This document shows positions 1-64,000 of a stretch of DNA of 64,000 nt, piece after piece. Numbering within the stretch: position 1 is the stretch's first letter; each line of letters starts with the position of its first letter. The notes beneath the pieces are model-generated. The model worked only from the letters and a program-made list of their open reading frames with translations. It had not been told where the DNA came from and made no database searches. The position numbers and the translations under genes were made by a program. This DNA is from Bacteroidota bacterium. GTDB lineage: Bacteria > Bacteroidota > Bacteroidia > Flavobacteriales_D > Crocinitomicaceae. The stretch is taken from assembly GCA_016192075.1 (NCBI GenBank), contig JACPUU010000013.1, positions 62,001-126,000 on the forward strand, given 5' to 3'.

Positions 1-28
1 TTTGTCAATCATGCTTTGACGATTGGGT

Positions 29-240
29 CCTCCTTCGCTGCGCTTCGGAGGACGAGATTGAGAGATCCTCCTGCGCTAACCGCGTGCCGCCTATAGCTTC
101 AGCTGTGGCGCAAGCTTCGGGTGGAGAGTTGAACTGAGATTGGGAGATCCTCCTTCGCTGCGCTTCGGGTGGAGAGTTGAAGTGAGATTGGGAGATCCTC
201 CTTCGCCAAGGCTTACGCTTGCGCCGAAGCTACAGCGTAG
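29..240. repeat. Short tandem and dispersed repeats beside the SRP RNA
   Basis: A 48-bp unit starting gtggagagttgaa is present at 121-168 and begins again at 169, diverging after about 37 bp. Its core, tcctccttcgctgcgcttcg, also occurs near 30-49, and degenerate versions (agatcctcctgcgctaacc) near 62-80. Segments around 97-120 and 210-240 are partly inverted versions of a gcgcaagcttcgg / ccgaagctacagcg motif. No gene is seen in the first 260 bp. The region looks like degenerate intergenic repeat material; its origin is unknown. Confidence 0.6.
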
Positions 241-263
241 GCGCACGGAGGATAAGAAAAAAA

Positions 264-362
264 GTGGGTAAGCCCCCTGTATCGCACCGCTACAACCGTT
301 TACCCTTGCTGTGTTCCCACCCTGGGGGATTCAACAGGAGCTGGTCGTACAGGACTTACCCG
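264..362 (-). ncRNA. ffs: Signal recognition particle RNA (4.5S-type, bacterial small SRP RNA)
   Basis: The minus strand reads as the short SRP RNA found across Bacteroidota, with recognisable blocks ctgtacgaccagctcctgtt, gaatcccccagggtgggaac and acagcaagggtaaacggttg. The ends pair: gggtaag (266-272 on +) is complementary to cttaccc (355-361), giving the closed terminal helix expected of a single-hairpin SRP RNA. The asymmetric loop with the gggaacacagcaaggg segment corresponds to the Ffh-binding domain. It works with Ffh and FtsY to target membrane and secreted proteins. A -7 promoter element lies just upstream at 366-373. Ends are approximate to a few bases. Confidence 0.9.
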
Positions 363-365
363 GTG

Positions 366-373
366 CAAAAATA
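366..373 (-). promoter_or_regulatory. -7 promoter element for the SRP RNA
   Basis: On the minus strand TATTTTTG matches the Bacteroidota -7 consensus TAnnTTTG. Its position puts the start of transcription at about 362, which coincides with the 5' end expected from the terminal helix. A TTG lies 16 bp further upstream (complement of 390-392), closer than the usual 19-21 bp. Confidence 0.5.
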
Positions 374-420
374 GGAAAAGGATTATTACCAACATCTATT
401 TTTAGCGAATTTGTCGACAT

Positions 421-453
421 AAAAAAAGCTGCCCTGATAACAAGGCAGCTTTT
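421..453 (-). terminator. Rho-independent terminator of the T9SS protease gene
   Basis: On the minus strand the arms aaaagctgcc and ggcagctttt pair over 10 bp around a 10-base loop, and the second arm runs into seven T residues (the a run at 421-427). It lies 20 bp beyond the stop codon of the protease gene, so it ends that transcript. Confidence 0.8.
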
Positions 454-472
454 CAAATCATTTCGAACCAGC

Positions 473-2938
473 TTATAGTTTAACCACTTTGCGTGTTACA
501 CTGGCACTGGCCGTATTAATTTTTACAAAATAAATACCTGCTGTTTCAGCAGTCATGTCAAAAACCACCTTGCCGTTTACAGAATTTACTGCATCAATTA
601 CACGGCCGGTTACGTCTCTCAGTTCTACTGATTCAACACCTGCGCCTACATTGGTAAGATCAATAGTCAGCATACTGTTTACCGGGTTTGGATAAATGCT
701 TACCGCACTCAGCCCGTTTTCAACAATCTGGGCAGAACTTGCAGCGGAAATATTGACTACATAATCTTCTGTTTCACCCCACTGTTCTGTTCCGCATGCT
801 GTAATAGCACCGTCATCAGGCTGGTAAGACATTTTAACGCGCATGGTTACAGCACCGGTAACAGCAGTTAGCGGAACGGCAACGTTGAACACATTGCTCC
901 ATCCGCTGGCAACCAGCACATAAGCTACTTGTTCTCCTGCGTCATCAAAATCATTGTCATCATTCCAGTCAATCCATGCTGCAATTTCATCATCGGTATA
1001 AGCCGTTCCGTCTGTTGTACCAACAGCAGGTGTCACGGTCAGCTGATAAGTCTGTCCTTTTGTTACCGAAGTGCTTACAGCAGGATAGTTTGTATAAGTA
1101 CTGCAGCCTGTATTGTTGTTGATGGTATTAAATTCTACCTGTGAAATAAACTCATCTGAACTGGTACAGGTTTGTGTTGAAGTTGAAGTACAAGGGCTTG
1201 AAGTAGCAGCTGTCACCTCAATGTAATTGGTTTTTACTTCAGCATCTGATCCCTGCAGGTTAGTAGCTGTCAGTGTTATTGAATAAAATCCAAGGGTGGT
1301 AAATGTCACTTGTGGGTTCTGAGACGATGCGGTTGTTCCGCCAGCATACGCCCATCCTGAAGCAGGTGCAATGACCCAGGCCCATTGTGTAGGTGAACCG
1401 GTTGACTGATCAGTGAACGTTACGGTTGTACCTGTTGGAACAGAAGTGGCGCTTGCAACAAATTGAGCCGTTGGGGCAACCGGTGTACACGGTGAAAACG
1501 TACCATCCAGCGTGGTTGCACCTGTTGAACCCGGATCAAGCCATGGCTCAAGCTGTGAGCTTGAAGTGGTTCCGTCAGAGTTCCAGGCCTTATTGAATTT
1601 ACCATAAAGGTCGTGTGCAGTTGGTGTGGCACAATAAGACGAACCGCCGGACAAATGCCCTACGATGCGGTTATTCTGATCATAAATAGGCGAACCGGAT
1701 GAACCACCTTCGGTTACACCGTGTCCGTTTGTTGTAGCTCCCCACTCCACTTCCCAGTGTGCTGAAGCCCAGCCACCGTTATAGGTAGAAGATACGAGGT
1801 CAATGGTATAGGTTGATATTTTTTTCTCATCGCCGGCAGGGTGGTGATAACAGAAACCTGAAGTTGCTGCTGTGGTAGAACGGTTCCAGCCCGAATAATA
1901 GGCATTGTAACCGGCCGGAATGGCAGAGTTTAATTGCACCAGCACAAAATCAGCCCCGTCTACCTGGCTGCTGTTTGCAGCAAGGTGTGTTCCAAGAGAT
2001 GAAGAAGCTCTGAACGTACCGCCTGACATGGTTTGCGACAAAGCACCGGAATAGGTGGATGTATTTCCAGGTGCACAGGTTGGGCGCTGATAGTTGAAAT
2101 ACCAGACGTGTCCGCTGATGTTTGCAGAAGAAGTTGGTGTACCGCAGTGATTGGCTGTTAAAACATACGGTGTACAGTCATTGGCCGTATTGTTTACCAC
2201 CGAAGCGGAACAAACATAAGTTCCGCCATCAACAAACGAATAATGAACAGCTGAAGAACGCTGTGACTCATGCCCGGTTGATTCAGAACACATGGCATCA
2301 ACTTCACAGCTGCCGTGAGCACGGTCTTCTGTAATCTCTGCCCCGTCTCTGAACGTTGCCAGACGTGCTTCAAACCCGCGGTAATAATAGGCTATTTCGT
2401 TAATTTCAAGTGTTGGTAATTCTGAGCTGCCGGCTGGCATATAATACTCCAGCGTCAAAAATTCACCCTGGATAATTTCCATGGATTGAAACGTTGGTGT
2501 ATTAGCCGTATACGCCCCTACATACTGTGAATGTCTTTCATTGTAGGCATGGAGCTTTCCTCCGGCCGGAATCTGAACCGGTGAGCTGAAATAAAGGCTC
2601 AGCCCGGTAGCATCCGGAATGCGGATACCCATTCGCCATACTTTATCTCCGTTCGGCAAATTGGTCCAGGTACCTGAATTCAAAATAGAATACGAAACCG
2701 GAATGTTAATACCAACCCGGTAAGGTTTTCCTTTTTCGTCGTTTTCAGCATCTTCCTGGCGGACAGCGTCCATGTCAGGAGCACTTAAGGAGTGCACCTG
2801 GTAAGAGGCAGTGAACGGACTTGTTTCATTGATGAGTGTTTTTCCAAATGAGGTTGGAATGCCACCTTCACTAATTTGAGCGTTAGTGCTTAAGGCAAGA
2901 CCAAATCCAAGAAAAACAAAAAGTAAACGTTTTTTCAT
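473..2938 (-). CDS. Secreted trypsin-like serine protease (lysyl endopeptidase type) with PKD, GEVED and T9SS sorting domains
   Basis: 821-residue exported protease. Residues 1-20 form a signal peptide ending STNA/Q. The S1-family triad is visible: His264 in TANHCG, Asp330 in DGADFVLVQL and Ser414 in GGSSGSP. The surrounding pattern, with its cysteines, resembles lysyl endopeptidase / Achromobacter protease I relatives, but substrate specificity cannot be read safely. A PKD domain follows at about 490-577, then a GEVED domain (about 650-730, with WIDWNDDNDF), and a type A T9SS sorting domain from about 748 (SIYPNPVNSML ... ITRKVVKL-like end, GIYFVKI). The product should cross the outer membrane by T9SS and be cleaved or surface-bound. 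It has its own terminator and sits alone downstream of the WYL regulator. An extracellular nutrient-degrading role is inferred. Confidence 0.88.
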   Translation of the reverse strand: MKKRLLFVFLGFGLALSTNAQISEGGIPTSFGKTLINETSPFTASYQVHSLSAPDMDAVRQEDAENDEKGKPYRVGINIPVSYSILNSGTWTNLPNGDKVWRMGIRIPDATGLSLYFSSPVQIPAGGKLHAYNERHSQYVGAYTANTPTFQSMEIIQGEFLTLEYYMPAGSSELPTLEINEIAYYYRGFEARLATFRDGAEITEDRAHGSCEVDAMCSESTGHESQRSSAVHYSFVDGGTYVCSASVVNNTANDCTPYVLTANHCGTPTSSANISGHVWYFNYQRPTCAPGNTSTYSGALSQTMSGGTFRASSSLGTHLAANSSQVDGADFVLVQLNSAIPAGYNAYYSGWNRSTTAATSGFCYHHPAGDEKKISTYTIDLVSSTYNGGWASAHWEVEWGATTNGHGVTEGGSSGSPIYDQNNRIVGHLSGGSSYCATPTAHDLYGKFNKAWNSDGTTSSSQLEPWLDPGSTGATTLDGTFSPCTPVAPTAQFVASATSVPTGTTVTFTDQSTGSPTQWAWVIAPASGWAYAGGTTASSQNPQVTFTTLGFYSITLTATNLQGSDAEVKTNYIEVTAATSSPCTSTSTQTCTSSDEFISQVEFNTINNNTGCSTYTNYPAVSTSVTKGQTYQLTVTPAVGTTDGTAYTDDEIAAWIDWNDDNDFDDAGEQVAYVLVASGWSNVFNVAVPLTAVTGAVTMRVKMSYQPDDGAITACGTEQWGETEDYVVNISAASSAQIVENGLSAVSIYPNPVNSMLTIDLTNVGAGVESVELRDVTGRVIDAVNSVNGKVVFDMTAETAGIYFVKINTASASVTRKVVKL

Positions 2939-3006
2939 GATTAATCGGTTTTACTGATAGTTTTCGTAAATATATAAATATCATTCAAGACTCTTTTGAT
3001 GTTTTT

Positions 3007-4017
3007 TTAACAATACTGCTCATTCATTGTTAAAACTATAGCTTGTATCTCAGATCTCAACGTTTTAGGTTTAATTACCTCTATTTGCGCCCCGTATGAA
3101 AGAATGGTACGTTTCAGTTCTTCAGAAATCAGGACTTTCATTTCATAGGTATTCCGGTTGGTGCCCTCTTTAACCAGACGCTGACTTGTGTGCAACGGTT
3201 GGGAATCAATGTATTTGGCCCCTACCTTGTCAATCTTGAACTGAATTTCTTCAGGCTCGGTTTCGTTAGAGGTAATACCGATTGAATGTTTGAAATAATT
3301 ATCCGGGTCAAATGCAACGGGTTTGTAATAATGCTCTTTGGTCAGCACAAGATCTTTGATACGATCAAGCCCAAAGGTTATGACTTTACCTTTTTCAAGT
3401 GAAAAACTGATCAGGTACCAGCGGTTGCGGTATTCTTTCAGCAACAGCGGCAATACTTTACGAATTTTACCTTTTTCACTGGTATAGGCCGCATAGTCAA
3501 ATGTCACCACGCGTTTGTCTTTAATCGCTTTTAAAAGGTCAGGAAGCATTTCAGACCCCTGCGCCTCAGCAAATGTTTCAAACTGAACAAATTTTTCTAC
3601 CACTGAATCAAGCGGATTGTTGGTAATGTGAACCCGGTCAAAGATTTTGTTGATGGCATACCCAAAATTTTTAAAAATGCCCATGTCTTTAAACTGCATG
3701 AGCGTTTTGGTGGCAAACCTGATCGCATCAATATCATCTTCAGACAACGGAATTTTGTCTACGCTGTAATCCGGATCATCGTAATAATACCCTTTGTGAA
3801 TTTTGCTGTATTTAATGGGCGCATCAAACTCTTCACGCATAGCAAACATGTCCTTTTCAACGGTTGAATCGCAGATGTCAGACCCACCGGTTGAACCATA
3901 AAGCGCCTCTTCACACGCCTTTCTCAAATCTTCTTTGCTGGGATACTGCCGTGCCGAATTTCTGAGACACCGGTCAATGACCCGGTAACGGAGCTGTGCG
4001 TTCTTAATCTTGGACAT
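3007..4017 (-). CDS. WYL-domain transcriptional regulator
   Basis: 336 residues. The N-terminal part (about 1-80) is a winged-helix-like DNA-binding region, and the middle/C-terminal part carries the WYL domain, with the signature W200-Y201-L202 in RNRWYLISF followed by GLDRIKDL. The C-terminal region resembles the WCX extension typical of the family. WYL proteins are ligand-sensing regulators, often tied to DNA damage, nucleic-acid second messengers or defence, but this copy stands alone between a protease gene and an outward-facing NlpC/P60 gene, so its target is unknown. The start ATG lies 52 bp from the divergent gene, so the two share a short promoter region. No defence genes adjoin it. 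Confidence 0.85.
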   Translation of the reverse strand: MSKIKNAQLRYRVIDRCLRNSARQYPSKEDLRKACEEALYGSTGGSDICDSTVEKDMFAMREEFDAPIKYSKIHKGYYYDDPDYSVDKIPLSEDDIDAIRFATKTLMQFKDMGIFKNFGYAINKIFDRVHITNNPLDSVVEKFVQFETFAEAQGSEMLPDLLKAIKDKRVVTFDYAAYTSEKGKIRKVLPLLLKEYRNRWYLISFSLEKGKVITFGLDRIKDLVLTKEHYYKPVAFDPDNYFKHSIGITSNETEPEEIQFKIDKVGAKYIDSQPLHTSQRLVKEGTNRNTYEMKVLISEELKRTILSYGAQIEVIKPKTLRSEIQAIVLTMNEQYC

Positions 4018-4055
4018 GTGTTACTTTTTGAAGGATTAAAGTTATAAAAACATCT

Positions 4056-4063
4056 TATTTTTG
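4056..4063 (+). promoter_or_regulatory. -7 promoter element of the NlpC/P60 operon
   Basis: TATTTTTG matches TAnnTTTG and ends 6 bp before the ATG at 4070, which predicts an almost leaderless transcript. No good TTG is seen 19-21 bp upstream. Confidence 0.4.
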
Positions 4064-4069
4064 TGACAG

Positions 4070-4540
4070 ATGAAACAAACTTTCATTGTTATTATATCAC
4101 TTCTGGTTCTGCCATTCAGATCACAGGCTACCTCAGACGCAACGCTCAGAGACAGCATTGTCTGTTTTGCGTCAGATTACCTGGGTACACCGTATTTGTA
4201 TGCCGGCATTACCGAAAAGGGATTTGACTGCACAGGTTTTGTCTATTTTGTTTTCAATCATTTTGGCATTAAAACATCCAGGGCCAGTTCAGGGTATGAA
4301 AATGCCGGTGAACAGGTTGACATGGAATCTGCCCAACCCGGTGATATTATACTGTTTACCGGAACCAATGCTGAAATACGCCAGGTTGGCCATGCCGGTA
4401 TCATTTATGAAAACAACAACGGTACCGTTTATTTCATTCACAGCTCCTCTTCCAAAAATCACTTTGGCGTAACCATTACCCAGTTTAATTCAAGCCCGGG
4501 TTATAAAAAGCGGTTTTTGCGCGTTATCACTATTCTATGA
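4070..4540 (+). CDS. Secreted NlpC/P60 family cell-wall peptidase
   Basis: 156 residues with a signal peptide (about 1-20, ending RSQA). It is a nearly bare NlpC/P60 domain: catalytic Cys54 in GFDCTGFV, His108 in VGHAGI and a third polar site near His124 (FIHSSSSK). Enzymes of this family cut peptidoglycan stem peptides, usually between D-Glu and meso-DAP, in the periplasm. The family's usual binding modules (SH3, LysM) are absent. The last four bases overlap the ATG of the downstream lipoprotein gene, so the two are co-translated. The exact bond cut is an inference from the family. Confidence 0.85.
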   Translation: MKQTFIVIISLLVLPFRSQATSDATLRDSIVCFASDYLGTPYLYAGITEKGFDCTGFVYFVFNHFGIKTSRASSGYENAGEQVDMESAQPGDIILFTGTNAEIRQVGHAGIIYENNNGTVYFIHSSSSKNHFGVTITQFNSSPGYKKRFLRVITIL

Positions 4541-5136
4541 GAACTTATTTACTCCCCGTTTTTTTGCTGCTGCTCATTTCCTGCGGTGATGGCTCTTCTA
4601 AAAAATCAACGCCTGAAGGCTCATCTAACATGTCCGAACAAACACTGGCAGATACCTGTGACTGCAGCACCCTTCAGATAGATTCCCTGGGCAATCACTT
4701 GCGTAACGGACAACCTTTTACAGGCACCTGTGTAAGTTATTACGACGGTTCAGAAACCAAATACCTGGAAAAAAATATACTCAACGGTCTGTTACACGGC
4801 AAGGTTGAATATTTTGACAAAAGCGGTGAATCACTGCTGCAGGAATTTTATGAAGACGGCGTTCAGAAACGAAGCGGCAACCAGGAAAACGGGTTGACAT
4901 GTGATTGTTCTGAACTGCAGATTCAAACTGTTCAGAATATGAGTGTCTATAAACTGGATGATGTTCCGTTTACCGGAAAATGTGAAAAACACTATGAAAA
5001 TTCAAGCCAGCTGTATATGGAAAGCAGCTACAAAAATGGGTTGCTTGATGGGTACACCGTCTACTATAACAAAGATGGTTCAACTATTCTGATGGAAAAA
5101 TACGAACGCGGTGAACTTACCAGTTCGGTTCACTAA
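4537..5136 (+). CDS. Lipoprotein with two MORN/YwqK-like repeat halves
   Basis: 199 residues. The lipobox LISC places the lipidated Cys at 16. The mature part is an internal duplication: residues about 40-113 and 121-192 each begin with CDC(S)xLQI, continue through a PFTG(T/K)C segment and end with a Gxxx(D/H)G...YY/F...G motif like the MORN-type repeats of YwqK-family 'antitoxin component' proteins. The six cysteines come in matching positions in both halves. It overlaps the NlpC/P60 gene by 4 bp and its stop overlaps the convergent gene by 4 bp. Despite the family label there is no toxin neighbour, so a toxin-antitoxin role is not supported; an envelope role with the peptidase is inferred. 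Confidence 0.7.
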   Translation: MRTYLLPVFLLLLISCGDGSSKKSTPEGSSNMSEQTLADTCDCSTLQIDSLGNHLRNGQPFTGTCVSYYDGSETKYLEKNILNGLLHGKVEYFDKSGESLLQEFYEDGVQKRSGNQENGLTCDCSELQIQTVQNMSVYKLDDVPFTGKCEKHYENSSQLYMESSYKNGLLDGYTVYYNKDGSTILMEKYERGELTSSVH

Positions 5137-6584
5137 ACCCGGGTACTTACTTTTTGGGCTACTTCAACTTTCTGAAACCGGCTTTCATTGTATCCAAAGA
5201 GTTTGAAAAACTTAATGGCTTTCATTACACTTTCAGGTACATCCTGCTCCCAACTCAAAACCCCATCCTGTATTTTTTTCAAAACATCGTCTGAAAGAAT
5301 GTGCAGCAAATCGGGATTGTAGTCATAAATTTCTTCCACCTTATTTGTCTTAAGCATGTAATCAAACAAACCGGTTAAATGCTCTGGCAACTGAAAATTG
5401 GTAACACCGTAGGTTCCTTCACCGTCAAGACTCATGGCCGGGTAAACAAACATTTTAATGTTGTGCCCGAAACCGCGCCCGAAAGCCTCCAGTAATCCAC
5501 CCCGCAGGGTGTTGTAATATTTTTCATCAAAGATGGTTTGCAAATTGTAAATGCCCAAAAGCACACCAATTTTGTGACCATTTGTGATGGATGAAAGATA
5601 TTCAATCATCTTGTAATGTTTCAGGTAATTTGAAATCATTACGGTGTATCCCATGGAACCTAAAAGTTCAGCACGGTCAATAAAATCTTTCTCAGAAATT
5701 TTTCCATCAGCGGTAAGATCTTTCAGCGTAAGCTCCAGCACCACGCAGGTGTTATCAGCTTCCACATCCGGCTCTTTCAGATATTGCTGCATGCCTTTGG
5801 CAATCATATCCACATGCACTTTGGTCATGGGTCTGAAACGACCACGCATGAGCAGTACATTCTTTTTATACAATGCTGTACTGGGTTGTAAAACGGCACG
5901 GTCCTGGTCAAACATGGTAGCATCAGTCAGCCCGTTTTTTACCAGGTTAAGTGCAATCAGGCGATTATCAATATGCGCAAAATCAGGTCCTAAAACGCGG
6001 AGCATGTCAATCTCAACCCGCTCACGTGGTAAGCGGTATGTCAACGCTGCCAGAAATGCATCAATGGTATCCTGATCAAAGTAAGCCGCATGAACCAGGT
6101 TCACACCTAAAATTCCAAGTGCCTCTTGCTGGCGCTTGTGGCTGGTATCATGCAATTTTACGTGAAGAACAATTTCACTGGGTTCAGCCCCGGTTTTCAT
6201 CTGGAATTTTAACCCGATCCAACCCTGACCCTGATTTGTTTTATGATAGTTGAGTGATTCTACCGTGTTGGCAAAAACAAAAAACCTGCTTTCTTTTTTC
6301 TTTTCAGGCAGTGTTTCACTTAATGTTTTGTATTCTGTTGAAAGCATCTGAACCAGGCGGTCTTCACAAACATACCGTTTGCACTTTCCGTAGAAACTGT
6401 CAGAAACTTTCATGTCATACGCTGAACGTGTATACGCTATTGTACCGGATGAACCACCGGCTTTGAAAAAGTTTGCGGCCACTTCCTGACCGGCTCCAAT
6501 CTCTGCAAATGCACCATAAATGTCATTCGTTAAATTTACAAGAAGCGCTTTCTCTTCTGTAGTTAAACTCCGCAAGTTTTTCAT
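5133..6584 (-). CDS. Conserved cytosolic protein with a possible nucleotidyltransferase-like motif
   Basis: 483 residues with no signal peptide and no membrane segment. I do not recognise the family securely. Around residues 245-265 the segment RGRFRPMTKVHVDMI resembles the (H/T)xGH phosphate-binding motif region of nucleotidylyltransferases (GRFQP...H), and similar Bacteroidota proteins are, from memory, sometimes labelled nicotinate-nucleotide adenylyltransferase. The canonical second motif (ISSTxxR) is not visible, so enzymatic activity is doubtful. The protein is rich in regular alpha/beta segments, and the N-terminal 120 residues (about) look helical. Its stop codon overlaps the convergent lipoprotein gene. 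A -7 element lies 25 bp upstream. Confidence 0.6.
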   Translation of the reverse strand: MKNLRSLTTEEKALLVNLTNDIYGAFAEIGAGQEVAANFFKAGGSSGTIAYTRSAYDMKVSDSFYGKCKRYVCEDRLVQMLSTEYKTLSETLPEKKKESRFFVFANTVESLNYHKTNQGQGWIGLKFQMKTGAEPSEIVLHVKLHDTSHKRQQEALGILGVNLVHAAYFDQDTIDAFLAALTYRLPRERVEIDMLRVLGPDFAHIDNRLIALNLVKNGLTDATMFDQDRAVLQPSTALYKKNVLLMRGRFRPMTKVHVDMIAKGMQQYLKEPDVEADNTCVVLELTLKDLTADGKISEKDFIDRAELLGSMGYTVMISNYLKHYKMIEYLSSITNGHKIGVLLGIYNLQTIFDEKYYNTLRGGLLEAFGRGFGHNIKMFVYPAMSLDGEGTYGVTNFQLPEHLTGLFDYMLKTNKVEEIYDYNPDLLHILSDDVLKKIQDGVLSWEQDVPESVMKAIKFFKLFGYNESRFQKVEVAQKVSTRV

Positions 6585-6608
6585 GTAAATCGTTTAATCT
6601 AGTAATTG

Positions 6609-6616
6609 CAAATTTA
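6609..6616 (-). promoter_or_regulatory. -7 promoter element
   Basis: Minus-strand TAAATTTG matches TAnnTTTG, 24 bp upstream of the ATG at 6584. No convincing -33 TTG is seen. Confidence 0.4.
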
Positions 6617-6692
6617 GTAAGAATTGGTCAGTAAAAAACTGACTAATATCCTATGTTCGTCTTTACGGAATTTATCGGCTATGGTTCGCTTT

Positions 6693-8813
6693 TCAACGTT
6701 CAGCAAGAGCAAGACCAATTCTTTTACGCTCACTATCAATTGATAAGACCAAAACCTGGACGTGGTCATGAATATGAATCACATCTGCCGGGTGAAAGTT
6801 GGAAGGCCCGCTGAGCCTGGATTTATGAATTAAACCGTTTTCTTTGATCCCGATATTTACAAATGCGCCAAAATCAGTCACATTGGTAACTATACCATTG
6901 AGCTGCATGCCTGTTTTCAAATCGTTGAGGGTTTTAACATCTGCTGCAAACTCAAGCACTTTGACTGCTTTGCGGGGATCAAGTCCTGGTTTTTCAAGTT
7001 CTTTCAGAATATCCTGCAGGGTATATTCCCCTACTTCGTTTTGGTTTTTGGCTTTTTCATGCAGGGTATTCACAGTCTCCCGGTTTCCAATAACTGATTT
7101 TAAGTCAAGTCCCTGAGCTTTAACCAGCCGTTCTACAAAGCCATAATTTTCAGGATGCACCGCACTGTTGTCAAGCAGATTGGGACTTTCTTTGATGCGT
7201 AAAAAGCCGGCAGCCTGTTGAAAAGCCTTGTCTCCCATGCGATCAACTTTCAACAGTTCTTTGCGTGATTTAAACAATCCGTTTTTTTCACGGTGCAAAA
7301 TAATATTTTCGGCCAGTTTGGGTCCAAGTCCTGAAACATAGCTCAACAGGTATTTGGAAGCTGTATTTACATCAACCCCTACTTTGTTTACAGCCCGTTC
7401 AACCACTTTATCCAATTCAGCCTGAAGTTTTGCCTGGTTGACATCATGCTGGTATTGCCCCACTCCCAGTGATTTGGGATCAATTTTTACCAGCTCAGCC
7501 AGCGGATCCATCAACCGTCGGCCAATAGAAACGGCCCCTCTTACAGTCACATCAAAATCAGGAAATTCTTCACGCGCTACTTTCGAAGCAGAATAAATAG
7601 ACGCACCATCTTCACGCACACTGAAAACACGCAGGTCACGGTCAAAACGAATTTTTTTGATAAAGTTTTCCGTTTCACGTCCTGCTGTTCCGTCACCTAT
7701 GGCAATTACCTCCACCTTATAAGACTGCACCAGCTGGGCTATTTTAGATGCCGCTTTGGACGATTCATTTTGCGGAGGATGCGGAAAAATGGTTTCGTTG
7801 TGAACAAGTGATCCGGCTTTATTTAAAACCACAATTTTACAACCCGATTTAAAACCGGGATCCATGGCTAAAACCACACAATTACCGACAGGCGGTGCCA
7901 GCAACAATTTTTCCAGGTTTTTTGAAAAAGTGTGAATAGACTGATCGTCGGCCAGTTCTTTGAAATGGTTTCGTGTTTCTGTTTCCAGGGCAGGCTGCAG
8001 ACTTTTTTTATAGGCCTGCTGCATGGCTTTTTCAACCAGTACGGAACTCTCGTTGGAATTTTTAATGTAGAATTTTTTCAGCCAGCTCAACACATACTCA
8101 GCATTGGGTTCTATTTTCAGATTCAGAAAACCTTCATCCTCTCCCCTGAGCATTGCCAAAAGCCTGTATGAAGGGCACTTTGATACCGTTTGCACCAGTT
8201 CAAAATAATCACGGTATTTCTCGGCCTCTTCTTTTTTTGCAGGCACCACTTTTGAAGTAATAACACCATTCTCAAAAAAAGAGGTGCGGAGTTTTTCACG
8301 GACAATTTCATTTTCAGAAATCCATTCAGCAATAATATCCAGCGCTCCTTTTAAAGCAGTCAGCGCATCGGGAAAAGTTTTTGAAACAAACGGCTGTGCC
8401 CAGTATTCAGGATCACCATTCTCTTGTTTCATAAGCCTTGCAGCCAGTGGAGCCAAACCTGCCTTGATTGCAATTTCAGCTTTGGTTTGGCGCTTTTGCT
8501 TATACGGCAGATAGATATCTTCCAGCTTGTGCAAATCAAAACACGTGTTGATTTTTGTTTCCAGTTCTGCTGTTAATTTTCCTTTTTCACGAATCGCCTC
8601 GCGGATACCTATTTTTCGCTTTTCAATTGCATCAAATTTATTTTGTTCTTTTTGAATGTGATCAATCTGTTCTTCATCCAGGTTTCCTGTCATTTCTTTT
8701 CGGTACCGGGCAATAAAAGGGATTGTGGCACCGCCTTCAAACAGCGTTAGTGTTCCGTTAATTTGTTTTGGACTCAGGCCTGTTGCTACAGCAATAAATT
8801 CAGAAGCGGTCAT
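6693..8813 (-). CDS. tex: Tex family RNA-binding transcription accessory protein
   Basis: 706 residues, close to full length for Tex. Domain order: N-terminal HtH/central helical region; YqgF/RNase H-like domain from about 320 (VVLAMDPGFKSGCKIVVLNK); helix-hairpin-helix region with LLSYVSGLGPKLAENIILHR and SRKELLKVDRMGDKAFQQAAG; and a C-terminal S1 domain from about 632 (GIVTNVTDFGAFVNIGIKENGLIH). Tex binds RNA and nucleic acid and is linked to transcription accuracy and stress tolerance; the YqgF domain in Tex generally lacks full nuclease function. Single gene with its own -7 element 20 bp upstream. Confidence 0.95.
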   Translation of the reverse strand: MTASEFIAVATGLSPKQINGTLTLFEGGATIPFIARYRKEMTGNLDEEQIDHIQKEQNKFDAIEKRKIGIREAIREKGKLTAELETKINTCFDLHKLEDIYLPYKQKRQTKAEIAIKAGLAPLAARLMKQENGDPEYWAQPFVSKTFPDALTALKGALDIIAEWISENEIVREKLRTSFFENGVITSKVVPAKKEEAEKYRDYFELVQTVSKCPSYRLLAMLRGEDEGFLNLKIEPNAEYVLSWLKKFYIKNSNESSVLVEKAMQQAYKKSLQPALETETRNHFKELADDQSIHTFSKNLEKLLLAPPVGNCVVLAMDPGFKSGCKIVVLNKAGSLVHNETIFPHPPQNESSKAASKIAQLVQSYKVEVIAIGDGTAGRETENFIKKIRFDRDLRVFSVREDGASIYSASKVAREEFPDFDVTVRGAVSIGRRLMDPLAELVKIDPKSLGVGQYQHDVNQAKLQAELDKVVERAVNKVGVDVNTASKYLLSYVSGLGPKLAENIILHREKNGLFKSRKELLKVDRMGDKAFQQAAGFLRIKESPNLLDNSAVHPENYGFVERLVKAQGLDLKSVIGNRETVNTLHEKAKNQNEVGEYTLQDILKELEKPGLDPRKAVKVLEFAADVKTLNDLKTGMQLNGIVTNVTDFGAFVNIGIKENGLIHKSRLSGPSNFHPADVIHIHDHVQVLVLSIDSERKRIGLALAER

Positions 8814-8833
8814 TCAGTAAATTCAGATTTGTT

Positions 8834-8841
8834 CAAAAGTA
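8834..8841 (-). promoter_or_regulatory. -7 promoter element of tex
   Basis: Minus-strand TACTTTTG matches TAnnTTTG, 20 bp upstream of the tex ATG. Confidence 0.4.
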
Positions 8842-8970
8842 ACCTTTAATATAACCGTAAAAAAAGTTCATGGTGTACTTCGTGTAACCTATTTACTCCA
8901 TATTACTCACAGTGCAATCCCTATAGGTCAATACAAGAGCGAATTAAGCGATCACAATGCTGAAGCCCCC

Positions 8971-10548
8971 TCAAAGTTTAAGTCTCAGATAATCCACTAT
9001 TTTTTCAGACGGAATACCGAACCCAATGCCCTCAATATTATTACCAACTAACTTTCCATTTACGACCCCTATCAAAATTCCTTTTGAATCTACAATAGGG
9101 CCGCCACTATTTCCTGGATTTATGCTTACATCAGTTTGAATCAAATCGACCTCGTCTGTCTTTCTCCTTCCAGAAACGATCCCTTTGCTTAGGGTTTGCG
9201 TAAATTCAATGGAAGAAGGAGTGCCGATAGCATAAATTTCTTCACCTAGCTCTGCCTCACGGCTAGTGGCAAGAGAAAGACAATATGGACTATCGAAATT
9301 TTTAGTTTCTATAATTGCAAGATCATAATTCTCGCTTTTTCTGACTACTACACCCACATGTGTGAATCCGTCATTAGTAATTATGGTAAGCGTATCAAAG
9401 CCAGCCACAACATGATAGTTGGTTATCAATAAATGGTCATTAATGAAGAATCCGCTTCCGTGTGACTTATCTGAGGTAACGATGGTTACACATGCTTTTA
9501 TCGCTTCCGCAAGTTTAGATGGGTTTAAAGCATCTCCTCTATCAATTAAATACTCCTGCTTCAGTTCTTCCTCTTTCTCTATTGGAAGATGCTTTTGAAC
9601 TTCAGGTCGCGCAATAAAAGTAATCAGCGATTTTTCGAGTCCATTTTTAATCAGCTTATCAAATTGTTCTTCCCAATCAGATTTGCCAGAGCCCGTCATA
9701 TATGAAATACTGACTGACCGAAATTCATCGGTCGTTATTCTTATAGTCTCCGAATATAGCTCCTGCTTGTAAACATCACGCAATACCCATTCAAATTCAA
9801 AATCTGCAAGCATGAATGAGCTTGCTCCTGCATTTATAAACGAACGATAAATAGTGTTAACGTTCAATTTTTTCATGGTAGCATCAATATATAGGGTGTT
9901 TGTTTGTCTTTTCAGTATAGTTCCTGTTGTATCCATGAAACCGCGTACCTGAAGAATATTATTCAAAATATTTAGAAAGCTGTAATTGTCTCCTTTTAGA
10001 ATTTCGCTATTGCTTGAAGCACCTGACAAATGTGCTATCTTAAATGGTTCCATCTCACCAACAATATATTTTTCGTAAGGAATAGAATTATAAGTTAAAT
10101 CACCTTCTTTGACATCCATCTTTGCCTGGTTTACAAAAATAAACTTGTTGCCTACTATTTGCTTAACATATTCACCTCCAGCTGAATAAACAGGCAAAGT
10201 AACTGGATAATTAAAGGCTTTTGGATGACTATCCATGAAAGGAGGGTAAATCGCAATTCCAAAAGGTATAACTGAGAAAAAATACAACGGCGATTTCATC
10301 GTTTGGATAACCGCATAACCCTTAGCTTCATATCCTTCACGCTCAATTCGTATCTCCTTGGCTTTAAGATCTCTTCTGAAATTAGCTTCTACAACTTTAC
10401 CAGTTCCTATCAGGGAATCGTTGAGAAAAATTTTGTTCTCTTCGTGATTTGTTGTAATTGTCACTCTTTGTTCTTCTCCATTCAAGATAGATGCGCAAGA
10501 ACAAATCAATAGCATGCTTACCAGAGCAATGGTAAATGATATTTTCAC
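8971..10548 (-). CDS. Lipoprotein with C-terminal trypsin-like (HtrA/DegP-type) serine protease domain
   Basis: 525 residues. The lipobox region LICSCAS suggests lipidation at Cys16 or Cys18. Residues about 25-80 resemble a PEGA-type surface domain (FLNDSLIGTG ... IRIEREGYEAKGY), followed by a long unassigned middle. Residues about 350-525 are an S1C-like protease: His379 in TNYHVVAG, Asp409 in NYDLAIIET, Ser481 in INPGNSGGPIV. There is no PDZ domain, unlike DegP. The gene looks more AT-rich than tex and the CoA-transferase gene beside it and stands alone with a -7 element 25 bp upstream, so recent acquisition is possible. A regulated envelope protease is inferred; the substrate is unknown. 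Confidence 0.8.
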   Translation of the reverse strand: MKISFTIALVSMLLICSCASILNGEEQRVTITTNHEENKIFLNDSLIGTGKVVEANFRRDLKAKEIRIEREGYEAKGYAVIQTMKSPLYFFSVIPFGIAIYPPFMDSHPKAFNYPVTLPVYSAGGEYVKQIVGNKFIFVNQAKMDVKEGDLTYNSIPYEKYIVGEMEPFKIAHLSGASSNSEILKGDNYSFLNILNNILQVRGFMDTTGTILKRQTNTLYIDATMKKLNVNTIYRSFINAGASSFMLADFEFEWVLRDVYKQELYSETIRITTDEFRSVSISYMTGSGKSDWEEQFDKLIKNGLEKSLITFIARPEVQKHLPIEKEEELKQEYLIDRGDALNPSKLAEAIKACVTIVTSDKSHGSGFFINDHLLITNYHVVAGFDTLTIITNDGFTHVGVVVRKSENYDLAIIETKNFDSPYCLSLATSREAELGEEIYAIGTPSSIEFTQTLSKGIVSGRRKTDEVDLIQTDVSINPGNSGGPIVDSKGILIGVVNGKLVGNNIEGIGFGIPSEKIVDYLRLKL

Positions 10549-10573
10549 ATTTTTGGGGTTTAAAAATTTGCAT

Positions 10574-10581
10574 CAAATATA
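10574..10581 (-). promoter_or_regulatory. -7 promoter element of the protease lipoprotein
   Basis: Minus-strand TATATTTG matches TAnnTTTG, 25 bp upstream of the ATG at 10548. Confidence 0.4.
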
Positions 10582-10665
10582 AGTAAAAACCTTGTTCAGA
10601 TTGGTAGATCAAGCAATTCGCAATTTTAAATTATTAAAACGACTCTAACCACTATAATAAAACAG

Positions 10666-10673
10666 TACTTTTG
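10666..10673 (+). promoter_or_regulatory. -7 promoter element of the CoA-transferase gene
   Basis: TACTTTTG matches TAnnTTTG and ends only 4 bp before the ATG at 10678, suggesting a leaderless or near-leaderless mRNA. Confidence 0.45.
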
Positions 10674-10677
10674 AAAC

Positions 10678-11754
10678 ATGATAAATTCTCCGCTGAAAGA
10701 TCTGAAAGTGGTTGAAATAGCCAGTGTGCTGGCCGGCCCGTCAGTGGGAATGTTCTTTGCTGAGTCCGGCGCGCGGGTTGTCAAAATTGAAAACAAACGG
10801 CTGGGGGGTGATGTAACCCGATCATGGAAATTACCTGCTGAAGATAAGAACGCATCTGTTTCAGCTTATTTTGCCGCCATCAATTACAAAAAAGAATATC
10901 ACCTGGTTGACTTTACCAATTCTTCTGAATTTTCAACGGTGCTTGAACGCATAAAAAATGCTGATATCCTGATTGCAAATTTCAAGCGGGGAGATGCTGA
11001 AAAATTCGGCCTTGACTACACGACTCTGAAACAACTGAACCCACGCCTGATTTATGGAGAGATTTCAGGGTTTGGTGAAGCGAGTGACCGTGTTGCATAC
11101 GATCTTATTTTGCAGGCTGAAAGCGGCTTTATGCACATCAACGGAACGGAAGATTCGGGCCCGGTAAAAATGCCGGTTGCGTTGATTGACATACTTGCAG
11201 GACATCAATTGAAAGAAGGCATACTGGTTGCATTGCTGAACCGGCATACCACGGGAACAGGATGCAAAGTACATGTATCACTTTATGACAGTGCTATTGC
11301 ATCATTGGCAAACCAGGCATCTAACTGGCTGATGACGGGGATTAACCCACAACGAACCGGAAGCAAACACCCGAACATTGCACCCTATGGTGATATTTTC
11401 ACCACAAATGATAAGCGCCAGGTAACACTGGCCATTGGCAGTGACTCACAATTTGCAAAACTCTGCACAATCTTAAACCTGGAACAGCTGGTACCTGATG
11501 TGCGTTTTTCAGCCAACCAGGCACGCGTTAAAAACCGGGACGAACTTGCCGGAATACTGGCTCAGAAAATTTCACTTTTTGAATCTGCAGCTCTGCTGGA
11601 GCACCTGAATAAGGCCTTTGTACCTGGCGCACTGATCAGAACCATAGAAGAGGTTTTTGCCGATGATCAGGCAAAAGAACTGATTCGAGAAGAGGTTATT
11701 GACGGTAAAAAAACCAGGCGCGTGAGCAGTGTGGTTTTTAAAATTTCTGTGTGA
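10678..11754 (+). CDS. CaiB/BaiF family (class III) CoA-transferase
   Basis: 358 residues, slightly shorter than the usual 380-430. The N-terminus LKVVEIASVLAGPSVGMFFAESGARVVKIEN is the class III CoA-transferase signature. The expected catalytic aspartate is Asp171 in PVALIDILAG, aligned with the catalytic Asp of formyl-CoA transferase, preceded by YDLILQAESGFM. The family moves CoA between carboxylic acids or forms racemase-type enzymes such as alpha-methylacyl-CoA racemase. The acyl substrate cannot be told. The gene stands alone, its stop codon abutting that of the convergent membrane-protein gene with no spacer. Confidence 0.88.
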   Translation: MINSPLKDLKVVEIASVLAGPSVGMFFAESGARVVKIENKRLGGDVTRSWKLPAEDKNASVSAYFAAINYKKEYHLVDFTNSSEFSTVLERIKNADILIANFKRGDAEKFGLDYTTLKQLNPRLIYGEISGFGEASDRVAYDLILQAESGFMHINGTEDSGPVKMPVALIDILAGHQLKEGILVALLNRHTTGTGCKVHVSLYDSAIASLANQASNWLMTGINPQRTGSKHPNIAPYGDIFTTNDKRQVTLAIGSDSQFAKLCTILNLEQLVPDVRFSANQARVKNRDELAGILAQKISLFESAALLEHLNKAFVPGALIRTIEEVFADDQAKELIREEVIDGKKTRRVSSVVFKISV

Positions 11755-12354
11755 TTATTTTTTCTTGCGCAGCGTTTTAATACGATCTTCAATAAAACGA
11801 ATCAGCAGTTTTCCGGTTTTTTCATCAAGCCTTCTTCCAAATGATTTGTCTTTAGTAAAATACGTAAAAATAACCGCATCTGTGCCAAGGCTCCAGTAAG
11901 CATTTTCAAAAAACTGCCCAAACGATGTATTGTCTGATTTAAAGAGGTGCATGTCTTTCATGTTCTCATAAAAATACCGGACTGATTTTCCATAACCAAG
12001 AATTGCGCGTTTGTGTGACAGCGCATCACGGTCAAGCTTTATGAACTCTTTTCCAAAACTGTACCAAAGCAGGGCTTTGACAGTCTTATACTCAAAATAC
12101 ATCCAGAATCCCAGAAAGACGATCAGGTACACCAATTGCTGATCACGAATGTCTTCAACATTATCACCCACAACTTCGAGTGAATAAACGCCCCCTGCCA
12201 GCAGGTAAATCATCACACCGCCAATAAAGGTAAACCCGACCACCCATACGGTCAGCAACCAGCGTTTCCAGCCCTGTAATTTCGGATATATGATTACTGT
12301 TGTTGAGTCAGCATGATCTTCTGTACTGATTCTGTCTCCAATCCAAATTCCCAT
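11755..12354 (-). CDS. Hypothetical membrane protein with two transmembrane helices
   Basis: 199 residues from the ATG at 12354. The open frame extends to a TTG at 12381, but that TTG is the end of a TATTTTTG -7 element, so the ATG is preferred. A basic segment precedes two hydrophobic helices (WLLTVWVVGFTFIGGVMIYLLAGG and LVYLIVFLGFWMYF), followed by a soluble C-terminal half resembling a pleckstrin-like cytoplasmic domain ending in basic residues (RIKTLRKKK). No family recognised. It abuts the CoA-transferase stop codon. Confidence 0.6.
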   Translation of the reverse strand: MGIWIGDRISTEDHADSTTVIIYPKLQGWKRWLLTVWVVGFTFIGGVMIYLLAGGVYSLEVVGDNVEDIRDQQLVYLIVFLGFWMYFEYKTVKALLWYSFGKEFIKLDRDALSHKRAILGYGKSVRYFYENMKDMHLFKSDNTSFGQFFENAYWSLGTDAVIFTYFTKDKSFGRRLDEKTGKLLIRFIEDRIKTLRKKK

Positions 12355-12378
12355 GAGTGTTGTTTGCGTGATTGAGTA

Positions 12379-12386
12379 CAAAAATA
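12379..12386 (-). promoter_or_regulatory. -7 promoter element
   Basis: Minus-strand TATTTTTG matches TAnnTTTG, 24 bp upstream of the ATG at 12354. It overlaps the apparent TTG start of the longest open frame and therefore argues against it. Confidence 0.45.
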
Positions 12387-12387
12387 A

Positions 12388-12416
12388 AAAAGGGAGACTG
12401 ATTTCATCTCCCTTTT
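12388..12416 (-). terminator. Terminator downstream of the T9SS type B protein gene
   Basis: Minus-strand arms aaaagggaga and tctccctttt form a 10-bp stem with a 9-base loop followed by a T-rich run (TTATTTTTG), 20 bp beyond the stop at 12437. The T-run also serves as the -7 element of the next gene. Confidence 0.75.
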
Positions 12417-12436
12417 CAATTTCTATTTGATTTTTA

Positions 12437-15400
12437 TTATTTCAGAACGGTTACATGCCCCCTGAATTCGTATTTTTTATCGTTGTAGGAATCTTTGGCG
12501 TTAACCACCCAAACGTATGTTCCGTCTTCTACAATACCGCGGCTTCCGTAAGTTCCATCCCAGCTAATATCACTGTTAAATGATTCCCATACAACTTCAC
12601 CCCAGCGGTCAAAAAGAGTCAGGTGAAAATCATAAATATCAATACCTGAAATATAAATGCGCCAGTTTTCATTGAACTCATCACCGTCTGGCGTAAAAAT
12701 ATTTGGCGCAAACAGCACCACATCGTTTACAATGTCTACATAACCAATAATTGAGTCCATGCAACCAATCGTATTCCAGACATAAAGTATAACCGGGTAA
12801 GTACCTACCACCCCTTCAGGGTATTGAACAACTGGGTTTTGTTCAATAGAGGAACCAGGCATTCCATACGTTCCAAAATCCCACTGCCATTGTACCACAT
12901 CCGGCATTGAAAAATCAGTAAACGTAATTTCTGTTTCATAAATATTGGCCGGCACCGGTGAATAGGCAAAAAGTGCATTCGGATAATTATACGTTTCAAC
13001 CACATCAACATAGGTTGTGTCAAAAACGCAGCCGTCGGTGGTGGTAACAGTCATGGTTACATCATAAAAACCACCTTCTGCAAAGTTATGTGTAACCGGG
13101 CTGTTTCCGGTAACAGTAATACTTCCGCCATCTGAAAATTGCCAATAAGTGCTGGCAATAGACGGGTAAGCAGTCAGGTTGCTAAACGTTATATCAACCG
13201 GGGCACAGGCACTTACAATATCAGCCGCTAAAAGTGGAAATGCCGGTGGCGGTACCGTAATATTCATGCATTGCTGAACTGTTGGTGACGGGCAATTTTC
13301 ACTGAGGGTAACGCACACGGTCATATCAGTGAGTGGATTAATGGTTATGCCGGGCCCGGTTCCCAGATTTGTTAAACCGCTTGTCCAGGTATAGGTGTAT
13401 ACGCCATTACCTCCGGTGCCTGTTGCAGCAAGTGAAAACGGATAGCCGGCACAAACAGTGGCATCTGGTGTCAGCGACGTAATCTGAAGTGGTGTTGGCT
13501 CAGTAATGGTTGCAACACCGGTTGCGGTACAGCCAAAACCGTTATCAACAGAAATGGTATAGGTACCCGGGCAAAGTGCATTAAATACACCGGTGGCATT
13601 TTGTGTCACAATTCCGGCGCCATTTGTAATTTCATAGGAAGCCAGGTTAGAACCGGTTAACGTAATTTGCCCGTCACAAATGGTATAACAACTTGCATCA
13701 ACCACTGCCGGCGGATTCAATGCCGGCTGATTAATATCCACAACGTTGTCATCAACAATGACCTGACAACCCTGGGAATCCTGAATGACGAACGAATAAT
13801 TTACCCCCGGTGCCACACCGCCGCAAAGTGACCCGAATGAATTACCGGGTTGAAATGTTAACCCGCCATCATTGCTGTATTGAAGCGGCGCAATGCCGTT
13901 CGATGAACTCAATGCAATAACGCCGTTGCATGCCTGGCAGTCAGAATTGGTAACAGCGGTTGCTCCCAGCAATTTGAAAACAGTTACGGCAACGTTTTGA
14001 GGTGGACCAGTACATAAACCACCCGTTGATGTTGGCGTTACGCTGTAATTGACCGTTTGTGACACCAGCGTGGTATTGGTTAAAACATCGGTAATGGTTG
14101 CTGAATTCTGAGCAGTTGTACTTTCACCTGTAACGTTTCCGTTTGCGGTGGCTACCCATGAGAAAGTTGAAGGCATATCTGCCGTTAATGCAAGATTCAC
14201 CGGCGCATCACTGCAAATGGTAATTGCAGGGGCGCTTGTCACTGTTGGCAACGCATCAACCAGCACTGTAACTGTCTGGGGAATGCCTGCACAACTGCCG
14301 GTAGTTGCCGTTGGTGTAACGGTGTAGGTTACTGTTTGCTGAACGTTGGTGGTATTGGTAAGCAAATCTGTAACGGTTGCGGTAGCCTGTGCCGTTGTTG
14401 ATTCACCTGTTATGTTTACGTTATCTGCCGCAACCCATGAAAAAGAGGAAGGCATATCAGCCGTTAATGCAATATTCAATGCTGTGCCGGAACAAAGTGT
14501 TGCCGTATTTGTACTGGTCATTGACGGAGACGGGTTCACGGTCACAGTCACAGTCTGCGTCGTTCCGACACACAAACCGGTGATTGAAGTAGGGGTTACG
14601 GAATAGGTTACCACCTCTGCAACAGCACTTGTATTTATAAGGGTATTATTTAATGTTGCTGTGCTTTGCGCTGTCAGACTTTCACCGGTAACATTCGGGT
14701 TATCTGTGGCTACCCATGAGAATGTAGAGGCAGCAGGGTTAGCCGTCAGCGGAATGTTTACCGCCGATCCGCTGCAAATGGTTGCTGAACTGGCACTGGT
14801 CATGTTGGGATTTTTCATGACCGTAACTGTCACTGTTTGTGGCGCGCCCGCACAACCTGCGTTTGTTGGGGTAACTGTATACGTAACATTCTGCGGTGTT
14901 GCTGATAAATTGGTTAATGTATTATCAATGATGTCTGTATTTTGAATGGTAGTGCTTTCACCGGTTACCAGGGCAGAAGTTGCCGCAATCCAGGTATACG
15001 TTGTGCCGGCCATGGTTGAGGTCAATGGAAAGCTCATGGTTGCACCGCTGCATAAAGTAGCTGTGGTGGGGCTCGTCATAACGGGTGCTGTGCAGCAAAT
15101 TGCCTCACCCGTTCCGCCAACCGTTGTGATCGTAATTGTTTGATTTACGCCGGCGTAATTGGTCGCCAGCATTACATACACTTCTCCCACAACAGCACCG
15201 GTAATACTTGGTGTCTCCATGTTGGTTCCTGAAAAACTACAGTCTTCAACTGCGCCGTTAACACCACCGGTACCCAAACTGCCGCATGCTGAAACGGCAG
15301 CGGTTTGATTTGGAAACGGACCCCAGATAATAAAATCAATATCAGATGGTGCCGATAAGCTCATATCAATATTACCGCTGGTGCTTATTTCCAGAAAAAA

Positions 15401-15613
15401 CCAGGCTGGTCCCTGCTGGGCGCCAAGGCAATTGTAGTTGTTGCCGGCCGGGGCAAAAACACCTACGGTAGATGCATAAACGGATCCGACATCTGAACAC
15501 ATTTCATTCATGCCCGCGCAATTTGAACCGGGTACCGCACCACTTTGTGCAAGCATAGAAAAGCCCGAAAAATAAAGGCCAATAAGTGAAACTATTTTAG
15601 TAATAAATTTCAT
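12437..15613 (-). CDS. Giant T9SS type B surface protein with fourfold PKD-like repeats
   Basis: 1,058 residues with a signal peptide (about 1-23, ending MLAQS). Residues about 25-170 form an N-terminal domain with CUB/jelly-roll-like pattern (AWFFLEISTSGNIDMSLSA). Residues about 172-545 hold four repeats of roughly 90 residues, each opening with T(A/S)xxxTxCSG and ending in VTYxVTP...GxCxGxxQTVTVxV. From residue 548 to the end is a 511-residue module also carried by the larger neighbour: SprB-like segments, PKD segments (FSDGG...THNFAEGGFYDVTMTV) and the gliding-motility-associated C-terminal domain (FAPNIFTPDGD ... GHVTVLK). Such proteins are exported by T9SS, sometimes as adhesins. It follows a small secreted-protein gene by 10 bp. 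Confidence 0.85.
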   Translation of the reverse strand: MKFITKIVSLIGLYFSGFSMLAQSGAVPGSNCAGMNEMCSDVGSVYASTVGVFAPAGNNYNCLGAQQGPAWFFLEISTSGNIDMSLSAPSDIDFIIWGPFPNQTAAVSACGSLGTGGVNGAVEDCSFSGTNMETPSITGAVVGEVYVMLATNYAGVNQTITITTVGGTGEAICCTAPVMTSPTTATLCSGATMSFPLTSTMAGTTYTWIAATSALVTGESTTIQNTDIIDNTLTNLSATPQNVTYTVTPTNAGCAGAPQTVTVTVMKNPNMTSASSATICSGSAVNIPLTANPAASTFSWVATDNPNVTGESLTAQSTATLNNTLINTSAVAEVVTYSVTPTSITGLCVGTTQTVTVTVNPSPSMTSTNTATLCSGTALNIALTADMPSSFSWVAADNVNITGESTTAQATATVTDLLTNTTNVQQTVTYTVTPTATTGSCAGIPQTVTVLVDALPTVTSAPAITICSDAPVNLALTADMPSTFSWVATANGNVTGESTTAQNSATITDVLTNTTLVSQTVNYSVTPTSTGGLCTGPPQNVAVTVFKLLGATAVTNSDCQACNGVIALSSSNGIAPLQYSNDGGLTFQPGNSFGSLCGGVAPGVNYSFVIQDSQGCQVIVDDNVVDINQPALNPPAVVDASCYTICDGQITLTGSNLASYEITNGAGIVTQNATGVFNALCPGTYTISVDNGFGCTATGVATITEPTPLQITSLTPDATVCAGYPFSLAATGTGGNGVYTYTWTSGLTNLGTGPGITINPLTDMTVCVTLSENCPSPTVQQCMNITVPPPAFPLLAADIVSACAPVDITFSNLTAYPSIASTYWQFSDGGSITVTGNSPVTHNFAEGGFYDVTMTVTTTDGCVFDTTYVDVVETYNYPNALFAYSPVPANIYETEITFTDFSMPDVVQWQWDFGTYGMPGSSIEQNPVVQYPEGVVGTYPVILYVWNTIGCMDSIIGYVDIVNDVVLFAPNIFTPDGDEFNENWRIYISGIDIYDFHLTLFDRWGEVVWESFNSDISWDGTYGSRGIVEDGTYVWVVNAKDSYNDKKYEFRGHVTVLK

Positions 15614-15623
15614 GTCGTAATTT

Positions 15624-16166
15624 TTACAAATACTGATTCACCAATGATTCCAAGTAATCTGTCAGGGCTGTATACTGACCTGGAAAAGTTTGCAGCCACA
15701 CTGCCAGTGCTGAATTATCAGTTTCAGACAAGGGTAAATATGACTCGTGTTCAGGATAATCCGGCGCTACCTCACTGCGCTTCAGTTTAAGTTCAGGAAT
15801 AAGAATGGTATTTCTGTTTTCTTCTGCTACCGGAAAACGGAGCACATCCTGGTAATAACCAATCACCTGCTCAATTTTAACGCGGACAACATCTGCCTTT
15901 AACTGCTCCCTGCGTGCCCCCATGTATTCATACCAGCCTTGTGCTTTTGCAATAGAATCTTCTTCGGGCGTAACAACAATCCAATTCCACTTAAGATCAA
16001 TATCCGAAAGCTGCCGCTCCAGAATGTACATTTTGTCAAGGTATACCTGCCGTGTAGCTGATACCTTATTTACTTCCTGCGCATTTATTGAAATTTGCAT
16101 GCTATAGGCAGGCAGATGCAAAAAAAGAGAAGTCAGAAAAACGGTACTAAAAAGAATTTTTTTCAT
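15624..16166 (-). CDS. Small secreted protein of unknown function
   Basis: 180 residues from the ATG at 16166 (MKKILFSTVFLTSLFLHLPAYS is the signal peptide); the open frame reaches 16232, but those first 22 residues precede the signal peptide and a -7 element lies inside them at 16173-16180. The mature part is soluble, with charged helical stretches (VYLDKMYILERQLSDIDLKW; RREQLKADVVRVKIEQVIG) and no cysteines. I recognise no family. It lies 10 bp upstream of the T9SS type B gene and so probably shares its transcript, paralleling the small secreted gene before the other large surface protein, though their sequences differ. Confidence 0.65.
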   Translation of the reverse strand: MKKILFSTVFLTSLFLHLPAYSMQISINAQEVNKVSATRQVYLDKMYILERQLSDIDLKWNWIVVTPEEDSIAKAQGWYEYMGARREQLKADVVRVKIEQVIGYYQDVLRFPVAEENRNTILIPELKLKRSEVAPDYPEHESYLPLSETDNSALAVWLQTFPGQYTALTDYLESLVNQYL

Positions 16167-16172
16167 GCGGTA

Positions 16173-16180
16173 CAAATTTA
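16173..16180 (-). promoter_or_regulatory. -7 promoter element of the small secreted/type B operon
   Basis: Minus-strand TAAATTTG matches TAnnTTTG, 6 bp upstream of the ATG at 16166, and lies downstream of the previous gene's terminator. It supports an independent two-gene transcript. Confidence 0.45.
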
Positions 16181-16301
16181 TGAAGATCTGCTTAACGTTC
16201 GAAAAATGATTCATGCCATTCTTGCATCTCAAGAATCATTTTTCCAAAAAAAAAGGTTTCCGGAAAAGCTGAAAGAATTGCTGAAACCAGGTTGTTATTC
16301 C

Positions 16302-16331
16302 AAAAAAGAACAGGAGTCTTAAACTCCTGTT
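16302..16331 (-). terminator. Terminator of the large T9SS type B gene
   Basis: Minus-strand arms aacaggagt and actcctgtt make a perfect 9-bp stem with a 5-base loop, followed by CTTTTTTG. It lies 15 bp past the stop at 16346. Confidence 0.85.
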
Positions 16332-16345
16332 CTCAAGTTGATAAT

Positions 16346-19300
16346 TTATTTAAGGACTGTAACGTGTCCCCTGAACTCGTATTTTTTATCGTTATAGGTG
16401 TCTTTTGCTTCAATCACCCACACATAGGTTCCATCCTGAATAAGTCCCTGACTGCCGTATTTTCCATTCCAGCCGGCCTCACTGTTGTATGATTCCCACA
16501 CAACTTCTCCCCAACGGTTAAACATGGTCAGGTGAAAATCATAAATGTCAATACCTGTAATATATACACGCCAGTATTGGTTGTATTCATCTCCATCCGG
16601 TGTGAAAATATTTGGTGCAAATAAGATTACTTCATTCACGATACTGACCACACCCGCAATCGAATCTTCACATCCATCCGTATTCCACACATGGAGCATT
16701 ACCGGGTAGTCTCCCGGAACGCCTTCAGGATAAACAGCGGTTGGATTTTGTTCCGTTGAATTGCCCGGAATGACCATTGGACCTAGTTCCCAGCTCCACT
16801 GAACAACATCACTGGATGAAAAATCGTTGAAGGTAATTTCAGTTTCAAAAATGGTTGCCGGAATCGGGCTGTAGGTATACATGGCATTTGGGTAATCAAA
16901 TACCTCAATGTATTGTGCAAATGTTGTATCAAACAAACAGCCGTCAACGGTAGTAACGGTCATTGTTACATCATACATACCCGGGTTATCAAAAATATGA
17001 GTGATCGGGTTTGTACCGCTGATGGTTGCACTTCCGCCGTCTGAGAATTCCCAAAGTGTTGTTGCAATAGACCCTGCCGTCAGGTTTGTAAAGTTAACCT
17101 CAACCGGGAAACATCCGCTCACCACATCGGAGGTCATCAGCGGGAATGCATTTGGCGGAATGGTAATGTTCATACACTGCTGAACGGTTGGTGAAGGACA
17201 GTTTTCACTCATGGTTACACACACCTGCATGGATGCGTTTGGATTAAACGAAAGTGAAGTTCCGGTACCAAGAGTTGTTGCTCCGGTAGTCCAGGTATAC
17301 GTATACACGCCGTTACCACCTGTTCCTGTTACATTCAGGTTAGCCGGTTCTCCGGCACAAATGGTAAAGTCTGGTGTAAGTGACGTAATCTGCAGCGGTG
17401 TAGGCTCCGTAATTGTTGCCGTTGCTGTAACACTGCATCCAAAACCATTGTCAACATAAATGTCATACGTATCAGCACACAAAGCGGTAAAAATACCTGT
17501 TGTGTTTTGTGTAATGGTACCTGCTGTATTGGTAATCTGATAGTTTGTAAGGTTTAGTCCTGTTAATGTAATTTGCCCGTCACACACCGTGTAACAACTT
17601 GAGTTCACAACAACCGGCGCATCCAGTGACGGAACATTAATATCAATAACATCATCATCAACTGTAACCAAACAGCCTTGTGCATCCTTAATAACAAAAC
17701 TATAATTGGTACCCGGTGCTGTGCCGCCGCACAATGAACCAAATGTATCACCGGCCAGGAATGTCATACCACCGTCATTGCTGTATTGAAGGGGAGCAAT
17801 ACCATTCACAGAACTTAAGGTAACACTTCCGTTACATGCCTGGCAATCTGAATTGGTTACTGCAGTAGCACCCTGCAAGGTGAAAATGGTTACATCGATG
17901 TAAGCCACAGCAAAACAACCGGCACTGTCAACCCTATATTCATAGGCGCCCTGCAATGCTACAGATGGATCAATTGGCATTACGACCGGGTTTCCTGCCG
18001 GGTCTTGCCAGGTACCACCCGTCTGTGGTGTGCCGCCCAGGTAATTAAACAAGTCTTCATCAGGACCTTCAAGACAGAAGGTGGCTGAACTATCGGTTCC
18101 GGGATCCAACCCGCCTCCTACTGAAACAATAACATCGTCGGTTTCAATGCAATCAGGATGACCGACCGGGTAAACCGTAAGTGTGTAGGTGGTAGTACCT
18201 GTCAGGTTGATTACAGATGGGTTTGGAATGGTAACGTCATCTAAACTTCCGTCATTGGGTGTCCAGCTGTATACCAACTGAGGACCACCTCCACCGCAGG
18301 AAACATCCCAGTCCCACGCAGTTGTTGAACCCGATACGCAGGAAACAGAACCGTCACTTGTAAGGAGCATGGTAATGCAGCCGCTTGGATTGGTTGCCTG
18401 CCAGCTAAGCCCCGCCAGGTTACCATCCATTGGTCCGGCGATAACAGGAGCAGATGTGTTACTTCCATCATAAATGGTTACAAAATCAAACCAGGTTTCT
18501 GTAGTGCCGGCGTTGAAAGAAATGGACATAAAGGTAAGACCATCTCCCGGTGTATCCGGACAATAAGTCCATGTCTGGAACGCATTTTCACCATAACACA
18601 GCGTAAAATTACCGGCATCGGTTGAACACATGGCTGTTGGCGCACCAAGCGTTATTGGCGTACCGTTGCAGACAGTGGTATCAAGACCAGCAATGGCCGG
18701 TGGATTGGCATTTACCGTCACGGTAATGGTTGAATCATACGTACATCCAAAATCATTGATACAGGTATAGGTATAAGGGAAAGCACCGGCAAGTGTTGGC
18801 TGAACTGTAATTTGTTCTCCATCTGGTGAATTGGCAATGATATAGGGGTCACCAAGATCCCAGTAGGATGAATCCATACCCAACCCAATCTGAGGTGTAA
18901 ACTGGGTAATAGCCGGATAAAGCGGTGGATCAAGGTTAATCTGGAAACCAGGCAAATAGCCATCATCTCCGCCCCACAAATCTGTAAACAAAAGTTGCCA
19001 GACACCGTTTAGCGGGCATCCGAAAAGGTCTGTAAACGGGTCAATAGGCATGTAATCTCCAACCGGTAATGTACCTGCAACCGGAACAGCTGCAATCCAC
19101 GTTACCGTTGCGGCCGGTGTAAAGCAATAGTTCCACGGTGTACCAATATTTAACGGCATGTTATCACAACTGGCGCCTGAATAACTTGGAACACCCAGGT
19201 TGGTTCCACCACCACCCTGCTGGTGCAGGGTCATGATTTGGCCGGTTGGACACTGAATCTGGAGTACAAAGTCTCCCATGAAGGAATGTTCAATGTCTAC

Positions 19301-20305
19301 ACAAATACTCACGATATCACTTACCTGGTCAATAATTTCAGACGAGTTAAAACCGGTCATGGTCATTGGCATGGTATTCAAAACGCCTACATCATCCGGC
19401 ACACAGTGGTCAGAATCCCACACGCCACCCGGGAAACCGGTCCATTCTACTTCGTATTGTGCCGGCTGTGCCTGAAATGCCACAGACTCTCCCAGGCAAA
19501 TGGTGGTATCACCCGGGAATGGATCCCAGTCTGGTGGTGTGGCAACCAATACCTGCAGTGAAAGCAGGTTGTTATTGGTACATCCATTATCATCTTCAAC
19601 ATAAAGCTGAACCAGGTATTCACCCGGAGCACTGAATGCATGCGTGGTAGTCAATCCGCTGGTTGAATCTGCGGTACCATCCATAAAATCCCAGGTCCAT
19701 TGAACCAGGGAAAATCCAGGACCAGGGGCAGATCCCGTATCATTAAATGTTACCAATTCACCTACACAAACAGCAATTGAATCACCGGCCATGTTATCAG
19801 CATTTGCAATTTCGCCGGCAACAACCGGTGCGTCGCAAGGTGTTTCACAGGAGATAGATGCATTGAAGTTTCCGACACCGCTGCTGTTAGAGTTAAAAAC
19901 AATGGTAAGACAGCCGGATGGATTCAGGTTCGATGCTGACACTATCAACCCATCCAGTGCATTGGTGGTATAGGTACCCAGTGTACCGGCACTGGTGTTG
20001 GGACCATCGTAAATGGTCATATTATCGGCATCTGAACCAGGGCCGGGTATGTTGTCTGTTGGATCAAGCTGAAAAACCACCCAGTACAGGGTAATGAAAT
20101 CACCCGGTGTATCAGGACAAATGGTAACGGTATACGATTCGTTATTGGTATAGGGGGTTACCGCACCTGCTCCGCCTGAATCAAACAAACCGCCTAAACA
20201 GGTATTTACGGTTGTGTTGTCAGACGCTGCATCCATGATAACGGTGGTTTGAGAATAAGAAAACCAGCCGATCCCTGTTGCCAATAATAGAAGAATTTTT
20301 TTCAT
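16346..20305 (-). CDS. Giant T9SS type B surface protein with CUB-like, PKD and proprotein-convertase-P-like domains
   Basis: 1,319 residues with a signal peptide (about 1-18). Domain order: CUB-like domain (about 20-155; TVTICPDTPGDFITLYWVVF and MTIYDGPNTSAGTLGTY); PKD domain (about 165-250); a P-domain-like segment with FNSSEIIDQVSDIVSICVDI...GDFVLQIQCPTG (about 310-440); a second CUB-like domain (about 560-660; CYGENAFQTWTYCPDTPG); then the 511-residue module shared with the gene at 12437, ending in the gliding-motility-associated C-terminal domain (FAPNIFTPDGDEYN ... GHVTVLK). Aspartate-rich loops suggest calcium sites. It follows a small secreted gene by 9 bp and has its own terminator. 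Surface adhesion or matrix binding is inferred from domain types only. Confidence 0.85.
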   Translation of the reverse strand: MKKILLLLATGIGWFSYSQTTVIMDAASDNTTVNTCLGGLFDSGGAGAVTPYTNNESYTVTICPDTPGDFITLYWVVFQLDPTDNIPGPGSDADNMTIYDGPNTSAGTLGTYTTNALDGLIVSASNLNPSGCLTIVFNSNSSGVGNFNASISCETPCDAPVVAGEIANADNMAGDSIAVCVGELVTFNDTGSAPGPGFSLVQWTWDFMDGTADSTSGLTTTHAFSAPGEYLVQLYVEDDNGCTNNNLLSLQVLVATPPDWDPFPGDTTICLGESVAFQAQPAQYEVEWTGFPGGVWDSDHCVPDDVGVLNTMPMTMTGFNSSEIIDQVSDIVSICVDIEHSFMGDFVLQIQCPTGQIMTLHQQGGGGTNLGVPSYSGASCDNMPLNIGTPWNYCFTPAATVTWIAAVPVAGTLPVGDYMPIDPFTDLFGCPLNGVWQLLFTDLWGGDDGYLPGFQINLDPPLYPAITQFTPQIGLGMDSSYWDLGDPYIIANSPDGEQITVQPTLAGAFPYTYTCINDFGCTYDSTITVTVNANPPAIAGLDTTVCNGTPITLGAPTAMCSTDAGNFTLCYGENAFQTWTYCPDTPGDGLTFMSISFNAGTTETWFDFVTIYDGSNTSAPVIAGPMDGNLAGLSWQATNPSGCITMLLTSDGSVSCVSGSTTAWDWDVSCGGGGPQLVYSWTPNDGSLDDVTIPNPSVINLTGTTTYTLTVYPVGHPDCIETDDVIVSVGGGLDPGTDSSATFCLEGPDEDLFNYLGGTPQTGGTWQDPAGNPVVMPIDPSVALQGAYEYRVDSAGCFAVAYIDVTIFTLQGATAVTNSDCQACNGSVTLSSVNGIAPLQYSNDGGMTFLAGDTFGSLCGGTAPGTNYSFVIKDAQGCLVTVDDDVIDINVPSLDAPVVVNSSCYTVCDGQITLTGLNLTNYQITNTAGTITQNTTGIFTALCADTYDIYVDNGFGCSVTATATITEPTPLQITSLTPDFTICAGEPANLNVTGTGGNGVYTYTWTTGATTLGTGTSLSFNPNASMQVCVTMSENCPSPTVQQCMNITIPPNAFPLMTSDVVSGCFPVEVNFTNLTAGSIATTLWEFSDGGSATISGTNPITHIFDNPGMYDVTMTVTTVDGCLFDTTFAQYIEVFDYPNAMYTYSPIPATIFETEITFNDFSSSDVVQWSWELGPMVIPGNSTEQNPTAVYPEGVPGDYPVMLHVWNTDGCEDSIAGVVSIVNEVILFAPNIFTPDGDEYNQYWRVYITGIDIYDFHLTMFNRWGEVVWESYNSEAGWNGKYGSQGLIQDGTYVWVIEAKDTYNDKKYEFRGHVTVLK

Positions 20306-20314
20306 CGTTTGGGC

Positions 20315-20752
20315 TTATTGATTAGATGAATTTTGTGAATACATGACACGTAATTTTTCTGCCGAATAAAAGACCAGCACGTTTCCGTTGCCAAGGTCAT
20401 ATCCGATTGTTTTGGTAGCATTTCGCTGAAAATTGTACGCGTGAAAATTAAATTCGTTTGGATTATTCAGTACAGCCGGATCAAATGGCTGACCATCTGC
20501 CGAAACAATATCTGAAACAGGTAAAAGCTGCGCTTTCTGTCCCTCCGTTAAATTGGAAATGGGCTGAACGAACCAGCCGTTTTCCAACTCATAAACCATT
20601 TGGTTATAGGCATCGGGATCATTTTTAAAATTATCCTGGGCTTTTGCGGCAACCTCTTTATTTACAAGGAGCCGGGAATCAATCTGGGTGTTTTTCTGCG
20701 CAATAACCGAAACGGAAACAAACGCAGCAACTATCAAAACCAGTTTTTTCAT
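20315..20752 (-). CDS. Small secreted protein of unknown function
   Basis: 145 residues with a signal peptide MKKLVLIVAAFVSVSVIAQ. The mature part has no cysteines and no recognised domain; it contains YELENGWFVQPISNL and YDLGNGNVLVFYSAEKLRVMY. It ends 9 bp before the large T9SS type B gene and so is probably the first gene of that operon. Its role may be linked to export or anchoring of the large protein, but that is inference from position only. Confidence 0.65.
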   Translation of the reverse strand: MKKLVLIVAAFVSVSVIAQKNTQIDSRLLVNKEVAAKAQDNFKNDPDAYNQMVYELENGWFVQPISNLTEGQKAQLLPVSDIVSADGQPFDPAVLNNPNEFNFHAYNFQRNATKTIGYDLGNGNVLVFYSAEKLRVMYSQNSSNQ

Positions 20753-20767
20753 TTTTGCAGTTTTTTA

Positions 20768-20775
20768 TAAAGGTA
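20768..20775 (-). promoter_or_regulatory. Near-consensus -7 element
   Basis: Minus-strand TACCTTTA differs from TAnnTTTG only at the last base and lies 15 bp upstream of the ATG at 20752. Confidence 0.3.
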
Positions 20776-21153
20776 GTAGCTATTGTTTTCTGTCAGACGA
20801 TTTTTTTGGCTGAAGGTTGCTTGCTTATGAGCCTTGTTTGTTGATAAATTCAGGACCTTGCCGGTTTAAAAAAAATGTCTGAAAACACGCGTACGTTTCA
20901 ACTGCTGGTCTGACAATGTTTTGGAAGCAATGCAATGATCAAATTCCGTGTTAAGTCAGGCACAAAAATGCACAACGCAGGCATGGAATCCTAACGGGAG
21001 AGCCCTGCGAATTTTTATCACTTAAACGATAGAATGAAAAATTTGCGAATCAACTGTTAATTTAATCGGATTATTAAAAATAAATTAACATCACATTAAA
21101 TTAACTCACAGAATTACCTGTTTGCCAGGTGTGGCAATTTTAGCAGAAAGCCC
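20776..21153. other. Intergenic region without a recognised gene
   Basis: About 380 bp. It is AT-rich near 21050-21110. One hairpin is visible: cgcagg (20976-20981) pairs with cctgcg (21004-21009) and is followed on the plus strand by aatttttatc, so it could be a terminator or part of a small RNA, but no convincing promoter precedes it. A second short hairpin, acctg/caggt, lies just past the stop at 21154 and may end that transcript. No coding region is supported. Confidence 0.4.
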
Positions 21154-23004
21154 TTATTCGGTCAGCTGCATCAATTTATAATTGTTGTACATGACAACAG
21201 CAACGCGCATGTTTTCTTTACCAGACCCGTCAGCAACTGTCTGAAATTTAAAATCATTCTGCACCAGGTCAACTTCATAATTTTTCAGAAACGGATCAAA
21301 CTGCGTTCCGTACAAATGAAGCGCTCCCAGAAAATACAATCCAATATCAAATCCCTGTGCTGAAAAAACAGTTGGGTCAGTTCCGAATCTGTTTCGGTAG
21401 GCTTTTACAAACTCAAGTCCACGGCCTTCATTCATATCTACAAACCGGTAGGTGGCATAGTGCTGGCTAAGCCGGTTTTTATGCATTACATCCAGGTCTT
21501 CATACTTGTTCCAATCTTCAATTCCAAAAACAATTAATTTCATGTGAGATGAACGGTAATTGCTGTTCATAACACTGTTTAAGCGCGTCATAATGCCTGC
21601 CACAAACTTGATATTTTCAGACGGAACCAGCACAATGTTTACGGTGTCTTTACGGATATAGGTATCCAGATCACGACCGCTGTTGCTGCCCGCAGAAACT
21701 TCTATGATGTGATCATTCATAGCCCCCGGAATGCCCGCAATAGCCGTATTGAAACGCTCCCGGCAACGTTCATAAATAGCCAGGTCAGCTGTTGAGGTCG
21801 GTTTAACAATAAGGATGTTATGTTTTGCGTGATATTTCAGAATGTAATCCACAGCACCGTCAAAAAGTGTCATGTTCGAAGCAACGGTTTTATATACCAA
21901 CGGATTTTGGTTGATGACAGCCGCATCTACCTTAAATGGTAAAACCAACGGAATACTTTTCTGCTGGCAAAGTGCAGACACAACATTTACTTCTGATTGG
22001 TACATGGGACCAACCACAAGATCCATCGAAGAAAACTCAGTTTTCTGAAAAATGCCGGCAATGGTAGCAGAGTCTTTTTTGGTATCATACACGTAAATAG
22101 AAACATTTAACCCGGCACTTACCAGGGAGTCAGCCGCAAACAAAAAGCCCTGGTAAAATTCAAAGCTCATTTTGGTGGTTGGCAAAAGTTCCCGCACCTG
22201 ATCTACTTTAAGCGGTTTACTCATTTCTGCCTCATTCTGCGAAAGCATCAGGGGCAGCAGAAGGGCTACCGAATAGACCGGTTTGGTTATAAGCTGCGCA
22301 CTGCCTGTGTGATACAACGTGGTATTTTTTACCGGCTCAATCTGTTTGTCTACAATCTGGTAATCTACCCGTTTAACGGGAATCAGAAGTATGTCTCCTT
22401 TTTTCACCTTAATACCGTCCAGGTGATTTAATTTCTGAATGGTATCTGTGGTAACCATGTAACGTTTAGAGATTGAATAAAGCGTTTCATGTTCCAAAAC
22501 CACATGTTTTACAATGGAGTCAGAATAAGAAATGGCATAGTCAACCGGTTTCTGATTGGTATTGTCCTGCTGAATAACCTCAGTAGTGCCCAGTGTTTCC
22601 TTGATTGGAACAGTCAGTTTCTGCCCAATAGACAAACCTGATTCAACACCCGGGTTAAGCGATTTCAACTGATCAACCGTACACCCGTATTTTTTTGAAA
22701 TACCGTAAAGCGTTTCTCCCTGTGCAACAATGTGTGTACCGTAATGCTCTGCGTTTGTTACCGGAACCGGAATCAATACTTTCTGGCCAATTGCAAGATT
22801 GTCAGTCAGGTTTGGATTAGCCTGAAGCAGTGATTCCATTGACGTTTTGTACAACGTCTGAATACCGTAAAGCGTATTCCCCTGCTCTACAATGTGCACG
22901 TAATACTTTTTACCGTTAATGGTTTCAACAGTTGCATTTTCAGGCTGTGCCATTAAGGGTATAAGGCCCAGACAAAAAATACAGGTCAGAAAAATTTGTT
23001 TCAT
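21154..23004 (-). CDS. Secreted protein with three LysM domains fused to a periplasmic-binding-protein-like domain
   Basis: 616 residues from the ATG at 23004; the frame reaches 23016 inside guaA, but MKQIFLTCIFCLGLIPLMAQ at the inner Met is the signal peptide. Three LysM modules follow: HIVEQGNTLYGIQTLYK, HIVAQGETLYGISKKYG and HVVLEHETLYSISKRYM, each ending in a (L/V)(I/L)IPV-like strand. From about residue 245 the remainder (YSVALLLPLMLSQNE ... LVVGPMYQSEV ... AQGFDIGLYFLGAL) looks like a type I periplasmic-binding fold, as in ABC amino-acid receptors or the LpoA lipoprotein. LysM binds peptidoglycan glycans, so a role in cell-wall synthesis control, like LpoA, is a reasonable guess. The start is 2 bp past the guaA stop, implying cotranscription. 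Confidence 0.8.
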   Translation of the reverse strand: MKQIFLTCIFCLGLIPLMAQPENATVETINGKKYYVHIVEQGNTLYGIQTLYKTSMESLLQANPNLTDNLAIGQKVLIPVPVTNAEHYGTHIVAQGETLYGISKKYGCTVDQLKSLNPGVESGLSIGQKLTVPIKETLGTTEVIQQDNTNQKPVDYAISYSDSIVKHVVLEHETLYSISKRYMVTTDTIQKLNHLDGIKVKKGDILLIPVKRVDYQIVDKQIEPVKNTTLYHTGSAQLITKPVYSVALLLPLMLSQNEAEMSKPLKVDQVRELLPTTKMSFEFYQGFLFAADSLVSAGLNVSIYVYDTKKDSATIAGIFQKTEFSSMDLVVGPMYQSEVNVVSALCQQKSIPLVLPFKVDAAVINQNPLVYKTVASNMTLFDGAVDYILKYHAKHNILIVKPTSTADLAIYERCRERFNTAIAGIPGAMNDHIIEVSAGSNSGRDLDTYIRKDTVNIVLVPSENIKFVAGIMTRLNSVMNSNYRSSHMKLIVFGIEDWNKYEDLDVMHKNRLSQHYATYRFVDMNEGRGLEFVKAYRNRFGTDPTVFSAQGFDIGLYFLGALHLYGTQFDPFLKNYEVDLVQNDFKFQTVADGSGKENMRVAVVMYNNYKLMQLTE

Positions 23005-23006
23005 AA

Positions 23007-24539
23007 TTATTCCCATTCAATAGTTGCAGGCGGTTTTGAACTGATATCGTAGGTAACACGATTAATTCCCTTTACATTATTTATAATTTCATTTGAAATT
23101 TTTGCCAGGAACTCGTATGGTAAATGGCACCAGTCTGCCGTCATACCATCAGTAGAACTTACAGCTCTTAAAGCCACCGCATTTTCATAAGTGCGTTCAT
23201 CACCCATCACACCAACCGATTGTACCGGCAATAAAATTGCACCAGCCTGCCAAACATCGTCGTATAATCCTGCCTCTTTCAATCCTTTAATAAAGATGTA
23301 ATCAACCTCTTGCAAAATACGTACCTTTTCTTCAGTAATATCACCCAATATGCGAATTCCAAGACCAGGCCCCGGGAACGGGTGACGGCCTATAATAGTT
23401 TCTGAAATTTCAAGTGCCCGGCCAACACGCCGCACCTCATCTTTAAAAAGTAACCGCAGCGGTTCTACCACCTGCAGTTTCATAAAATCAGGCAGCCCGC
23501 CTACATTGTGGTGTGATTTAATAGTCGCTGATGGTCCCCCCGTTGCAGAAACAGATTCAATGACATCCGGATAAATAGTGCCTTGCCCCAGCCATTTTAC
23601 ATCTTTTACCAGGTTGGCCTCACGGTCAAAAATATCGATGAATTTGGCGCCAATGATTTTTCGTTTCTTTTCAGGATCTTTCTCTTCTTTCAACGCGTTG
23701 TAAAAAATGTCTTTGGCATTTACGCCTTTTACATTAAGCCCCATGGTACGGTATGAGTCCAGCACAAGGTCAAATTCATTTTTACGCAGCAGGCCGTTGT
23801 CAACAAAAATGCAATAGAGATTCTGACCAATAGCTTTGTGAAGCAGGGTTGCCGCAACCGACGAATCAACACCGCCGGAAAGCGCCATAATTACTTTATC
23901 AGTACCCAACTGCTTGCGCAGGTTGGCAATCGTAACATCGATAAACGAATCGGGGGTCCAGTTTTGCGAACAATTGCATACATCCACCACAAAGTTTTTG
24001 AGAATTTGTGTACCAAATTCACTGTGATATACTTCAGGATGGAACTGAATGGCAAACGATTTTTCACCGTTAATTTCATACCCGGCATATTCAACATCTT
24101 CGGTTGAACAAATCAGGCGGTAGTTTTCAGGAATGCGTTTGATGGTGTCACCGTGGCTCATCCAAACCTGGGAGTGAGCCTTTACATGCTTCATCAGTGC
24201 CGAACCATGATCTACAAAACTCAGTTTAGCCCGGCCGTATTCACGCGTTTTTGACGGTAAAACCTCGCCACCGTAATGATGTGATAAATACTGAGCCCCA
24301 AAACAAATACCCAGTAACGGTAATTTACCTTTGATAGCCGTCAAATCCGGCCGCGGTGAATTCTCATCCCTGACAGAAAAAGGGCTGCCTGACAGAATGA
24401 CTCCGCGGATATCAGCACCTATAAATGGAATCTTATTCCAGGGATGAATTTCACAATAAACGTTTAACTCTCTCAGTCTGCGTGCAATCAACTGCGTGTA
24501 CTGAGATCCGAAATCGAGAATTAAAATGGTTTCCTGCAT
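23007..24539 (-). CDS. guaA: GMP synthase (glutamine-hydrolysing)
   Basis: 510 residues, full length. The glutamine amidotransferase class I domain comes first, with nucleophile Cys79 in [11 protein letters not shown] and the catalytic His-Glu pair in [11 protein letters not shown]; then the PP-loop ATP pyrophosphatase motif [12 protein letters not shown]; and the dimerisation domain ending in PPATIEWE. It converts XMP, glutamine and ATP to GMP in the cytoplasm, the last step of guanylate synthesis. A TATCTTTG -7 element lies 4 bp upstream of the ATG. It is followed immediately by the LysM gene. Confidence 0.98.
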
Positions 24540-24543
24540 CCCG

Positions 24544-24551
24544 CAAAGATA
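24544..24551 (-). promoter_or_regulatory. -7 promoter element of guaA
   Basis: Minus-strand TATCTTTG matches TAnnTTTG, ending 4 bp before the guaA ATG, so the mRNA may be nearly leaderless. Confidence 0.45.
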
Positions 24552-24643
24552 ACACCAAGAAAGGGAATATTTTTGCCGGGCTTATCAAATTAATTATTCG
24601 CCGGATTCAGAAGAGAATTCGCCCTGAAACCGGGCAGATGTTA

Positions 24644-25447
24644 TTACTGCAGGCTAAATTCTGCCTTCAGCCATTCACCCAGGTTGTCTTTCTGCGGATT
24701 TCCGTAAAACTCATTGAGATAAGCTGTAATTTCCTTGATTTGCGTAGCGGCATCCTTATCAGCGTATTCGCTCATAATAACCTCAACCTCTCCTTTGAGT
24801 ACGGTCATATCCGGAAACACCGGTGTAAAGGTTCCGATTTTTTTAGATTCAGTACCCTGACGGTAGAAAATAGTCATTTCCTTTTCTGTGATTTCAATAG
24901 GCTGACCATCAACTTTAAAAATTTCTTCTTTATTGAGTAACAGGTATTCACCATCACTGCTCAGTTTTTTACGAATCAGTTCACCCTTGTGATCATAGGT
25001 CAGGTAAAAGAAATTTTGCTCATCCATTGGAAACGCCTCACTGCCCAATTGCAGTTTCATGGTTCCAATAACCAGGTATTTTCCTGAAAAATGGTTTTGC
25101 AGATCAATCAGGTTAATCAACGCACCTGCACGTGATGACACGTTATTGGCAGCCGGCAGAATATTGGTTTGCCCCTGTTCAGATGCTGACAGAACAAAAC
25201 GTCCTTTTAAATTGGATATAACAGCAGCACGTGACTGCGGTGTTTTAAAATTCAATGCAGTGCCGGGCATAAAAACATCACCCTGTTTCATGTCAGCATT
25301 TGTTTTTTGAAATACAATCTGACCATCTACTTTAATTACCTTGTATTGGTCTGACTCTGCCAGTTTTTTGGTGACATCATTTCCCATAATTGAGAAAAGC
25401 GCCACAGATGCAGAAAGAACGGTTAAACCAAGTATAAACTTTTTCAT
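24644..25447 (-). CDS. Secreted protein, tandem paralog B
   Basis: 267 residues with a signal peptide (about 1-20). The protein is a close paralog of the upstream gene over its whole length: YKVIKVDGQIVFQKTNADM, SSRAGALINLIDLQNHFSGKYLVIG, FFYLTYDHKGE(L/E)IRKKL and a C-terminal EITAYLNEFYGNPQKDNLGEWL match it one for one. No family is recognised; the pattern of an N-terminal beta-rich domain (strands through about residue 125) and a helical tail is all that is visible. The two are separated by 17 bp and probably cotranscribed, following a MerR gene. Periplasmic location is inferred. Confidence 0.7.
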   Translation of the reverse strand: MKKFILGLTVLSASVALFSIMGNDVTKKLAESDQYKVIKVDGQIVFQKTNADMKQGDVFMPGTALNFKTPQSRAAVISNLKGRFVLSASEQGQTNILPAANNVSSRAGALINLIDLQNHFSGKYLVIGTMKLQLGSEAFPMDEQNFFYLTYDHKGELIRKKLSSDGEYLLLNKEEIFKVDGQPIEITEKEMTIFYRQGTESKKIGTFTPVFPDMTVLKGEVEVIMSEYADKDAATQIKEITAYLNEFYGNPQKDNLGEWLKAEFSLQ

Positions 25448-25464
25448 AGGATTTCGATTTTAAT

Positions 25465-26268
25465 TTATTCAATTCCAAATTCTTTTTTCAGCCAGCCGGC
25501 CAGGTTTTCTTTAGAGGGGCTGCCATAAAACTCATTCAGGTAGGCCGTAATTTCACTTATCTTTTTTGCATTATCAGCCTTTTCAAAAGACTCCAGTAAA
25601 ATAGAAACCTCTTCCTTCAAAATGGTTTCATCGGCAAATACCGGTGTAAAGGTATTGATTTTGTAGGTTTTATCACTTTTATAATACAGGGTCATTTCTT
25701 TTTCCGTTACCGGAATGGGGTTTCCGTCAATTTTAAAGATCTCGTCTGCGTCCAGTATAATATTGGCGCCGTCTGATTTAAGTTTCTTTGGTATTTCTTC
25801 ACCATTATGCACATAAGTCAGGTAAAAAAAACTGGTTTCATTGATTGGAAATGATTCAGCCCCAACCGGAATTTTTGCAACATCCAGCACCAGGTAACGC
25901 CCGGTAAAATGATTTTTAAGATCAACAACATTCAAAATTGCACCGCTGCGTGACGATACATTATTGGCTGCCGGCAAAACTTTTAGTTTTCCTTTGGATG
26001 AGCTCAGTACATAGCGCCCGTTTTCATCATTGACAATTGCAGCCCTGGATGTTTGGGTGGTAAAATTCAGCGGAGTACCTGTTACATAAAGGTCACCGCG
26101 CTGCATGTCTTTACCGGTTTGTTCAAAAACAATGCGTCCCTGAACGGTAAGTACTTTGTATTCATTGCTGGTGAGATTTACCTCAGACGTATCTGCACGC
26201 CATGACAATGCTGAAATTCCTGCCAACGAGAGAACTCCAAGACTAATACCCCATTTTACATTTGTCAT
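25465..26268 (-). CDS. Secreted protein, tandem paralog A
   Basis: 267 residues from the ATG at 26268. The open frame reaches 26313, but starting at the inner Met gives MTNVKWGISLGVLSLAGISALS, a usable signal or anchor segment, and exactly the same length as the downstream paralog. Conserved blocks with paralog B: YKVLTVQGRIVFEQTGKDMQRGDL, SSRSGAILNVVDLKNHFTGRYLVL, FFYLTYVHNGEEIPKKL, EITAYLNEFYGSPSKENLAGWL. Function unknown. It begins 45 bp after the MerR gene ends, so the regulator and both paralogs may be one unit. Confidence 0.7.
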   Translation of the reverse strand: MTNVKWGISLGVLSLAGISALSWRADTSEVNLTSNEYKVLTVQGRIVFEQTGKDMQRGDLYVTGTPLNFTTQTSRAAIVNDENGRYVLSSSKGKLKVLPAANNVSSRSGAILNVVDLKNHFTGRYLVLDVAKIPVGAESFPINETSFFYLTYVHNGEEIPKKLKSDGANIILDADEIFKIDGNPIPVTEKEMTLYYKSDKTYKINTFTPVFADETILKEEVSILLESFEKADNAKKISEITAYLNEFYGSPSKENLAGWLKKEFGIE

Positions 26269-26313
26269 ACTTACTCTGAATCGCATATAGACGGTTAACA
26301 AAAAACATACCAA

Positions 26314-26649
26314 TTAAAGTTCATCCAGCAGATCGGTCAGTTTGCCCCGGATTTGCACCAGTTTTCTGTAAATTTGGTCATTTTCAGGCAAATCTGCAAC
26401 AGTTTCCCTTAATTTATGCCGGGCACCTTCGAGGGTATACCCCTGCTTTTTAACAAGGTCAAAGATTCGTCTGAAATTTTCAACATCCTCCCGGGTAAAC
26501 AGGCGGTTGCCCTTTTTGTTCTTTTTAGGTTTTATGATATCGAATTCCTTTTCCCAGAAACGGATAAGGGAAGTATTTACGCCAAAAATTTCAGCAACTT
26601 CACCAATCGGATAATATATTTTCGTTATCTCTTTATCCCTGTAAGGCAT
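26314..26649 (-). CDS. MerR family transcriptional regulator
   Basis: 111 residues. The N-terminal winged helix is clear: YYPIGEVAEIFGVNTSLIRFWEKEFDIIKPKKNKKGNRLFTREDVENFRRI, with the usual MerR wing. The C-terminal part is a short coiled coil with no cysteines, so metal sensing of the MerR kind is unlikely. This short form is common in Bacteroidota. A -7 element ends 4 bp before the ATG. The target may be the two paralogs downstream or an unrelated promoter. Confidence 0.88.
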   Translation of the reverse strand: MPYRDKEITKIYYPIGEVAEIFGVNTSLIRFWEKEFDIIKPKKNKKGNRLFTREDVENFRRIFDLVKKQGYTLEGARHKLRETVADLPENDQIYRKLVQIRGKLTDLLDEL

Positions 26650-26653
26650 ATCG

Positions 26654-26661
26654 CAAAATTA
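26654..26661 (-). promoter_or_regulatory. -7 promoter element of the merR-type gene
   Basis: Minus-strand TAATTTTG matches TAnnTTTG, 4 bp upstream of the ATG at 26649. Confidence 0.4.
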
Positions 26662-26792
26662 GTGAAATATGCCAATGATGAGACGCATCGGGTTGGCAAA
26701 CTTAACCGGCAATGTGTCAGTTATTTAATTATTCACAGCTGCTGTTAACAGAATTCAGTTGAACATCTCAGTCATATAGCTGTAATTAGGCG

Positions 26793-26800
26793 TATATTTG
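26793..26800 (+). promoter_or_regulatory. -7 promoter element of the pRiA4b-like operon
   Basis: TATATTTG matches TAnnTTTG, 17 bp upstream of the ATG at 26818. It supports that ATG over the TTG at 26812. Confidence 0.4.
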
Positions 26801-26817
26801 CAAAAATTTTTTTGTTC

Positions 26818-27384
26818 ATGCCGTCATTCAAGTTCAGGGTGCTTATTGACACTGATTCAGGAAACGATGTTTTCCGTGATATTGTGATTTCAACCAAAGA
26901 CAACCTGGAAGTTTTCTATCATAAAATTATGGAAGCCTTTGCTTTTAAAGGTGACCAAATGGCTTCGTTTTATAAAAGCAACGAAGACTGGGACAAAGGC
27001 CAGGAAATAACCCTGGTTGACATGGGCATGAATGACAGTGCAGAACCGGTGCTCATTATGAGTGATACCAGCCTGCATGAAATTGTCACAGAACCTGATC
27101 AGAAAATGATACTGGTATATGACTTTATGCGCATGTGGTGCTTTCTCATTGAATTGGTTGAAACACAAACCAAAACTGTAAGTGCCCCGCAAATTGCACT
27201 GAGTGTTGGAACGGCTCCCAAAGAAGAATCTAAAAGTTTTGATTCGGCCAATGATTTAACCTATGGCGAAACACTTGACCTGGGAGATGATTTTGACGAC
27301 ATTTTTTCAGACGACGATGATGAACTCGATGATGATGACCTGGACGGGTTTCATGAAGAAACCGGTGAAAGTGACTATTACTGA
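26818..27384 (+). CDS. Acidic protein of the pRiA4b ORF-3-like family
   Basis: 188 residues from the ATG at 26818; the frame could begin at a TTG six bases earlier, but the ATG is the natural start. The N-terminal 130 residues carry the pRiA4b ORF-3 pattern (FKFRVLIDTDSG..VFRDIVISTKDNLEVFYHKIMEAF...DKGQEITLVDM). The C-terminus is a run of Asp/Glu (DLGDDFDDIFSDDDDELDDD). The family is poorly understood and often found on plasmids and mobile elements, but here it is a stable first gene of a three-gene operon; its stop overlaps the next start by one base (TGATG). Function unknown. Confidence 0.75.
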   Translation: MPSFKFRVLIDTDSGNDVFRDIVISTKDNLEVFYHKIMEAFAFKGDQMASFYKSNEDWDKGQEITLVDMGMNDSAEPVLIMSDTSLHEIVTEPDQKMILVYDFMRMWCFLIELVETQTKTVSAPQIALSVGTAPKEESKSFDSANDLTYGETLDLGDDFDDIFSDDDDELDDDDLDGFHEETGESDYY

Positions 27385-28094
27385 TGTCTTTTGAAAATGA
27401 CCCTATAGGACTTGCTATTCAGGAGTTTGAGCGCACCGGAAAAAACGCTGAAATTACAGTTTCGTCTGACCTCTGTGAAGACGATGTAATTCCGGTTGCA
27501 CATTTTTTCAGAACCTATGATGAAATGCCTGAACTTGAACAGCGGGCACTTGCACTTTGTACCGGTTCTGTGCTTGATGTTGGAGCCGGTGCCGGTTGTC
27601 ACTCTGCCTACCTGCTGCAAAAAAAACTGATACCGGAGGCCATTGATGTTTCAAAAGGTGCTGTCGGGTTTATGACACAATCAGGTATTAATGCTTCACA
27701 AAAAACCATATTTGAACTGCACGGCAAACAATTTGACACCATTCTTTTACTCATGAATGGTATTGGTCTTGCCGGCTCTATGGCAGCGCTGCCTGAATTT
27801 CTGACACAACTCAAAAAATTGCTGAACCCGGGTGGAAAAATTTTGTGCGATTCAACAGACATTTCATACCTCTATGCTGAAGAAGACGGATCGTTGTGGA
27901 TTAACCTGAACGACACCTATTACGGTGAAATGCAATTTAACATGACTTACCAAAATACCAGCACCGGATGGTTTCCCTGGCTTTATATTGATTTTGAAAA
28001 CCTCTGTGAACAGGCATCCCTGGTTGGATTGAACTGCACACTGCTTTTTGAAGGAGAAAACAATCACTACTTGGTTTCACTTGAACACAGCTAA
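27384..28094 (+). CDS. SAM-dependent methyltransferase (class I)
   Basis: 236 residues. Motif I of class I methyltransferases is GSVLDVGAGAGCHSAYLL (about 65-82), with an acidic motif-II position in IDVSKGAVGFM and a later TILLLMNGIGLAG segment in the motif-III/post region. The substrate is not apparent. The gene overlaps its upstream neighbour by one base and precedes the TraB-family lipoprotein by 13 bp, so all three are probably one transcript. Confidence 0.8.
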   Translation: MSFENDPIGLAIQEFERTGKNAEITVSSDLCEDDVIPVAHFFRTYDEMPELEQRALALCTGSVLDVGAGAGCHSAYLLQKKLIPEAIDVSKGAVGFMTQSGINASQKTIFELHGKQFDTILLLMNGIGLAGSMAALPEFLTQLKKLLNPGGKILCDSTDISYLYAEEDGSLWINLNDTYYGEMQFNMTYQNTSTGWFPWLYIDFENLCEQASLVGLNCTLLFEGENNHYLVSLEHS

Positions 28095-28107
28095 ACGTTA
28101 ACGTCCT

Positions 28108-28989
28108 ATGAACTTAAAAAAACAAATCCTCTTTCTGTCTGCAATGTTCATGGCGGTGGTGTCATGCTCAGCCGATGTGGAAGTGGAAGATGGCAATTCA
28201 CTGTTATGGAAAATTGAAGGAAACGGTTGTAAACCGTCTTACATATTTGGCACCATGCACATGATTGAAGAAGAGTATTTCAACATGTCTGAGGCACTGA
28301 TTGAAAAAATAAAAACGAGCGATGCCATTATTATGGAGGTGGGTGGTATGCCCAACCCGATTGATGCCATGAATATGATGATGCTTGACAGCGGAACCGT
28401 TCATGATTTTTTCACCAAAGAACAAATGGCCACGCTGCTTGAATTTATGGATAAAGAACTGAAAACAGATCCGGAAACCTTTCATGCCGTTTACAGCAAC
28501 ATGAAACCTTTTTTAATTCTGCAGGCCATTTCGCAGGGCTTCTTTTCAGAAAATGCGGTGTCGTATGACCTTAACATTATGGCTATTGCCAAACAAAACA
28601 ACATTCCCCTAATAGGGCTTGAAACCATTGAAGAACAGCTGAGCTTTTTTGACGCCATTCCGCCGGCAGAAATGGCTGATCTTATCATGCAGTCTGTTGA
28701 AAATTTTGACGACGAAAAAAAGGAAACTCAAAAACTGATGAAGATTTATGCCGAACAAAACGTTGAGAAAATGATACCGGTAATGAAAAAACAGTCACCT
28801 GAGTTTATGAAGTTTGAAGATATTTTTCTAACCAACAGAAACAAGAACTGGATTCCTAAACTCAAAGAAGAAATGGCTTCTAAACATTGTTTTGTAGCGG
28901 TAGGCGCAGCGCACCTTTTTGGAGAAAACGGAATTTTAAAATTGCTTGAGAACGAAGGTTACACCGTTACGGCTGTTTCCACCAATTAA
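28108..28989 (+). CDS. TraB/GumN family lipoprotein
   Basis: 293 residues with lipobox VVSC, lipidated Cys20. The TraB/GumN (Tiki-like) fold is shown by IFGTMHMIEEEY near residue 47 and a matching VGAAHLFGENGILKLL near the C-terminus; the paired GxxH motifs are the conserved metal-binding or active-site candidates. Tiki-family relatives act as metalloproteases in animals, but enzymatic activity is unproven for bacterial GumN proteins. Expected location is the periplasmic face of a membrane. It is last in the operon. Confidence 0.85.
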   Translation: MNLKKQILFLSAMFMAVVSCSADVEVEDGNSLLWKIEGNGCKPSYIFGTMHMIEEEYFNMSEALIEKIKTSDAIIMEVGGMPNPIDAMNMMMLDSGTVHDFFTKEQMATLLEFMDKELKTDPETFHAVYSNMKPFLILQAISQGFFSENAVSYDLNIMAIAKQNNIPLIGLETIEEQLSFFDAIPPAEMADLIMQSVENFDDEKKETQKLMKIYAEQNVEKMIPVMKKQSPEFMKFEDIFLTNRNKNWIPKLKEEMASKHCFVAVGAAHLFGENGILKLLENEGYTVTAVSTN

Positions 28990-29004
28990 CCCGGCGCGGT
29001 TTTG

Positions 29005-29841
29005 CTAATACTCGTGCAGAATCAATACCGGAATTTCACTGTGAAGAACCAGTTTTTTGGTCAGGCTGCGATGAAAAATACGCTCCCACATTGAATAGTG
29101 ACGTGTTACTGCAACCAGCAAATCACAATGATGCTTTTCTGCAAATTCAAACAAAGCCTCTTCTGTATTCACTGCCTCTACGTAGTGGAAAGTATGTTTG
29201 GAATCTTTAAGCAACCCGGTTAGTTTTAATTCTTCAATATTTTTAATGTGTGATCCCGAAGGTCTTTGGGCGTTGAAATGCACCAGGTGCACATAAGGTT
29301 GAAATACGTCTACCAAAGTAAGTAATGGTGACAGGTAACTGGCAACATTGTTGGTAAAGTGAAAGTCTGAGGCAAAAACCACTTCACTGATATTGTATGA
29401 CCGGTGACCTTTTGGAATAACCAAAACCGGGCATTTAACCGTATTGATAACATGTGATGCCACACTCCCCAAAACGGCATTGGCCGAGTCGGTATTACCC
29501 TTGGTACCCATCACAATCAGGTCTATTTTTTTGTCATCTACCGTTCGCTGAATCCAATCCACGGCGGTACCAAATTCAAGAATTCCATGAATTTTGACAT
29601 CTGCATATTCTGATTTAAGCTCAGTCAGATACCTGTTCAGTTTTTTGCCTTCATTGTGCTTAATGTCATCTGCAATTACAATACTTTCAGCAATACCTAC
29701 AACGGGTAGTCCGAATGAATGAAAGAGAAACAACTCTGCTCCCAGTTCTTTTGCCAGGGAAGCAGCCATTTGTGCTGCTCTTTTAGCTGTTGGTGAATAG
29801 TCAACAGGTACTAATATTTTCTGAATAACAGGCCGGGTCAT
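29005..29841 (-). CDS. Universal stress protein with two Usp domains
   Basis: 278 residues from the ATG at 29841 (MTRPVIQKILVPVDYS). The frame extends to 29874, but a -7 element sits inside that extension at 29859-29866, so the shorter start is chosen. Two UspA domains (about 1-145 and 148-278) are fused. The first carries the ATP-binding motif GTKGNTDSANAVLGSVASHVI (G-2x-G-9x-G-S). Fused Usp genes are often induced with low oxygen or stress, and its position divergent from the cbb3 oxidase operon fits; an FNR-like site lies between them. Confidence 0.88.
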   Translation of the reverse strand: MTRPVIQKILVPVDYSPTAKRAAQMAASLAKELGAELFLFHSFGLPVVGIAESIVIADDIKHNEGKKLNRYLTELKSEYADVKIHGILEFGTAVDWIQRTVDDKKIDLIVMGTKGNTDSANAVLGSVASHVINTVKCPVLVIPKGHRSYNISEVVFASDFHFTNNVASYLSPLLTLVDVFQPYVHLVHFNAQRPSGSHIKNIEELKLTGLLKDSKHTFHYVEAVNTEEALFEFAEKHHCDLLVAVTRHYSMWERIFHRSLTKKLVLHSEIPVLILHEY

Positions 29842-29858
29842 ACACTTTTTATTTGATC

Positions 29859-29866
29859 CAAAGATA
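29859..29866 (-). promoter_or_regulatory. -7 promoter element of the Usp gene
   Basis: Minus-strand TATCTTTG matches TAnnTTTG, 17 bp upstream of the ATG at 29841. Confidence 0.45.
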
Positions 29867-29888
29867 TGGTACATGCCAACCTGGTTTT

Positions 29889-29902
29889 CTGACCCACATC
29901 AA
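29889..29902. promoter_or_regulatory. FNR/CRP-like inverted site between usp and cco
   Basis: ctgac-ccac-atcaa: the right half is the perfect FNR half-site ATCAA and the left half, CTGAC, differs from TTGAT at its first and last bases. Counting from the Usp -7 element, the centre lies at about -41, the class II activator position; it is about 100 bp upstream of the cco -7 element. A Crp/Fnr-type output domain exists in the window (40636-41697). Confidence 0.3.
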
Positions 29903-29989
29903 GTCACTGGATGACAGAGCTTTTTTAAGACATGATAAAAATCATACCGCAACGTGTCAGGTATCAATGGGACAACCAAAGCGCCAGCA

Positions 29990-29997
29990 TAGCTTTG
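29990..29997 (+). promoter_or_regulatory. -7 promoter element of the cco operon
   Basis: TAGCTTTG matches TAnnTTTG, 30 bp upstream of ccoS. It supports the ccoS ATG at 30028 rather than the ATG at 29932. Confidence 0.45.
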
Positions 29998-30027
29998 TGC
30001 AAGCATAATACCAAAACATCATCGTGT

Positions 30028-30216
30028 ATGGAAATCATTTTTCTCTTAATTGCAATCAGTATTGGCCTGGCGCTCTTCTTTCTCTTTTCCTTTTTATGGG
30101 CAACCAAAACAGGTCAGTTCGAAGACACTTATGGTCCTTCAGTTCGCATATTATTTGATGATGAGGACCTCGCAACAAAATCAATGTCAAACCAAAAATC
30201 TGAACAATGCAACTAG
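30028..30216 (+). CDS. ccoS: cbb3 oxidase maturation protein CcoS
   Basis: 62 residues from the ATG at 30028. A single N-terminal membrane helix (EIIFLLIAISIGLALFFLFSFLWA) is followed by the family motif KTGQFEDTYGPSVRILFDD. CcoS is required for assembly of the cbb3-type cytochrome oxidase (haem and copper insertion) and is short in all species. It overlaps ccoNO by 10 bp and is first in the operon. Confidence 0.9.
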   Translation: MEIIFLLIAISIGLALFFLFSFLWATKTGQFEDTYGPSVRILFDDEDLATKSMSNQKSEQCN

Positions 30217-32432
30217 AAAAATTCAGCTATGACAACCGCATTGTCCGGTTATTCCTCATTGCTACCGTAACGTGGGGAATTATCGGAATGCTTGTCGGAT
30301 TGTTTGCGGCCCTGGAGCTTATCTGGCCACAACTAAACTTCTTTTCGTTTCTTTCCTTTGGCCGTATCAGGCCGCTTCATACAAACGCGGTAATTTTTGC
30401 GTTTGTCGGAAACGGAATTTTTGCAGGAGTCTATTATTCCCTGCAGCGGCTACTTAAAGCACGCATGTTCTCAGACGTTTTGAGTAAAATCAATTTCTGG
30501 GGTTGGCAGTTGATTATTGTCTCAGCCGTTCTGACAATTCCGTTTGGTATGACCACCGGTAAAGAATATGCTGAGCTGGAATGGCCAATTGATATTGCCA
30601 TAGCATTAATGTGGGTGGTATTTGGTGTAAACATGTTTGGTACTATTCTGAAAAGAAGGGTTAAACACATGTATGTTGCCATTTGGTTTTACATAGCCAC
30701 CTTCGTTACCGTTGCGGTTTTGCACATTGTAAACTCTTTTGAAATGCCGGTGTCGTTCCTGAAAAGTTACAGCTGGTATGCCGGGGTTCAGGATGCATTG
30801 GTGCAATGGTGGTATGGTCACAACGCGGTGGCATTTTTCCTCACCACACCCTACCTGGGTCTCATGTACTACTTTGTTCCAAAAGCAGCCGGGCGTCCGG
30901 TTTATTCATACCGGCTTTCGATCATCCACTTCTGGGCACTCATCTTCATTTATATCTGGGCAGGCCCTCACCACTTGCTGTACTCATCACTGCCTGACTG
31001 GGCACAATCACTGGGCGTTGTTTTCTCAATTATGCTGATTTTCCCATCCTGGGGAGGTATGCTGAACGGGCTTTTAACGCTGAGAGGTGTGTGGGACAAA
31101 GTCCGTGATGACGCTGTTTTAAAATTCATGGTGGTTGCCATTACCTGCTACGGTATGGCCACGTTTGAAGGGCCAATGCTCTCCCTGAAAAATGTGAACT
31201 GGATTTCTCACTTTACAGATTGGACTGTTGCGCACGTTCACGTAGGCGGACTTGGCTGGAACGGTATGTTCACCTTTGGTATGGCATACTACCTGGTTCC
31301 AAAATTGTGGAGAACCAACCTCTACTCAAAATCATTGGCCAATGCCCATTTCTGGATTGCAACACTGGGTATTATTCTTTGGGTAATTCCAATGTACTGG
31401 GCCGGATTTACACAAGGGTTGATGTGGAAAGATTTTAACGGTGACGGTACACTTGCCCACCCTAACTTCCTTGAAACAGTAACCCAGTTGAGACCATTCT
31501 TTATGCTGCGTGCCCTTGGTGGTGCCATGTTTATTACCGGTGCTGTTATAATGGTAGTTAACCTGATTAAAACAGCAAGACAAGGCAGTTTTCTGGCAGA
31601 AGAAGCAGCAGAAGCACCTGCTTTGGTTAACCCTAAACAAGGACACACCGGAGAACACTGGCACGCTGTTATTGAGCGCCGTCCTATGAGATTTCTCGTA
31701 GTTGCCCTGGTTGCAATTCTGGTTGGTGGTATCGTGGAATTGATTCCAACATTTATGGTTGGTTCAAATGTTCCGAAAATTGCATCGGTACAACCTTATA
31801 CCCCACTCGAACTTGAAGGTCGTGATATCTATATCCGCGAAGGCTGTTACAACTGTCACTCACAGTGGGTGCGCCCTTTCCGCGATGAAGTAAAACGCTA
31901 TGGTGAATATTCCAAATCAGGTGAGTTTATTTATGACCACCCGTTCCAATGGGGATCTAAACGAACCGGACCTGACCTGCACCGTTCTGGTATCGGCAAT
32001 CCATTTGCCAGAAATGATGCCTGGCATTACAAACACTTGATTTTACCAACATCCGTTTCTGAAAATTCCATTATGCCGGCTTACCCGTGGCTGACAGAAA
32101 AGCTGGATGTTTCATCACTCAAATCTAAAATCAGTGCCATGCGTACAGTGGGCGTTCCTTATCCTGAAGGGTATGAAGAACAGGCGCTTGATGATTTGAA
32201 CAAACAAGCACAGGAAGTTTATGAAGCAGTAATAGCTGATCCGGATATTAAAAATGCACGGCCGGATATGGAAATTATTGCCTTGATTGCCTACCTGAAC
32301 AGACTTGGATCTGATATTCATAAAGGAAAAACAGAAGAAGCAGTGGTTGAGCCAGCTGCAGAACCAATTGTTGAACCGGTTGATACCGCCGCTGCTCCGG
32401 TTGCGGCTGATACCACTAAAACTGAGAACTAA
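30207..32432 (+). CDS. ccoNO: cbb3-type cytochrome c oxidase fused subunits I and II (CcoN-CcoO)
   Basis: 741 residues. Residues about 1-460 are the CcoN haem-copper oxidase core with candidate haem/copper ligands His58, His205, His255-His256 (GPHHLLY) and His343/His345 (VAHVHVGGLG), and about twelve membrane helices. After a linker, a membrane anchor (about 495-520) and the CcoO cytochrome c domain follow, with the haem motif CYNCH at 547-551 and WGSKRTGPDLHRSG. Most bacteria have separate ccoN and ccoO; the fusion is common in Bacteroidota. The enzyme reduces O2 with high affinity and pumps protons. The C-terminal tail is rich in Glu, Pro and Ala. It overlaps ccoQ by one base. Confidence 0.95.
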   Translation: MQLEKFSYDNRIVRLFLIATVTWGIIGMLVGLFAALELIWPQLNFFSFLSFGRIRPLHTNAVIFAFVGNGIFAGVYYSLQRLLKARMFSDVLSKINFWGWQLIIVSAVLTIPFGMTTGKEYAELEWPIDIAIALMWVVFGVNMFGTILKRRVKHMYVAIWFYIATFVTVAVLHIVNSFEMPVSFLKSYSWYAGVQDALVQWWYGHNAVAFFLTTPYLGLMYYFVPKAAGRPVYSYRLSIIHFWALIFIYIWAGPHHLLYSSLPDWAQSLGVVFSIMLIFPSWGGMLNGLLTLRGVWDKVRDDAVLKFMVVAITCYGMATFEGPMLSLKNVNWISHFTDWTVAHVHVGGLGWNGMFTFGMAYYLVPKLWRTNLYSKSLANAHFWIATLGIILWVIPMYWAGFTQGLMWKDFNGDGTLAHPNFLETVTQLRPFFMLRALGGAMFITGAVIMVVNLIKTARQGSFLAEEAAEAPALVNPKQGHTGEHWHAVIERRPMRFLVVALVAILVGGIVELIPTFMVGSNVPKIASVQPYTPLELEGRDIYIREGCYNCHSQWVRPFRDEVKRYGEYSKSGEFIYDHPFQWGSKRTGPDLHRSGIGNPFARNDAWHYKHLILPTSVSENSIMPAYPWLTEKLDVSSLKSKISAMRTVGVPYPEGYEEQALDDLNKQAQEVYEAVIADPDIKNARPDMEIIALIAYLNRLGSDIHKGKTEEAVVEPAAEPIVEPVDTAAAPVAADTTKTEN

Positions 32433-32602
32433 TGTTAAGCTATATTAAAGGAAATCTCACCAGTATTGATGGAATTGAAATATTTCCAATTATCTCACTG
32501 GTCATCTTTTTCTCGTTTTTTGTTGGACTTGGAATTTATGTTCTGAGAACTGACCGCAAAAAAATTGAGGAACTTAAACAAATGCCGTTAGACGAAGAAT
32601 AA
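32432..32602 (+). CDS. ccoQ: cbb3 oxidase small subunit CcoQ-like
   Basis: 56 residues, starting at an ATG that overlaps the ccoNO stop by one base (TAATG). One membrane helix (IFPIISLVIFFSFFVGLGIYVL) is followed by a charged tail TDRKKIEELKQMPLDEE. Position between ccoO and ccoP, length and the helix-plus-basic/acidic-tail layout match CcoQ, which stabilises the CcoNOP complex. Sequence identity in CcoQ is low, so the name rests mainly on context. Confidence 0.82.
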   Translation: MLSYIKGNLTSIDGIEIFPIISLVIFFSFFVGLGIYVLRTDRKKIEELKQMPLDEE

Positions 32603-32616
32603 TAAAAAGCCGGATT

Positions 32617-33693
32617 ATGAAAAGTTTAATTAAATACCTCAAACCTGCACTTACCCTATTTCTGGTTTTAGCAGGCACCAGCCTCATGTCACAACAAACC
32701 GCTGTGGTGGCTGAAGAAATAGACAGACCTATTTACGAAGACCTGGGCATGTCACCTACCGCGCTTGCATCCATCATGCTTATTTTTACAGCCGTTCTGG
32801 TTGGATTTGTGATAAGCCTGGCTGGTTCTGCCAGAAATATTCTGGAGTACAAACAGTCAAAAATGAAAAACGGACTGAAAACCATTCTGGTACTGGCCGG
32901 CGTTTTTATGGCACCTGAGCTTTTTGCTGCGGATGCTGCTGCCGCTCCGTCTCAATATTTGATTTCATTTCCTGACTCTGCTTTCTGGACCTTTTTTACC
33001 CTGGACATCATTCTGGTAATGGTTATTTTATACCTGGGCGGAATTATTCGCGGTGTGCTGTCTGAATACAAAGTACCTTCAAAAATCAACGTATTTGCCC
33101 GGTGGAATAAAACCATGACAGATGCTGTTCCAATGGAAGAAGAAAGTTCTATTTTGCTGGATCATGATTACGATGGCATCAAGGAATTGGATAACAACCT
33201 GCCACCGTGGTGGAAATACGGCTTTTACATTACCATTGTATGGGCTGTTGGTTACTTATTCTATTACAACATTTTCAACTTTGGACCGCTGCAGGAACAG
33301 GAATACCTGGCAGCTATGGAAGAGGGAGACCGGGAAGTGGCTGAATACAAAAAAGCACACCCTGTTTTAATCAATGCTGACAATGTAACCGCTTTGGAAG
33401 ATGATGCATCTATAGCAAAAGGACAAAATGTTTACACAACCTATTGCCAAACCTGTCACATGGAAAAAGGCCGCGGCGGTGCCGGACCAAACCTGACTGA
33501 CAACACCTGGATTTACGGCGGCGACATCAAAACCGTTTTTACAACCGTGTCAGAAGGAACAAAAAACGGAATGGCTATCTGGAAAGACATTATCAGTGCT
33601 GAAGAAATTCAGGCAGTATCCAGTTACATTCTCAGGCTTGAACCGGTATTACCCCCTGAAGGGAAATTACCGGAAGGAAAGATTGTTGAATAA
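32617..33693 (+). CDS. ccoP: cbb3-type cytochrome c oxidase subunit III (CcoP) with extended N-terminus
   Basis: 358 residues. There is an N-terminal hydrophobic segment, then helices near 50-70, 85-105, 120-145 and 203-220, and a C-terminal cytochrome c domain with the haem motif CQTCH at 277-281. CcoP of proteobacteria has two haem-c domains; this one has a single motif. The N-terminal ~170 residues exceed the usual CcoP N-terminus, as in Bacteroidota homologues. It feeds electrons from soluble cytochrome c into CcoO. Starts 14 bp after ccoQ. Confidence 0.9.
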   Translation: MKSLIKYLKPALTLFLVLAGTSLMSQQTAVVAEEIDRPIYEDLGMSPTALASIMLIFTAVLVGFVISLAGSARNILEYKQSKMKNGLKTILVLAGVFMAPELFAADAAAAPSQYLISFPDSAFWTFFTLDIILVMVILYLGGIIRGVLSEYKVPSKINVFARWNKTMTDAVPMEEESSILLDHDYDGIKELDNNLPPWWKYGFYITIVWAVGYLFYYNIFNFGPLQEQEYLAAMEEGDREVAEYKKAHPVLINADNVTALEDDASIAKGQNVYTTYCQTCHMEKGRGGAGPNLTDNTWIYGGDIKTVFTTVSEGTKNGMAIWKDIISAEEIQAVSSYILRLEPVLPPEGKLPEGKIVE

Positions 33694-33724
33694 TAGCTTT
33701 GTCAAATACCAGAAAATATCATGG

Positions 33725-33760
33725 AAGAGTGTGTCAAAAATCACACTCTTCTTCTGTTTA
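33725..33760 (+). terminator. Terminator-like hairpin between ccoP and ccoG
   Basis: aagagtgtg (33725-33733) and cacactctt (33742-33750) form a perfect 9-bp stem with an 8-base loop, followed by the T-rich cttctgttta. It may partly end the structural-subunit transcript. A near-consensus -7 element, GACCTTTG, follows at 33767-33774. Confidence 0.55.
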
Positions 33761-33798
33761 AGGACCGACCTTTGTAGTGCACCTATTTACAACGTATC

Positions 33799-35205
33799 AT
33801 GACCCACGACGAACAGCGATTTGATCAATTCAGAGACAAAATTTCTACCGTAGACGAAAAGGGAAAACGCATTTGGGTATTCCCCAAAAAACAAGTTGGA
33901 AAATACTTTAACCGCAGGCAGATTTTTGCTTATTCCCTGCTTGCCCTTTTATTAGCAGGCCCGTTCATTAAAATTAGTGGTGAGCCACTTTTGATGATCA
34001 ATATCATTGAACGAAAGTTTGTCATTTTCGGGCAAATCTTCTGGCCTGAAGACATCTTTCTGTTTGCCTTTGGTATGATTGCCTTTGTAATTCTGGTAAT
34101 TGTATTTACCGTTGTTTTTGGCCGTTTGTTCTGCGGCTGGGCATGCCCCCAGACCATTTTTATGGAATTTATTTTCAGGCGCATTGAATATTGGGTTGAC
34201 GGAGACTGGAATCAGCAAAAACAACTGGACAAAATGCCCTGGAATGGACACAAAATTTTCAAACGCACCCTCAAGTGGTCTCTTTTCTGGCTGGTTTCAT
34301 TTGTCATTGCCAACATTTTTCTCGCCTACATTATTGGCAGCGACGGGTTAAAAGATATTATCATTGATGACCCCAAAAATCACATTGGCGGGTTAACTGC
34401 CATTGTTGTTTTCACCACCATTTTTTTCGCTGTCTTTGCCTGGTTCAGAGAACAGGTTTGTATTGCCGTTTGCCCTTACGGACGGTTACAGGGAGTTTTG
34501 CTGGACAAACATTCTGTATTGGTTGCATACGACCATGTGCGTGGTGAAAAGCGTGCAAAATTCAAAAAAGGAGAAGACCGCAAGGCTGCCGGAAAAGGTG
34601 ATTGCATTGATTGCCACCAATGTGTAAATGTGTGCCCCACCGGTATTGACATTCGCAACGGTACGCAGCTTGAATGCATTAACTGCACCTTGTGTATGGA
34701 TGCCTGTGATCAGATGATGGATGGTGTTGGTTTGAAAAAAGGATTAATCCGGTATGATTCAGAAAGCAGTATCCGCACCGGCGAATCCTGGAAAATTACC
34801 CGGCGCGCCAAAGCTTATATTGCGCTGATGATTGCCATTGTAGGCTTACTGACCACATTGCTGCTCACCCGGTCTGAAATTGACACAACCATTCTGCGTA
34901 TACGCGGCACATCGTATCAGCATATTGATGAAGACACTTACAGTAACATTTACGAAGTAACCATTACCAACAAAACAAATCAGGTACACGATGTTACGTT
35001 TAAGGTATTGAGCGGAAATGCAGAGGTGGAATTGATTGGCGGGCACCTGCAGCTCAAAGAAGGGGAACAGGTTAAACGCAACCTGCTGGTAAAAATGGAT
35101 GACAAAAACGTAACCGGACCAAAAACAGACGTACTGATTGGAATATATTCAGGTGACCGGCTGGTAGATAAAGAAGAAATCAGCTTTAGCGGTCCCGGAT
35201 TTTAA
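33799..35205 (+). CDS. ccoG: Cytochrome c oxidase accessory protein CcoG (FixG/RdxA)
   Basis: 468 residues with several membrane helices and ferredoxin-type cysteine clusters: Cys112/Cys116 (FCGWACPQT), Cys269/272/275/279 (CIDCHQCVNVC) and Cys293/296/299/303 (CINCTLCMDAC), so two [4Fe-4S] clusters are expected. The C-terminus is the FixG-type beta domain. CcoG is a membrane cupric reductase that supplies copper for cbb3 assembly. It follows the structural genes in the same direction. Confidence 0.93.
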   Translation: MTHDEQRFDQFRDKISTVDEKGKRIWVFPKKQVGKYFNRRQIFAYSLLALLLAGPFIKISGEPLLMINIIERKFVIFGQIFWPEDIFLFAFGMIAFVILVIVFTVVFGRLFCGWACPQTIFMEFIFRRIEYWVDGDWNQQKQLDKMPWNGHKIFKRTLKWSLFWLVSFVIANIFLAYIIGSDGLKDIIIDDPKNHIGGLTAIVVFTTIFFAVFAWFREQVCIAVCPYGRLQGVLLDKHSVLVAYDHVRGEKRAKFKKGEDRKAAGKGDCIDCHQCVNVCPTGIDIRNGTQLECINCTLCMDACDQMMDGVGLKKGLIRYDSESSIRTGESWKITRRAKAYIALMIAIVGLLTTLLLTRSEIDTTILRIRGTSYQHIDEDTYSNIYEVTITNKTNQVHDVTFKVLSGNAEVELIGGHLQLKEGEQVKRNLLVKMDDKNVTGPKTDVLIGIYSGDRLVDKEEISFSGPGF

Positions 35206-35296
35206 AAAAGAAAATGAAAATCAGGGGCACCGGATGCACGGGCGATAACCCTGAAATGAAACAAAACTAAAAGTGTATTAACCTAAAATCAATGTT

Positions 35297-35728
35297 ATGA
35301 ACTGGGGAAAAGGAATAACCATTTTTATGATTGCTTTTATGGCTTTCATTGTGTCTATGGTTTATTACGCGTTTACCATGAATGCTGATTTGGTACGTGA
35401 TGATTATTATGAAAACGAACGCAAATACGACGACGAAAAAGAAAGTAAATTCAACTATTCAACCCTGAATGAAAGCGTTACTTTAACGCAGCAGGAAGAA
35501 GGGGTTGTGCTTCAGTTTCCGGAAAGTGTATCACTCCAATCAGAAGGCAAAATTGTTTTTTACCGGCCTGATCAAAAAAAATACGATCGCGAATTTGACT
35601 TGAAAATTAATGAAAAGCATTGCCAGGTGCTGGACTATACCAACTTCAAAGAAGGGTATTACGATGTAACCATTCAATGGAGTGACGCCGGCAAATCTTA
35701 CATCTGTGAAAACAACATTCAGTTTTAG
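35297..35728 (+). CDS. ccoH: CcoH/FixH family oxidase assembly protein
   Basis: 143 residues: an N-terminal membrane helix (GITIFMIAFMAFIVSMVYYAFT), then the motif NADLVRDDYYENERKYDDEK and a C-terminal beta domain, all typical of FixH. It is needed for stable assembly of cbb3 oxidase. The 91 bp before it contain no gene of note. The next gene starts 4 bp after its stop. Confidence 0.88.
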   Translation: MNWGKGITIFMIAFMAFIVSMVYYAFTMNADLVRDDYYENERKYDDEKESKFNYSTLNESVTLTQQEEGVVLQFPESVSLQSEGKIVFYRPDQKKYDREFDLKINEKHCQVLDYTNFKEGYYDVTIQWSDAGKSYICENNIQF

Positions 35729-35731
35729 GGT

Positions 35732-36436
35732 ATGATCTGGACCGGGTTTCTGATAGGTTTACTGGGTAGCTGGCATTGCATTGGCATGTGCGGCCCTATT
35801 GCCCTGATGATACCCGGCTCAAAAGGAAAAAACCGGTTTGCGGCAATTGGCCTGTATCACTTTGGAAAAATACTTTCATACCTGACCCTGGGTTCTGTTT
35901 TTGGCATGATTCCGGCCTTGATAAATTCATTTACTGTGCAGGCAACCATAACCATTTCTGTGGGTGTGCTGATGCTGCTGCTGGCCTTGGTTCCTGTATT
36001 GATGAATAAATTGGAACGCAGCGGATTTACACTCTTTAACCGCTATTTTAACCTCAAAAATAAACTGGCCCAATCACTCAACAAAAACAAAACCGAATAC
36101 AGTTTTTACATTGGTTTTCTGAATGGCTTTGTACCCTGTGGCATGGTTTACCTGGCTGCACTGGGAGCAATGAGTCAGCCCCATTTTAGTGACAGTTTAC
36201 TTTTTATGCTTTTGTTTGGTCTGGGTACTGTTCCACTGATGAGTATTTTTCTTTTTGCAGCCGGCTATTTCAAATCACGGTTTCAGAAAAACGCGCTCAA
36301 ATTGCGGACAACTGCCTTTGTACTGGTAGGGTGTTTTATGATCTGGAAAGGCACTGTGCATATCAACGATTCCATTATAGCCCCTAAAGAAGGTGAAGTT
36401 TTTAATGCCTGTGCGCAGCTTTATCCGCTTCACTGA
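35732..36436 (+). CDS. SafE/DsbD_2-like membrane protein of the cco cluster
   Basis: 234 residues with about six membrane helices. The N-terminal motif GSWHCIGMCGP and the mid-sequence GFVPCGMVYLAALG are the Cys-containing signatures of this family, the product of which is usually encoded beside CcoI in Bacteroidota and proteobacteria. The protein is thought to move a metal or redox equivalents for oxidase maturation; copper is a likely substrate. Last gene of the operon. Confidence 0.8.
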   Translation: MIWTGFLIGLLGSWHCIGMCGPIALMIPGSKGKNRFAAIGLYHFGKILSYLTLGSVFGMIPALINSFTVQATITISVGVLMLLLALVPVLMNKLERSGFTLFNRYFNLKNKLAQSLNKNKTEYSFYIGFLNGFVPCGMVYLAALGAMSQPHFSDSLLFMLLFGLGTVPLMSIFLFAAGYFKSRFQKNALKLRTTAFVLVGCFMIWKGTVHINDSIIAPKEGEVFNACAQLYPLH

Positions 36437-36492
36437 TTAATCTCAGAAGCCGTTTAAATTTTAGCGCTAGTTTCTTCGCTCTGTTCACTTCG

Positions 36493-36604
36493 CTCAGAAA
36501 GACAAGGGCTCTGAAGGAATATATTGGGTGAGGTTTGGTATGTGCCAGCGTCACATACCAAACCTCACCCCTGAACTTATTTTGGAAGCCCTTGTCTTTC
36601 TGAG
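36493..36604. repeat. Nested inverted repeat between the cco operon and ccoI
   Basis: Inner arms gggtgaggtttggtatgtg (36526-36544) and its exact complement (36552-36570) pair over 19 bp with a 7-base loop. Outer arms ctcagaaagacaagggct (36493-36510) and its exact complement (36587-36604) pair over 18 bp, enclosing the inner one. Both sit in the 226-bp gap between convergent genes. A double terminator or a small mobile repeat are both possible; there is no T run. Confidence 0.85.
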
Positions 36605-36662
36605 TGCAACGAAGAAACCCTTCCGCGTCAACGTCCGGTAAGCTCCTTTTTTAAACAGCCTC

Positions 36663-39014
36663 TTACAATTTTCGTCCGCGCAGATTCGTCAGCAGGGTTA
36701 CCATTAAAACCACACTAATTGAACTCACTGGCATCAGAACTGCTGCAACCAGCGGGGTAAGTGTACCCGTCAATGCGAACGACAACCCAATGATGTTGTA
36801 GAAAATTGAAAACGCATAACTGAGCTTAACCACTGATTTGTTAAACGTGCAGTAGTCAATGTATTTTTTCAGCTGCGTAAGTTTTTGCCCGTCTATAATA
36901 GCATCAGACGACGGCGAAAAAGAATACACATCATCCACCACTGAAACCCCAACGTTGCTTTGGCGCAGCGCCCCGGCGTCGTTCAGCCCGTCACCCAGCA
37001 TCATGACTTTTTTTCCGTCGGCCTGGAGCCTGGCAATGTAATTCAGCTTGTCTTCAGGCTGCTGATTGAAGTTCATAAGGGTGCCGGGTGGTACAATTTT
37101 CTCAAGACGTGATTTTTCAGCATCGTTATCACCTGAAAGAATGTGCAGCCTGAAATCAGCATGCAGCGCTGTGAATAATTTTTCAATTCCCTCACGGTAG
37201 ACATTGGTAAAAACAAAGGCTCCCAAAACAACATCGTTAACCTTCACATAAACACGGGTACCTGCTTCTGCATTTTCTGCACCCAGCCAGGCAGCACTGC
37301 CTATTGCATAGGTTACGCCGTTGACCCGGGCACTGATTCCTTTACCGGCCAGCTCTGTCAGATCTGTCATACCGGCACCGGATTTTGCATTCAGAAACCG
37401 GTTGATCTGCCTGCTGAGCGGGTGTGATGACTGACCGGTAATTGTACCTATTATGGCCTTTGTTTCAGCTGTCAGCTCAGTGCCCTCCCAGGTGATCTGT
37501 GATTGGTTATTGTGCGTAATAGTCCCCGTTTTATCAAAAACAAGGTCTGTAATATTGGAAACCGATTCAATAACCCTGGAAGAACGCAGGTAGAATGATT
37601 TACGCCCCAGAATGCGGATACCGTTGCCATACGTAAAAGGTACCGACAAAGCAATAGCACAGGGGCAGGCAATAATCAGTACGGATACAATAACAAACAA
37701 CCATTTGGATGGATCGGTCAGGGACCAATAAATGGCTCCTCCCAAAGCCAGTGCCAATATGGTAAAGGTGAAGTACTTCGTTATATTTTCAGTAAACGAG
37801 GTATTCATTTTCTCCTTGTCAAAAACAGGGTTGTTCCAGAGACGTGTTAAGTAAGAGTTTTCTACCTCACGCTCCACTTCAATTTCAATGGCCTGGCCTT
37901 CTTGCCTGCCGCCGGCAAATAATTTTTCACCGGGTTCTTTTGAAATCTGAGCCGACTCACCGGATACAAAACTGTAATCGATACTCCCTTTTCCTTTGCG
38001 CAGCAGGGCGTCGGTTGGAATCAGTTCATTGTTGCGGATTATAAGCCGGTCACCAATTTTAACACTCCTGAGCGGAACAATTGTTTCTGAATCTCCTTCA
38101 ACTTTTGAAACCGCAACCGGAAAATACGATTTATAGTCCCGTTCAAAATTAATGGCGCCGTAGGTGGTTTGCTGAAACCATTTACCAACCAGCAGAAAAA
38201 AGATAAGGCCGGCAAAAGAATCCAGGTATCCGGCACCGCTGCCTGATAAAATTTCATAGACAGATTGAAAATAAAAGGCCAGAATTCCCAGTGTGATAGG
38301 AACGTCAATGTTTATAAATTTTGACCGTACCGCTTTCCAGGCTGACAGCAGGTAATCACGGTCACAATAAATCAAAACGGGTATGGAAAGTGCCAGGTTC
38401 AGGTAATTAAAAACAGTCTGAAAATTTTCATAACTCTCATCAAGCCCCAGGTATTCAGGAAAGCTCAGCAGCATCATATTTCCAAAACAAAAACCAGCCA
38501 CCCCAATCTGCAAAATCAGCCGGCGGTCAGTTGACCGCACCTTTTTTGAGTCGTAATCTTCGAGCGTTATAGAAGGCGGATAGCCAATAGAAGCCAGTAA
38601 TTCTGCCAGGTCTCTGAGTGAAATTTCTGATTCATCAAACGTAATTTCCACCTCCTTTTTTACAAAGTTCACCTGGCTTTGAATAACGCCTTTGCGTAGT
38701 TTTGCCAGGCGCTCAAGCAGCCACAAACAAGATGAACAGTGAATTTGAGGTAGAAAAAACCGGATTTTTGAAATGTTGTTTTCACTGAAAAAGATCAACT
38801 TTGACCTGAATTCTTCCAAGTCCAGAAAATTAAACTTGCCCTTGTAATTTTTACTGGCCTTAATTCCCGGATTTTTATCAATGGTATAGTAGCTGCCCAG
38901 CTCTTTGCCACTCAGTATTTCGTAGACAGTCTGGCATCCCTCACAGCAGAATAATTTGTTGTCAAAGCGGATCTCCGTCTCGCATTCTCCGTTGCAATGG
39001 AAACAAGTACTCAT
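36663..39014 (-). CDS. ccoI: Copper-transporting P1B-type ATPase CcoI (FixI)
   Basis: 783 residues. The N-terminus is a Cys-rich metal-binding region (STCFHCNGECETEIRF..CCEGCQT) and a heavy-metal-associated domain with CSSC at 93-96. Eight membrane helices, the CPC motif at 450-452, the phosphorylation site Asp494 in DKTGTIT and GDGLNDAGALRQS in the hinge follow. This CcoI form exports copper to the periplasm for the cbb3 binuclear centre. Convergent with the cco operon instead of cotranscribed, unlike many other species. The ATG at 39014 is 79 bp from the divergent sensor kinase. Confidence 0.92.
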   Translation of the reverse strand: MSTCFHCNGECETEIRFDNKLFCCEGCQTVYEILSGKELGSYYTIDKNPGIKASKNYKGKFNFLDLEEFRSKLIFFSENNISKIRFFLPQIHCSSCLWLLERLAKLRKGVIQSQVNFVKKEVEITFDESEISLRDLAELLASIGYPPSITLEDYDSKKVRSTDRRLILQIGVAGFCFGNMMLLSFPEYLGLDESYENFQTVFNYLNLALSIPVLIYCDRDYLLSAWKAVRSKFINIDVPITLGILAFYFQSVYEILSGSGAGYLDSFAGLIFFLLVGKWFQQTTYGAINFERDYKSYFPVAVSKVEGDSETIVPLRSVKIGDRLIIRNNELIPTDALLRKGKGSIDYSFVSGESAQISKEPGEKLFAGGRQEGQAIEIEVEREVENSYLTRLWNNPVFDKEKMNTSFTENITKYFTFTILALALGGAIYWSLTDPSKWLFVIVSVLIIACPCAIALSVPFTYGNGIRILGRKSFYLRSSRVIESVSNITDLVFDKTGTITHNNQSQITWEGTELTAETKAIIGTITGQSSHPLSRQINRFLNAKSGAGMTDLTELAGKGISARVNGVTYAIGSAAWLGAENAEAGTRVYVKVNDVVLGAFVFTNVYREGIEKLFTALHADFRLHILSGDNDAEKSRLEKIVPPGTLMNFNQQPEDKLNYIARLQADGKKVMMLGDGLNDAGALRQSNVGVSVVDDVYSFSPSSDAIIDGQKLTQLKKYIDYCTFNKSVVKLSYAFSIFYNIIGLSFALTGTLTPLVAAVLMPVSSISVVLMVTLLTNLRGRKL

Positions 39015-39092
39015 GAAACTTCCTATCGTTTATGCAAAATTCCGGTAATCTGATTATTTTTACGATGACAAATATCACAAACCTGGTAGACT

Positions 39093-40643
39093 TTGAAACT
39101 AGATTTATCCAAACTTTCAGGAGAAGTAGTTTATAAATTACTATTCGACTCCATCAATGAAGGTGTTCTTATCGTTGATAGGAATGGCTCAATCCTGTTC
39201 GCCAATCCCAGGTCTCATGAGCTGTTTGGCTATTCTGAAGGCGAACTTCTGGAATTAAAAATTGAACAACTGGTGCCGCAGTCAGCCAGGGAGAATCATG
39301 CCCGGCTGCGGGATGATTTTCATCACTCCCCGCGCAAACGGTCAATGGGCGCCGGTATGAATCTCAAGGCGCTTCGCAAAGACGGAAGTCTTTTTTTTGT
39401 GGAAATATCACTCAACCACTTCAACATTGATAACGAAGCCTTTGTAGCTGCCCTGATAACTGATGTATCGGTGCGTGTTGAGCAAGACCGGCAGATTCGT
39501 GAACTGAATGCTGACCTTGAAAAAAAGGTCAGTGAACGAACTATCCAGGTTCGTGAAAGCCAGGAACTTTACAGCGCCATTGCCCGTAACTTTCCAAATG
39601 GTACCATCAATGTTTTTGACCGTGACCTGAATTATGTTTTTGTTGAAGGAAAAGAGCTGTTTCAGATGGGTATTACCAGTGAAAAACTGATTGGTACATC
39701 GTACCTGATGAGGCTTTCAGCTGAAATAAGGCCCCGCATTCAAATGGCCCTGATGGATGTTTTTGAAGGTGAAACGCATGATTTTGAGCTTGAATACAAA
39801 CAACATTACTACCGGTTAACGGCGGTTCCGCTTTCACGCAAAAATGACGTCATTGACAAAATTCTGGTTGTTGAACAAAACATTACAGCCCAGAAAATGG
39901 CCTCACATCAGCTGGAAGAGGCTTTGAAAAAAGAAAAAGCACTCAATGAAATGAAATCACGCTTTGTCAGTATGGCATCACATGAATTCAGGACACCACT
40001 CAGCACTATCCTGTCTTCTGTTTCACTGATTGAAAAGTACATTGAAAACGAAACCTACGAAAATACACCAAAACACGTTAAACGCATTAAAAACTCGGTA
40101 AAAGGACTTACCGATATTCTCAATGATTTTCTATCAGTCGATAAACTGGAAAATCAGAAAACCGAAGTAAAAATTTCACGCTTTGATTATAAAATTTTTG
40201 CCAAAGAAATGGTTGAGGATATGCACAACATGTGCCAGGAAGGGCAAAAAATAGACGTTCAGATAAATGGCCCCAATACGGTCATCACCTGCGATTTGAA
40301 CATTCTCAGGAACATTTTGTACAACCTCATGACAAACGCCATCAAATATTCCGGCGAAGGACAAAATCTGATTTATCAATCTGAAATCTCTGAAAAACTG
40401 CTTTTTATAAAAATACAGGATTTTGGAATTGGAATTCCTCAATCTGAACAAAAACAACTTTTTTCACGCTTTTTCAGGGCCCGCAATGCCACAAATATCA
40501 AAGGCACCGGCCTGGGTCTTAACATTGTCAAAAGTTACCTTGACATGTTGGGAGGAACCATTGAATTTATTAGTGAAGAAGGAAAAGGGACAACCTTTTT
40601 TGTAACAATACCTGTGAACCAAACTCAACCAGATTATGAATAA
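39093..40643 (+). CDS. PAS-PAS sensor histidine kinase
   Basis: 516 residues. A stop codon (TAG) lies six bases upstream of the first codon, so the TTG at 39093 is the only available start. PAS1 spans about 15-130 (INEGVLIVDRNGSILFANP), PAS2 about 155-265, then HisKA with phosphorylation site His297 (SMASHEFRTPL) and HATPase_c (GTGLGLNIVKSYL). No membrane segment or haem-binding motif is evident, so it is a cytoplasmic sensor. It overlaps the receiver-Crp gene by 8 bp, pointing to a matched pair. Divergent from ccoI, a redox or oxygen role is possible. Confidence 0.88.
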   Translation: MKLDLSKLSGEVVYKLLFDSINEGVLIVDRNGSILFANPRSHELFGYSEGELLELKIEQLVPQSARENHARLRDDFHHSPRKRSMGAGMNLKALRKDGSLFFVEISLNHFNIDNEAFVAALITDVSVRVEQDRQIRELNADLEKKVSERTIQVRESQELYSAIARNFPNGTINVFDRDLNYVFVEGKELFQMGITSEKLIGTSYLMRLSAEIRPRIQMALMDVFEGETHDFELEYKQHYYRLTAVPLSRKNDVIDKILVVEQNITAQKMASHQLEEALKKEKALNEMKSRFVSMASHEFRTPLSTILSSVSLIEKYIENETYENTPKHVKRIKNSVKGLTDILNDFLSVDKLENQKTEVKISRFDYKIFAKEMVEDMHNMCQEGQKIDVQINGPNTVITCDLNILRNILYNLMTNAIKYSGEGQNLIYQSEISEKLLFIKIQDFGIGIPQSEQKQLFSRFFRARNATNIKGTGLGLNIVKSYLDMLGGTIEFISEEGKGTTFFVTIPVNQTQPDYE

Positions 40644-41697
40644 GAAAATTGCTTTGATCGAAGACAATCATGAAATGCGTGAAAACATCCAGGAAATTCT
40701 GGAACTTGCCAACTACACTGTTTTCAGTGCCGAAAATGGCAAAAAAGGGGTTGAACTGATTAAACTTGAAAAACCCGATCTGATTCTTTGTGATATCATG
40801 ATGCCTGAACTGGATGGTTACGGTGTGCTTTACATGGTGAGCAAAAATCCTGAAACGGCTTCCATTCCGTTTATTTTTCTGACTGCAAAATCTGAAAAAG
40901 ATGATTTCAGAAAAGGAATGAATATGGGCGCTGACGATTACCTTACCAAACCCTTTGAAGATACTGAACTACTTGATGCCATTGAAAAAAGGTTAAAACG
41001 AATTGAGCAGTTTGCCCAAGAATTTGTTCCGTCTGAAAAAGGACTCTCTGATTTCTTTGATTCGGTTCAGGGGTCAGAAAGCCTGGAGAAATTAACCCAG
41101 GAAAAACGTTCTAAAAAATTCAACAAAAAGGACACGGTGTTTTTTGAAGGCGATTACCCGAACTTTTTATACTTCGTAAACTCAGGTAAAATCAAAACAT
41201 CCAAAATGAATAAAGACGGTAAAGATTTTATTACCGGACTTTACTCAGAAGGTGATTTTTTTGGTTATATGGAGATGATCAAAGAATCAAACTATACAGA
41301 AACTGCATCTGCTCTAGAAAACTCAGAGCTTACCATGATACCGAGGGAAGATTTTCTGAAACTGCTTTATTCCTCCAAAGAAGTGTCAACCAAGTTTATC
41401 AAAATGCTGGCCGGGTCTATGGCTGAAAAGCAGGAAGAACTGTTAAACCTGGCTTATGACACGGTGCGGAAACGTGTTGCTGATTCGCTGCTTAAACTGA
41501 GTGAAAAATACAACCCCGGCAACGACCCTAATTTCTCCATGAGCATTTCACGCGATGACCTCGCAGCTATTGTCGGCACAGCCACCGAATCTGTCATACG
41601 CACCTTGTCTGAATTCAAAGCAGATGGTTATATCAACATCAAAGGTTCAAATATTACTATCTTAGCACCCGAAAAACTGAAAAATTTCAGATTCTAA
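40636..41697 (+). CDS. Response regulator with receiver, Crp-like sensor and Crp-type DNA-binding domains
   Basis: 353 residues. Receiver domain 1-120 with phosphoacceptor Asp53 (LCDIMMPE) and Lys in LTKPF. A cyclic-nucleotide-type beta-barrel follows at about 150-260 (NFLYFVNSGKIKTSKMNKDGKDF, but no clear nucleotide-binding arginine pattern), then a Crp-type helix-turn-helix (about 275-345, SRDDLAAIVGTATESVIRTLSEF). This receiver-plus-Crp/Fnr fusion is uncommon. There is no Fe-S cysteine cluster. The coupled upstream kinase should phosphorylate it. An FNR-like site upstream of usp/cco makes the oxidase genes plausible targets, which is inference. Confidence 0.85.
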   Translation: MNKKIALIEDNHEMRENIQEILELANYTVFSAENGKKGVELIKLEKPDLILCDIMMPELDGYGVLYMVSKNPETASIPFIFLTAKSEKDDFRKGMNMGADDYLTKPFEDTELLDAIEKRLKRIEQFAQEFVPSEKGLSDFFDSVQGSESLEKLTQEKRSKKFNKKDTVFFEGDYPNFLYFVNSGKIKTSKMNKDGKDFITGLYSEGDFFGYMEMIKESNYTETASALENSELTMIPREDFLKLLYSSKEVSTKFIKMLAGSMAEKQEELLNLAYDTVRKRVADSLLKLSEKYNPGNDPNFSMSISRDDLAAIVGTATESVIRTLSEFKADGYINIKGSNITILAPEKLKNFRF

Positions 41698-41713
41698 TAA
41701 ATACGATACAACA

Positions 41714-42265
41714 ATGAAAAAATTATGGATGTTTATGCCGGCTGCTTTGCTTCTGGCTTGTGGCGGAGAAACCGAAACAACTACCGAAACGACAACAACA
41801 CCAACCGTAGAAGAACCTGCTGAAGAGGTTATTCCCGAGGTGACATTTGTACCCGATAGCAGCGCTGAAGAAACAATTCAGGCTTACCTGAAAGAGAAAA
41901 AGTGGGAAGGTGTGCGCCATGAAAGCGGAATGTACATTGTAACGGACTCCCTTGGTGAAGGTGAAGACCGGCCAAACCTGAATGATGAAGTAACTATTTT
42001 CTACCACGGTTTTCTGCTGGACGGAACTGAATTTGATGGTACCGGAACAGAACCTGCAACGTTTGCACTTGCTCAATTGATTACCGGCTGGCAAATTGGA
42101 ATTCCAATGTTTGGAAAAGGTGGTAAAGGAAAACTGATCATTCCTCCGGGACTGGCTTACGGCCCTGAAGACAATGGCAGCATCCCCGGAAACTCAACCC
42201 TGATGTTCGAAATTGAACTGATTGACTGGAAAAAAGCACCTTCACAGCCTCAAATGTTCTGGTAG
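41714..42265 (+). CDS. FKBP-type peptidyl-prolyl isomerase lipoprotein
   Basis: 183 residues with lipobox LLAC (Cys16). A Thr/Glu-rich linker (about 18-50) leads to a single FKBP domain (about 75-175) with VTIFYHGFLLDGTEFDGT and FGKGGKGKLIIPPGLAYGPE. It is a periplasmic fold helper; GldI of gliding flavobacteria is a related lipoprotein, but the gene context does not prove it. A strong terminator follows the stop by 18 bp. Gap of 16 bp from the regulator gene. Confidence 0.88.
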   Translation: MKKLWMFMPAALLLACGGETETTTETTTTPTVEEPAEEVIPEVTFVPDSSAEETIQAYLKEKKWEGVRHESGMYIVTDSLGEGEDRPNLNDEVTIFYHGFLLDGTEFDGTGTEPATFALAQLITGWQIGIPMFGKGGKGKLIIPPGLAYGPEDNGSIPGNSTLMFEIELIDWKKAPSQPQMFW

Positions 42266-42282
42266 CATTTTAACCGAAATTA

Positions 42283-42321
42283 AAAAAAGTCCCGCGGCGA
42301 AAGTTCAGCGGGACTTTTTTT
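42283..42321 (+). terminator. Rho-independent terminator after the FKBP gene
   Basis: aaaaaagtcccgc and gcgggacttttttt form a 13-bp stem with a 12-base loop, ending in seven T residues. Confidence 0.85.
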
Positions 42322-42368
42322 ATGCCCTTGTGCCGGCGTGCTGAGCCTGCAATACTGATAACAATCAT

Positions 42369-42398
42369 TTGGAAACACTGAATTATTCGTCATCTTTG
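42369..42398 (+). promoter_or_regulatory. Promoter of the decarboxylase gene
   Basis: TTG (42369-42371), exactly 19 bp, then CATCTTTG (42391-42398, one mismatch to TAnnTTTG) followed by the ATG at 42414. The TTG is the first codon of the longest open frame and is better explained as the -33 element. Confidence 0.5.
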
Positions 42399-42413
42399 CA
42401 AAAAAAACACCTC

Positions 42414-43643
42414 ATGTTCTGGCCCAAACTGCCCAACAAACAAGTAAAGGAAAAAGTATTCAGCGCATTGTCCCGAAACCTGAATTACCGCGAAGAAAAA
42501 ATTCTGGGTCTGCCTGCCACTTACCTGGACCAGGAACAATTTTATTTTGACGCACCTTTTTTGAAAGACGCCGCTTTTTTATCGGTATTGATTCATAACC
42601 CAAATCACATTGGCTGCCATACCTATCAAAAAGGTGAATCGTATTTCAGCGGTACGCAGGAACTGGAAATTGACCTGATGCGAATTTGTGCCGAAGAAAT
42701 TTTTGGTGCAACAGCCGGCGGATATGATGGCTATGTAGCACCCGGTGGTACTGAAGCAAACATTCAGGCGCAGTGGGTGTATCGCAATTATTTTCAGAAA
42801 GAAAAAAACGCAAAGCCGCATGAAATTGCACTGATTTTTTCAGAAGACGTACACTACTCTGCTTACAAAGGCTGTAATTTACTTGGCATTAAAGCCATCA
42901 CCGTTTCTGTTACTGAAAACCGGGCGTGGAATTTGCAGGACCTTGAAAAAAAATTAACCGCAGCACAGCAGGCCGGTATTAAATACCTCATCATTCATCT
43001 CAGCATGGGCACAACCATGTTTGGAAGTGTTGATACGTCAGCACCTGTTTTAGAAATTGTGCGTAAGCATAACATGGATTACTTTGTTCATGTAGATGCT
43101 GCTTTTGGCGGATTCATTTATCCGTTTACGGCAAATTCAACCGATCTTTCCTTTAAAAACCCGGAAATAAGTTCTATTACCATTGATGGCCATAAAATGC
43201 TGCAGGCACCTTACGGAACCGGAATTTTTCTGTGCCGCAAGGGTATGATAGAATATGCGCAGACTGCTGAAGCATCGTACGTGCAGGGAACCGATTTTAC
43301 ACTTTGCGGCAGCCGTTCAGGAGCCAATGCTATTGCCGTTTGGATGATTCTGATGACACACGGCTCAGACGGGTGGAAATACCTGATGCAAAAACTGATT
43401 GACCGGACCGACCATATCTGCGAAACGCTGGACGAACTTGGAATTGATTATTTCAGACATCCGGCCATGAACATTGTTACCCTGAAAGCCAGCCAGGTGC
43501 CGGCAAATATTGCGGCAAAGTATCACCTGGTGGCAGATAACTTTCAGCATCCGAAATGGTGGAAAATTGTCACCATGATGCACGTTGAAAAAAATATTAT
43601 TGACGAATTTTTGATGGATTTACATCAAAGCAGGTTGAAATAG
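42414..43643 (+). CDS. Pyridoxal-phosphate-dependent group II amino-acid decarboxylase
   Basis: 409 residues from the ATG at 42414; the frame reaches a TTG at 42369 that belongs to a promoter. The PLP lysine is Lys261 in ITIDGHKMLQAPYGTG, the pyridine-N aspartate is Asp228 in VHVDAAFGG, and the N-terminal phosphate-binding segment APGGTEANIQAQ is at about 109-120. The family includes decarboxylases of Glu, Asp, aromatic amino acids and diaminobutyrate; the substrate cannot be told here. It stands alone and is followed by the repeat array. Confidence 0.85.
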   Translation: MFWPKLPNKQVKEKVFSALSRNLNYREEKILGLPATYLDQEQFYFDAPFLKDAAFLSVLIHNPNHIGCHTYQKGESYFSGTQELEIDLMRICAEEIFGATAGGYDGYVAPGGTEANIQAQWVYRNYFQKEKNAKPHEIALIFSEDVHYSAYKGCNLLGIKAITVSVTENRAWNLQDLEKKLTAAQQAGIKYLIIHLSMGTTMFGSVDTSAPVLEIVRKHNMDYFVHVDAAFGGFIYPFTANSTDLSFKNPEISSITIDGHKMLQAPYGTGIFLCRKGMIEYAQTAEASYVQGTDFTLCGSRSGANAIAVWMILMTHGSDGWKYLMQKLIDRTDHICETLDELGIDYFRHPAMNIVTLKASQVPANIAAKYHLVADNFQHPKWWKIVTMMHVEKNIIDEFLMDLHQSRLK

Positions 43644-43820
43644 ATTTCCCGCAGATCACGCTGAAAAGAAACGCGGATTACGCCGATTAAACCTATCCAA
43701 ACCATACTCTATCAAAGTCTGCGGAAATCTGCGAAAAAAAATCTGCGCACATCTGCGGGAGAAAAATTTCCCGCAGATCACGCTGAAAAGAAACGCGGAT
43801 TACGCGGATTAAACCTGACT
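43644..43820 (+). repeat. Left block of about 120-bp repeats with inverted ends
   Basis: One full unit (43644-43765) and the start of a second (43766-43820). A unit begins tttcccgcagatcacgctga and ends catctgcgggagaaaaa, so its ends atctgcggga / tcccgcagat are a 10-bp inverted repeat. The middle includes gattacgccgattaaacc and multiple atctgcg motifs. Units run in direct orientation. This block lies just 3' of the GxxExxY gene's stop. Confidence 0.85.
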
Positions 43821-43874
43821 CAATTGTACCACAACACTTTCTTCGGAAATCCAAAATATGATCTGCAGGAAATT

Positions 43875-44252
43875 TTATAACCCATTAACCTTTCTGAAGA
43901 TATTATTGGATATAGTATCTGAATTAAAATTCACAAGAAGTCCAAGTTTTTTTCCAGATAACTTCAAATACGTTATCAGTTGTTTATGATGGACTTCTGT
44001 CAAACACTCAATTGATTTAACCTCAACAATTACTTTCTCTTCAATTAATAAATCCAGCCGATAGCCTACATCTACACGGGCATCTTCGTATACCATTGGC
44101 AACGGTACCTGGCTCCTGACATTCAGGTCCAATTTTCTGATCTCATAAATTAATGCGGCTTCGTAGGCGGACTCTAACAATCCTGGTCCAAGATTGTTGT
44201 AAACTTTAAATATACATCCCCTAACTTCAAAAGAAATCTCATTCTCGCCCAT
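43875..44252 (-). CDS. GxxExxY protein (PD-(D/E)XK nuclease-like fold)
   Basis: 125 residues from the ATG at 44252. The frame reaches 44333 but its first 27 residues are translated repeat and a TATATTTG element lies inside that part. The name motif is Gly24-LLESAY-Tyr30, and a PD-(D/E)XK-like core is visible: Asp67 in YRLDLLI and Glu77-Val-Lys79 in VIVEVKSIE, then HHKQLITYLKLSG. The family is fused or associated with nucleic acid but has no agreed function. It appears more AT-rich than nearby genes and is flanked on both sides by repeat blocks of the same unit, which suggests joint mobility; unproven. Confidence 0.88.
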   Translation of the reverse strand: MGENEISFEVRGCIFKVYNNLGPGLLESAYEAALIYEIRKLDLNVRSQVPLPMVYEDARVDVGYRLDLLIEEKVIVEVKSIECLTEVHHKQLITYLKLSGKKLGLLVNFNSDTISNNIFRKVNGL

Positions 44253-44273
44253 CCTTCTCACAATTTTCAGATT

Positions 44274-44281
44274 CAAATATA
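44274..44281 (-). promoter_or_regulatory. -7 promoter element of the GxxExxY gene
   Basis: Minus-strand TATATTTG matches TAnnTTTG, 21 bp upstream of the ATG at 44252. It falls inside the longer open frame and supports the shorter start. Confidence 0.5.
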
Positions 44282-44317
44282 GGAATTTCAGCATACCGGC
44301 AATAAAATTCAAAAAAA

Positions 44318-44700
44318 ATTTCCCGCAGATCACGCTGAAAAGAAACGCGGATTACGCCGATTAAACCTATCAAAATCTGCAGAAATCTGCAGAAATCTGC
44401 GGAAAAAAATCTGCGCACATCTGCGGGAGAAAAATTTCCCGCAGATCACGCTGAAAAAAAACGCAGATTACGCCGATTAAACCAATCAAAATCACACTCC
44501 ATCAAAATCTGCGGAAATCTGAAAAATCTGCGCACATCTGCGGGAGAAAAATTTCCCGCAGATTACGCTGAAAAAAAAACGCAGATTACGCCGATTAAAC
44601 CAATCAAAATCACACTCCATCAAAATCTGCAGAAATCTGCGAAAAAAATCTGCGGAAATCTGCGGGAGAAAAATTTCCCGCGGATCCCACATGAAAAGAA
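44318..44700 (+). repeat. Right block of about 120-bp repeats with inverted ends
   Basis: Units begin at about 44318, 44434, 44551 and 44673; three are complete (116-122 bp) and the last is truncated near 44700. They are in the same orientation as the left block and share its opening tttcccgcagat and closing atctgcgggagaaaaa. Neighbouring copies differ by a few substitutions and small indels in the atctgcgg-rich middle. Confidence 0.85.
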
Positions 44701-44884
44701 ACAGCCCTTGCTACGCGAAGGCCGGGATTTTCACAGAAGCATCTAAAAGAATCCCATTCATTTCACAAATTCAACCCCAGTGTCAGCTATGGAGTAGCTA
44801 GCTTACCTGATGCGGAGAAAAAACCCATGACACTTTCATGACACTAACCCCTGTACCGAAACCCCTTAATTATTCCAGATTTAC

Positions 44885-44892
44885 TACCTTTG
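44885..44892 (+). promoter_or_regulatory. -7 promoter element of the queD-hemN pair
   Basis: TACCTTTG matches TAnnTTTG, 17 bp upstream of the ATG at 44910. The open frame extends back through it to 44838, so 44910 is the start. Confidence 0.5.
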
Positions 44893-44909
44893 CAGCAAAC
44901 AAAACTGAA

Positions 44910-45353
44910 ATGAACCTGCGGGTTACCAAAATATTTGATTTTGAAACGGCGCATGCCCTTTGGGGGTATGATGGTAAATGCAAAGACATACATGGCCATT
45001 CGTATAAACTGACCGTATCTATTTCAGGAGATCAGATCAATGATCCCAACAATGCCAAATACGGAATGATTATTGACTTTGGTGACCTGAAAGCCATTGT
45101 TAAAACACACATTGTAGACGTTTTTGATCATTGCCTGCTGGTAAACGGAAGCACCCCGCATAAAAAATACGCCGAGGTAGAAAACGGTTTCTCAAAAATC
45201 ATGTTGTGTGATTACCAGCCGACCTGCGAAAATATGCTGGCAGATATGGTTGGCAGACTGCTCAAATACCTGCCTGAAAATGTGAAACTGAAACGCGCCG
45301 TACTGCAGGAAACCGCCACCAGTTTTGCCGAGTGGTATGCTGACGATAATTAA
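44910..45353 (+). CDS. queD: 6-carboxytetrahydropterin synthase / 6-pyruvoyl-tetrahydropterin synthase family (QueD)
   Basis: 147 residues from the ATG at 44910. Zinc ligands His15 (FETAHAL) and His28/His30 (DIHGHSY) and the catalytic-type Cys24 (GKCKD) are in place, with the IDFGDLK motif in the middle. QueD makes 6-carboxy-5,6,7,8-tetrahydropterin from dihydroneopterin triphosphate for queuosine; pterin synthesis is an alternative. Start chosen over 44838 because a -7 element lies between. It is followed by hemN with 3 bp spacing. Confidence 0.9.
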   Translation: MNLRVTKIFDFETAHALWGYDGKCKDIHGHSYKLTVSISGDQINDPNNAKYGMIIDFGDLKAIVKTHIVDVFDHCLLVNGSTPHKKYAEVENGFSKIMLCDYQPTCENMLADMVGRLLKYLPENVKLKRAVLQETATSFAEWYADDN

Positions 45354-45356
45354 ATT

Positions 45357-46748
45357 ATGTCTGATTCATTGATTCAAAAATACAACATTCCCGGGCCAAG
45401 GTACACCAGCTACCCCACCGTCCCTTTCTGGGACGAGAAGCCCTGCCCGAATGATCCCGGCAGACAGGGAATTTCACTGGATGACTGGAAAAAAACCATG
45501 ATCCGCGCTTTCAGTGAAAGCAATGAAAAAGAGGGAATCAGTCTTTACATTCACCTTCCGTTTTGCGAAAATCTATGCACCTTTTGCGGGTGTCATAAGC
45601 GCATCACCAAACGGCATGATGTGGAAGAACCTTATTTAAAAACCGTTTTGAAAGAATGGGATTTATACTGTGATTTACTGCCACAAAAACCAAAAATACG
45701 CGAGCTGCATTTAGGCGGCGGCACCCCTACTTTTTTCAGTCCCGATCATTTAAAAGAACTCATTGACGGTATTTTAAAACGGGCCGAAAAAGCACCGCAT
45801 TACGAATTCAGTTTTGAAGCACATCCCAACCATACCAACCGGCAGCACTTACAAACACTGTATGATCTTGGATTTCGCCGCAACAGTTTTGGGGTACAGG
45901 ATTATGATTTAAAAGTACAGAAAACCATTAACCGCATTCAGCCGTTTGAAAATGTTGAAGAAGTTACCAATGCGTCGCGCGAAATTGGGTATACATCGGT
46001 CAGTCATGATTTGGTCTTCGGACTGCCGTTTCAGACAAAAGAGAGCATTATCAACACCATTGAAAAAACAAAATCACTGAAGCCTGATCGTATTGCTTTC
46101 TACAGTTATGCCCATGTGCCCTGGATTAAAGGGGTGGGGCAACGCGGGTATGATGAAAACGATTTACCGAAAGAAGTGGAGAAACGCATACTCTACGAAA
46201 CCGGAAAAAAAATGTTGAATGATTTAGGCTATGTTGAAATTGGTATGGATCATTTTGCGCTGCCAACAGACTCCTTGTACAAAGCCGTTGCCGACAAAAC
46301 TCTTCACCGCAATTTTATGGGCTATACAGCGGGCAAAACCAAACTGATGATTGGTTTGGGCATGAGTTCTATCAGCGACTCATGGTACAGTTTTGCGCAG
46401 AACGTAAAAACGGTAGAAGAATACCAGGATAGTGTGAACCAGGGAATCATTCCCATTTTCAGAGGACATTTATTGACCGATGAAGATTTGATTATCCGCG
46501 AGCACATTCTCAACATCATGTGTCATTTTGAAACCAGCTGGAACGAAGATCGCCTGAAGTTTCCGGAATTAAATGAATGCCTTGACCGTTTAAAAGAAAT
46601 GGAACAGGACGGTTTGGTAATTCTTACCGGGACCGGATTAAAGGTACCTGAAAAGGCCCGGCCGTTTGTACGCAATATTTGTATGGCGTTTGATTTGCGG
46701 CTGATACGGAATAAACCGACTACGCGCATTTTTTCGATGACGATTTAA
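45357..46748 (+). CDS. hemN: Oxygen-independent coproporphyrinogen III oxidase
   Basis: 463 residues, full length. The radical-SAM cluster is Cys70, Cys74, Cys77 in LPFCENLCTFCGC, with LHLGGGTPTFF and SFGVQDYDLKVQKTINRIQP downstream. It decarboxylates coproporphyrinogen III under low oxygen during haem synthesis, a step that suits a cell using cbb3 oxidase. It is translationally close to queD (3 bp) though the pathways are unrelated. Its stop lies 5 bp before the convergent membrane gene. Confidence 0.95.
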   Translation: MSDSLIQKYNIPGPRYTSYPTVPFWDEKPCPNDPGRQGISLDDWKKTMIRAFSESNEKEGISLYIHLPFCENLCTFCGCHKRITKRHDVEEPYLKTVLKEWDLYCDLLPQKPKIRELHLGGGTPTFFSPDHLKELIDGILKRAEKAPHYEFSFEAHPNHTNRQHLQTLYDLGFRRNSFGVQDYDLKVQKTINRIQPFENVEEVTNASREIGYTSVSHDLVFGLPFQTKESIINTIEKTKSLKPDRIAFYSYAHVPWIKGVGQRGYDENDLPKEVEKRILYETGKKMLNDLGYVEIGMDHFALPTDSLYKAVADKTLHRNFMGYTAGKTKLMIGLGMSSISDSWYSFAQNVKTVEEYQDSVNQGIIPIFRGHLLTDEDLIIREHILNIMCHFETSWNEDRLKFPELNECLDRLKEMEQDGLVILTGTGLKVPEKARPFVRNICMAFDLRLIRNKPTTRIFSMTI

Positions 46749-46753
46749 CTCTT

Positions 46754-47059
46754 CTACAAGCGATCATCCAGCAAATCATCCTGCCCGGCTTTTACAGCTG
46801 TATTTAATTTTGCCGCGTAGCGGATCATGATGTAATACGTACCGCCAATAGATGTTATTACCGCTGCAATCAATGTCAGCAAAAAGTAAGAGACATCATC
46901 GGTGAAATATTCAAGTAAAGTAGAAATACCAAAACCTGCGGCCATTCCAAAAATTAAACTGCCCACTCCTATCAAGGCCCATAAATAGGAAGATAAACCG
47001 CGCTTTTTGGCTCCGCGGTAAAAGATGATGCCTATGATAATAATCCAGATTATACGGCT
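46754..47059 (-). pseudogene. Small membrane protein gene lacking a start codon, tandem paralog
   Basis: The frame with coding similarity runs from about 47059 to the stop at 46754. It encodes two membrane helices (GVGSLIFGMAAGFGIS, SYFLLTLIAAVITSIGGTYYI) and a tail AGQDDLLDDRL. The upstream part IIFYRGAKKRGLSSYLWALIGVGS aligns with WFYRTSKMNGLNAILWAVLGVAS of the adjacent paralog, so the TTG at 46975, the only nearby start for the shorter 73-residue frame, falls within a conserved region. The frame stays open to a stop near 47084 without ATG, GTG or TTG. Either the start was lost or translation uses a rare codon. Confidence 0.55.
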
Positions 47060-47103
47060 GTAGTTTTTACGTGGTGAGGCGTTTCAGTTGAGATGAGTCA
47101 GTA

Positions 47104-47453
47104 TTAAATCTCATCGTGAATTTTGTTGGAGGACTCAAACGAATTACGCATATCCTTTGAATCATCCAGTAGTTTGTCATCAATGAGTGCTTTTCATTTT
47201 TCTTTTTTGACGCTGCCATCTGCATCAGCCAATAGGTAATTAAAACAGCAACAATTCCGGCAACCAGTCCAATCAATGTCAGTTTCATGGTTTCATCAAT
47301 CATCTCAGGTGAAATAATGCCAATGAAAACCCCGGCAATTACCTTGCCCACAAAATAACTTGCCACACCCAATACTGCCCATAAAATGGCGTTTAGTCCG
47401 TTCATTTTTGAAGTACGGTAAAACCAAATGCCTATCAACGCTGCTACAACCAT
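47104..47453 (-). pseudogene. Small membrane protein gene with probable C-terminal frameshift, tandem paralog
   Basis: The ATG at 47453 gives two membrane helices (about 1-13 and 20-50) and a third (KLTLIGLVAGIVAVLITYWLM). The uninterrupted frame ends at 47067 with an atypical tail (HSLMTNYWMIQRICV...). In the next frame the DNA after KKKNEK reads LIDDKLLDDSKDMRNSFESS and ends at a TAA at 47104-47106, with a DDKLLDD motif like DDLLDD in the paralog. One base missing in the A-rich run near 47190-47200 would explain it. This may be a real decay, a sequencing error or a programmed frameshift. Confidence 0.55.
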
Positions 47454-47556
47454 AGAAAATTTAATTTATGTTGAATATACAACTTTTCAGAAACCCGGCA
47501 TACGCCCAATAACGTTTTACATCAGGCTAAAGGGCCACTTCGTGGATATCAGGACA

Positions 47557-47703
47557 CTAATACCAGGATAAAAAGCACAATGTCGCAATAAGCCCTTTGA
47601 GATGCCTTTTTGCTGCTATCTGATTCACCCGGTACAACACGTTTTCAATGGTATTCGTCAGGCTCTGCAAGCGGCTCTTTAGCCGGAAATGAGTATCTTG
47701 CAT
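47557..47703 (-). CDS. Possible small protein of 48 residues
   Basis: ATG at 47703, stop at 47557, 48 residues with no homologue recognised. It is basic in the middle (VNQIAAKRHLKGLIA) and ends in a hydrophobic stretch (TLCFLSWY). It falls in a 325-bp gap and may be chance. No clear promoter precedes it. The rest of the gap 47454-47778 holds nothing that I can identify. Confidence 0.2.
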   Translation of the reverse strand: MQDTHFRLKSRLQSLTNTIENVLYRVNQIAAKRHLKGLIATLCFLSWY

Positions 47704-47778
47704 GAGATTAATCATTGATTATGCAAAAATTATTACCTACGGGAGATTTTATTATCACAATCTGAATTGAAGCTATAA

Positions 47779-48930
47779 ATGGAGGGAAAAGAAGTTATTG
47801 AGGCACTATTTGTTCATGCCGCTGAAGGAATTCTGGTAGCTAATCAAAAGGGAGAAATTATACGGACAAACCCGAGTGCTGAAAAAATGTTTGGCTACGA
47901 AAAGGACGAATTGCTGGGGCAGAAAATTGAGGTACTGGTTCCGCAGCGGGCAGCAAATGCGCATGTAGCACACCGCGATGGATTTAATAAAAATCCTCAC
48001 CCGCGAAACATGGGAACAGGAATGAACTTATTTGCAAAACGCAAAGACGGTTCTGAATTTTCAGTTGAAATCAGCCTGAGCCCTTACAAACAAAATAATG
48101 AATCATTTGTGGTTGCTTTTATTATTGATATCACCATTCGTAAAAAAGCAGACGATGAAATTATCAAAAAGAAAGAAGAGCTGGAAGTGCTCACGGAACA
48201 CCTGAAAGCATCTAACCGCGAACTCGAAAATTTTGCCTACATCTCATCACACGATCTGCAGGAACCGCTGCGCAAAATTCTATCATTCGGTGACCGGCTC
48301 AAATCAATCGAAAGTCAAAATTTCAGTGAACAGGGAAAAGATTATTTGGACCGGATTCTGAACGCATCTGTACGCATGCAAAACCTGATCAATGATTTGC
48401 TTTCATTTTCACGCTTATCGACCCGTGCCCAGGTATTTGCTCCGGTTGATTTGAATATGATACTGAAAGGGGTACTTTCAGACATGGAAGTTACCATTGA
48501 AAAAACAGGCACCAAAATAGAAGCCGGAAATTTGCCGGCGATTGTTGCTGAGCCTACTCAAATGCGTCAGCTATTTCAAAACCTCATTTCAAACGCTATC
48601 AAGTTCAGGCCCGCCAGCGGAACAGCGGTTATTAAAATATACTCGCAGCCCGGTTCAACCGATAACCTGGTTGATATTTTAGTTGAAGACAATGGAATTG
48701 GGTTTGATGAAAAATACCTGGATAAAATATTTACCATTTTTCAGCGACTGGAAGGGTCGAAATACGAGGGCAGCGGAATCGGGCTCGCCATCTGCCGGAA
48801 AATAGCCATGTTTCATGGCGGTAATATTACAGCATCCAGCGCACCGGGCAAAGGTGCCACCTTTAAAATTACACTAGCTCTTAAACAAAAACGGAACAAG
48901 GTAAACCTGACTGAAAATGAATCAGCCTGA
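47779..48930 (+). CDS. PAS sensor histidine kinase
   Basis: 383 residues, cytoplasmic. PAS domain about 5-120 (AAEGILVANQKGEIIRTNPSAEKMFGYE), very similar to PAS1 of the kinase at 39093 (VLVPQ...NMGTGMNL versus MGAGMNL), then a coiled coil (KKKEELEVLTEHLKAS), HisKA with His158 in YISSHDLQEPLRKI, and HATPase_c (GSGIGLAICRKIAMFHGG). The HisKA motif with SSHDLQEPLR is that of phytochrome/cyanobacterial-type kinases. Directly upstream of two receiver genes. Confidence 0.88.
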   Translation: MEGKEVIEALFVHAAEGILVANQKGEIIRTNPSAEKMFGYEKDELLGQKIEVLVPQRAANAHVAHRDGFNKNPHPRNMGTGMNLFAKRKDGSEFSVEISLSPYKQNNESFVVAFIIDITIRKKADDEIIKKKEELEVLTEHLKASNRELENFAYISSHDLQEPLRKILSFGDRLKSIESQNFSEQGKDYLDRILNASVRMQNLINDLLSFSRLSTRAQVFAPVDLNMILKGVLSDMEVTIEKTGTKIEAGNLPAIVAEPTQMRQLFQNLISNAIKFRPASGTAVIKIYSQPGSTDNLVDILVEDNGIGFDEKYLDKIFTIFQRLEGSKYEGSGIGLAICRKIAMFHGGNITASSAPGKGATFKITLALKQKRNKVNLTENESA

Positions 48931-48974
48931 TTTTAACTAACTCAAAATAATGCTAACCCCCAAAACGACAACCG

Positions 48975-49427
48975 ATGAAAATAACCAAATCTATTGAAAT
49001 TCTGATTGCTGATGATGACGCTGAAGATCGTATGATCATTATTGATGCATTGAAAGAGAGTCATCTGAAAAACAACGTGCAATGCGTTGAAAACGGCGAA
49101 GAGTTACTTGATTATCTGCGGAACAAAGGCGCATTTTCAGATGAAAAAAAATACCCTTTGCCTGGCATTATTCTTCTTGATCTCAACATGCCTAAAAAAG
49201 ACGGGCGTGAAGCACTTAAAGAAATCAAGGAAGATAAAAACCTGCGCAGTATCCCTGTCATTGTTCTTACAACATCCAAAGCTGAAGAAGATATTGTAAA
49301 AACGTATGACCTTGGTGTAAGCTCATTCATAACCAAACCGGTTACTTTTCTGGCAATGGTTGAAGTAATGGATGCACTGAAAAAATACTGGTTTGAAATA
49401 GTTGAACTACCCGGCGAAAACCAATAA
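48975..49427 (+). CDS. Single-domain response regulator, Rcp1-like
   Basis: 150 residues: one receiver domain. Phosphoacceptor Asp69 in ILLDLNMPKKDG, acidic cluster IADDDAEDR at the start, Lys in FITKPVTF. The long alpha-1/beta-2 insertion and LNMPKKDG match Rcp1-type regulators paired with phytochrome-like kinases. No output domain, so it acts through protein contact or phosphotransfer. Its TAA overlaps the next ATG (TAATG). Confidence 0.9.
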   Translation: MKITKSIEILIADDDAEDRMIIIDALKESHLKNNVQCVENGEELLDYLRNKGAFSDEKKYPLPGIILLDLNMPKKDGREALKEIKEDKNLRSIPVIVLTTSKAEEDIVKTYDLGVSSFITKPVTFLAMVEVMDALKKYWFEIVELPGENQ

Positions 49428-50596
49428 TGGCAACTGCAATCAATATTCTAATGATTGATGACGATGAAGAAGACTTTATCATTGTCAAAGATTTGTTTGC
49501 GCAAATTCCCAACTACCTCTTTCATGTTACCTGGGCAGCATCATACAACGAAGGTGTAAATCTCATCACTGAAAAACAACATGATCTGTACCTGATTGAT
49601 TACCGGCTGGGGCCGGATGATGGTCTTGAACTGATACGCGAAGTAATTAGAGGAGGGTGTGATGTACCACTTATTCTGCTAACCGGTCAGACAGATATTG
49701 AAACAGATCGTCAGGCCATGAAAGCAGGTGCATCTGATTACCTGGTAAAAGGGTCCATATCACCCAGCCAGCTGGAAAGGGCCATTCGTTATAATATTGA
49801 ACGCGCCCGGAATATCAGGGAAATAAAAGACCTGAACAGCGGCCTGGAAAAAAAAGTAAGAGACCGCACGCTTGAATTAACAAATGCGCTTGAACGTGAA
49901 CAATCCATCAGTGAAATGAAGTCACGTTTTGTTTCGTTTGCCTCGCATGAGTTTCGTACACCACTGGCAGCTATTCTTTCCAGCGCTTCTCTGATTCGTA
50001 AATACGAAGAGCCCGAAGACGCTGAAAAACGGCAGAAACATGTTGACCGAATTGCCTCTTCAGTAAAAAATCTGACTGAAATTCTGGATGATTTTCTTTC
50101 ACTTGCCAAATTGGAAAAAGGCGTTGTGGAAATTGAACGGGCTGAATTTAACTTACAGGATTTTCTGGAAAACATTGTTGAAGAAATGGACGGAATGGTT
50201 GGCAAAAAAAACCAGCAAATCAATTACCGGCACGAAGGCGCAACAATGATTGAACAACCTAAAAAATTACTGAAAAACATTTTGCTCAACCTGCTCTCAA
50301 ACGCCAGCAAATATTCACCTGAGGAGCAGCAAATAGAACTGACGTCAGTTATCACAGGCAACAAAGTTTACATAACGGTAAAAGACTACGGCATCGGAAT
50401 TCCCGCAGAAGACCATGCTAAATTATTCAATGAATTTTTCAGGGCTGGCAATGTGCAAAATATCCAGGGAACCGGTTTGGGACTAAACCTGGTAAGGCGC
50501 TATATCGAACTGCTTGACGGAACCATTTGTTTTACAAGCAATCCAGGTGAGGGAACTACATTTGCCATTGAATTTCCACAGATCGCTACGCGGTAA
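49427..50596 (+). CDS. Receiver-histidine kinase hybrid
   Basis: 389 residues: a receiver domain at the N-terminus (about 1-125, Asp58 in LYLIDYRLG), coiled coil, HisKA with His174 in SFASHEFRTPL, and HATPase_c (GTGLGLNLVRRYIELL). The layout, receiver first and kinase last, implies that a phosphosignal from the upstream single-domain regulator or kinase gates this kinase's activity. It overlaps the upstream gene by one base. HisKA resembles that of the kinase at 39093. Confidence 0.88.
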   Translation: MATAINILMIDDDEEDFIIVKDLFAQIPNYLFHVTWAASYNEGVNLITEKQHDLYLIDYRLGPDDGLELIREVIRGGCDVPLILLTGQTDIETDRQAMKAGASDYLVKGSISPSQLERAIRYNIERARNIREIKDLNSGLEKKVRDRTLELTNALEREQSISEMKSRFVSFASHEFRTPLAAILSSASLIRKYEEPEDAEKRQKHVDRIASSVKNLTEILDDFLSLAKLEKGVVEIERAEFNLQDFLENIVEEMDGMVGKKNQQINYRHEGATMIEQPKKLLKNILLNLLSNASKYSPEEQQIELTSVITGNKVYITVKDYGIGIPAEDHAKLFNEFFRAGNVQNIQGTGLGLNLVRRYIELLDGTICFTSNPGEGTTFAIEFPQIATR

Positions 50597-50601
50597 AAGG
50601 G

Positions 50602-50627
50602 GCGGCGCCTGATCTGTCAAGCGCCGC
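50602..50627. terminator. Hairpin in a convergent gene gap
   Basis: gcggcgc (50602-50608) and gcgccgc (50621-50627) form a 7-bp GC-only stem with a 12-base loop, shortly past the kinase stop. It lacks a T run, so termination is uncertain. Confidence 0.35.
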
Positions 50628-50675
50628 TGTATAAACACAACGAATCATTCACCCGCAGAAAATAAAAAATTTGCA

Positions 50676-51329
50676 TCACAACCTGTATCCGATTCCTGCA
50701 GATGACAGCCAGCTAAATCCGTTATTATCAAAAATCCAGCTGGAGTGCAGCGCCAATTCATCAGTATCGAGATTGCTGTAATCAGTATATCCTGACAAGG
50801 TCTTAATTCCGGCACCGGCAAATACATTGAGGTATAATTTATTCACCACAATAAATTCAGCGCCAAGTCCCAGGTAAAAATTAAAATTGTAATGGCTTTC
50901 TTCTGTTCGGGCATTAAACGAATTATCGCCCAGGTAAAGTCCATCTGAAACGGGATAATTATAATACCAGTCGTTAGTGCTTCGGTGTGAACCATACTCA
51001 GCGCGCATTGCTGCATACAGGGTAAACCCACTTTGCAGCAAAAAACCATAGCGGTAACCAAAATCCCAATACGTGTTTTTTTCATTCTGATTTTCACTGC
51101 CGGCTATTTGTTCAAAGGTTATCCGGGGTCCTATTTGAAATTGATAGGTTGCGCACCCTATGGTTAATGATGGCGTCAGGCCCGGGTGCCTGAAACCTGA
51201 GAAAGTGGACTCCACCAAAAGACCCACCGTTGTTTCATCACTGCTGCGGTGTTGAGCATGTGCAACTGTTTTTAGTCCCATTAACCCCATGAGAAGCAGT
51301 AATGAATAAGCTGAAAGTAGATTTTTCAT
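50676..51329 (-). CDS. Predicted outer-membrane beta-barrel protein
   Basis: 217 residues with signal peptide (about 1-25, ending TVAHAQ). The rest alternates short strands and turns rich in aromatic residues (GYRYGFLLQSGFTLYAAMRAEYGSH ... FNFYLGLGAEFIVV...YLNVFAGAGIKTLSGYTDY) and ends in a strand with ...LSSAGIGYRL, typical of small 8- to 10-strand barrels of the OmpA/OmpW kind. No catalytic site. Function unknown. Confidence 0.65.
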   Translation of the reverse strand: MKNLLSAYSLLLLMGLMGLKTVAHAQHRSSDETTVGLLVESTFSGFRHPGLTPSLTIGCATYQFQIGPRITFEQIAGSENQNEKNTYWDFGYRYGFLLQSGFTLYAAMRAEYGSHRSTNDWYYNYPVSDGLYLGDNSFNARTEESHYNFNFYLGLGAEFIVVNKLYLNVFAGAGIKTLSGYTDYSNLDTDELALHSSWIFDNNGFSWLSSAGIGYRL

Positions 51330-51467
51330 AACCCGTTAACGTGTTTGACGTGATTTTTATGATGCGTTCTTAAATTTTAATGTCAGTAAAACAAAAAGGT
51401 AACCGTTAATGTGGAAAGGTGATCTTTTCCCTTCCGACAAATCAGTATTTACAGGCTTTTTTAAAAA

Positions 51468-51516
51468 AATGTAAAATATATTTGACACAATGTAAAATAT
51501 ATTTATCTTTGTGTCA
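51468..51516 (+). promoter_or_regulatory. Promoter with interleaved operator-like repeats for the XRE operon
   Basis: TTG (51482-51484), 19 bp, TATCTTTG (51504-51511) is a perfect Bacteroidota promoter. A 16-bp direct repeat aatgtaaaatatattt at 51468-51483 and 51489-51504 has a 21-bp period, about two helical turns. An exact 8-bp inverted repeat TGACACAA (51483-51490) and TTGTGTCA (51509-51516) overlaps both promoter elements. This is the arrangement expected for an autoregulatory operator of the XRE protein encoded two genes on. Confidence 0.7.
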
Positions 51517-51558
51517 TAATAAGTAGACAATAAACGTTAAACTAAAAGACGATTCATT

Positions 51559-52005
51559 ATGGCCGGCAAAGAGCGAGAAACACTTGTAACACTGATCAGT
51601 TCAATGCTGATTATGGGATCTTATTCCCTCTATGTCTATTACACCTATTTATCCAAAGACTGGGAACTGATCAATGATTTTAAATTCTGGGGAACAGCTT
51701 TCCTGGTACTGATTCCGGTAACCATTGGTGCACAAATAGGCATTCACATCATTTTTGCCATTATCACTAAAATTGTTACAAATGAAGACATGGACACGCG
51801 CAGTGATGAACGTGACAAACTGATTGAACTGAAATCCATTCGTATTTCACACTGGATATTCACAGCAGGTTTTCTCCTGGCCATGACATCACAGGCAATG
51901 GGCATGCAACCCTGGGTTATGTTTGTTACGCTGACCGCCTCGGGTTTTCTGGCAGCCTTCATTTCAGACAGTGCTAAAATTTATTTTTACCGGAGAGGCT
52001 TTTAG
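51559..52005 (+). CDS. Small membrane protein of the XRE cassette
   Basis: 148 residues with four predicted membrane helices (LVTLISSMLIMGSYSLYVYYTYL; FWGTAFLVLIPVTIGAQIGIHIIFAI; SHWIFTAGFLLAMTSQAMG; PWVMFVTLTASGFLAAFISD). A cytoplasmic loop TRSDERDKLIELKS lies between the second and third. The protein is 2 bp from the start of an XRE gene, an arrangement seen in many Bacteroidota and Firmicutes; its function is unknown, possibly sensing for the regulator. Confidence 0.7.
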   Translation: MAGKERETLVTLISSMLIMGSYSLYVYYTYLSKDWELINDFKFWGTAFLVLIPVTIGAQIGIHIIFAIITKIVTNEDMDTRSDERDKLIELKSIRISHWIFTAGFLLAMTSQAMGMQPWVMFVTLTASGFLAAFISDSAKIYFYRRGF

Positions 52006-52007
52006 CA

Positions 52008-52244
52008 ATGGCAAAAAAAATTAAACTTCCTGATTTTTCGTTGCACAACAACATTCGAACCCTGCGTTTTCATGCGCATGAAATGACGCAGCAGGAATTG
52101 GCAGACAGAACCGGTGTCAGCAGGCAAACCATTGTTGCTATCGAAAATGGAAAATACTTTCCAACACTTGAACTGGCTTTTCGGATTGCACATGTATTTA
52201 ATACAAAACTGGACGACGTTTTTACCGTGAGTCTTGAAAAATAA
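52008..52244 (+). CDS. Small XRE-family DNA-binding regulator
   Basis: 78 residues, essentially one helix-turn-helix domain: MTQQELADRTGVSRQTIVAIENGKYFPTLELAFRIAHVF, as in YgzD/Cro-like short regulators. It follows the membrane-protein gene by 2 bp and probably represses its own operon through the operator-like repeats upstream at 51468-51516. The next gene starts 11 bp later. Confidence 0.88.
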   Translation: MAKKIKLPDFSLHNNIRTLRFHAHEMTQQELADRTGVSRQTIVAIENGKYFPTLELAFRIAHVFNTKLDDVFTVSLEK

Positions 52245-52255
52245 GCTGCTAAAAA

Positions 52256-53224
52256 ATGAAAGCTATTATCTGCACAAAATATGGTCCGCCTGAAGTTCTT
52301 CAACTGAAAGACATTCCAACACCTGAACCCAAAGCACATGAAATTCGTGTAAAGGTTTTTGCCACTACCGTAACCGTAGCCGATTTCAGAGTACGGAGTT
52401 TTACCATTCCACCTTCATTCTGGATTCCGGCCAGGTTGATACTTGGCCTGTTTAGGCCACGGAAACCAATTCTGGGAGTAGAATTAGCGGGTGAAATTGA
52501 TGCCGTGGGATCAGGCGTAACAAAATTCAAAAAAGGCGATAGCGTTTTTGCTGCCACGCTGAAAGACTTTGGTGCGTATGCCGCCTACAAATGTCTTTCT
52601 GAAAACGGTCCGGTTGCTTTAAAACCCCAAAACATGTCTCCGGAAGAATCAGCTGCTATTCCAATAGGCGGATGCACAGCATTGCATTACCTGCGCAAAA
52701 GCGGCGTCAAAGCAGGGCAAAAAATACTGATTTACGGTGCGTCCGGAAGTGTTGGAACCTATGCCATACAACTGGCAAATTATTTTGGGGCAGAAGTGAC
52801 CGCCGTTTGCAGTGCCTCAAATGCTGCACTTGTCAAATCACTGGGCGCTCACAAAACGGTTGATTATACCGCCGCAAATTTCACCTCAAAACTGGAACTG
52901 TACGATGTCATTTTTATTGCCGTAGATAAATTCCCGTTTTCTGATTGTCATCCGTTTCTGACTAAAAATGGCGTTTATGTGAACATTACAGCACCAGTAA
53001 AAAGTCTGCGCATGCATTGGATTTCAATGACCACTGAAAAGAAAATTGTGGTGGGTGAAACGGCATCACTGAAAGCTGAAGATTTGATTTTTCTCAAAGA
53101 ACTTACCGAAGCCGGCGTATTAAATCCGGTGATTGATAAACGTTACCCGTTTGAAAAAATGGTGGAAGCGCATCACTATGTTGGCAAAGGGCACAAGAAG
53201 GGAAATGTGCTGATTACCTTGTAA
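52256..53224 (+). CDS. Zinc-independent NAD(P)-dependent medium-chain dehydrogenase/quinone reductase
   Basis: 322 residues. The N-terminal GroES-like part (PPEVLQLKDIPTPEPKAHEIRVKV...GVELAGEIDAVG) and the Rossmann motif LIYGASGSVGTYAIQLANYFGAEVTAVCS near 160 identify the medium-chain dehydrogenase superfamily, quinone-oxidoreductase branch. No zinc-ligand cysteines of classical alcohol dehydrogenases. Substrate unknown. Part of the XRE cassette by spacing (11 bp before, 5 bp after). Confidence 0.85.
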   Translation: MKAIICTKYGPPEVLQLKDIPTPEPKAHEIRVKVFATTVTVADFRVRSFTIPPSFWIPARLILGLFRPRKPILGVELAGEIDAVGSGVTKFKKGDSVFAATLKDFGAYAAYKCLSENGPVALKPQNMSPEESAAIPIGGCTALHYLRKSGVKAGQKILIYGASGSVGTYAIQLANYFGAEVTAVCSASNAALVKSLGAHKTVDYTAANFTSKLELYDVIFIAVDKFPFSDCHPFLTKNGVYVNITAPVKSLRMHWISMTTEKKIVVGETASLKAEDLIFLKELTEAGVLNPVIDKRYPFEKMVEAHHYVGKGHKKGNVLITL

Positions 53225-53229
53225 AAAAT

Positions 53230-53703
53230 ATGGGAACTATGAATCTCAAACCGGTGATACGGCCTTACCTTCCAAAAGATAAAAACCAGGTAATTCAATT
53301 GCTTCAGCTGAATACGCCGGCTTATTTTTCTGAGGATGAAGAAAAAGACCTGGTTCATTATTTAGACCATGAAATTGAACATTATTTTGTAGTTGAATTA
53401 AATGATACAGTCATTGGTTGCGGTGGTTTTAATTTTTCAGAAGATTCCGCAACCGGAAAAATCAGCTGGGATATACTGCATCCCGATTTCCAGGGAAAAT
53501 CAGTTGGTACGCTGTTGCTGAAATACCGGATTGAAAGGCTGCAAACATTTAACGAACTAAAACGGATTATTGTCCGAACCTCGCAACAGGCATATCGTTT
53601 CTATGAAAAATCAGGTTTTGTACTGCTTGAAACCAGTAAAGATTACTGGGCAAAAGGGTTTGATTTGTACCTGATGGAATATCAGGGAGTAAGAAGAGAA
53701 TGA
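53230..53703 (+). CDS. GNAT family N-acetyltransferase
   Basis: 157 residues. GNAT motif A is in the segment DILHPDFQGKSVGTLLLKYRIERL with the Q/RxxGxG/A-like QGKSVG loop; the end AYRFYEKSGFVLLE is the usual motif B region. It transfers an acetyl group from acetyl-CoA to an amine; the substrate is unknown. Two ATGs are possible (53230, 53239); the first is 5 bp past the dehydrogenase stop. Confidence 0.85.
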   Translation: MGTMNLKPVIRPYLPKDKNQVIQLLQLNTPAYFSEDEEKDLVHYLDHEIEHYFVVELNDTVIGCGGFNFSEDSATGKISWDILHPDFQGKSVGTLLLKYRIERLQTFNELKRIIVRTSQQAYRFYEKSGFVLLETSKDYWAKGFDLYLMEYQGVRRE

Positions 53704-53787
53704 AATTTCGATCGGGAAACTTTAAAAAACGATCCATCTGCAACTAAAAAACGCGCTGTTAAGATGACATCGGCCGTAATTTACCCC

Positions 53788-53795
53788 TACCTTTG
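53788..53795 (+). promoter_or_regulatory. -7 promoter element of ndh
   Basis: TACCTTTG matches TAnnTTTG, giving a 5' leader of about 95 nt before the ATG at 53896. A short ATG is present inside the leader at 53829, but it is out of frame or has a weak context. Confidence 0.35.
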
Positions 53796-53895
53796 TACCG
53801 TCACACATTAAAATCCATTAAATAAAAATGGAGAGCGGATACCTCTTCTCCGGCAATCATCAGCAATCGACATCGGTTTCATTCACACATTTACC

Positions 53896-55167
53896 ATGGA
53901 CACAAAGAAAAAAGTAATCATTGTTGGCGGTGGTTTTGCCGGCATTCATTTAACCCGGAAATTGGACGAGAAATTATTTGATGTTTTACTGATTGACAAA
54001 CTCAATCACCACCAGTTTCAGCCGCTGTTTTACCAGGTAGCTACCTCGCAGATTGAACCTTCAAGCATTTCGTTCCCGCTGCGCAATGTTTTTAAACGCA
54101 AACGCAATGTACAAATCAGGCTGGCAGAAGTTTTACGGGTTGACAAGTTCAACAATAAAATAACAACCAGCATTGGCGAATTTGACTATGACTATTTGGT
54201 TATTGCAACAGGCTGCAAAACCAATTTTTTTGGCAATCAGAATATCAGTCAACATGCTTTCACGTTAAAATCAACGTATGATGCCATCACTATCCGCAAT
54301 CATATTTTACAAACATTTGAAAAAGTTATTTCAGCCCGTGAAGAAGAAAAACAGGCCTTGCTAAACCTGGTCATTGTTGGCGCAGGCCCCACAGGTGTTG
54401 AGCTATCAGGCGCTTTTGCTGAAATTAAGAACAACGTTCTTCCTCGTGATTACAGGGGAATTGACTTTTCAAAATTCAACATCCTGTTGATTGAAGGCGG
54501 AAAAGATACCCTGGGCAATATGAGTAACAAAGCCAAAAAGGCATCCAGAAAATACCTGCTGAAAATGGGCGTTCAGCTATATACTGAAACCATTGTTAAA
54601 GATTACGACGGAACGGAATTAAAATTAAATAACGGGGATATTATTCAGACAAAAACCGTGATTTGGGCGGCAGGTGTTACCGGAAATAAAATCGAAGGAT
54701 TTTCGGCAGATCAATTTGCCCCGGGCAACAGGCTTAAAGTAGATCGCATAAACCAGGTACAGGGCTGCCCGGATATTTTTGCAGTTGGTGATATTGCTTT
54801 TATGGAAACGCCCAACTATCCCAAAGCGCATCCACAAGTGGCAAATGTTGCCATCAATCAGGCAAGGTTCCTTGCCAAAAATTTAAAATCACTGCAACTA
54901 AAAAAACCAACCACCCCATTTGAATACAAAGACTACGGCTCTATGGCCACCATTGGCAGAAACAAGGCCGTTGTTGATTTACCGTTCGTGCGTTTTAAAG
55001 GATATTTTGCCTGGCTGGTGTGGATGTTTTTGCACCTGATGCTTATTTTGAGTGTGAAAAACAAGCTCATTATTTTCATCAACTGGGCCTGGGCGTATAT
55101 TACCAAGGACACATCGCTGCGGCTGATACTTTCTCAGAAAAAAGAGGTTTCTGAAAAAGGTTCATGA
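53896..55167 (+). CDS. ndh: Type II NADH dehydrogenase
   Basis: 423 residues. Two Rossmann dinucleotide folds: FAD site VIIVGGGFAGIHLTRKL near 8-24 and NADH site LVIVGAGPTGVELSGAFAEI near 157, plus the FAD-binding C-terminal motif IFAVGDIAF. Near the C-terminus amphipathic and hydrophobic helices (YFAWLVWMFLHLMLILSVKNKLIIFINWAW) provide membrane attachment. It passes electrons from NADH to quinone without proton pumping, feeding the cbb3 oxidase branch. Stands alone. Confidence 0.92.
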   Translation: MDTKKKVIIVGGGFAGIHLTRKLDEKLFDVLLIDKLNHHQFQPLFYQVATSQIEPSSISFPLRNVFKRKRNVQIRLAEVLRVDKFNNKITTSIGEFDYDYLVIATGCKTNFFGNQNISQHAFTLKSTYDAITIRNHILQTFEKVISAREEEKQALLNLVIVGAGPTGVELSGAFAEIKNNVLPRDYRGIDFSKFNILLIEGGKDTLGNMSNKAKKASRKYLLKMGVQLYTETIVKDYDGTELKLNNGDIIQTKTVIWAAGVTGNKIEGFSADQFAPGNRLKVDRINQVQGCPDIFAVGDIAFMETPNYPKAHPQVANVAINQARFLAKNLKSLQLKKPTTPFEYKDYGSMATIGRNKAVVDLPFVRFKGYFAWLVWMFLHLMLILSVKNKLIIFINWAWAYITKDTSLRLILSQKKEVSEKGS

Positions 55168-55194
55168 GGCGTGTTCTTTTTGTTAACTACAGAG

Positions 55195-55308
55195 GTGTCA
55201 TTTCGAACGAAGCAAAGCGCAGTGATAAATCTCATCCGGTTAACGATAGATCCTGATCAGCATCTGACGCAACTATTGACAGATTTCTCACTTCGTTCGA
55301 AATGACAC
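55195..55308. repeat. Inverted repeat with perfect 18-bp ends
   Basis: gtgtcatttcgaacgaag (55195-55212) and its exact complement (55291-55308) face each other, 78 bp apart. The tcatttcgaacgaa motif is a common repeat type in Bacteroidota genomes. The segment between has no coding potential. Confidence 0.75.
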
Positions 55309-55440
55309 TTCCATGGGAGCACTGTCAATGACGGTTCCAAAGGAAGCCGCTGGCTAATGACACTTCCATGGGGAGCCTCGGGTCAATGACGGTTCCAAAG
55401 GGAGCTACTGTCAATAACGATTCCAAAGGACGTCTCCGGT
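55302..55440 (+). repeat. Five degenerate copies of a 26-29 bp repeat
   Basis: Copies begin at about 55302, 55328, 55357, 55386 and 55414. Each reads atgac(ac/gg)ttcca(tg/aa)gg(g/a)agc..., with alternate types: odd copies carry acttccatgg, even copies ggttccaaag. The spacing is 26-29 bp. They immediately follow the inverted repeat. Confidence 0.7.
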
Positions 55441-55441
55441 C

Positions 55442-55486
55442 AAAAAAAACCTCTCACCATTCCCGATAGCGGGACGGCGAGAGGTT
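55442..55486 (-). terminator. Terminator of dnaK
   Basis: Minus-strand arms aacctctc and gagaggtt pair over 8 bp, with an inner cccgctatcggg helix, followed by eight T residues. It lies 33 bp past the dnaK stop. Confidence 0.85.
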
Positions 55487-55518
55487 CTGTAAGCATTTAT
55501 TGTAAATTAAACCAGGTA

Positions 55519-57423
55519 TTACTTGTCTTTCACTTCTTCGAAGTCAACATCTTCAGCCTCGGCATCTTTTGTGCCTGATGAAGAACCGGCATCACCCTGC
55601 GGCTGCCCATCTGCCGCACCACCTGTATTTGCATACATGTCTTGTGACGCTGCCTGAAACACGTTGTTCAGATTTTGCATAGCACTGTCAATGCGTGTAA
55701 AATCTTTTGCCTCGTGCGCTGCTTTAAGCTCAGCCAAAGCAGATTCGATTGGTGCTTTTTTATCAGCCGGAATTTTATCTCCGTATTCGCTGAGTTGTCT
55801 TTCTGTCTGGAAAATCAACGCATCTGCTGCATTCAGTTTATCAGCCTCTTCTCTGCGTTTTTTATCAACCTCAGCATTGTTTGCCGCTTCTGATTTCATG
55901 CGGTCAATCTCTTGCTGAGACAATCCGGAAGAAGCTTCAATTTTAATAGACTGTTGTTTTCCGGTAGCTTTATCTTTTGCAGAAATACTCATGATACCAT
56001 TTGCATCAATATCAAAAGTTACTTCAATCTGCGGTGTTCCCCTGCGGGCAGGTGGAATGTCAGCCAGTTGGAATCTTCCCAGTGAACGGTTATCTGATGC
56101 CATTGGGCGTTCACCTTGCAATACGTGAATGTCTACGGCTGTCTGATTATCTGCTGCGGTTGAGAATGTCTCTGATTTTTTGGTTGGTATGGTTGTGTTG
56201 GCCTCAATCAATTTGGTCATTACACCCCCCATGGTTTCAATTCCCAGTGAAAGCGGTGTTACATCCAGCAGCAACACATCTTTTACCTCACCGGTTAAAA
56301 CACCACCCTGAATAGCTGCTCCTACGGCAACAACTTCATCGGGGTTAACACCTTTTGAAGGTTCTTTACCAAAGAATTTTTTTACAGCTTCCTGAATTGC
56401 AGGAATACGGGTTGAACCACCAACCAGAATCACTTCATCAATATCTGAGGTTGAAAGTCCGGCATTTTTCAATGCTGTTCTGCAAGGTTCAATGGTTCTT
56501 TTCACCAGGTCATCAATCAACTGCTCAAACATGGCACGTGAAAGTGTACGCACAAGGTGTTTTGGCATACCATCAACCGGCATGATATAGGGCAGGTTAA
56601 TTTCAGTGGTGGTTGAAGAAGACAATTCAATTTTTGCTTTTTCGGCCGCTTCTTTCAAACGCTGAAGCGCCATGGCGTCTTTACGCAGATCCAGTCCTTC
56701 ATCTTTTTTAAACTCCTCAGCCAGCCAGTTGATGATTTTATCATCCACATCATCACCTCCCAGGTGTGTATCACCATCGGTTGCCAATACTTCAAAAACA
56801 CCATCTCCCAACTCCAGTACAGACACGTCGTGCGTTCCGCCACCAAAGTCAAAAACAATGATTTTCTGATCTTTATTCTTTTTATCCAACCCGTATGCCA
56901 ATGCGGCAGCGGTTGGTTCGTTAATGATCCGTTTTACTTTCAAACCGGCAATTTCACCAGCTTCTTTAGTTGCCTGGCGCTGTGCGTCGTTGAAGTATGC
57001 AGGAACGGTAATAACCGCTTCTGTTACTTCCTGCCCCAGGTAATCTTCAGCGGTTTTCTTCATTTTTTGAAGAATCATAGCCGAAATTTCCTGTGCGGTA
57101 TACAACCGGTCGTCAATTTTTACGCGCGGGGTATTGTTATCTCCTTTTACCACATCGTATGGTACACGGGCAATTTCTTTTGAAGCCTGATCAAAGGATG
57201 TACCCATGAAACGTTTAATTGAATAAATCGTTTTTTTAGGGTTGGTAATAGCTTGTCGTTTTGCCGGGTCGCCCACTTTTCGTTCGCCTCCATCCACAAA
57301 CGCAACGATTGAAGGTGTGGTACGTTTCCCTTCGGCATTAGTAATTACAACCGGCTCGTTACCTTCCATTACAGATACGCACGAGTTTGTAGTTCCTAAG
57401 TCGATTCCAATTATCTTACTCAT
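55519..57423 (-). CDS. dnaK: Chaperone protein DnaK (Hsp70)
   Basis: 634 residues, full length. N-terminal ATPase motif [11 protein letters not shown], phosphate-2 region [13 protein letters not shown], adenosine motif [11 protein letters not shown], linker [16 protein letters not shown], substrate domain and C-terminal tail [11 protein letters not shown]. It refolds proteins with DnaJ and GrpE, neither of which is nearby. It is monocistronic with its own terminator. Confidence 0.98.
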
Positions 57424-57730
57424 ATTAAACGTGTTTTTGCATTTTAGTAGTTAGTGAAGCTGTTTTCTTTTTTGCGCTTCGCGATAAGAATTGTCAATTG
57501 ACGTGCCATCCCGTGATTCGGGTGCCAAATGCTTCGTTTTGTCAGAAATGAGCATCAACAAGGCCTGGAAGTGTGACAGATAGTCAGAAAATCAATGTCA
57601 GTCCGTCCTGATCTGCGATTCATTGCAGACCTACTCCGTCATGCTCCCATGATACTTTCAGGGAACAAAATACGTGATCAATGGTATGGTGGGGCTCAAT
57701 TTCCGGAAACGCTGACGACCTCTGTCTAAA
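57424..57730. other. Region upstream of dnaK without a recognised gene
   Basis: About 300 bp between dnaK and the candidate minus-strand RNA. No convincing TAnnTTTG or heat-shock element was found on the minus strand in front of dnaK. No coding region is supported. Confidence 0.3.
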
Positions 57731-57895
57731 TGTAAAAAGGACATTCTTTCGAACGTCCTTTCCACAAGTTTCTGGGTTTTTTATGCAATCAATAGGTTCT
57801 GATCACAACATGGTCTGGAACTGCAAACCAGACCTACAACTTAAACTTTTGCCGGTACCCTATCAAAATACCGCCAGTCTATCCCGAAAATCGTA
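57731..57895 (-). ncRNA. Candidate structured RNA, possibly a 6S-type RNA
   Basis: A predicted minus-strand transcript of about 165 nt. It has a perfect promoter upstream (57899-57928) and ends in a strong terminator: AAAGGACGTTC-GAAA-GAATGTCCTTT (11 bp with a GAAA loop) and T residues (57731-57761). Inside, GGTCTGG/CCAGACC forms an apical hairpin (57812-57834), and UUGAUAGG near the start pairs with CCUAUUGA near the end. An outer stem AUUUUCGGG/CCCAGAAAC closes a large central bubble. A long irregular hairpin with a central bubble resembles 6S RNA (6S-Flavo type), which binds RNA polymerase. The identity is inferred; no search was made. Confidence 0.5.
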
Positions 57896-57898
57896 TAA

Positions 57899-57928
57899 CA
57901 AACATACCATTTCAAAAATACCATGCAA
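57899..57928 (-). promoter_or_regulatory. Promoter of the candidate RNA
   Basis: Minus-strand TTG, exactly 19 bp, then TATGTTTG: both elements match the Bacteroidota consensus with ideal spacing. There is no open reading frame after it other than a short accidental one. Confidence 0.7.
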
Positions 57929-57938
57929 GTGTTTTGAT

Positions 57939-57959
57939 AAAAATGAGGGGGAAACCCTC
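57939..57959 (-). terminator. Terminator after the 57970 lipoprotein gene
   Basis: Minus-strand GAGGG and CCCTC form a 5-bp stem with a 5-base loop, followed by ATTTTT. It lies just past the stop at 57970 and separates that gene from the RNA promoter. Confidence 0.5.
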
Positions 57960-57969
57960 TAAACTAATT

Positions 57970-58425
57970 TTACTCCCTTTCCAATACAATGGTCACCAAC
58001 TTGTCAGGATAGCCAAAGGTAGTATACGATTCAAAGCGGAACAGCCTGCGCTTGCTTTCTTTTACATCATACATTCCGCTGAAATTAACACATTGTGAAA
58101 AAGCCATACTTTGGGTATCAGACGTGGCCGAATCAGCATAAAAATCAAAGTCACCCCCGAGGTTGCTGAATTTCCAGTAAAAGTCTACGGTGCTTTCATT
58201 CTGATGCTCCCACGTTGCCATGCAATAGTTCTCATGATCATCACACGGGTAGATTTGCCAGTCGGGAAGTTTGGTAAATAGCGTAGTACCGGCACTGAGT
58301 TCAGTTACCGCCCAGCGGCCTTCGTCAATGAAACGTTTATAGGCCCGCTCATTTTTGTCACATGAAACGATGGTTACTAACAAAAAGGTTATTGATGCCA
58401 TCCATCCTTTAAACATCCGCTCCAT
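57970..58425 (-). CDS. Lipoprotein of unknown function
   Basis: 151 residues; the lipobox VTIVSC places the lipidated Cys at 22. Mature part with a lipocalin-like pattern: GRWAVTELSAGTTLF, DFYWKFSNLGGDFDFYADS, and KRRLFRFESYTTFGYPDKLVTIVLERE at the end; three further Cys. No family recognised. The ATG three residues in (MFKGW) could also be the start. Confidence 0.65.
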   Translation of the reverse strand: MERMFKGWMASITFLLVTIVSCDKNERAYKRFIDEGRWAVTELSAGTTLFTKLPDWQIYPCDDHENYCMATWEHQNESTVDFYWKFSNLGGDFDFYADSATSDTQSMAFSQCVNFSGMYDVKESKRRLFRFESYTTFGYPDKLVTIVLERE

Positions 58426-58517
58426 CTCCCTCTTTTTTAGTAATTTACGAAAAATGACCGGGAAAGGTTGTCTTTTTTATTGAATTTTAAGGGTTTAACG
58501 ATTAAAGGGCAGCCGTT

Positions 58518-59426
58518 TTACAGCACAAATTCGTCCCCGTCTTCAACACAGGTGGTATTTTCAAAAACAGCGCTTGCTTCAGCCTTTAATTCAGCAGTAC
58601 TGGTAAACCGGGCTGAAAAATGACCAATCAGCAGGTGCCTTACCTCAGCCTTTTTAGCAAGTGCAGCGGCTTGCGCGGCTGTAGAATGATGCGTCGCTTT
58701 GGCCCTGTCCAGCTGTTTTTCACTGAATGTAGCTTCGTGATACAAAAGATCTGCCCCTTTGATCCAGCCGGCAGCTTTTTCATAATAACGCGTATCGGTA
58801 CAAAAAGCATAACTCAGCAAATGTGCAGGCGGTAATGTGAGTTGATCGTTTGGAATAATTTTGCCGTCACGCTCCAGGTCTGATCCATTTTTTACCGCCC
58901 AGATTTCGGCCAGACTGATGGCGTATTTTTCAATCTGATCTTTATCGATATTACGTTCTTTGGGTTTCTCTTTAAATAAAAAACCATAACATTCAATACG
59001 GTGTTTCAGCGGAAAGGCAAAAATTTCCAATACCCGATCTTCAAAAATAAGGGTTTTGGTTTTGCAATGGATGGTTTGAAATTCCAGCTCAAAATCAAGC
59101 GTGACCTTTGTGAGTTCAAACTGAAAACGAATCATTTTTTCAAGTCCGTCTGGTCCAAAAATGATGAGCTTTTGTGTTCTGCCCAAAAGATTCATGGATG
59201 CAAGCAGGCCAAATATGCCCAGAAAATGATCGCCGTGTAAATGAGAAATAAAAATATACTGGAGACGCTGAAAGCGCACACCGTATTTTCGCAATTGCAG
59301 CTGCGTGCCTTCACCGCAATCTATGAGAATACGACGCTCATTAAAATTCAGATACTGTGATGTAACACCCCGCTGAAGTGTGGGAACAGCGGCCCCGGAA
59401 CCAATAATAACAAGTTTAAACGGCAA
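58518..59426 (-). CDS. rnz: Ribonuclease Z
   Basis: 302 residues, the short ELAC1-type length. The zinc-binding motif HxHxDH is His62-Leu-His64-Gly-Asp66-His67 in SHLHGDHFLG, with GSGAAVPTLQRG at the start and the later EATF and TKATHHSTAAQAA histidines. It removes 3' trailers from tRNA precursors. It is last of a minus-strand run: dnaN, lipoprotein, secreted protein, rnz, with gaps of 9-41 bp. Confidence 0.93.
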   Translation of the reverse strand: MPFKLVIIGSGAAVPTLQRGVTSQYLNFNERRILIDCGEGTQLQLRKYGVRFQRLQYIFISHLHGDHFLGIFGLLASMNLLGRTQKLIIFGPDGLEKMIRFQFELTKVTLDFELEFQTIHCKTKTLIFEDRVLEIFAFPLKHRIECYGFLFKEKPKERNIDKDQIEKYAISLAEIWAVKNGSDLERDGKIIPNDQLTLPPAHLLSYAFCTDTRYYEKAAGWIKGADLLYHEATFSEKQLDRAKATHHSTAAQAAALAKKAEVRHLLIGHFSARFTSTAELKAEASAVFENTTCVEDGDEFVL

Positions 59427-59447
59427 AATAGCGAATGATTTCGGGGA

Positions 59448-60158
59448 TTATTTTTTCTTCTTTTTCTCCTTCTTTGTCTTTCCGGAGGTAGTTGTTGTAT
59501 TTTCAGAAGAAGTGACAGAACCGGTGGCAGCGCCGGAATCTGTTGTGTCAACATGAGTACCCGAATCTACCGGCTTGATATCTGCCGGTTGACTATCTGC
59601 TTTTTTTTTATCGTCTCCCTTTACATCTTTTTTGTAAAGAATTTGGGTGTTCTCATCTTTCTTACCAATAGCGCTGTTGATCGTAGCTTCCATTACCTGG
59701 TAATTGTTGTTGAGTTTTACAATGTGTTCGTAATACACCGTAATACCATCGGTTGTTTGAATATTTGACCAGAAATGAACCAGGTAATAATCAGCCCGCT
59801 CTTTGTAATTATCTGCATCAGTCTGTGCTTTGGTGTACGCATCCGTCAGGGTTTTGTGCTCTGAATCATACGATTCCTGGGTGCCTTTAAAACGGCCGGC
59901 TGCTTTATCCTGCTCAAATTCAGTTACGCGTTCTTTGTAAGCACGGGCGCGCATAACAGCAATAAAATAACCCTCTGAATATTCAGCTCTGAAATTTTCA
60001 AACTTATAATTGGAATGTGAATAGAAAACAGAATCAGCCCACTTTACTACGGCTGCCTCCACTTTTAATTTGTCTTGTGAATCATCAATTTCATCATCTT
60101 GCGCAAAAAGTGATGGTCCAAAAAATGCAAGTGCAAAAAAGCCTAAAATGTATTTCAT
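59448..60158 (-). CDS. Secreted protein with coiled-coil and lysine-rich tail
   Basis: 236 residues with signal peptide (about 1-20, ending SLFAQ). Middle rich in charged helix (VTEFEQDKAAGRFKGTQESYDSEHKTL). The C-terminus is low-complexity: Thr/Ser-rich, ending KTKKEKKKKK. No family recognised. It lies between a lipoprotein and rnz. Probably periplasmic; function unknown. Confidence 0.6.
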   Translation of the reverse strand: MKYILGFFALAFFGPSLFAQDDEIDDSQDKLKVEAAVVKWADSVFYSHSNYKFENFRAEYSEGYFIAVMRARAYKERVTEFEQDKAAGRFKGTQESYDSEHKTLTDAYTKAQTDADNYKERADYYLVHFWSNIQTTDGITVYYEHIVKLNNNYQVMEATINSAIGKKDENTQILYKKDVKGDDKKKADSQPADIKPVDSGTHVDTTDSGAATGSVTSSENTTTTSGKTKKEKKKKK

Positions 60159-60167
60159 ACTGTTTTA

Positions 60168-61112
60168 TTAAAAAAAATCTCCATAAGGTGGATTAATGCG
60201 TGTTTTTGATTCAATTTCATAAAAAGGCGAAAAATCAAACCGCAAAACAGACGTATCGGTTATACCTCCAATTGTCTGACTAAATTTATAAAAAATATAA
60301 TAGCCGTGTATGGCGCTGGCTGTACTTTTTTCATAAAGGGGTGAAAACGCAAGGTCTTTCTGTGCCAATGCTGTATCTGTTGCTGCCACCTGCTCATCAC
60401 GCACCAGCATCTGAGCCACCTGGTTTGGATCAAAAACACCACTCACCCTCACCAGTTCGGTAATACGGATACAGGTGTAATAATACGCTGATCTTTCTGA
60501 AACATCGTTGAGTGTTTCCAGGTGATCTTTGAAAAACGTATAAAAGGCATTGCTCAGTTTACGCGCCTCTATAATGTCAGGACTAGTAAAAACAGTATAG
60601 TGGTGAAAAAAATAATTCAGCGCCTGCTCGTAATAACCGGGAATCTGAAGAATTGTAAGCGGCTCTACCGCCATTACCGCAAAGGTATCATTCAAAATAT
60701 AATTTGCCTCTACCACCTCAAGGTCACCAGAACCTGTTGTCAATGTAAAAAAATGTTCCAGGTGTGCTGTTCGTTCCAGGTGTGCCGCTTCAATGTACGC
60801 GCGCTTTGCTGCAATAATAGAATCTGTTTTTGCCCCATCGTGAAAACCCAGTTCACGGTCAGCCTCCATTTCTTCAAGGTTGATGAGTTCTTGCGGAACA
60901 TGAACCACCACATCTGTAAAACCGTAAGCGGTATATTTTTCAGTGGTTATCCGTTCGCGGATATACTCCCCAACAGCATTCTGGCAGCTAACCTGGAGTG
61001 AGGCCCTTGGTGCAGGTGGATCTTCCAGGAACAAATCATCTGCAAAATAACAACTCTGTAGCAGCACAAGGCTGCAGAGCACAAGGATTTGTTTTCTGAA
61101 TTTTGGGGTCAT
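60168..61112 (-). CDS. Lipoprotein of unknown function
   Basis: 314 residues from the ATG at 61112. The frame extends to 61148, but the signal peptide MTPKFRKQILVLCSLVLLQSC starts at the inner Met, with the lipidated Cys at 21. The mature part is largely helical with aromatic residues (YYEQALNYFFHHYTVF, SAYYYTCIRITELVR). No family recognised. 41 bp downstream of dnaN and 9 bp upstream of the secreted protein gene. Confidence 0.65.
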   Translation of the reverse strand: MTPKFRKQILVLCSLVLLQSCYFADDLFLEDPPAPRASLQVSCQNAVGEYIRERITTEKYTAYGFTDVVVHVPQELINLEEMEADRELGFHDGAKTDSIIAAKRAYIEAAHLERTAHLEHFFTLTTGSGDLEVVEANYILNDTFAVMAVEPLTILQIPGYYEQALNYFFHHYTVFTSPDIIEARKLSNAFYTFFKDHLETLNDVSERSAYYYTCIRITELVRVSGVFDPNQVAQMLVRDEQVAATDTALAQKDLAFSPLYEKSTASAIHGYYIFYKFSQTIGGITDTSVLRFDFSPFYEIESKTRINPPYGDFF

Positions 61113-61153
61113 TTGCGCAAAGGCCGCAAAAATCGTACCTGAACGCAATGGGC

Positions 61154-62272
61154 TTAGCGAATCATGACTGGCATTACCAGCATCAGGATATGCTCCTGCT
61201 CATTTTCATTACCACTCGGCAGCAGAATTCCGGCTTTGTTTGGCTCACTCATCTCAAGCACCACCTCGGTGGTATTGATGTGATTCAGCATCTCCATCAA
61301 AAACTTGGAGTTGAAACCAATTTCCATATCATCACCGCTGTAACTGCAAGTGAGACGTTCTTTTGCCTCATTTGAAAAATCAAGATCTTCAGCAGAAATA
61401 GTCAGCTCACTTCCGGCAACTTTAATTTTTACCTGGTGCGTGGTTTTATTGGAGAAAATAGATACCCGTTTAATAGAGTTCAGAAACGATACACGATCAA
61501 CCGTTAAAACATTTGGATTATCAGTTGGAATAACCGCTTCATAATTCGGGTATTTTCCATCAATCAAACGGCATGTCAGTTCAATGGTTCCAAAGTTAAA
61601 GCGGGCAGTTGATTCGTTGTATGAAATTTCAACCTCTTCAGCACCGGTCAGGTTTGATTTTAAGAGGTTCAACGGTTTTTTTGGTAAAATGAAATCTGAA
61701 TTTTTAGAAGCACTTCCGTCAGTACGGGTATAGCGTACCAGCTTGTGCGCATCGGTAGCAACAAAAATCAATTTCTCAGGGGAGAACTGGCAAAAAACAC
61801 CACTCATTACCGGGCGCAATTCATCGTTTCCGGTTGCGAAAGCCGTTTTATCAATAGCCTGTGCAATCACATCTCCCTTTAACTTTACAGAGCTGGCGCC
61901 TTTCAGTTCAGGTGATTTTGGAAAGTCAGCCGCATTTTGACCTACCAGTTTGTATTTTCCATAATCAGAAGATATTTCAATTCCAAAATTGGAGGCATCA
62001 ATTGAAAAAGCCAGGGGCTGATCAGAGAAGTTTTTAAGCGTATCCAACAATAATTTTGCGGGAATTGCAATTTTTCCATCCTCTTTGGCTTCATCGGGCT
62101 TAACACTGGTTTTCATTGTGTTTTCAAGGTCTGATGCTGAAATGGTAAGTTCACCTTTAACAAGTTCAAACAAAAAATTGTCAAGGATTGGGAGCGAATT
62201 GCTGCTGTTCAGAACTCCACTAATGCTTTGAAGGTTTTTAAGCAGGGCAGAACTGGAAATGATGAAGTTCAT
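61154..62272 (-). CDS. dnaN: DNA polymerase III beta subunit (sliding clamp)
   Basis: 372 residues, full length, three clamp domains. Typical segments: MNFIISSSALLKNLQSISGVLNSSNSLPILDNFLFE at the start, FVATDAHKLVRYT in the middle domain, and the C-terminal PSGNENEQEHILMLVMPVMI with the last residues forming the partner-binding pocket. It tethers DNA polymerase III to DNA. It is the first gene of a run that includes rnz; dnaA is not in this window. A TATATTTG element lies 34 bp upstream. Confidence 0.97.
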   Translation of the reverse strand: MNFIISSSALLKNLQSISGVLNSSNSLPILDNFLFELVKGELTISASDLENTMKTSVKPDEAKEDGKIAIPAKLLLDTLKNFSDQPLAFSIDASNFGIEISSDYGKYKLVGQNAADFPKSPELKGASSVKLKGDVIAQAIDKTAFATGNDELRPVMSGVFCQFSPEKLIFVATDAHKLVRYTRTDGSASKNSDFILPKKPLNLLKSNLTGAEEVEISYNESTARFNFGTIELTCRLIDGKYPNYEAVIPTDNPNVLTVDRVSFLNSIKRVSIFSNKTTHQVKIKVAGSELTISAEDLDFSNEAKERLTCSYSGDDMEIGFNSKFLMEMLNHINTTEVVLEMSEPNKAGILLPSGNENEQEHILMLVMPVMIR

Positions 62273-62306
62273 AAGTTGGTCTTTTTTTTATAAAATTTTG
62301 AAGAGA

Positions 62307-62314
62307 CAAATATA
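62307..62314 (-). promoter_or_regulatory. -7 promoter element of dnaN
   Basis: Minus-strand TATATTTG matches TAnnTTTG, 34 bp upstream of the dnaN ATG. Confidence 0.45.
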
Positions 62315-62519
62315 GGTTGAATGCATCTGGGACTTCAGCGCCTTTGAATCAATTTTATTAACAGAATTCTGATTTTGTTGAAAACCTTAGACAGCCTTTA
62401 TTTCAGGCCATTTAACAGCAGTCTGCACATCAAACTTGGTGAAACTGTTAAAAACCTTTTGGCCCGACCCGAAAAAAAGCTGTACTTTCAGCAAAACCCT
62501 ATTTTTCGTTTGATTACTT

Positions 62520-64000
62520 ATGAGAACTATGCTGGTGCTGTTTCTGCTGCACCTCTCATTGACTAATTTTGCACAAATTCATCGTGGAATCCATGAACTG
62601 GCACCCTATTTTGATCAGATAGACCAGCTCAATGAACAGCTACGCAGTGATCCGCGCCATTTTCCCGAAGGGTATCAGAAACTCATGCAGGTTTCGGTTT
62701 CTCAAAAAGACAGTTCATTGCTTAGCTTTTTGTATGTTTTGCAGGGCTCGTATCATTTTTACCTGAATGCCAAGGACAGTGCCATCTATTATTTTGAAAA
62801 AGCCTCATCCATTGCTCACCTCATTGGCAACAGCCAGATAGAAATTACAGCAAATATCCGCCGGGTTTTTTGTGATGAATATGAAAAATCAGCCCTCGAA
62901 TTATCCAGGCGGATGGAAGCAAACTTTATGGCCGCTTTTCAGCAGAATGATACCATTAACATGATTTATAGCCTGAACGGACTGGGCTTGTTTTTTGACC
63001 GCATGGACAGCACCAACAAAGCACTCCGCTGTCACTACTGGGCACTCACCCTTTCTGAAACCGGAAACTATCGGTTTGAAGAAGCCTTTGTTTTAAACAA
63101 CCTGGGACTGATTAAACTGGAAATGGGATTACTGGATTCAGCCTACGCCGACTTTACGCATGGACTGGCAATTACACAGGAGCTGAAAAATGAACGGCTT
63201 GAATCACACTTTCGGGAAAACCTGGGCTATTATTACCTGGAAGTAGATTCATTTGATGCCGCGCGGAATGAGTTTAATTATGTGTTGAATATTGGTGAAG
63301 AACGGGGACTCAAAGATCTTTCACTTTCATCTTTAACAAACCTGGCTGGCCTTGAACAAATGCTTGGAAACTATGGCAAGTGCGATTCCCTGTACAAACA
63401 ATCCCTTGAACTGGCAAAAAATGAACGTTTGCTTCAGGCTGTATCCCCCATTTACCTCGGGCAGGTTCAGTTATACACCCAAATCGGGAAAAATCAGGAG
63501 GCACTTTCGCTGCTGGATTCCAGCCTGGTGTATGCTGAATTTTCTTCACCGGCTACCATCAGGCTCACCTATCTGCAACTTAAGTCAGAACTGCTGGAGC
63601 AATTGGGAAAGCCTATTGAAGCCCTTCAATTATTCAAGCAATACAAGGCATTCAGCGATTCACTGGACGAGGTTTCAAACATTGCCAGCATTGCAGAAAT
63701 GCAGTTGCAGTTTAACGATGAGAAAAAAGAAAAGCAGCAATTGCGTGAAAAAAACAAACTGATTCTTCAACTCAAACAACATGAAATTGACCTGGCTAAT
63801 TTCAGGCAGCGTCTTTTGACCATTATTGGCATTTTTGTGCTTATTATTTCTGCCATTTTGATTTATTACTACCGGCTCAAACAAAAAAATGAAAAACAAT
63901 TTTCGCATACCATTGTCAATAAGCTGGAAGAAGAGCGCGGAAGAATTGCCCGCGATCTGCATGATGGTATTGGGCAAAGCCTGATCATTCTTAAAAACAA
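62520..64000 (+). CDS. TPR-containing sensor histidine kinase (NarL-type HisKA_3), truncated by the window end
   Basis: At least 493 codons, open to position 64000. The ATG at 62520 begins a signal peptide (MRTMLVLFLLHLSLTNFAQ). About 11 TPR-like helices follow in the sensor part (about 30-400), then a coiled coil, a single membrane helix (LLTIIGIFVLIISAILIYYY) and the start of a HisKA_3 domain, ERGRIARDLHDGIGQSL, with the phosphoacceptor His in RDLHDG. Periplasmic TPR plus NarL-type kinase is a common Bacteroidota design. A response regulator is expected downstream, outside this window. Confidence 0.85.
   Translation, partial: MRTMLVLFLLHLSLTNFAQIHRGIHELAPYFDQIDQLNEQLRSDPRHFPEGYQKLMQVSVSQKDSSLLSFLYVLQGSYHFYLNAKDSAIYYFEKASSIAHLIGNSQIEITANIRRVFCDEYEKSALELSRRMEANFMAAFQQNDTINMIYSLNGLGLFFDRMDSTNKALRCHYWALTLSETGNYRFEEAFVLNNLGLIKLEMGLLDSAYADFTHGLAITQELKNERLESHFRENLGYYYLEVDSFDAARNEFNYVLNIGEERGLKDLSLSSLTNLAGLEQMLGNYGKCDSLYKQSLELAKNERLLQAVSPIYLGQVQLYTQIGKNQEALSLLDSSLVYAEFSSPATIRLTYLQLKSELLEQLGKPIEALQLFKQYKAFSDSLDEVSNIASIAEMQLQFNDEKKEKQQLREKNKLILQLKQHEIDLANFRQRLLTIIGIFVLIISAILIYYYRLKQKNEKQFSHTIVNKLEEERGRIARDLHDGIGQSLIILKN

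Follow-up and report, generated by a model that had tools for sequence, protein, structure and literature searches.

The gap upstream of dnaK in the analysed DNA, a stretch of 64,000 nucleotides referred to here as the window, carries on the minus strand a compact cassette that we read, at a probability of roughly 55%, as an independent, sigma-A-driven intergenic sRNA gene, whose product probably acts by base-pairing in trans and is not a leader of dnaK. This reading builds on the signals at both ends, the predicted fold, the lack of signs of coding at the locus and a positional counterpart in another genome (G004), from which we infer transcription, exact ends, function and mechanism. An undescribed RNA gene was one of the two possibilities raised in the initial annotation of this DNA, and it is supported by the promoter, the terminator, the insulation of the cassette from its neighbours and the occurrence of the counterpart in another genus. 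The RNA is not described in the literature searched, most subscription papers lying outside that search, and no paper in it pairs Crocinitomicaceae with “small RNAs”.

The cassette lies between a lipoprotein-like gene (57970-58425, minus) and dnaK (55519-57423, minus), both named by eye. Ten nucleotides past the stop codon of the lipoprotein-like gene, a hairpin scan finds the palindrome GAGGG-TTTCC-CCCTC, then ATTTTTATC (57945-57959, minus); it is terminator-like and may represent the terminator of that gene, an upstream element of the RNA promoter, or both. The TTG box, located 41 nt from the end of the gene and on the same strand, is the -33 element of a Bacteroidota sigma-A promoter (57926-57928, minus), and 19 nt separate it from the -7 element TATGTTTG (57899-57906, minus), which follows TAnnTTTG, the sigma-A -7 consensus reported for Flavobacterium psychrophilum (PMC9723704). 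A standalone Bacteroidota sRNA should have its own sigma-A promoter (TTG / TAnnTTTG), and here the sequence match is exact, with a spacing of 19; the proposal of a TTG, 19 bp and a -7 box is borne out as TTG-N19-TATGTTTG at 57928-57899 (minus). Exact matches to TTG-N17-23-TAnnTTTG occur seven times in the 64-kb window (one on the plus strand, six on the minus strand), which corresponds to about one per 18 kb of strand. The promoter was not listed by a generic signal scan, whose promoter model is of the E. coli type.

The intrinsic terminator expected at the 3' end of such an sRNA is found as a strong hairpin at 57731-57766 (minus), with a 16-pair stem that includes G-U pairs, a GAAA loop and a U5 run within the 3' arm; the far end of the hairpin is located 168 nt past the -7 box. 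The initial annotation had described an 11-bp GAAA-loop terminator about 165 nt on, of which the place and the loop are confirmed, while the minimum free energy stem has 16 pairs and the 11 bp form its inner part. The generic scan, which applies its own U-tail rule, listed only the hairpin at 57959-57945, and the other terminator detectors applied also failed to pick up the terminator at 57766-57731 because its stem absorbs the U run.

The RNA body occupies 57767-57897 (minus), with the 5' end expected at about 57893-57897. In the preferred predicted fold of this part of about 130 nt, pair probabilities indicate a closing helix (about 57889-57883 with 57776-57769) enclosing three hairpins on the minus strand, at 57881-57842, 57834-57812 (GGUCUGG/CCAGACC) and 57807-57784; the nested helices around a large bubble that had been described earlier do not appear in it. 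The whole stretch folds with a z of -5.50 and beats 200 of 200 shuffles, with values of -7.55 for the terminator alone and -2.24 for the core without it. Since the terminator supplies most of the signal, the fold alone is modest evidence for a functional body, and the stronger argument is the presence of a terminator-like palindrome, a promoter and a terminator within one gap.

Neither strand shows coding capacity, as is expected of a standalone Bacteroidota sRNA. The absence of an ORF claimed earlier holds for the minus strand, which has no ORF of note over the cassette, and fails for the plus strand, where the ORF list contains a 93-aa frame spanning the site (57681-57962, plus) that does not look coding. 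Its codon log-odds of -0.07 per codon are below those of all 45 genes compared (minimum 0.12) and within the range of 39 spurious ORFs (mean 0.00, maximum 0.26), and it was rejected as a coding sequence. Pfam gave no match to it at E up to 1. In 31 of the 240 family genomes, its own included, a match at E up to 0.1 was obtained; the best from another genome has an E of 0.0039, and stop codons interrupt many of the matches listed. A check for an overlapping coding gene revealed none that is convincing.

A total of 90 dnaK upstream regions, including that of the window, were compared (L035-L064 and L090-L149). In nearly all of them, 130-440 nt lie between dnaK and the end of the closest long ORF listed; five have none listed. 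A detector reported strong terminators in six of the 90; by eye, those in L110, L121 and L140 lie closely behind a gene, and L113 is repeat-rich. A spacing of about 180-190 nt separates terminator and preceding gene only in G004 and G064, which both belong to genus g5; the gap is missing in the other two genomes of that genus, G025 and G077 (thus present in two of four). In G004, the gap starts with GAGGG-TTGCC-CCCTC, and the TTG of CACTTG follows 15 nt on, compared with 16 nt in the window. The pattern GAGGGTTNCCCCCTC, picked after the alignment had been seen, has a single copy each in the present genome (G000) and in G004, and a search of seven more genomes, among them G064, found no copy; both copies head a TTG box, a stretch of about 160 nt and a terminator in the region upstream of dnaK. 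By eye, the genes that precede them are unrelated, being lipoprotein-like in the window and a LuxR-type response regulator in G004. The -7 box of G004 is poor (CATCTTGG). The equivalent place in G064 shows TTG-N19-TATTTTGG, and then a terminator that ends about 140 nt on.

Local alignment of whole cassettes was equalled by 0 of 500 shuffles for the window and G004, 22 of 500 for the window and G064, and 3 of 500 for G004 and G064. The window/G004 score of 225 ranked first among 88 regions upstream of dnaK from the family (mean 127, sd 22; the next, L143, scored 196) and exceeded those of 238 other segments of G004, which reached 193 for a shifted segment at the same place and 189 elsewhere. 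For the promoter region, 0 of 1000 shuffles were as good for the window and G004, 25 for G004 and G064, and 576 for the window and G064; the last two are not alike in this region, and their whole cassettes hardly so. The bodies of the window and G004, aligned alone, scored 93 against a mean of 88, which is background, and with the RNA part only, G004 fell outside the top six of the family upstream regions. Global alignments of the RNA parts were matched by 7, 5 and 5 of 1000 shuffles for the three pairs. Between the window and G004, shuffles were as good in 256 of 1000 cases for the 5' half of the RNA, in 34 of 1000 for the 3' half and in 4 of 1000 for the terminators. Folded without their terminators, the counterparts have z values of -0.5 (G004) and -2.36 (G064), the first of which is at the level of shuffled sequences. 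In a three-sequence alignment of doubtful quality, one sequence differs on both sides of four of the nine terminator consensus pairs. A consensus fold of the window, L037 and L043, which comes from a doubtful alignment, has only two 3-bp helices outside the terminator and was not used as evidence. The cassette thus looks kept in position in G000 and G004, and possibly in G064, with a rapidly changing body, as judged from few genomes.

With a limit of E 0.001, a DNA search of the source genome returned the window copy only, and that of 58 relatives, which include no other species of genus g1, gave no credible homologue among the matches checked. The BLAST matches L003, L004 and L006 are inside long ORFs and were rejected, as was the best one, L002, which covers the terminator end only, 16 nt past a 493-aa ORF, and probably represents no more than a similar terminator. 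A covariance model for the body, built from the window sequence alone (R1), returned itself plus two matches in 120 genomes at E up to 1, and itself plus two weak matches in 240 family genomes (its own and 239 others) at E up to 0.3, both runs being made with stricter filters and with at most 27 and 13 candidates, respectively, scored in the genomes listed. Among these matches, L150 was discarded as being inside a 693-aa ORF; L080 (21.2 bits, E 0.21) is weak and mostly outside ORFs of 60 aa, and L081, from the 120-genome search, has 18.8 bits. With filters off, R1 found nothing better than E 0.38 in 13 dnaK loci, including those of G004 and G064, and nothing at the equivalent place in these two genomes. 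Plasmids and phages, as well as viral contigs searched with an exact 23-mer, gave no match. R1 turned up no convincing body homologue among the 239 other family genomes. Of the 49 high-confidence intergenic sRNAs described for Bacteroides thetaiotaomicron, 27 were reported as strain-specific (PMC7366714), so an sRNA without homologues is ordinary.

The gene order around the cassette also differs from that of several related loci. The region 57424-62272 of the window contains dnaN and a pair of tRNase Z-like and lipoprotein-like genes upstream of dnaK, on the same strand. Of 29 other dnaK loci examined with long flanks, 10 have dnaN as the divergent neighbour of dnaK, and no dnaN match was found in 60 shorter dnaK regions. 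Compared with those dnaN-divergent loci, the order in the window is rearranged, with the RNA at the junction. Two neighbouring ORFs (60168-61148 and 59448-60158, minus; 326 and 236 aa) have no Pfam match over the curated cut-off.

Such a junction could hold a decaying or spurious intergenic stretch, with a promoter-like string arising by chance and a second terminator, and with no functional RNA made. We consider this unlikely, although it deserves serious weight: besides the rearranged order, the body lacks a convincing homologue, and the core z values of the window and G004 reach only -2.24 and -0.5. Nevertheless, the hairpin at 57959-57945 makes a second terminator 180 nt later unnecessary for the lipoprotein-like gene, an exact promoter at ideal spacing stands between the two hairpins, and G004 retains the cassette head behind a different preceding gene.

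On its other side, the cassette is bounded by a sigma-54-like -24/-12 block of dnaK (TGGCACGTCAATTG, then AC; 57495-57508, minus), which is outside the RNA; the terminator-like palindrome bounds it upstream. The motif GGCA[TC]A-N3-5-TTGA (block TGGCAyA-N-ATTGA) was found in 79 of the 90 dnaK upstream regions, 43-97 nt before the ATG. The window is among the 11 regions that lack the exact block, with the variant TGGCACGTCAATTGAC from 57508-57495 on, and the loose block pattern, taken by itself, occurs in the window at least as often as expected by chance. Repeats of TGTCA / CTGACAAAATG precede the block in many of the regions printed. Block and repeats together probably form a sigma-54-type chaperone promoter with an activator site, common to the family. 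In F. psychrophilum, the SM4 (sigma-54-type) promoters are reported to include those of DnaK, GroES/EL, GrpE/DnaJ, HtpG, Lon and ClpB (PMC9723704). It is very likely that a separate promoter downstream of the cassette serves dnaK, so that the RNA would probably not be a dnaK leader. A cis-acting leader (an attenuator, riboswitch or thermosensor) that decides between early termination and read-through would explain why the element is directly upstream of dnaK on the same strand, and a closed multi-hairpin element followed by a terminator has a riboswitch-like outline. However, the terminator ends 307 nt before the ATG, the sigma-54-like block intervenes between the two, DnaK is among the reported SM4 promoters and no Rfam family matches, all of which make a leader improbable.

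It is similarly improbable that the RNA is a 3'-UTR-derived sRNA of the lipoprotein-like transcript and not an independent gene. The short distance between the end of that gene and the TTG box, on the same strand, would permit such an origin, but the terminator-like hairpin past the stop codon is followed by an exact promoter. Moreover, no such cassette follows the stop codon in any of 11 loci that contain relatives of the lipoprotein-like gene; two of these loci coincide, so that 10 separate sites in other genomes are represented. A linkage of the cassette to this gene was rejected on these grounds.

The second possibility raised initially was a 6S-Flavo-type RNA. 6S RNA forms a single rod with a large central bubble that mimics an open promoter; it binds RNA polymerase and serves as a template for pRNA. 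At gathering level, the only Rfam family found in the 64-kb window is SRP RNA, elsewhere in the window; this small SRP RNA (262-368, minus) scores 113.5 bits with RF04183, “Bacteroidales small SRP”, a strong match, though the host apparently belongs to Flavobacteriales. At E up to 10, three matches over 57400-58000 were reported, all far below their gathering scores and none from a 6S family; no family, 6S included, is at or near its gathering score at the locus. The same applies to L037 and L043, and the matches to MicX (E 0.004 and 0.045) and TB11Cs5H3 (E 0.041), which reach less than half of the gathering scores and belong to unrelated organisms, were taken as chance. At E up to 10, the 6S-Flavo model (RF01685) matched nowhere in the genome, and neither the 59 genomes of this group nor the 14 control genomes gave a match that reached its cut-off, so these searches, in which only part of the candidates was scored, had no positive control. 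Its best weak match among the 59 family and order genomes is L075 in G008, with 31.8 bits. The best single-rod fold is predicted at -25.4 kcal/mol and the junction at -36.3 kcal/mol, and this difference of 10.9 kcal/mol is unchanged when internal loops are limited to 20, 30 or 60 unpaired bases. Neither the covariance model nor the predicted shape thus places the RNA in the 6S-Flavo family, and we did not retain this identity. A strongly diverged 6S RNA is very improbable: size, own promoter and own terminator would fit, and the 6S RNA of this group is unaccounted for by RF01685, but no 6S family matches the locus, the rod is disfavoured and R1 detected no conservation of the body across the 240 family genomes. 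The candidate RNA leaves the picture of 6S RNA as it is.

If the cassette is an independent sRNA gene, RNA polymerase with the housekeeping sigma factor would start at about 57895 on the minus strand and produce an RNA of roughly 160 nt, composed of a short 5' tail, a closed three-hairpin junction and the intrinsic terminator. The terminator would halt transcription about 220 nt ahead of the sigma-54-like block of dnaK. The RNA would then most likely pair with mRNAs in trans, through its 5' tail and hairpin loops, by analogy with GibS and Rfp18. In a crude helix scan of the 45 gene starts of the 64-kb window, the best value was -14.7, compared with an average of -15.8 from 20 shuffled sRNAs, and no target stands out among them. 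A free duplex calculation, which ignores accessibility, gave its best value of -64.1 kcal/mol at 43875-44333 and was left unused as evidence.

A more far-reaching reading, which we regard as speculative and doubtful, is that two or more flavobacterial genera carry a fast-evolving sRNA gene at the edge of the sigma-54-type promoter of dnaK. Such a gene would be kept by its flanking control elements, with the GAGGG..CCCTC palindrome as an operator about 60 nt upstream of the start, and not by its body, and it would link the chaperone response with regulation by RNA or with the insulation of a promoter. If the cassette is transcribed, it represents a clean sRNA candidate in an apparent member of Crocinitomicaceae, and a gene of this kind may be recognisable from its retained flanking signals and position once its body has diverged beyond recognition.

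Among known systems, BTnc060 (RF04184) is the best permissive Rfam match at the locus and is on the same strand as the candidate RNA, but its 18.4 bits, against a gathering score of 228.9, and E of 2.2 are at chance level. 6S-Flavo (RF01685, with an Rfam model of 108 positions) is likewise described as a standalone transcript of a similar size class (PMC2864571), and differs in that the candidate does not match its model and is predicted to favour a multi-hairpin junction over a rod with a bubble. GibS of B. thetaiotaomicron, reported to act in trans by base-pairing, is closer: like the candidate as predicted here, it is an intergenic RNA in the range of about 145-170 nt with its own promoter and a 3' intrinsic terminator (PMC7366714). 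According to the same source, the 5' end of GibS is largely unstructured and the RNA is conserved within its genus, whereas more structure is predicted for the candidate, and the genomes searched yielded no convincing homologue of it. The sRNAs Rfp1-89 of F. psychrophilum are reported as independent transcripts of the same class and typical size, with a median of 176 bp (PMC9723704). One of them, Rfp18, has a stem-loop as its predicted pairing region and differs from the candidate in being conserved outside its species and in affecting metalloprotease mRNAs, as reported there. The locus probably encodes a small regulatory RNA of an ordinary type, equipped with start and stop signals of its own.
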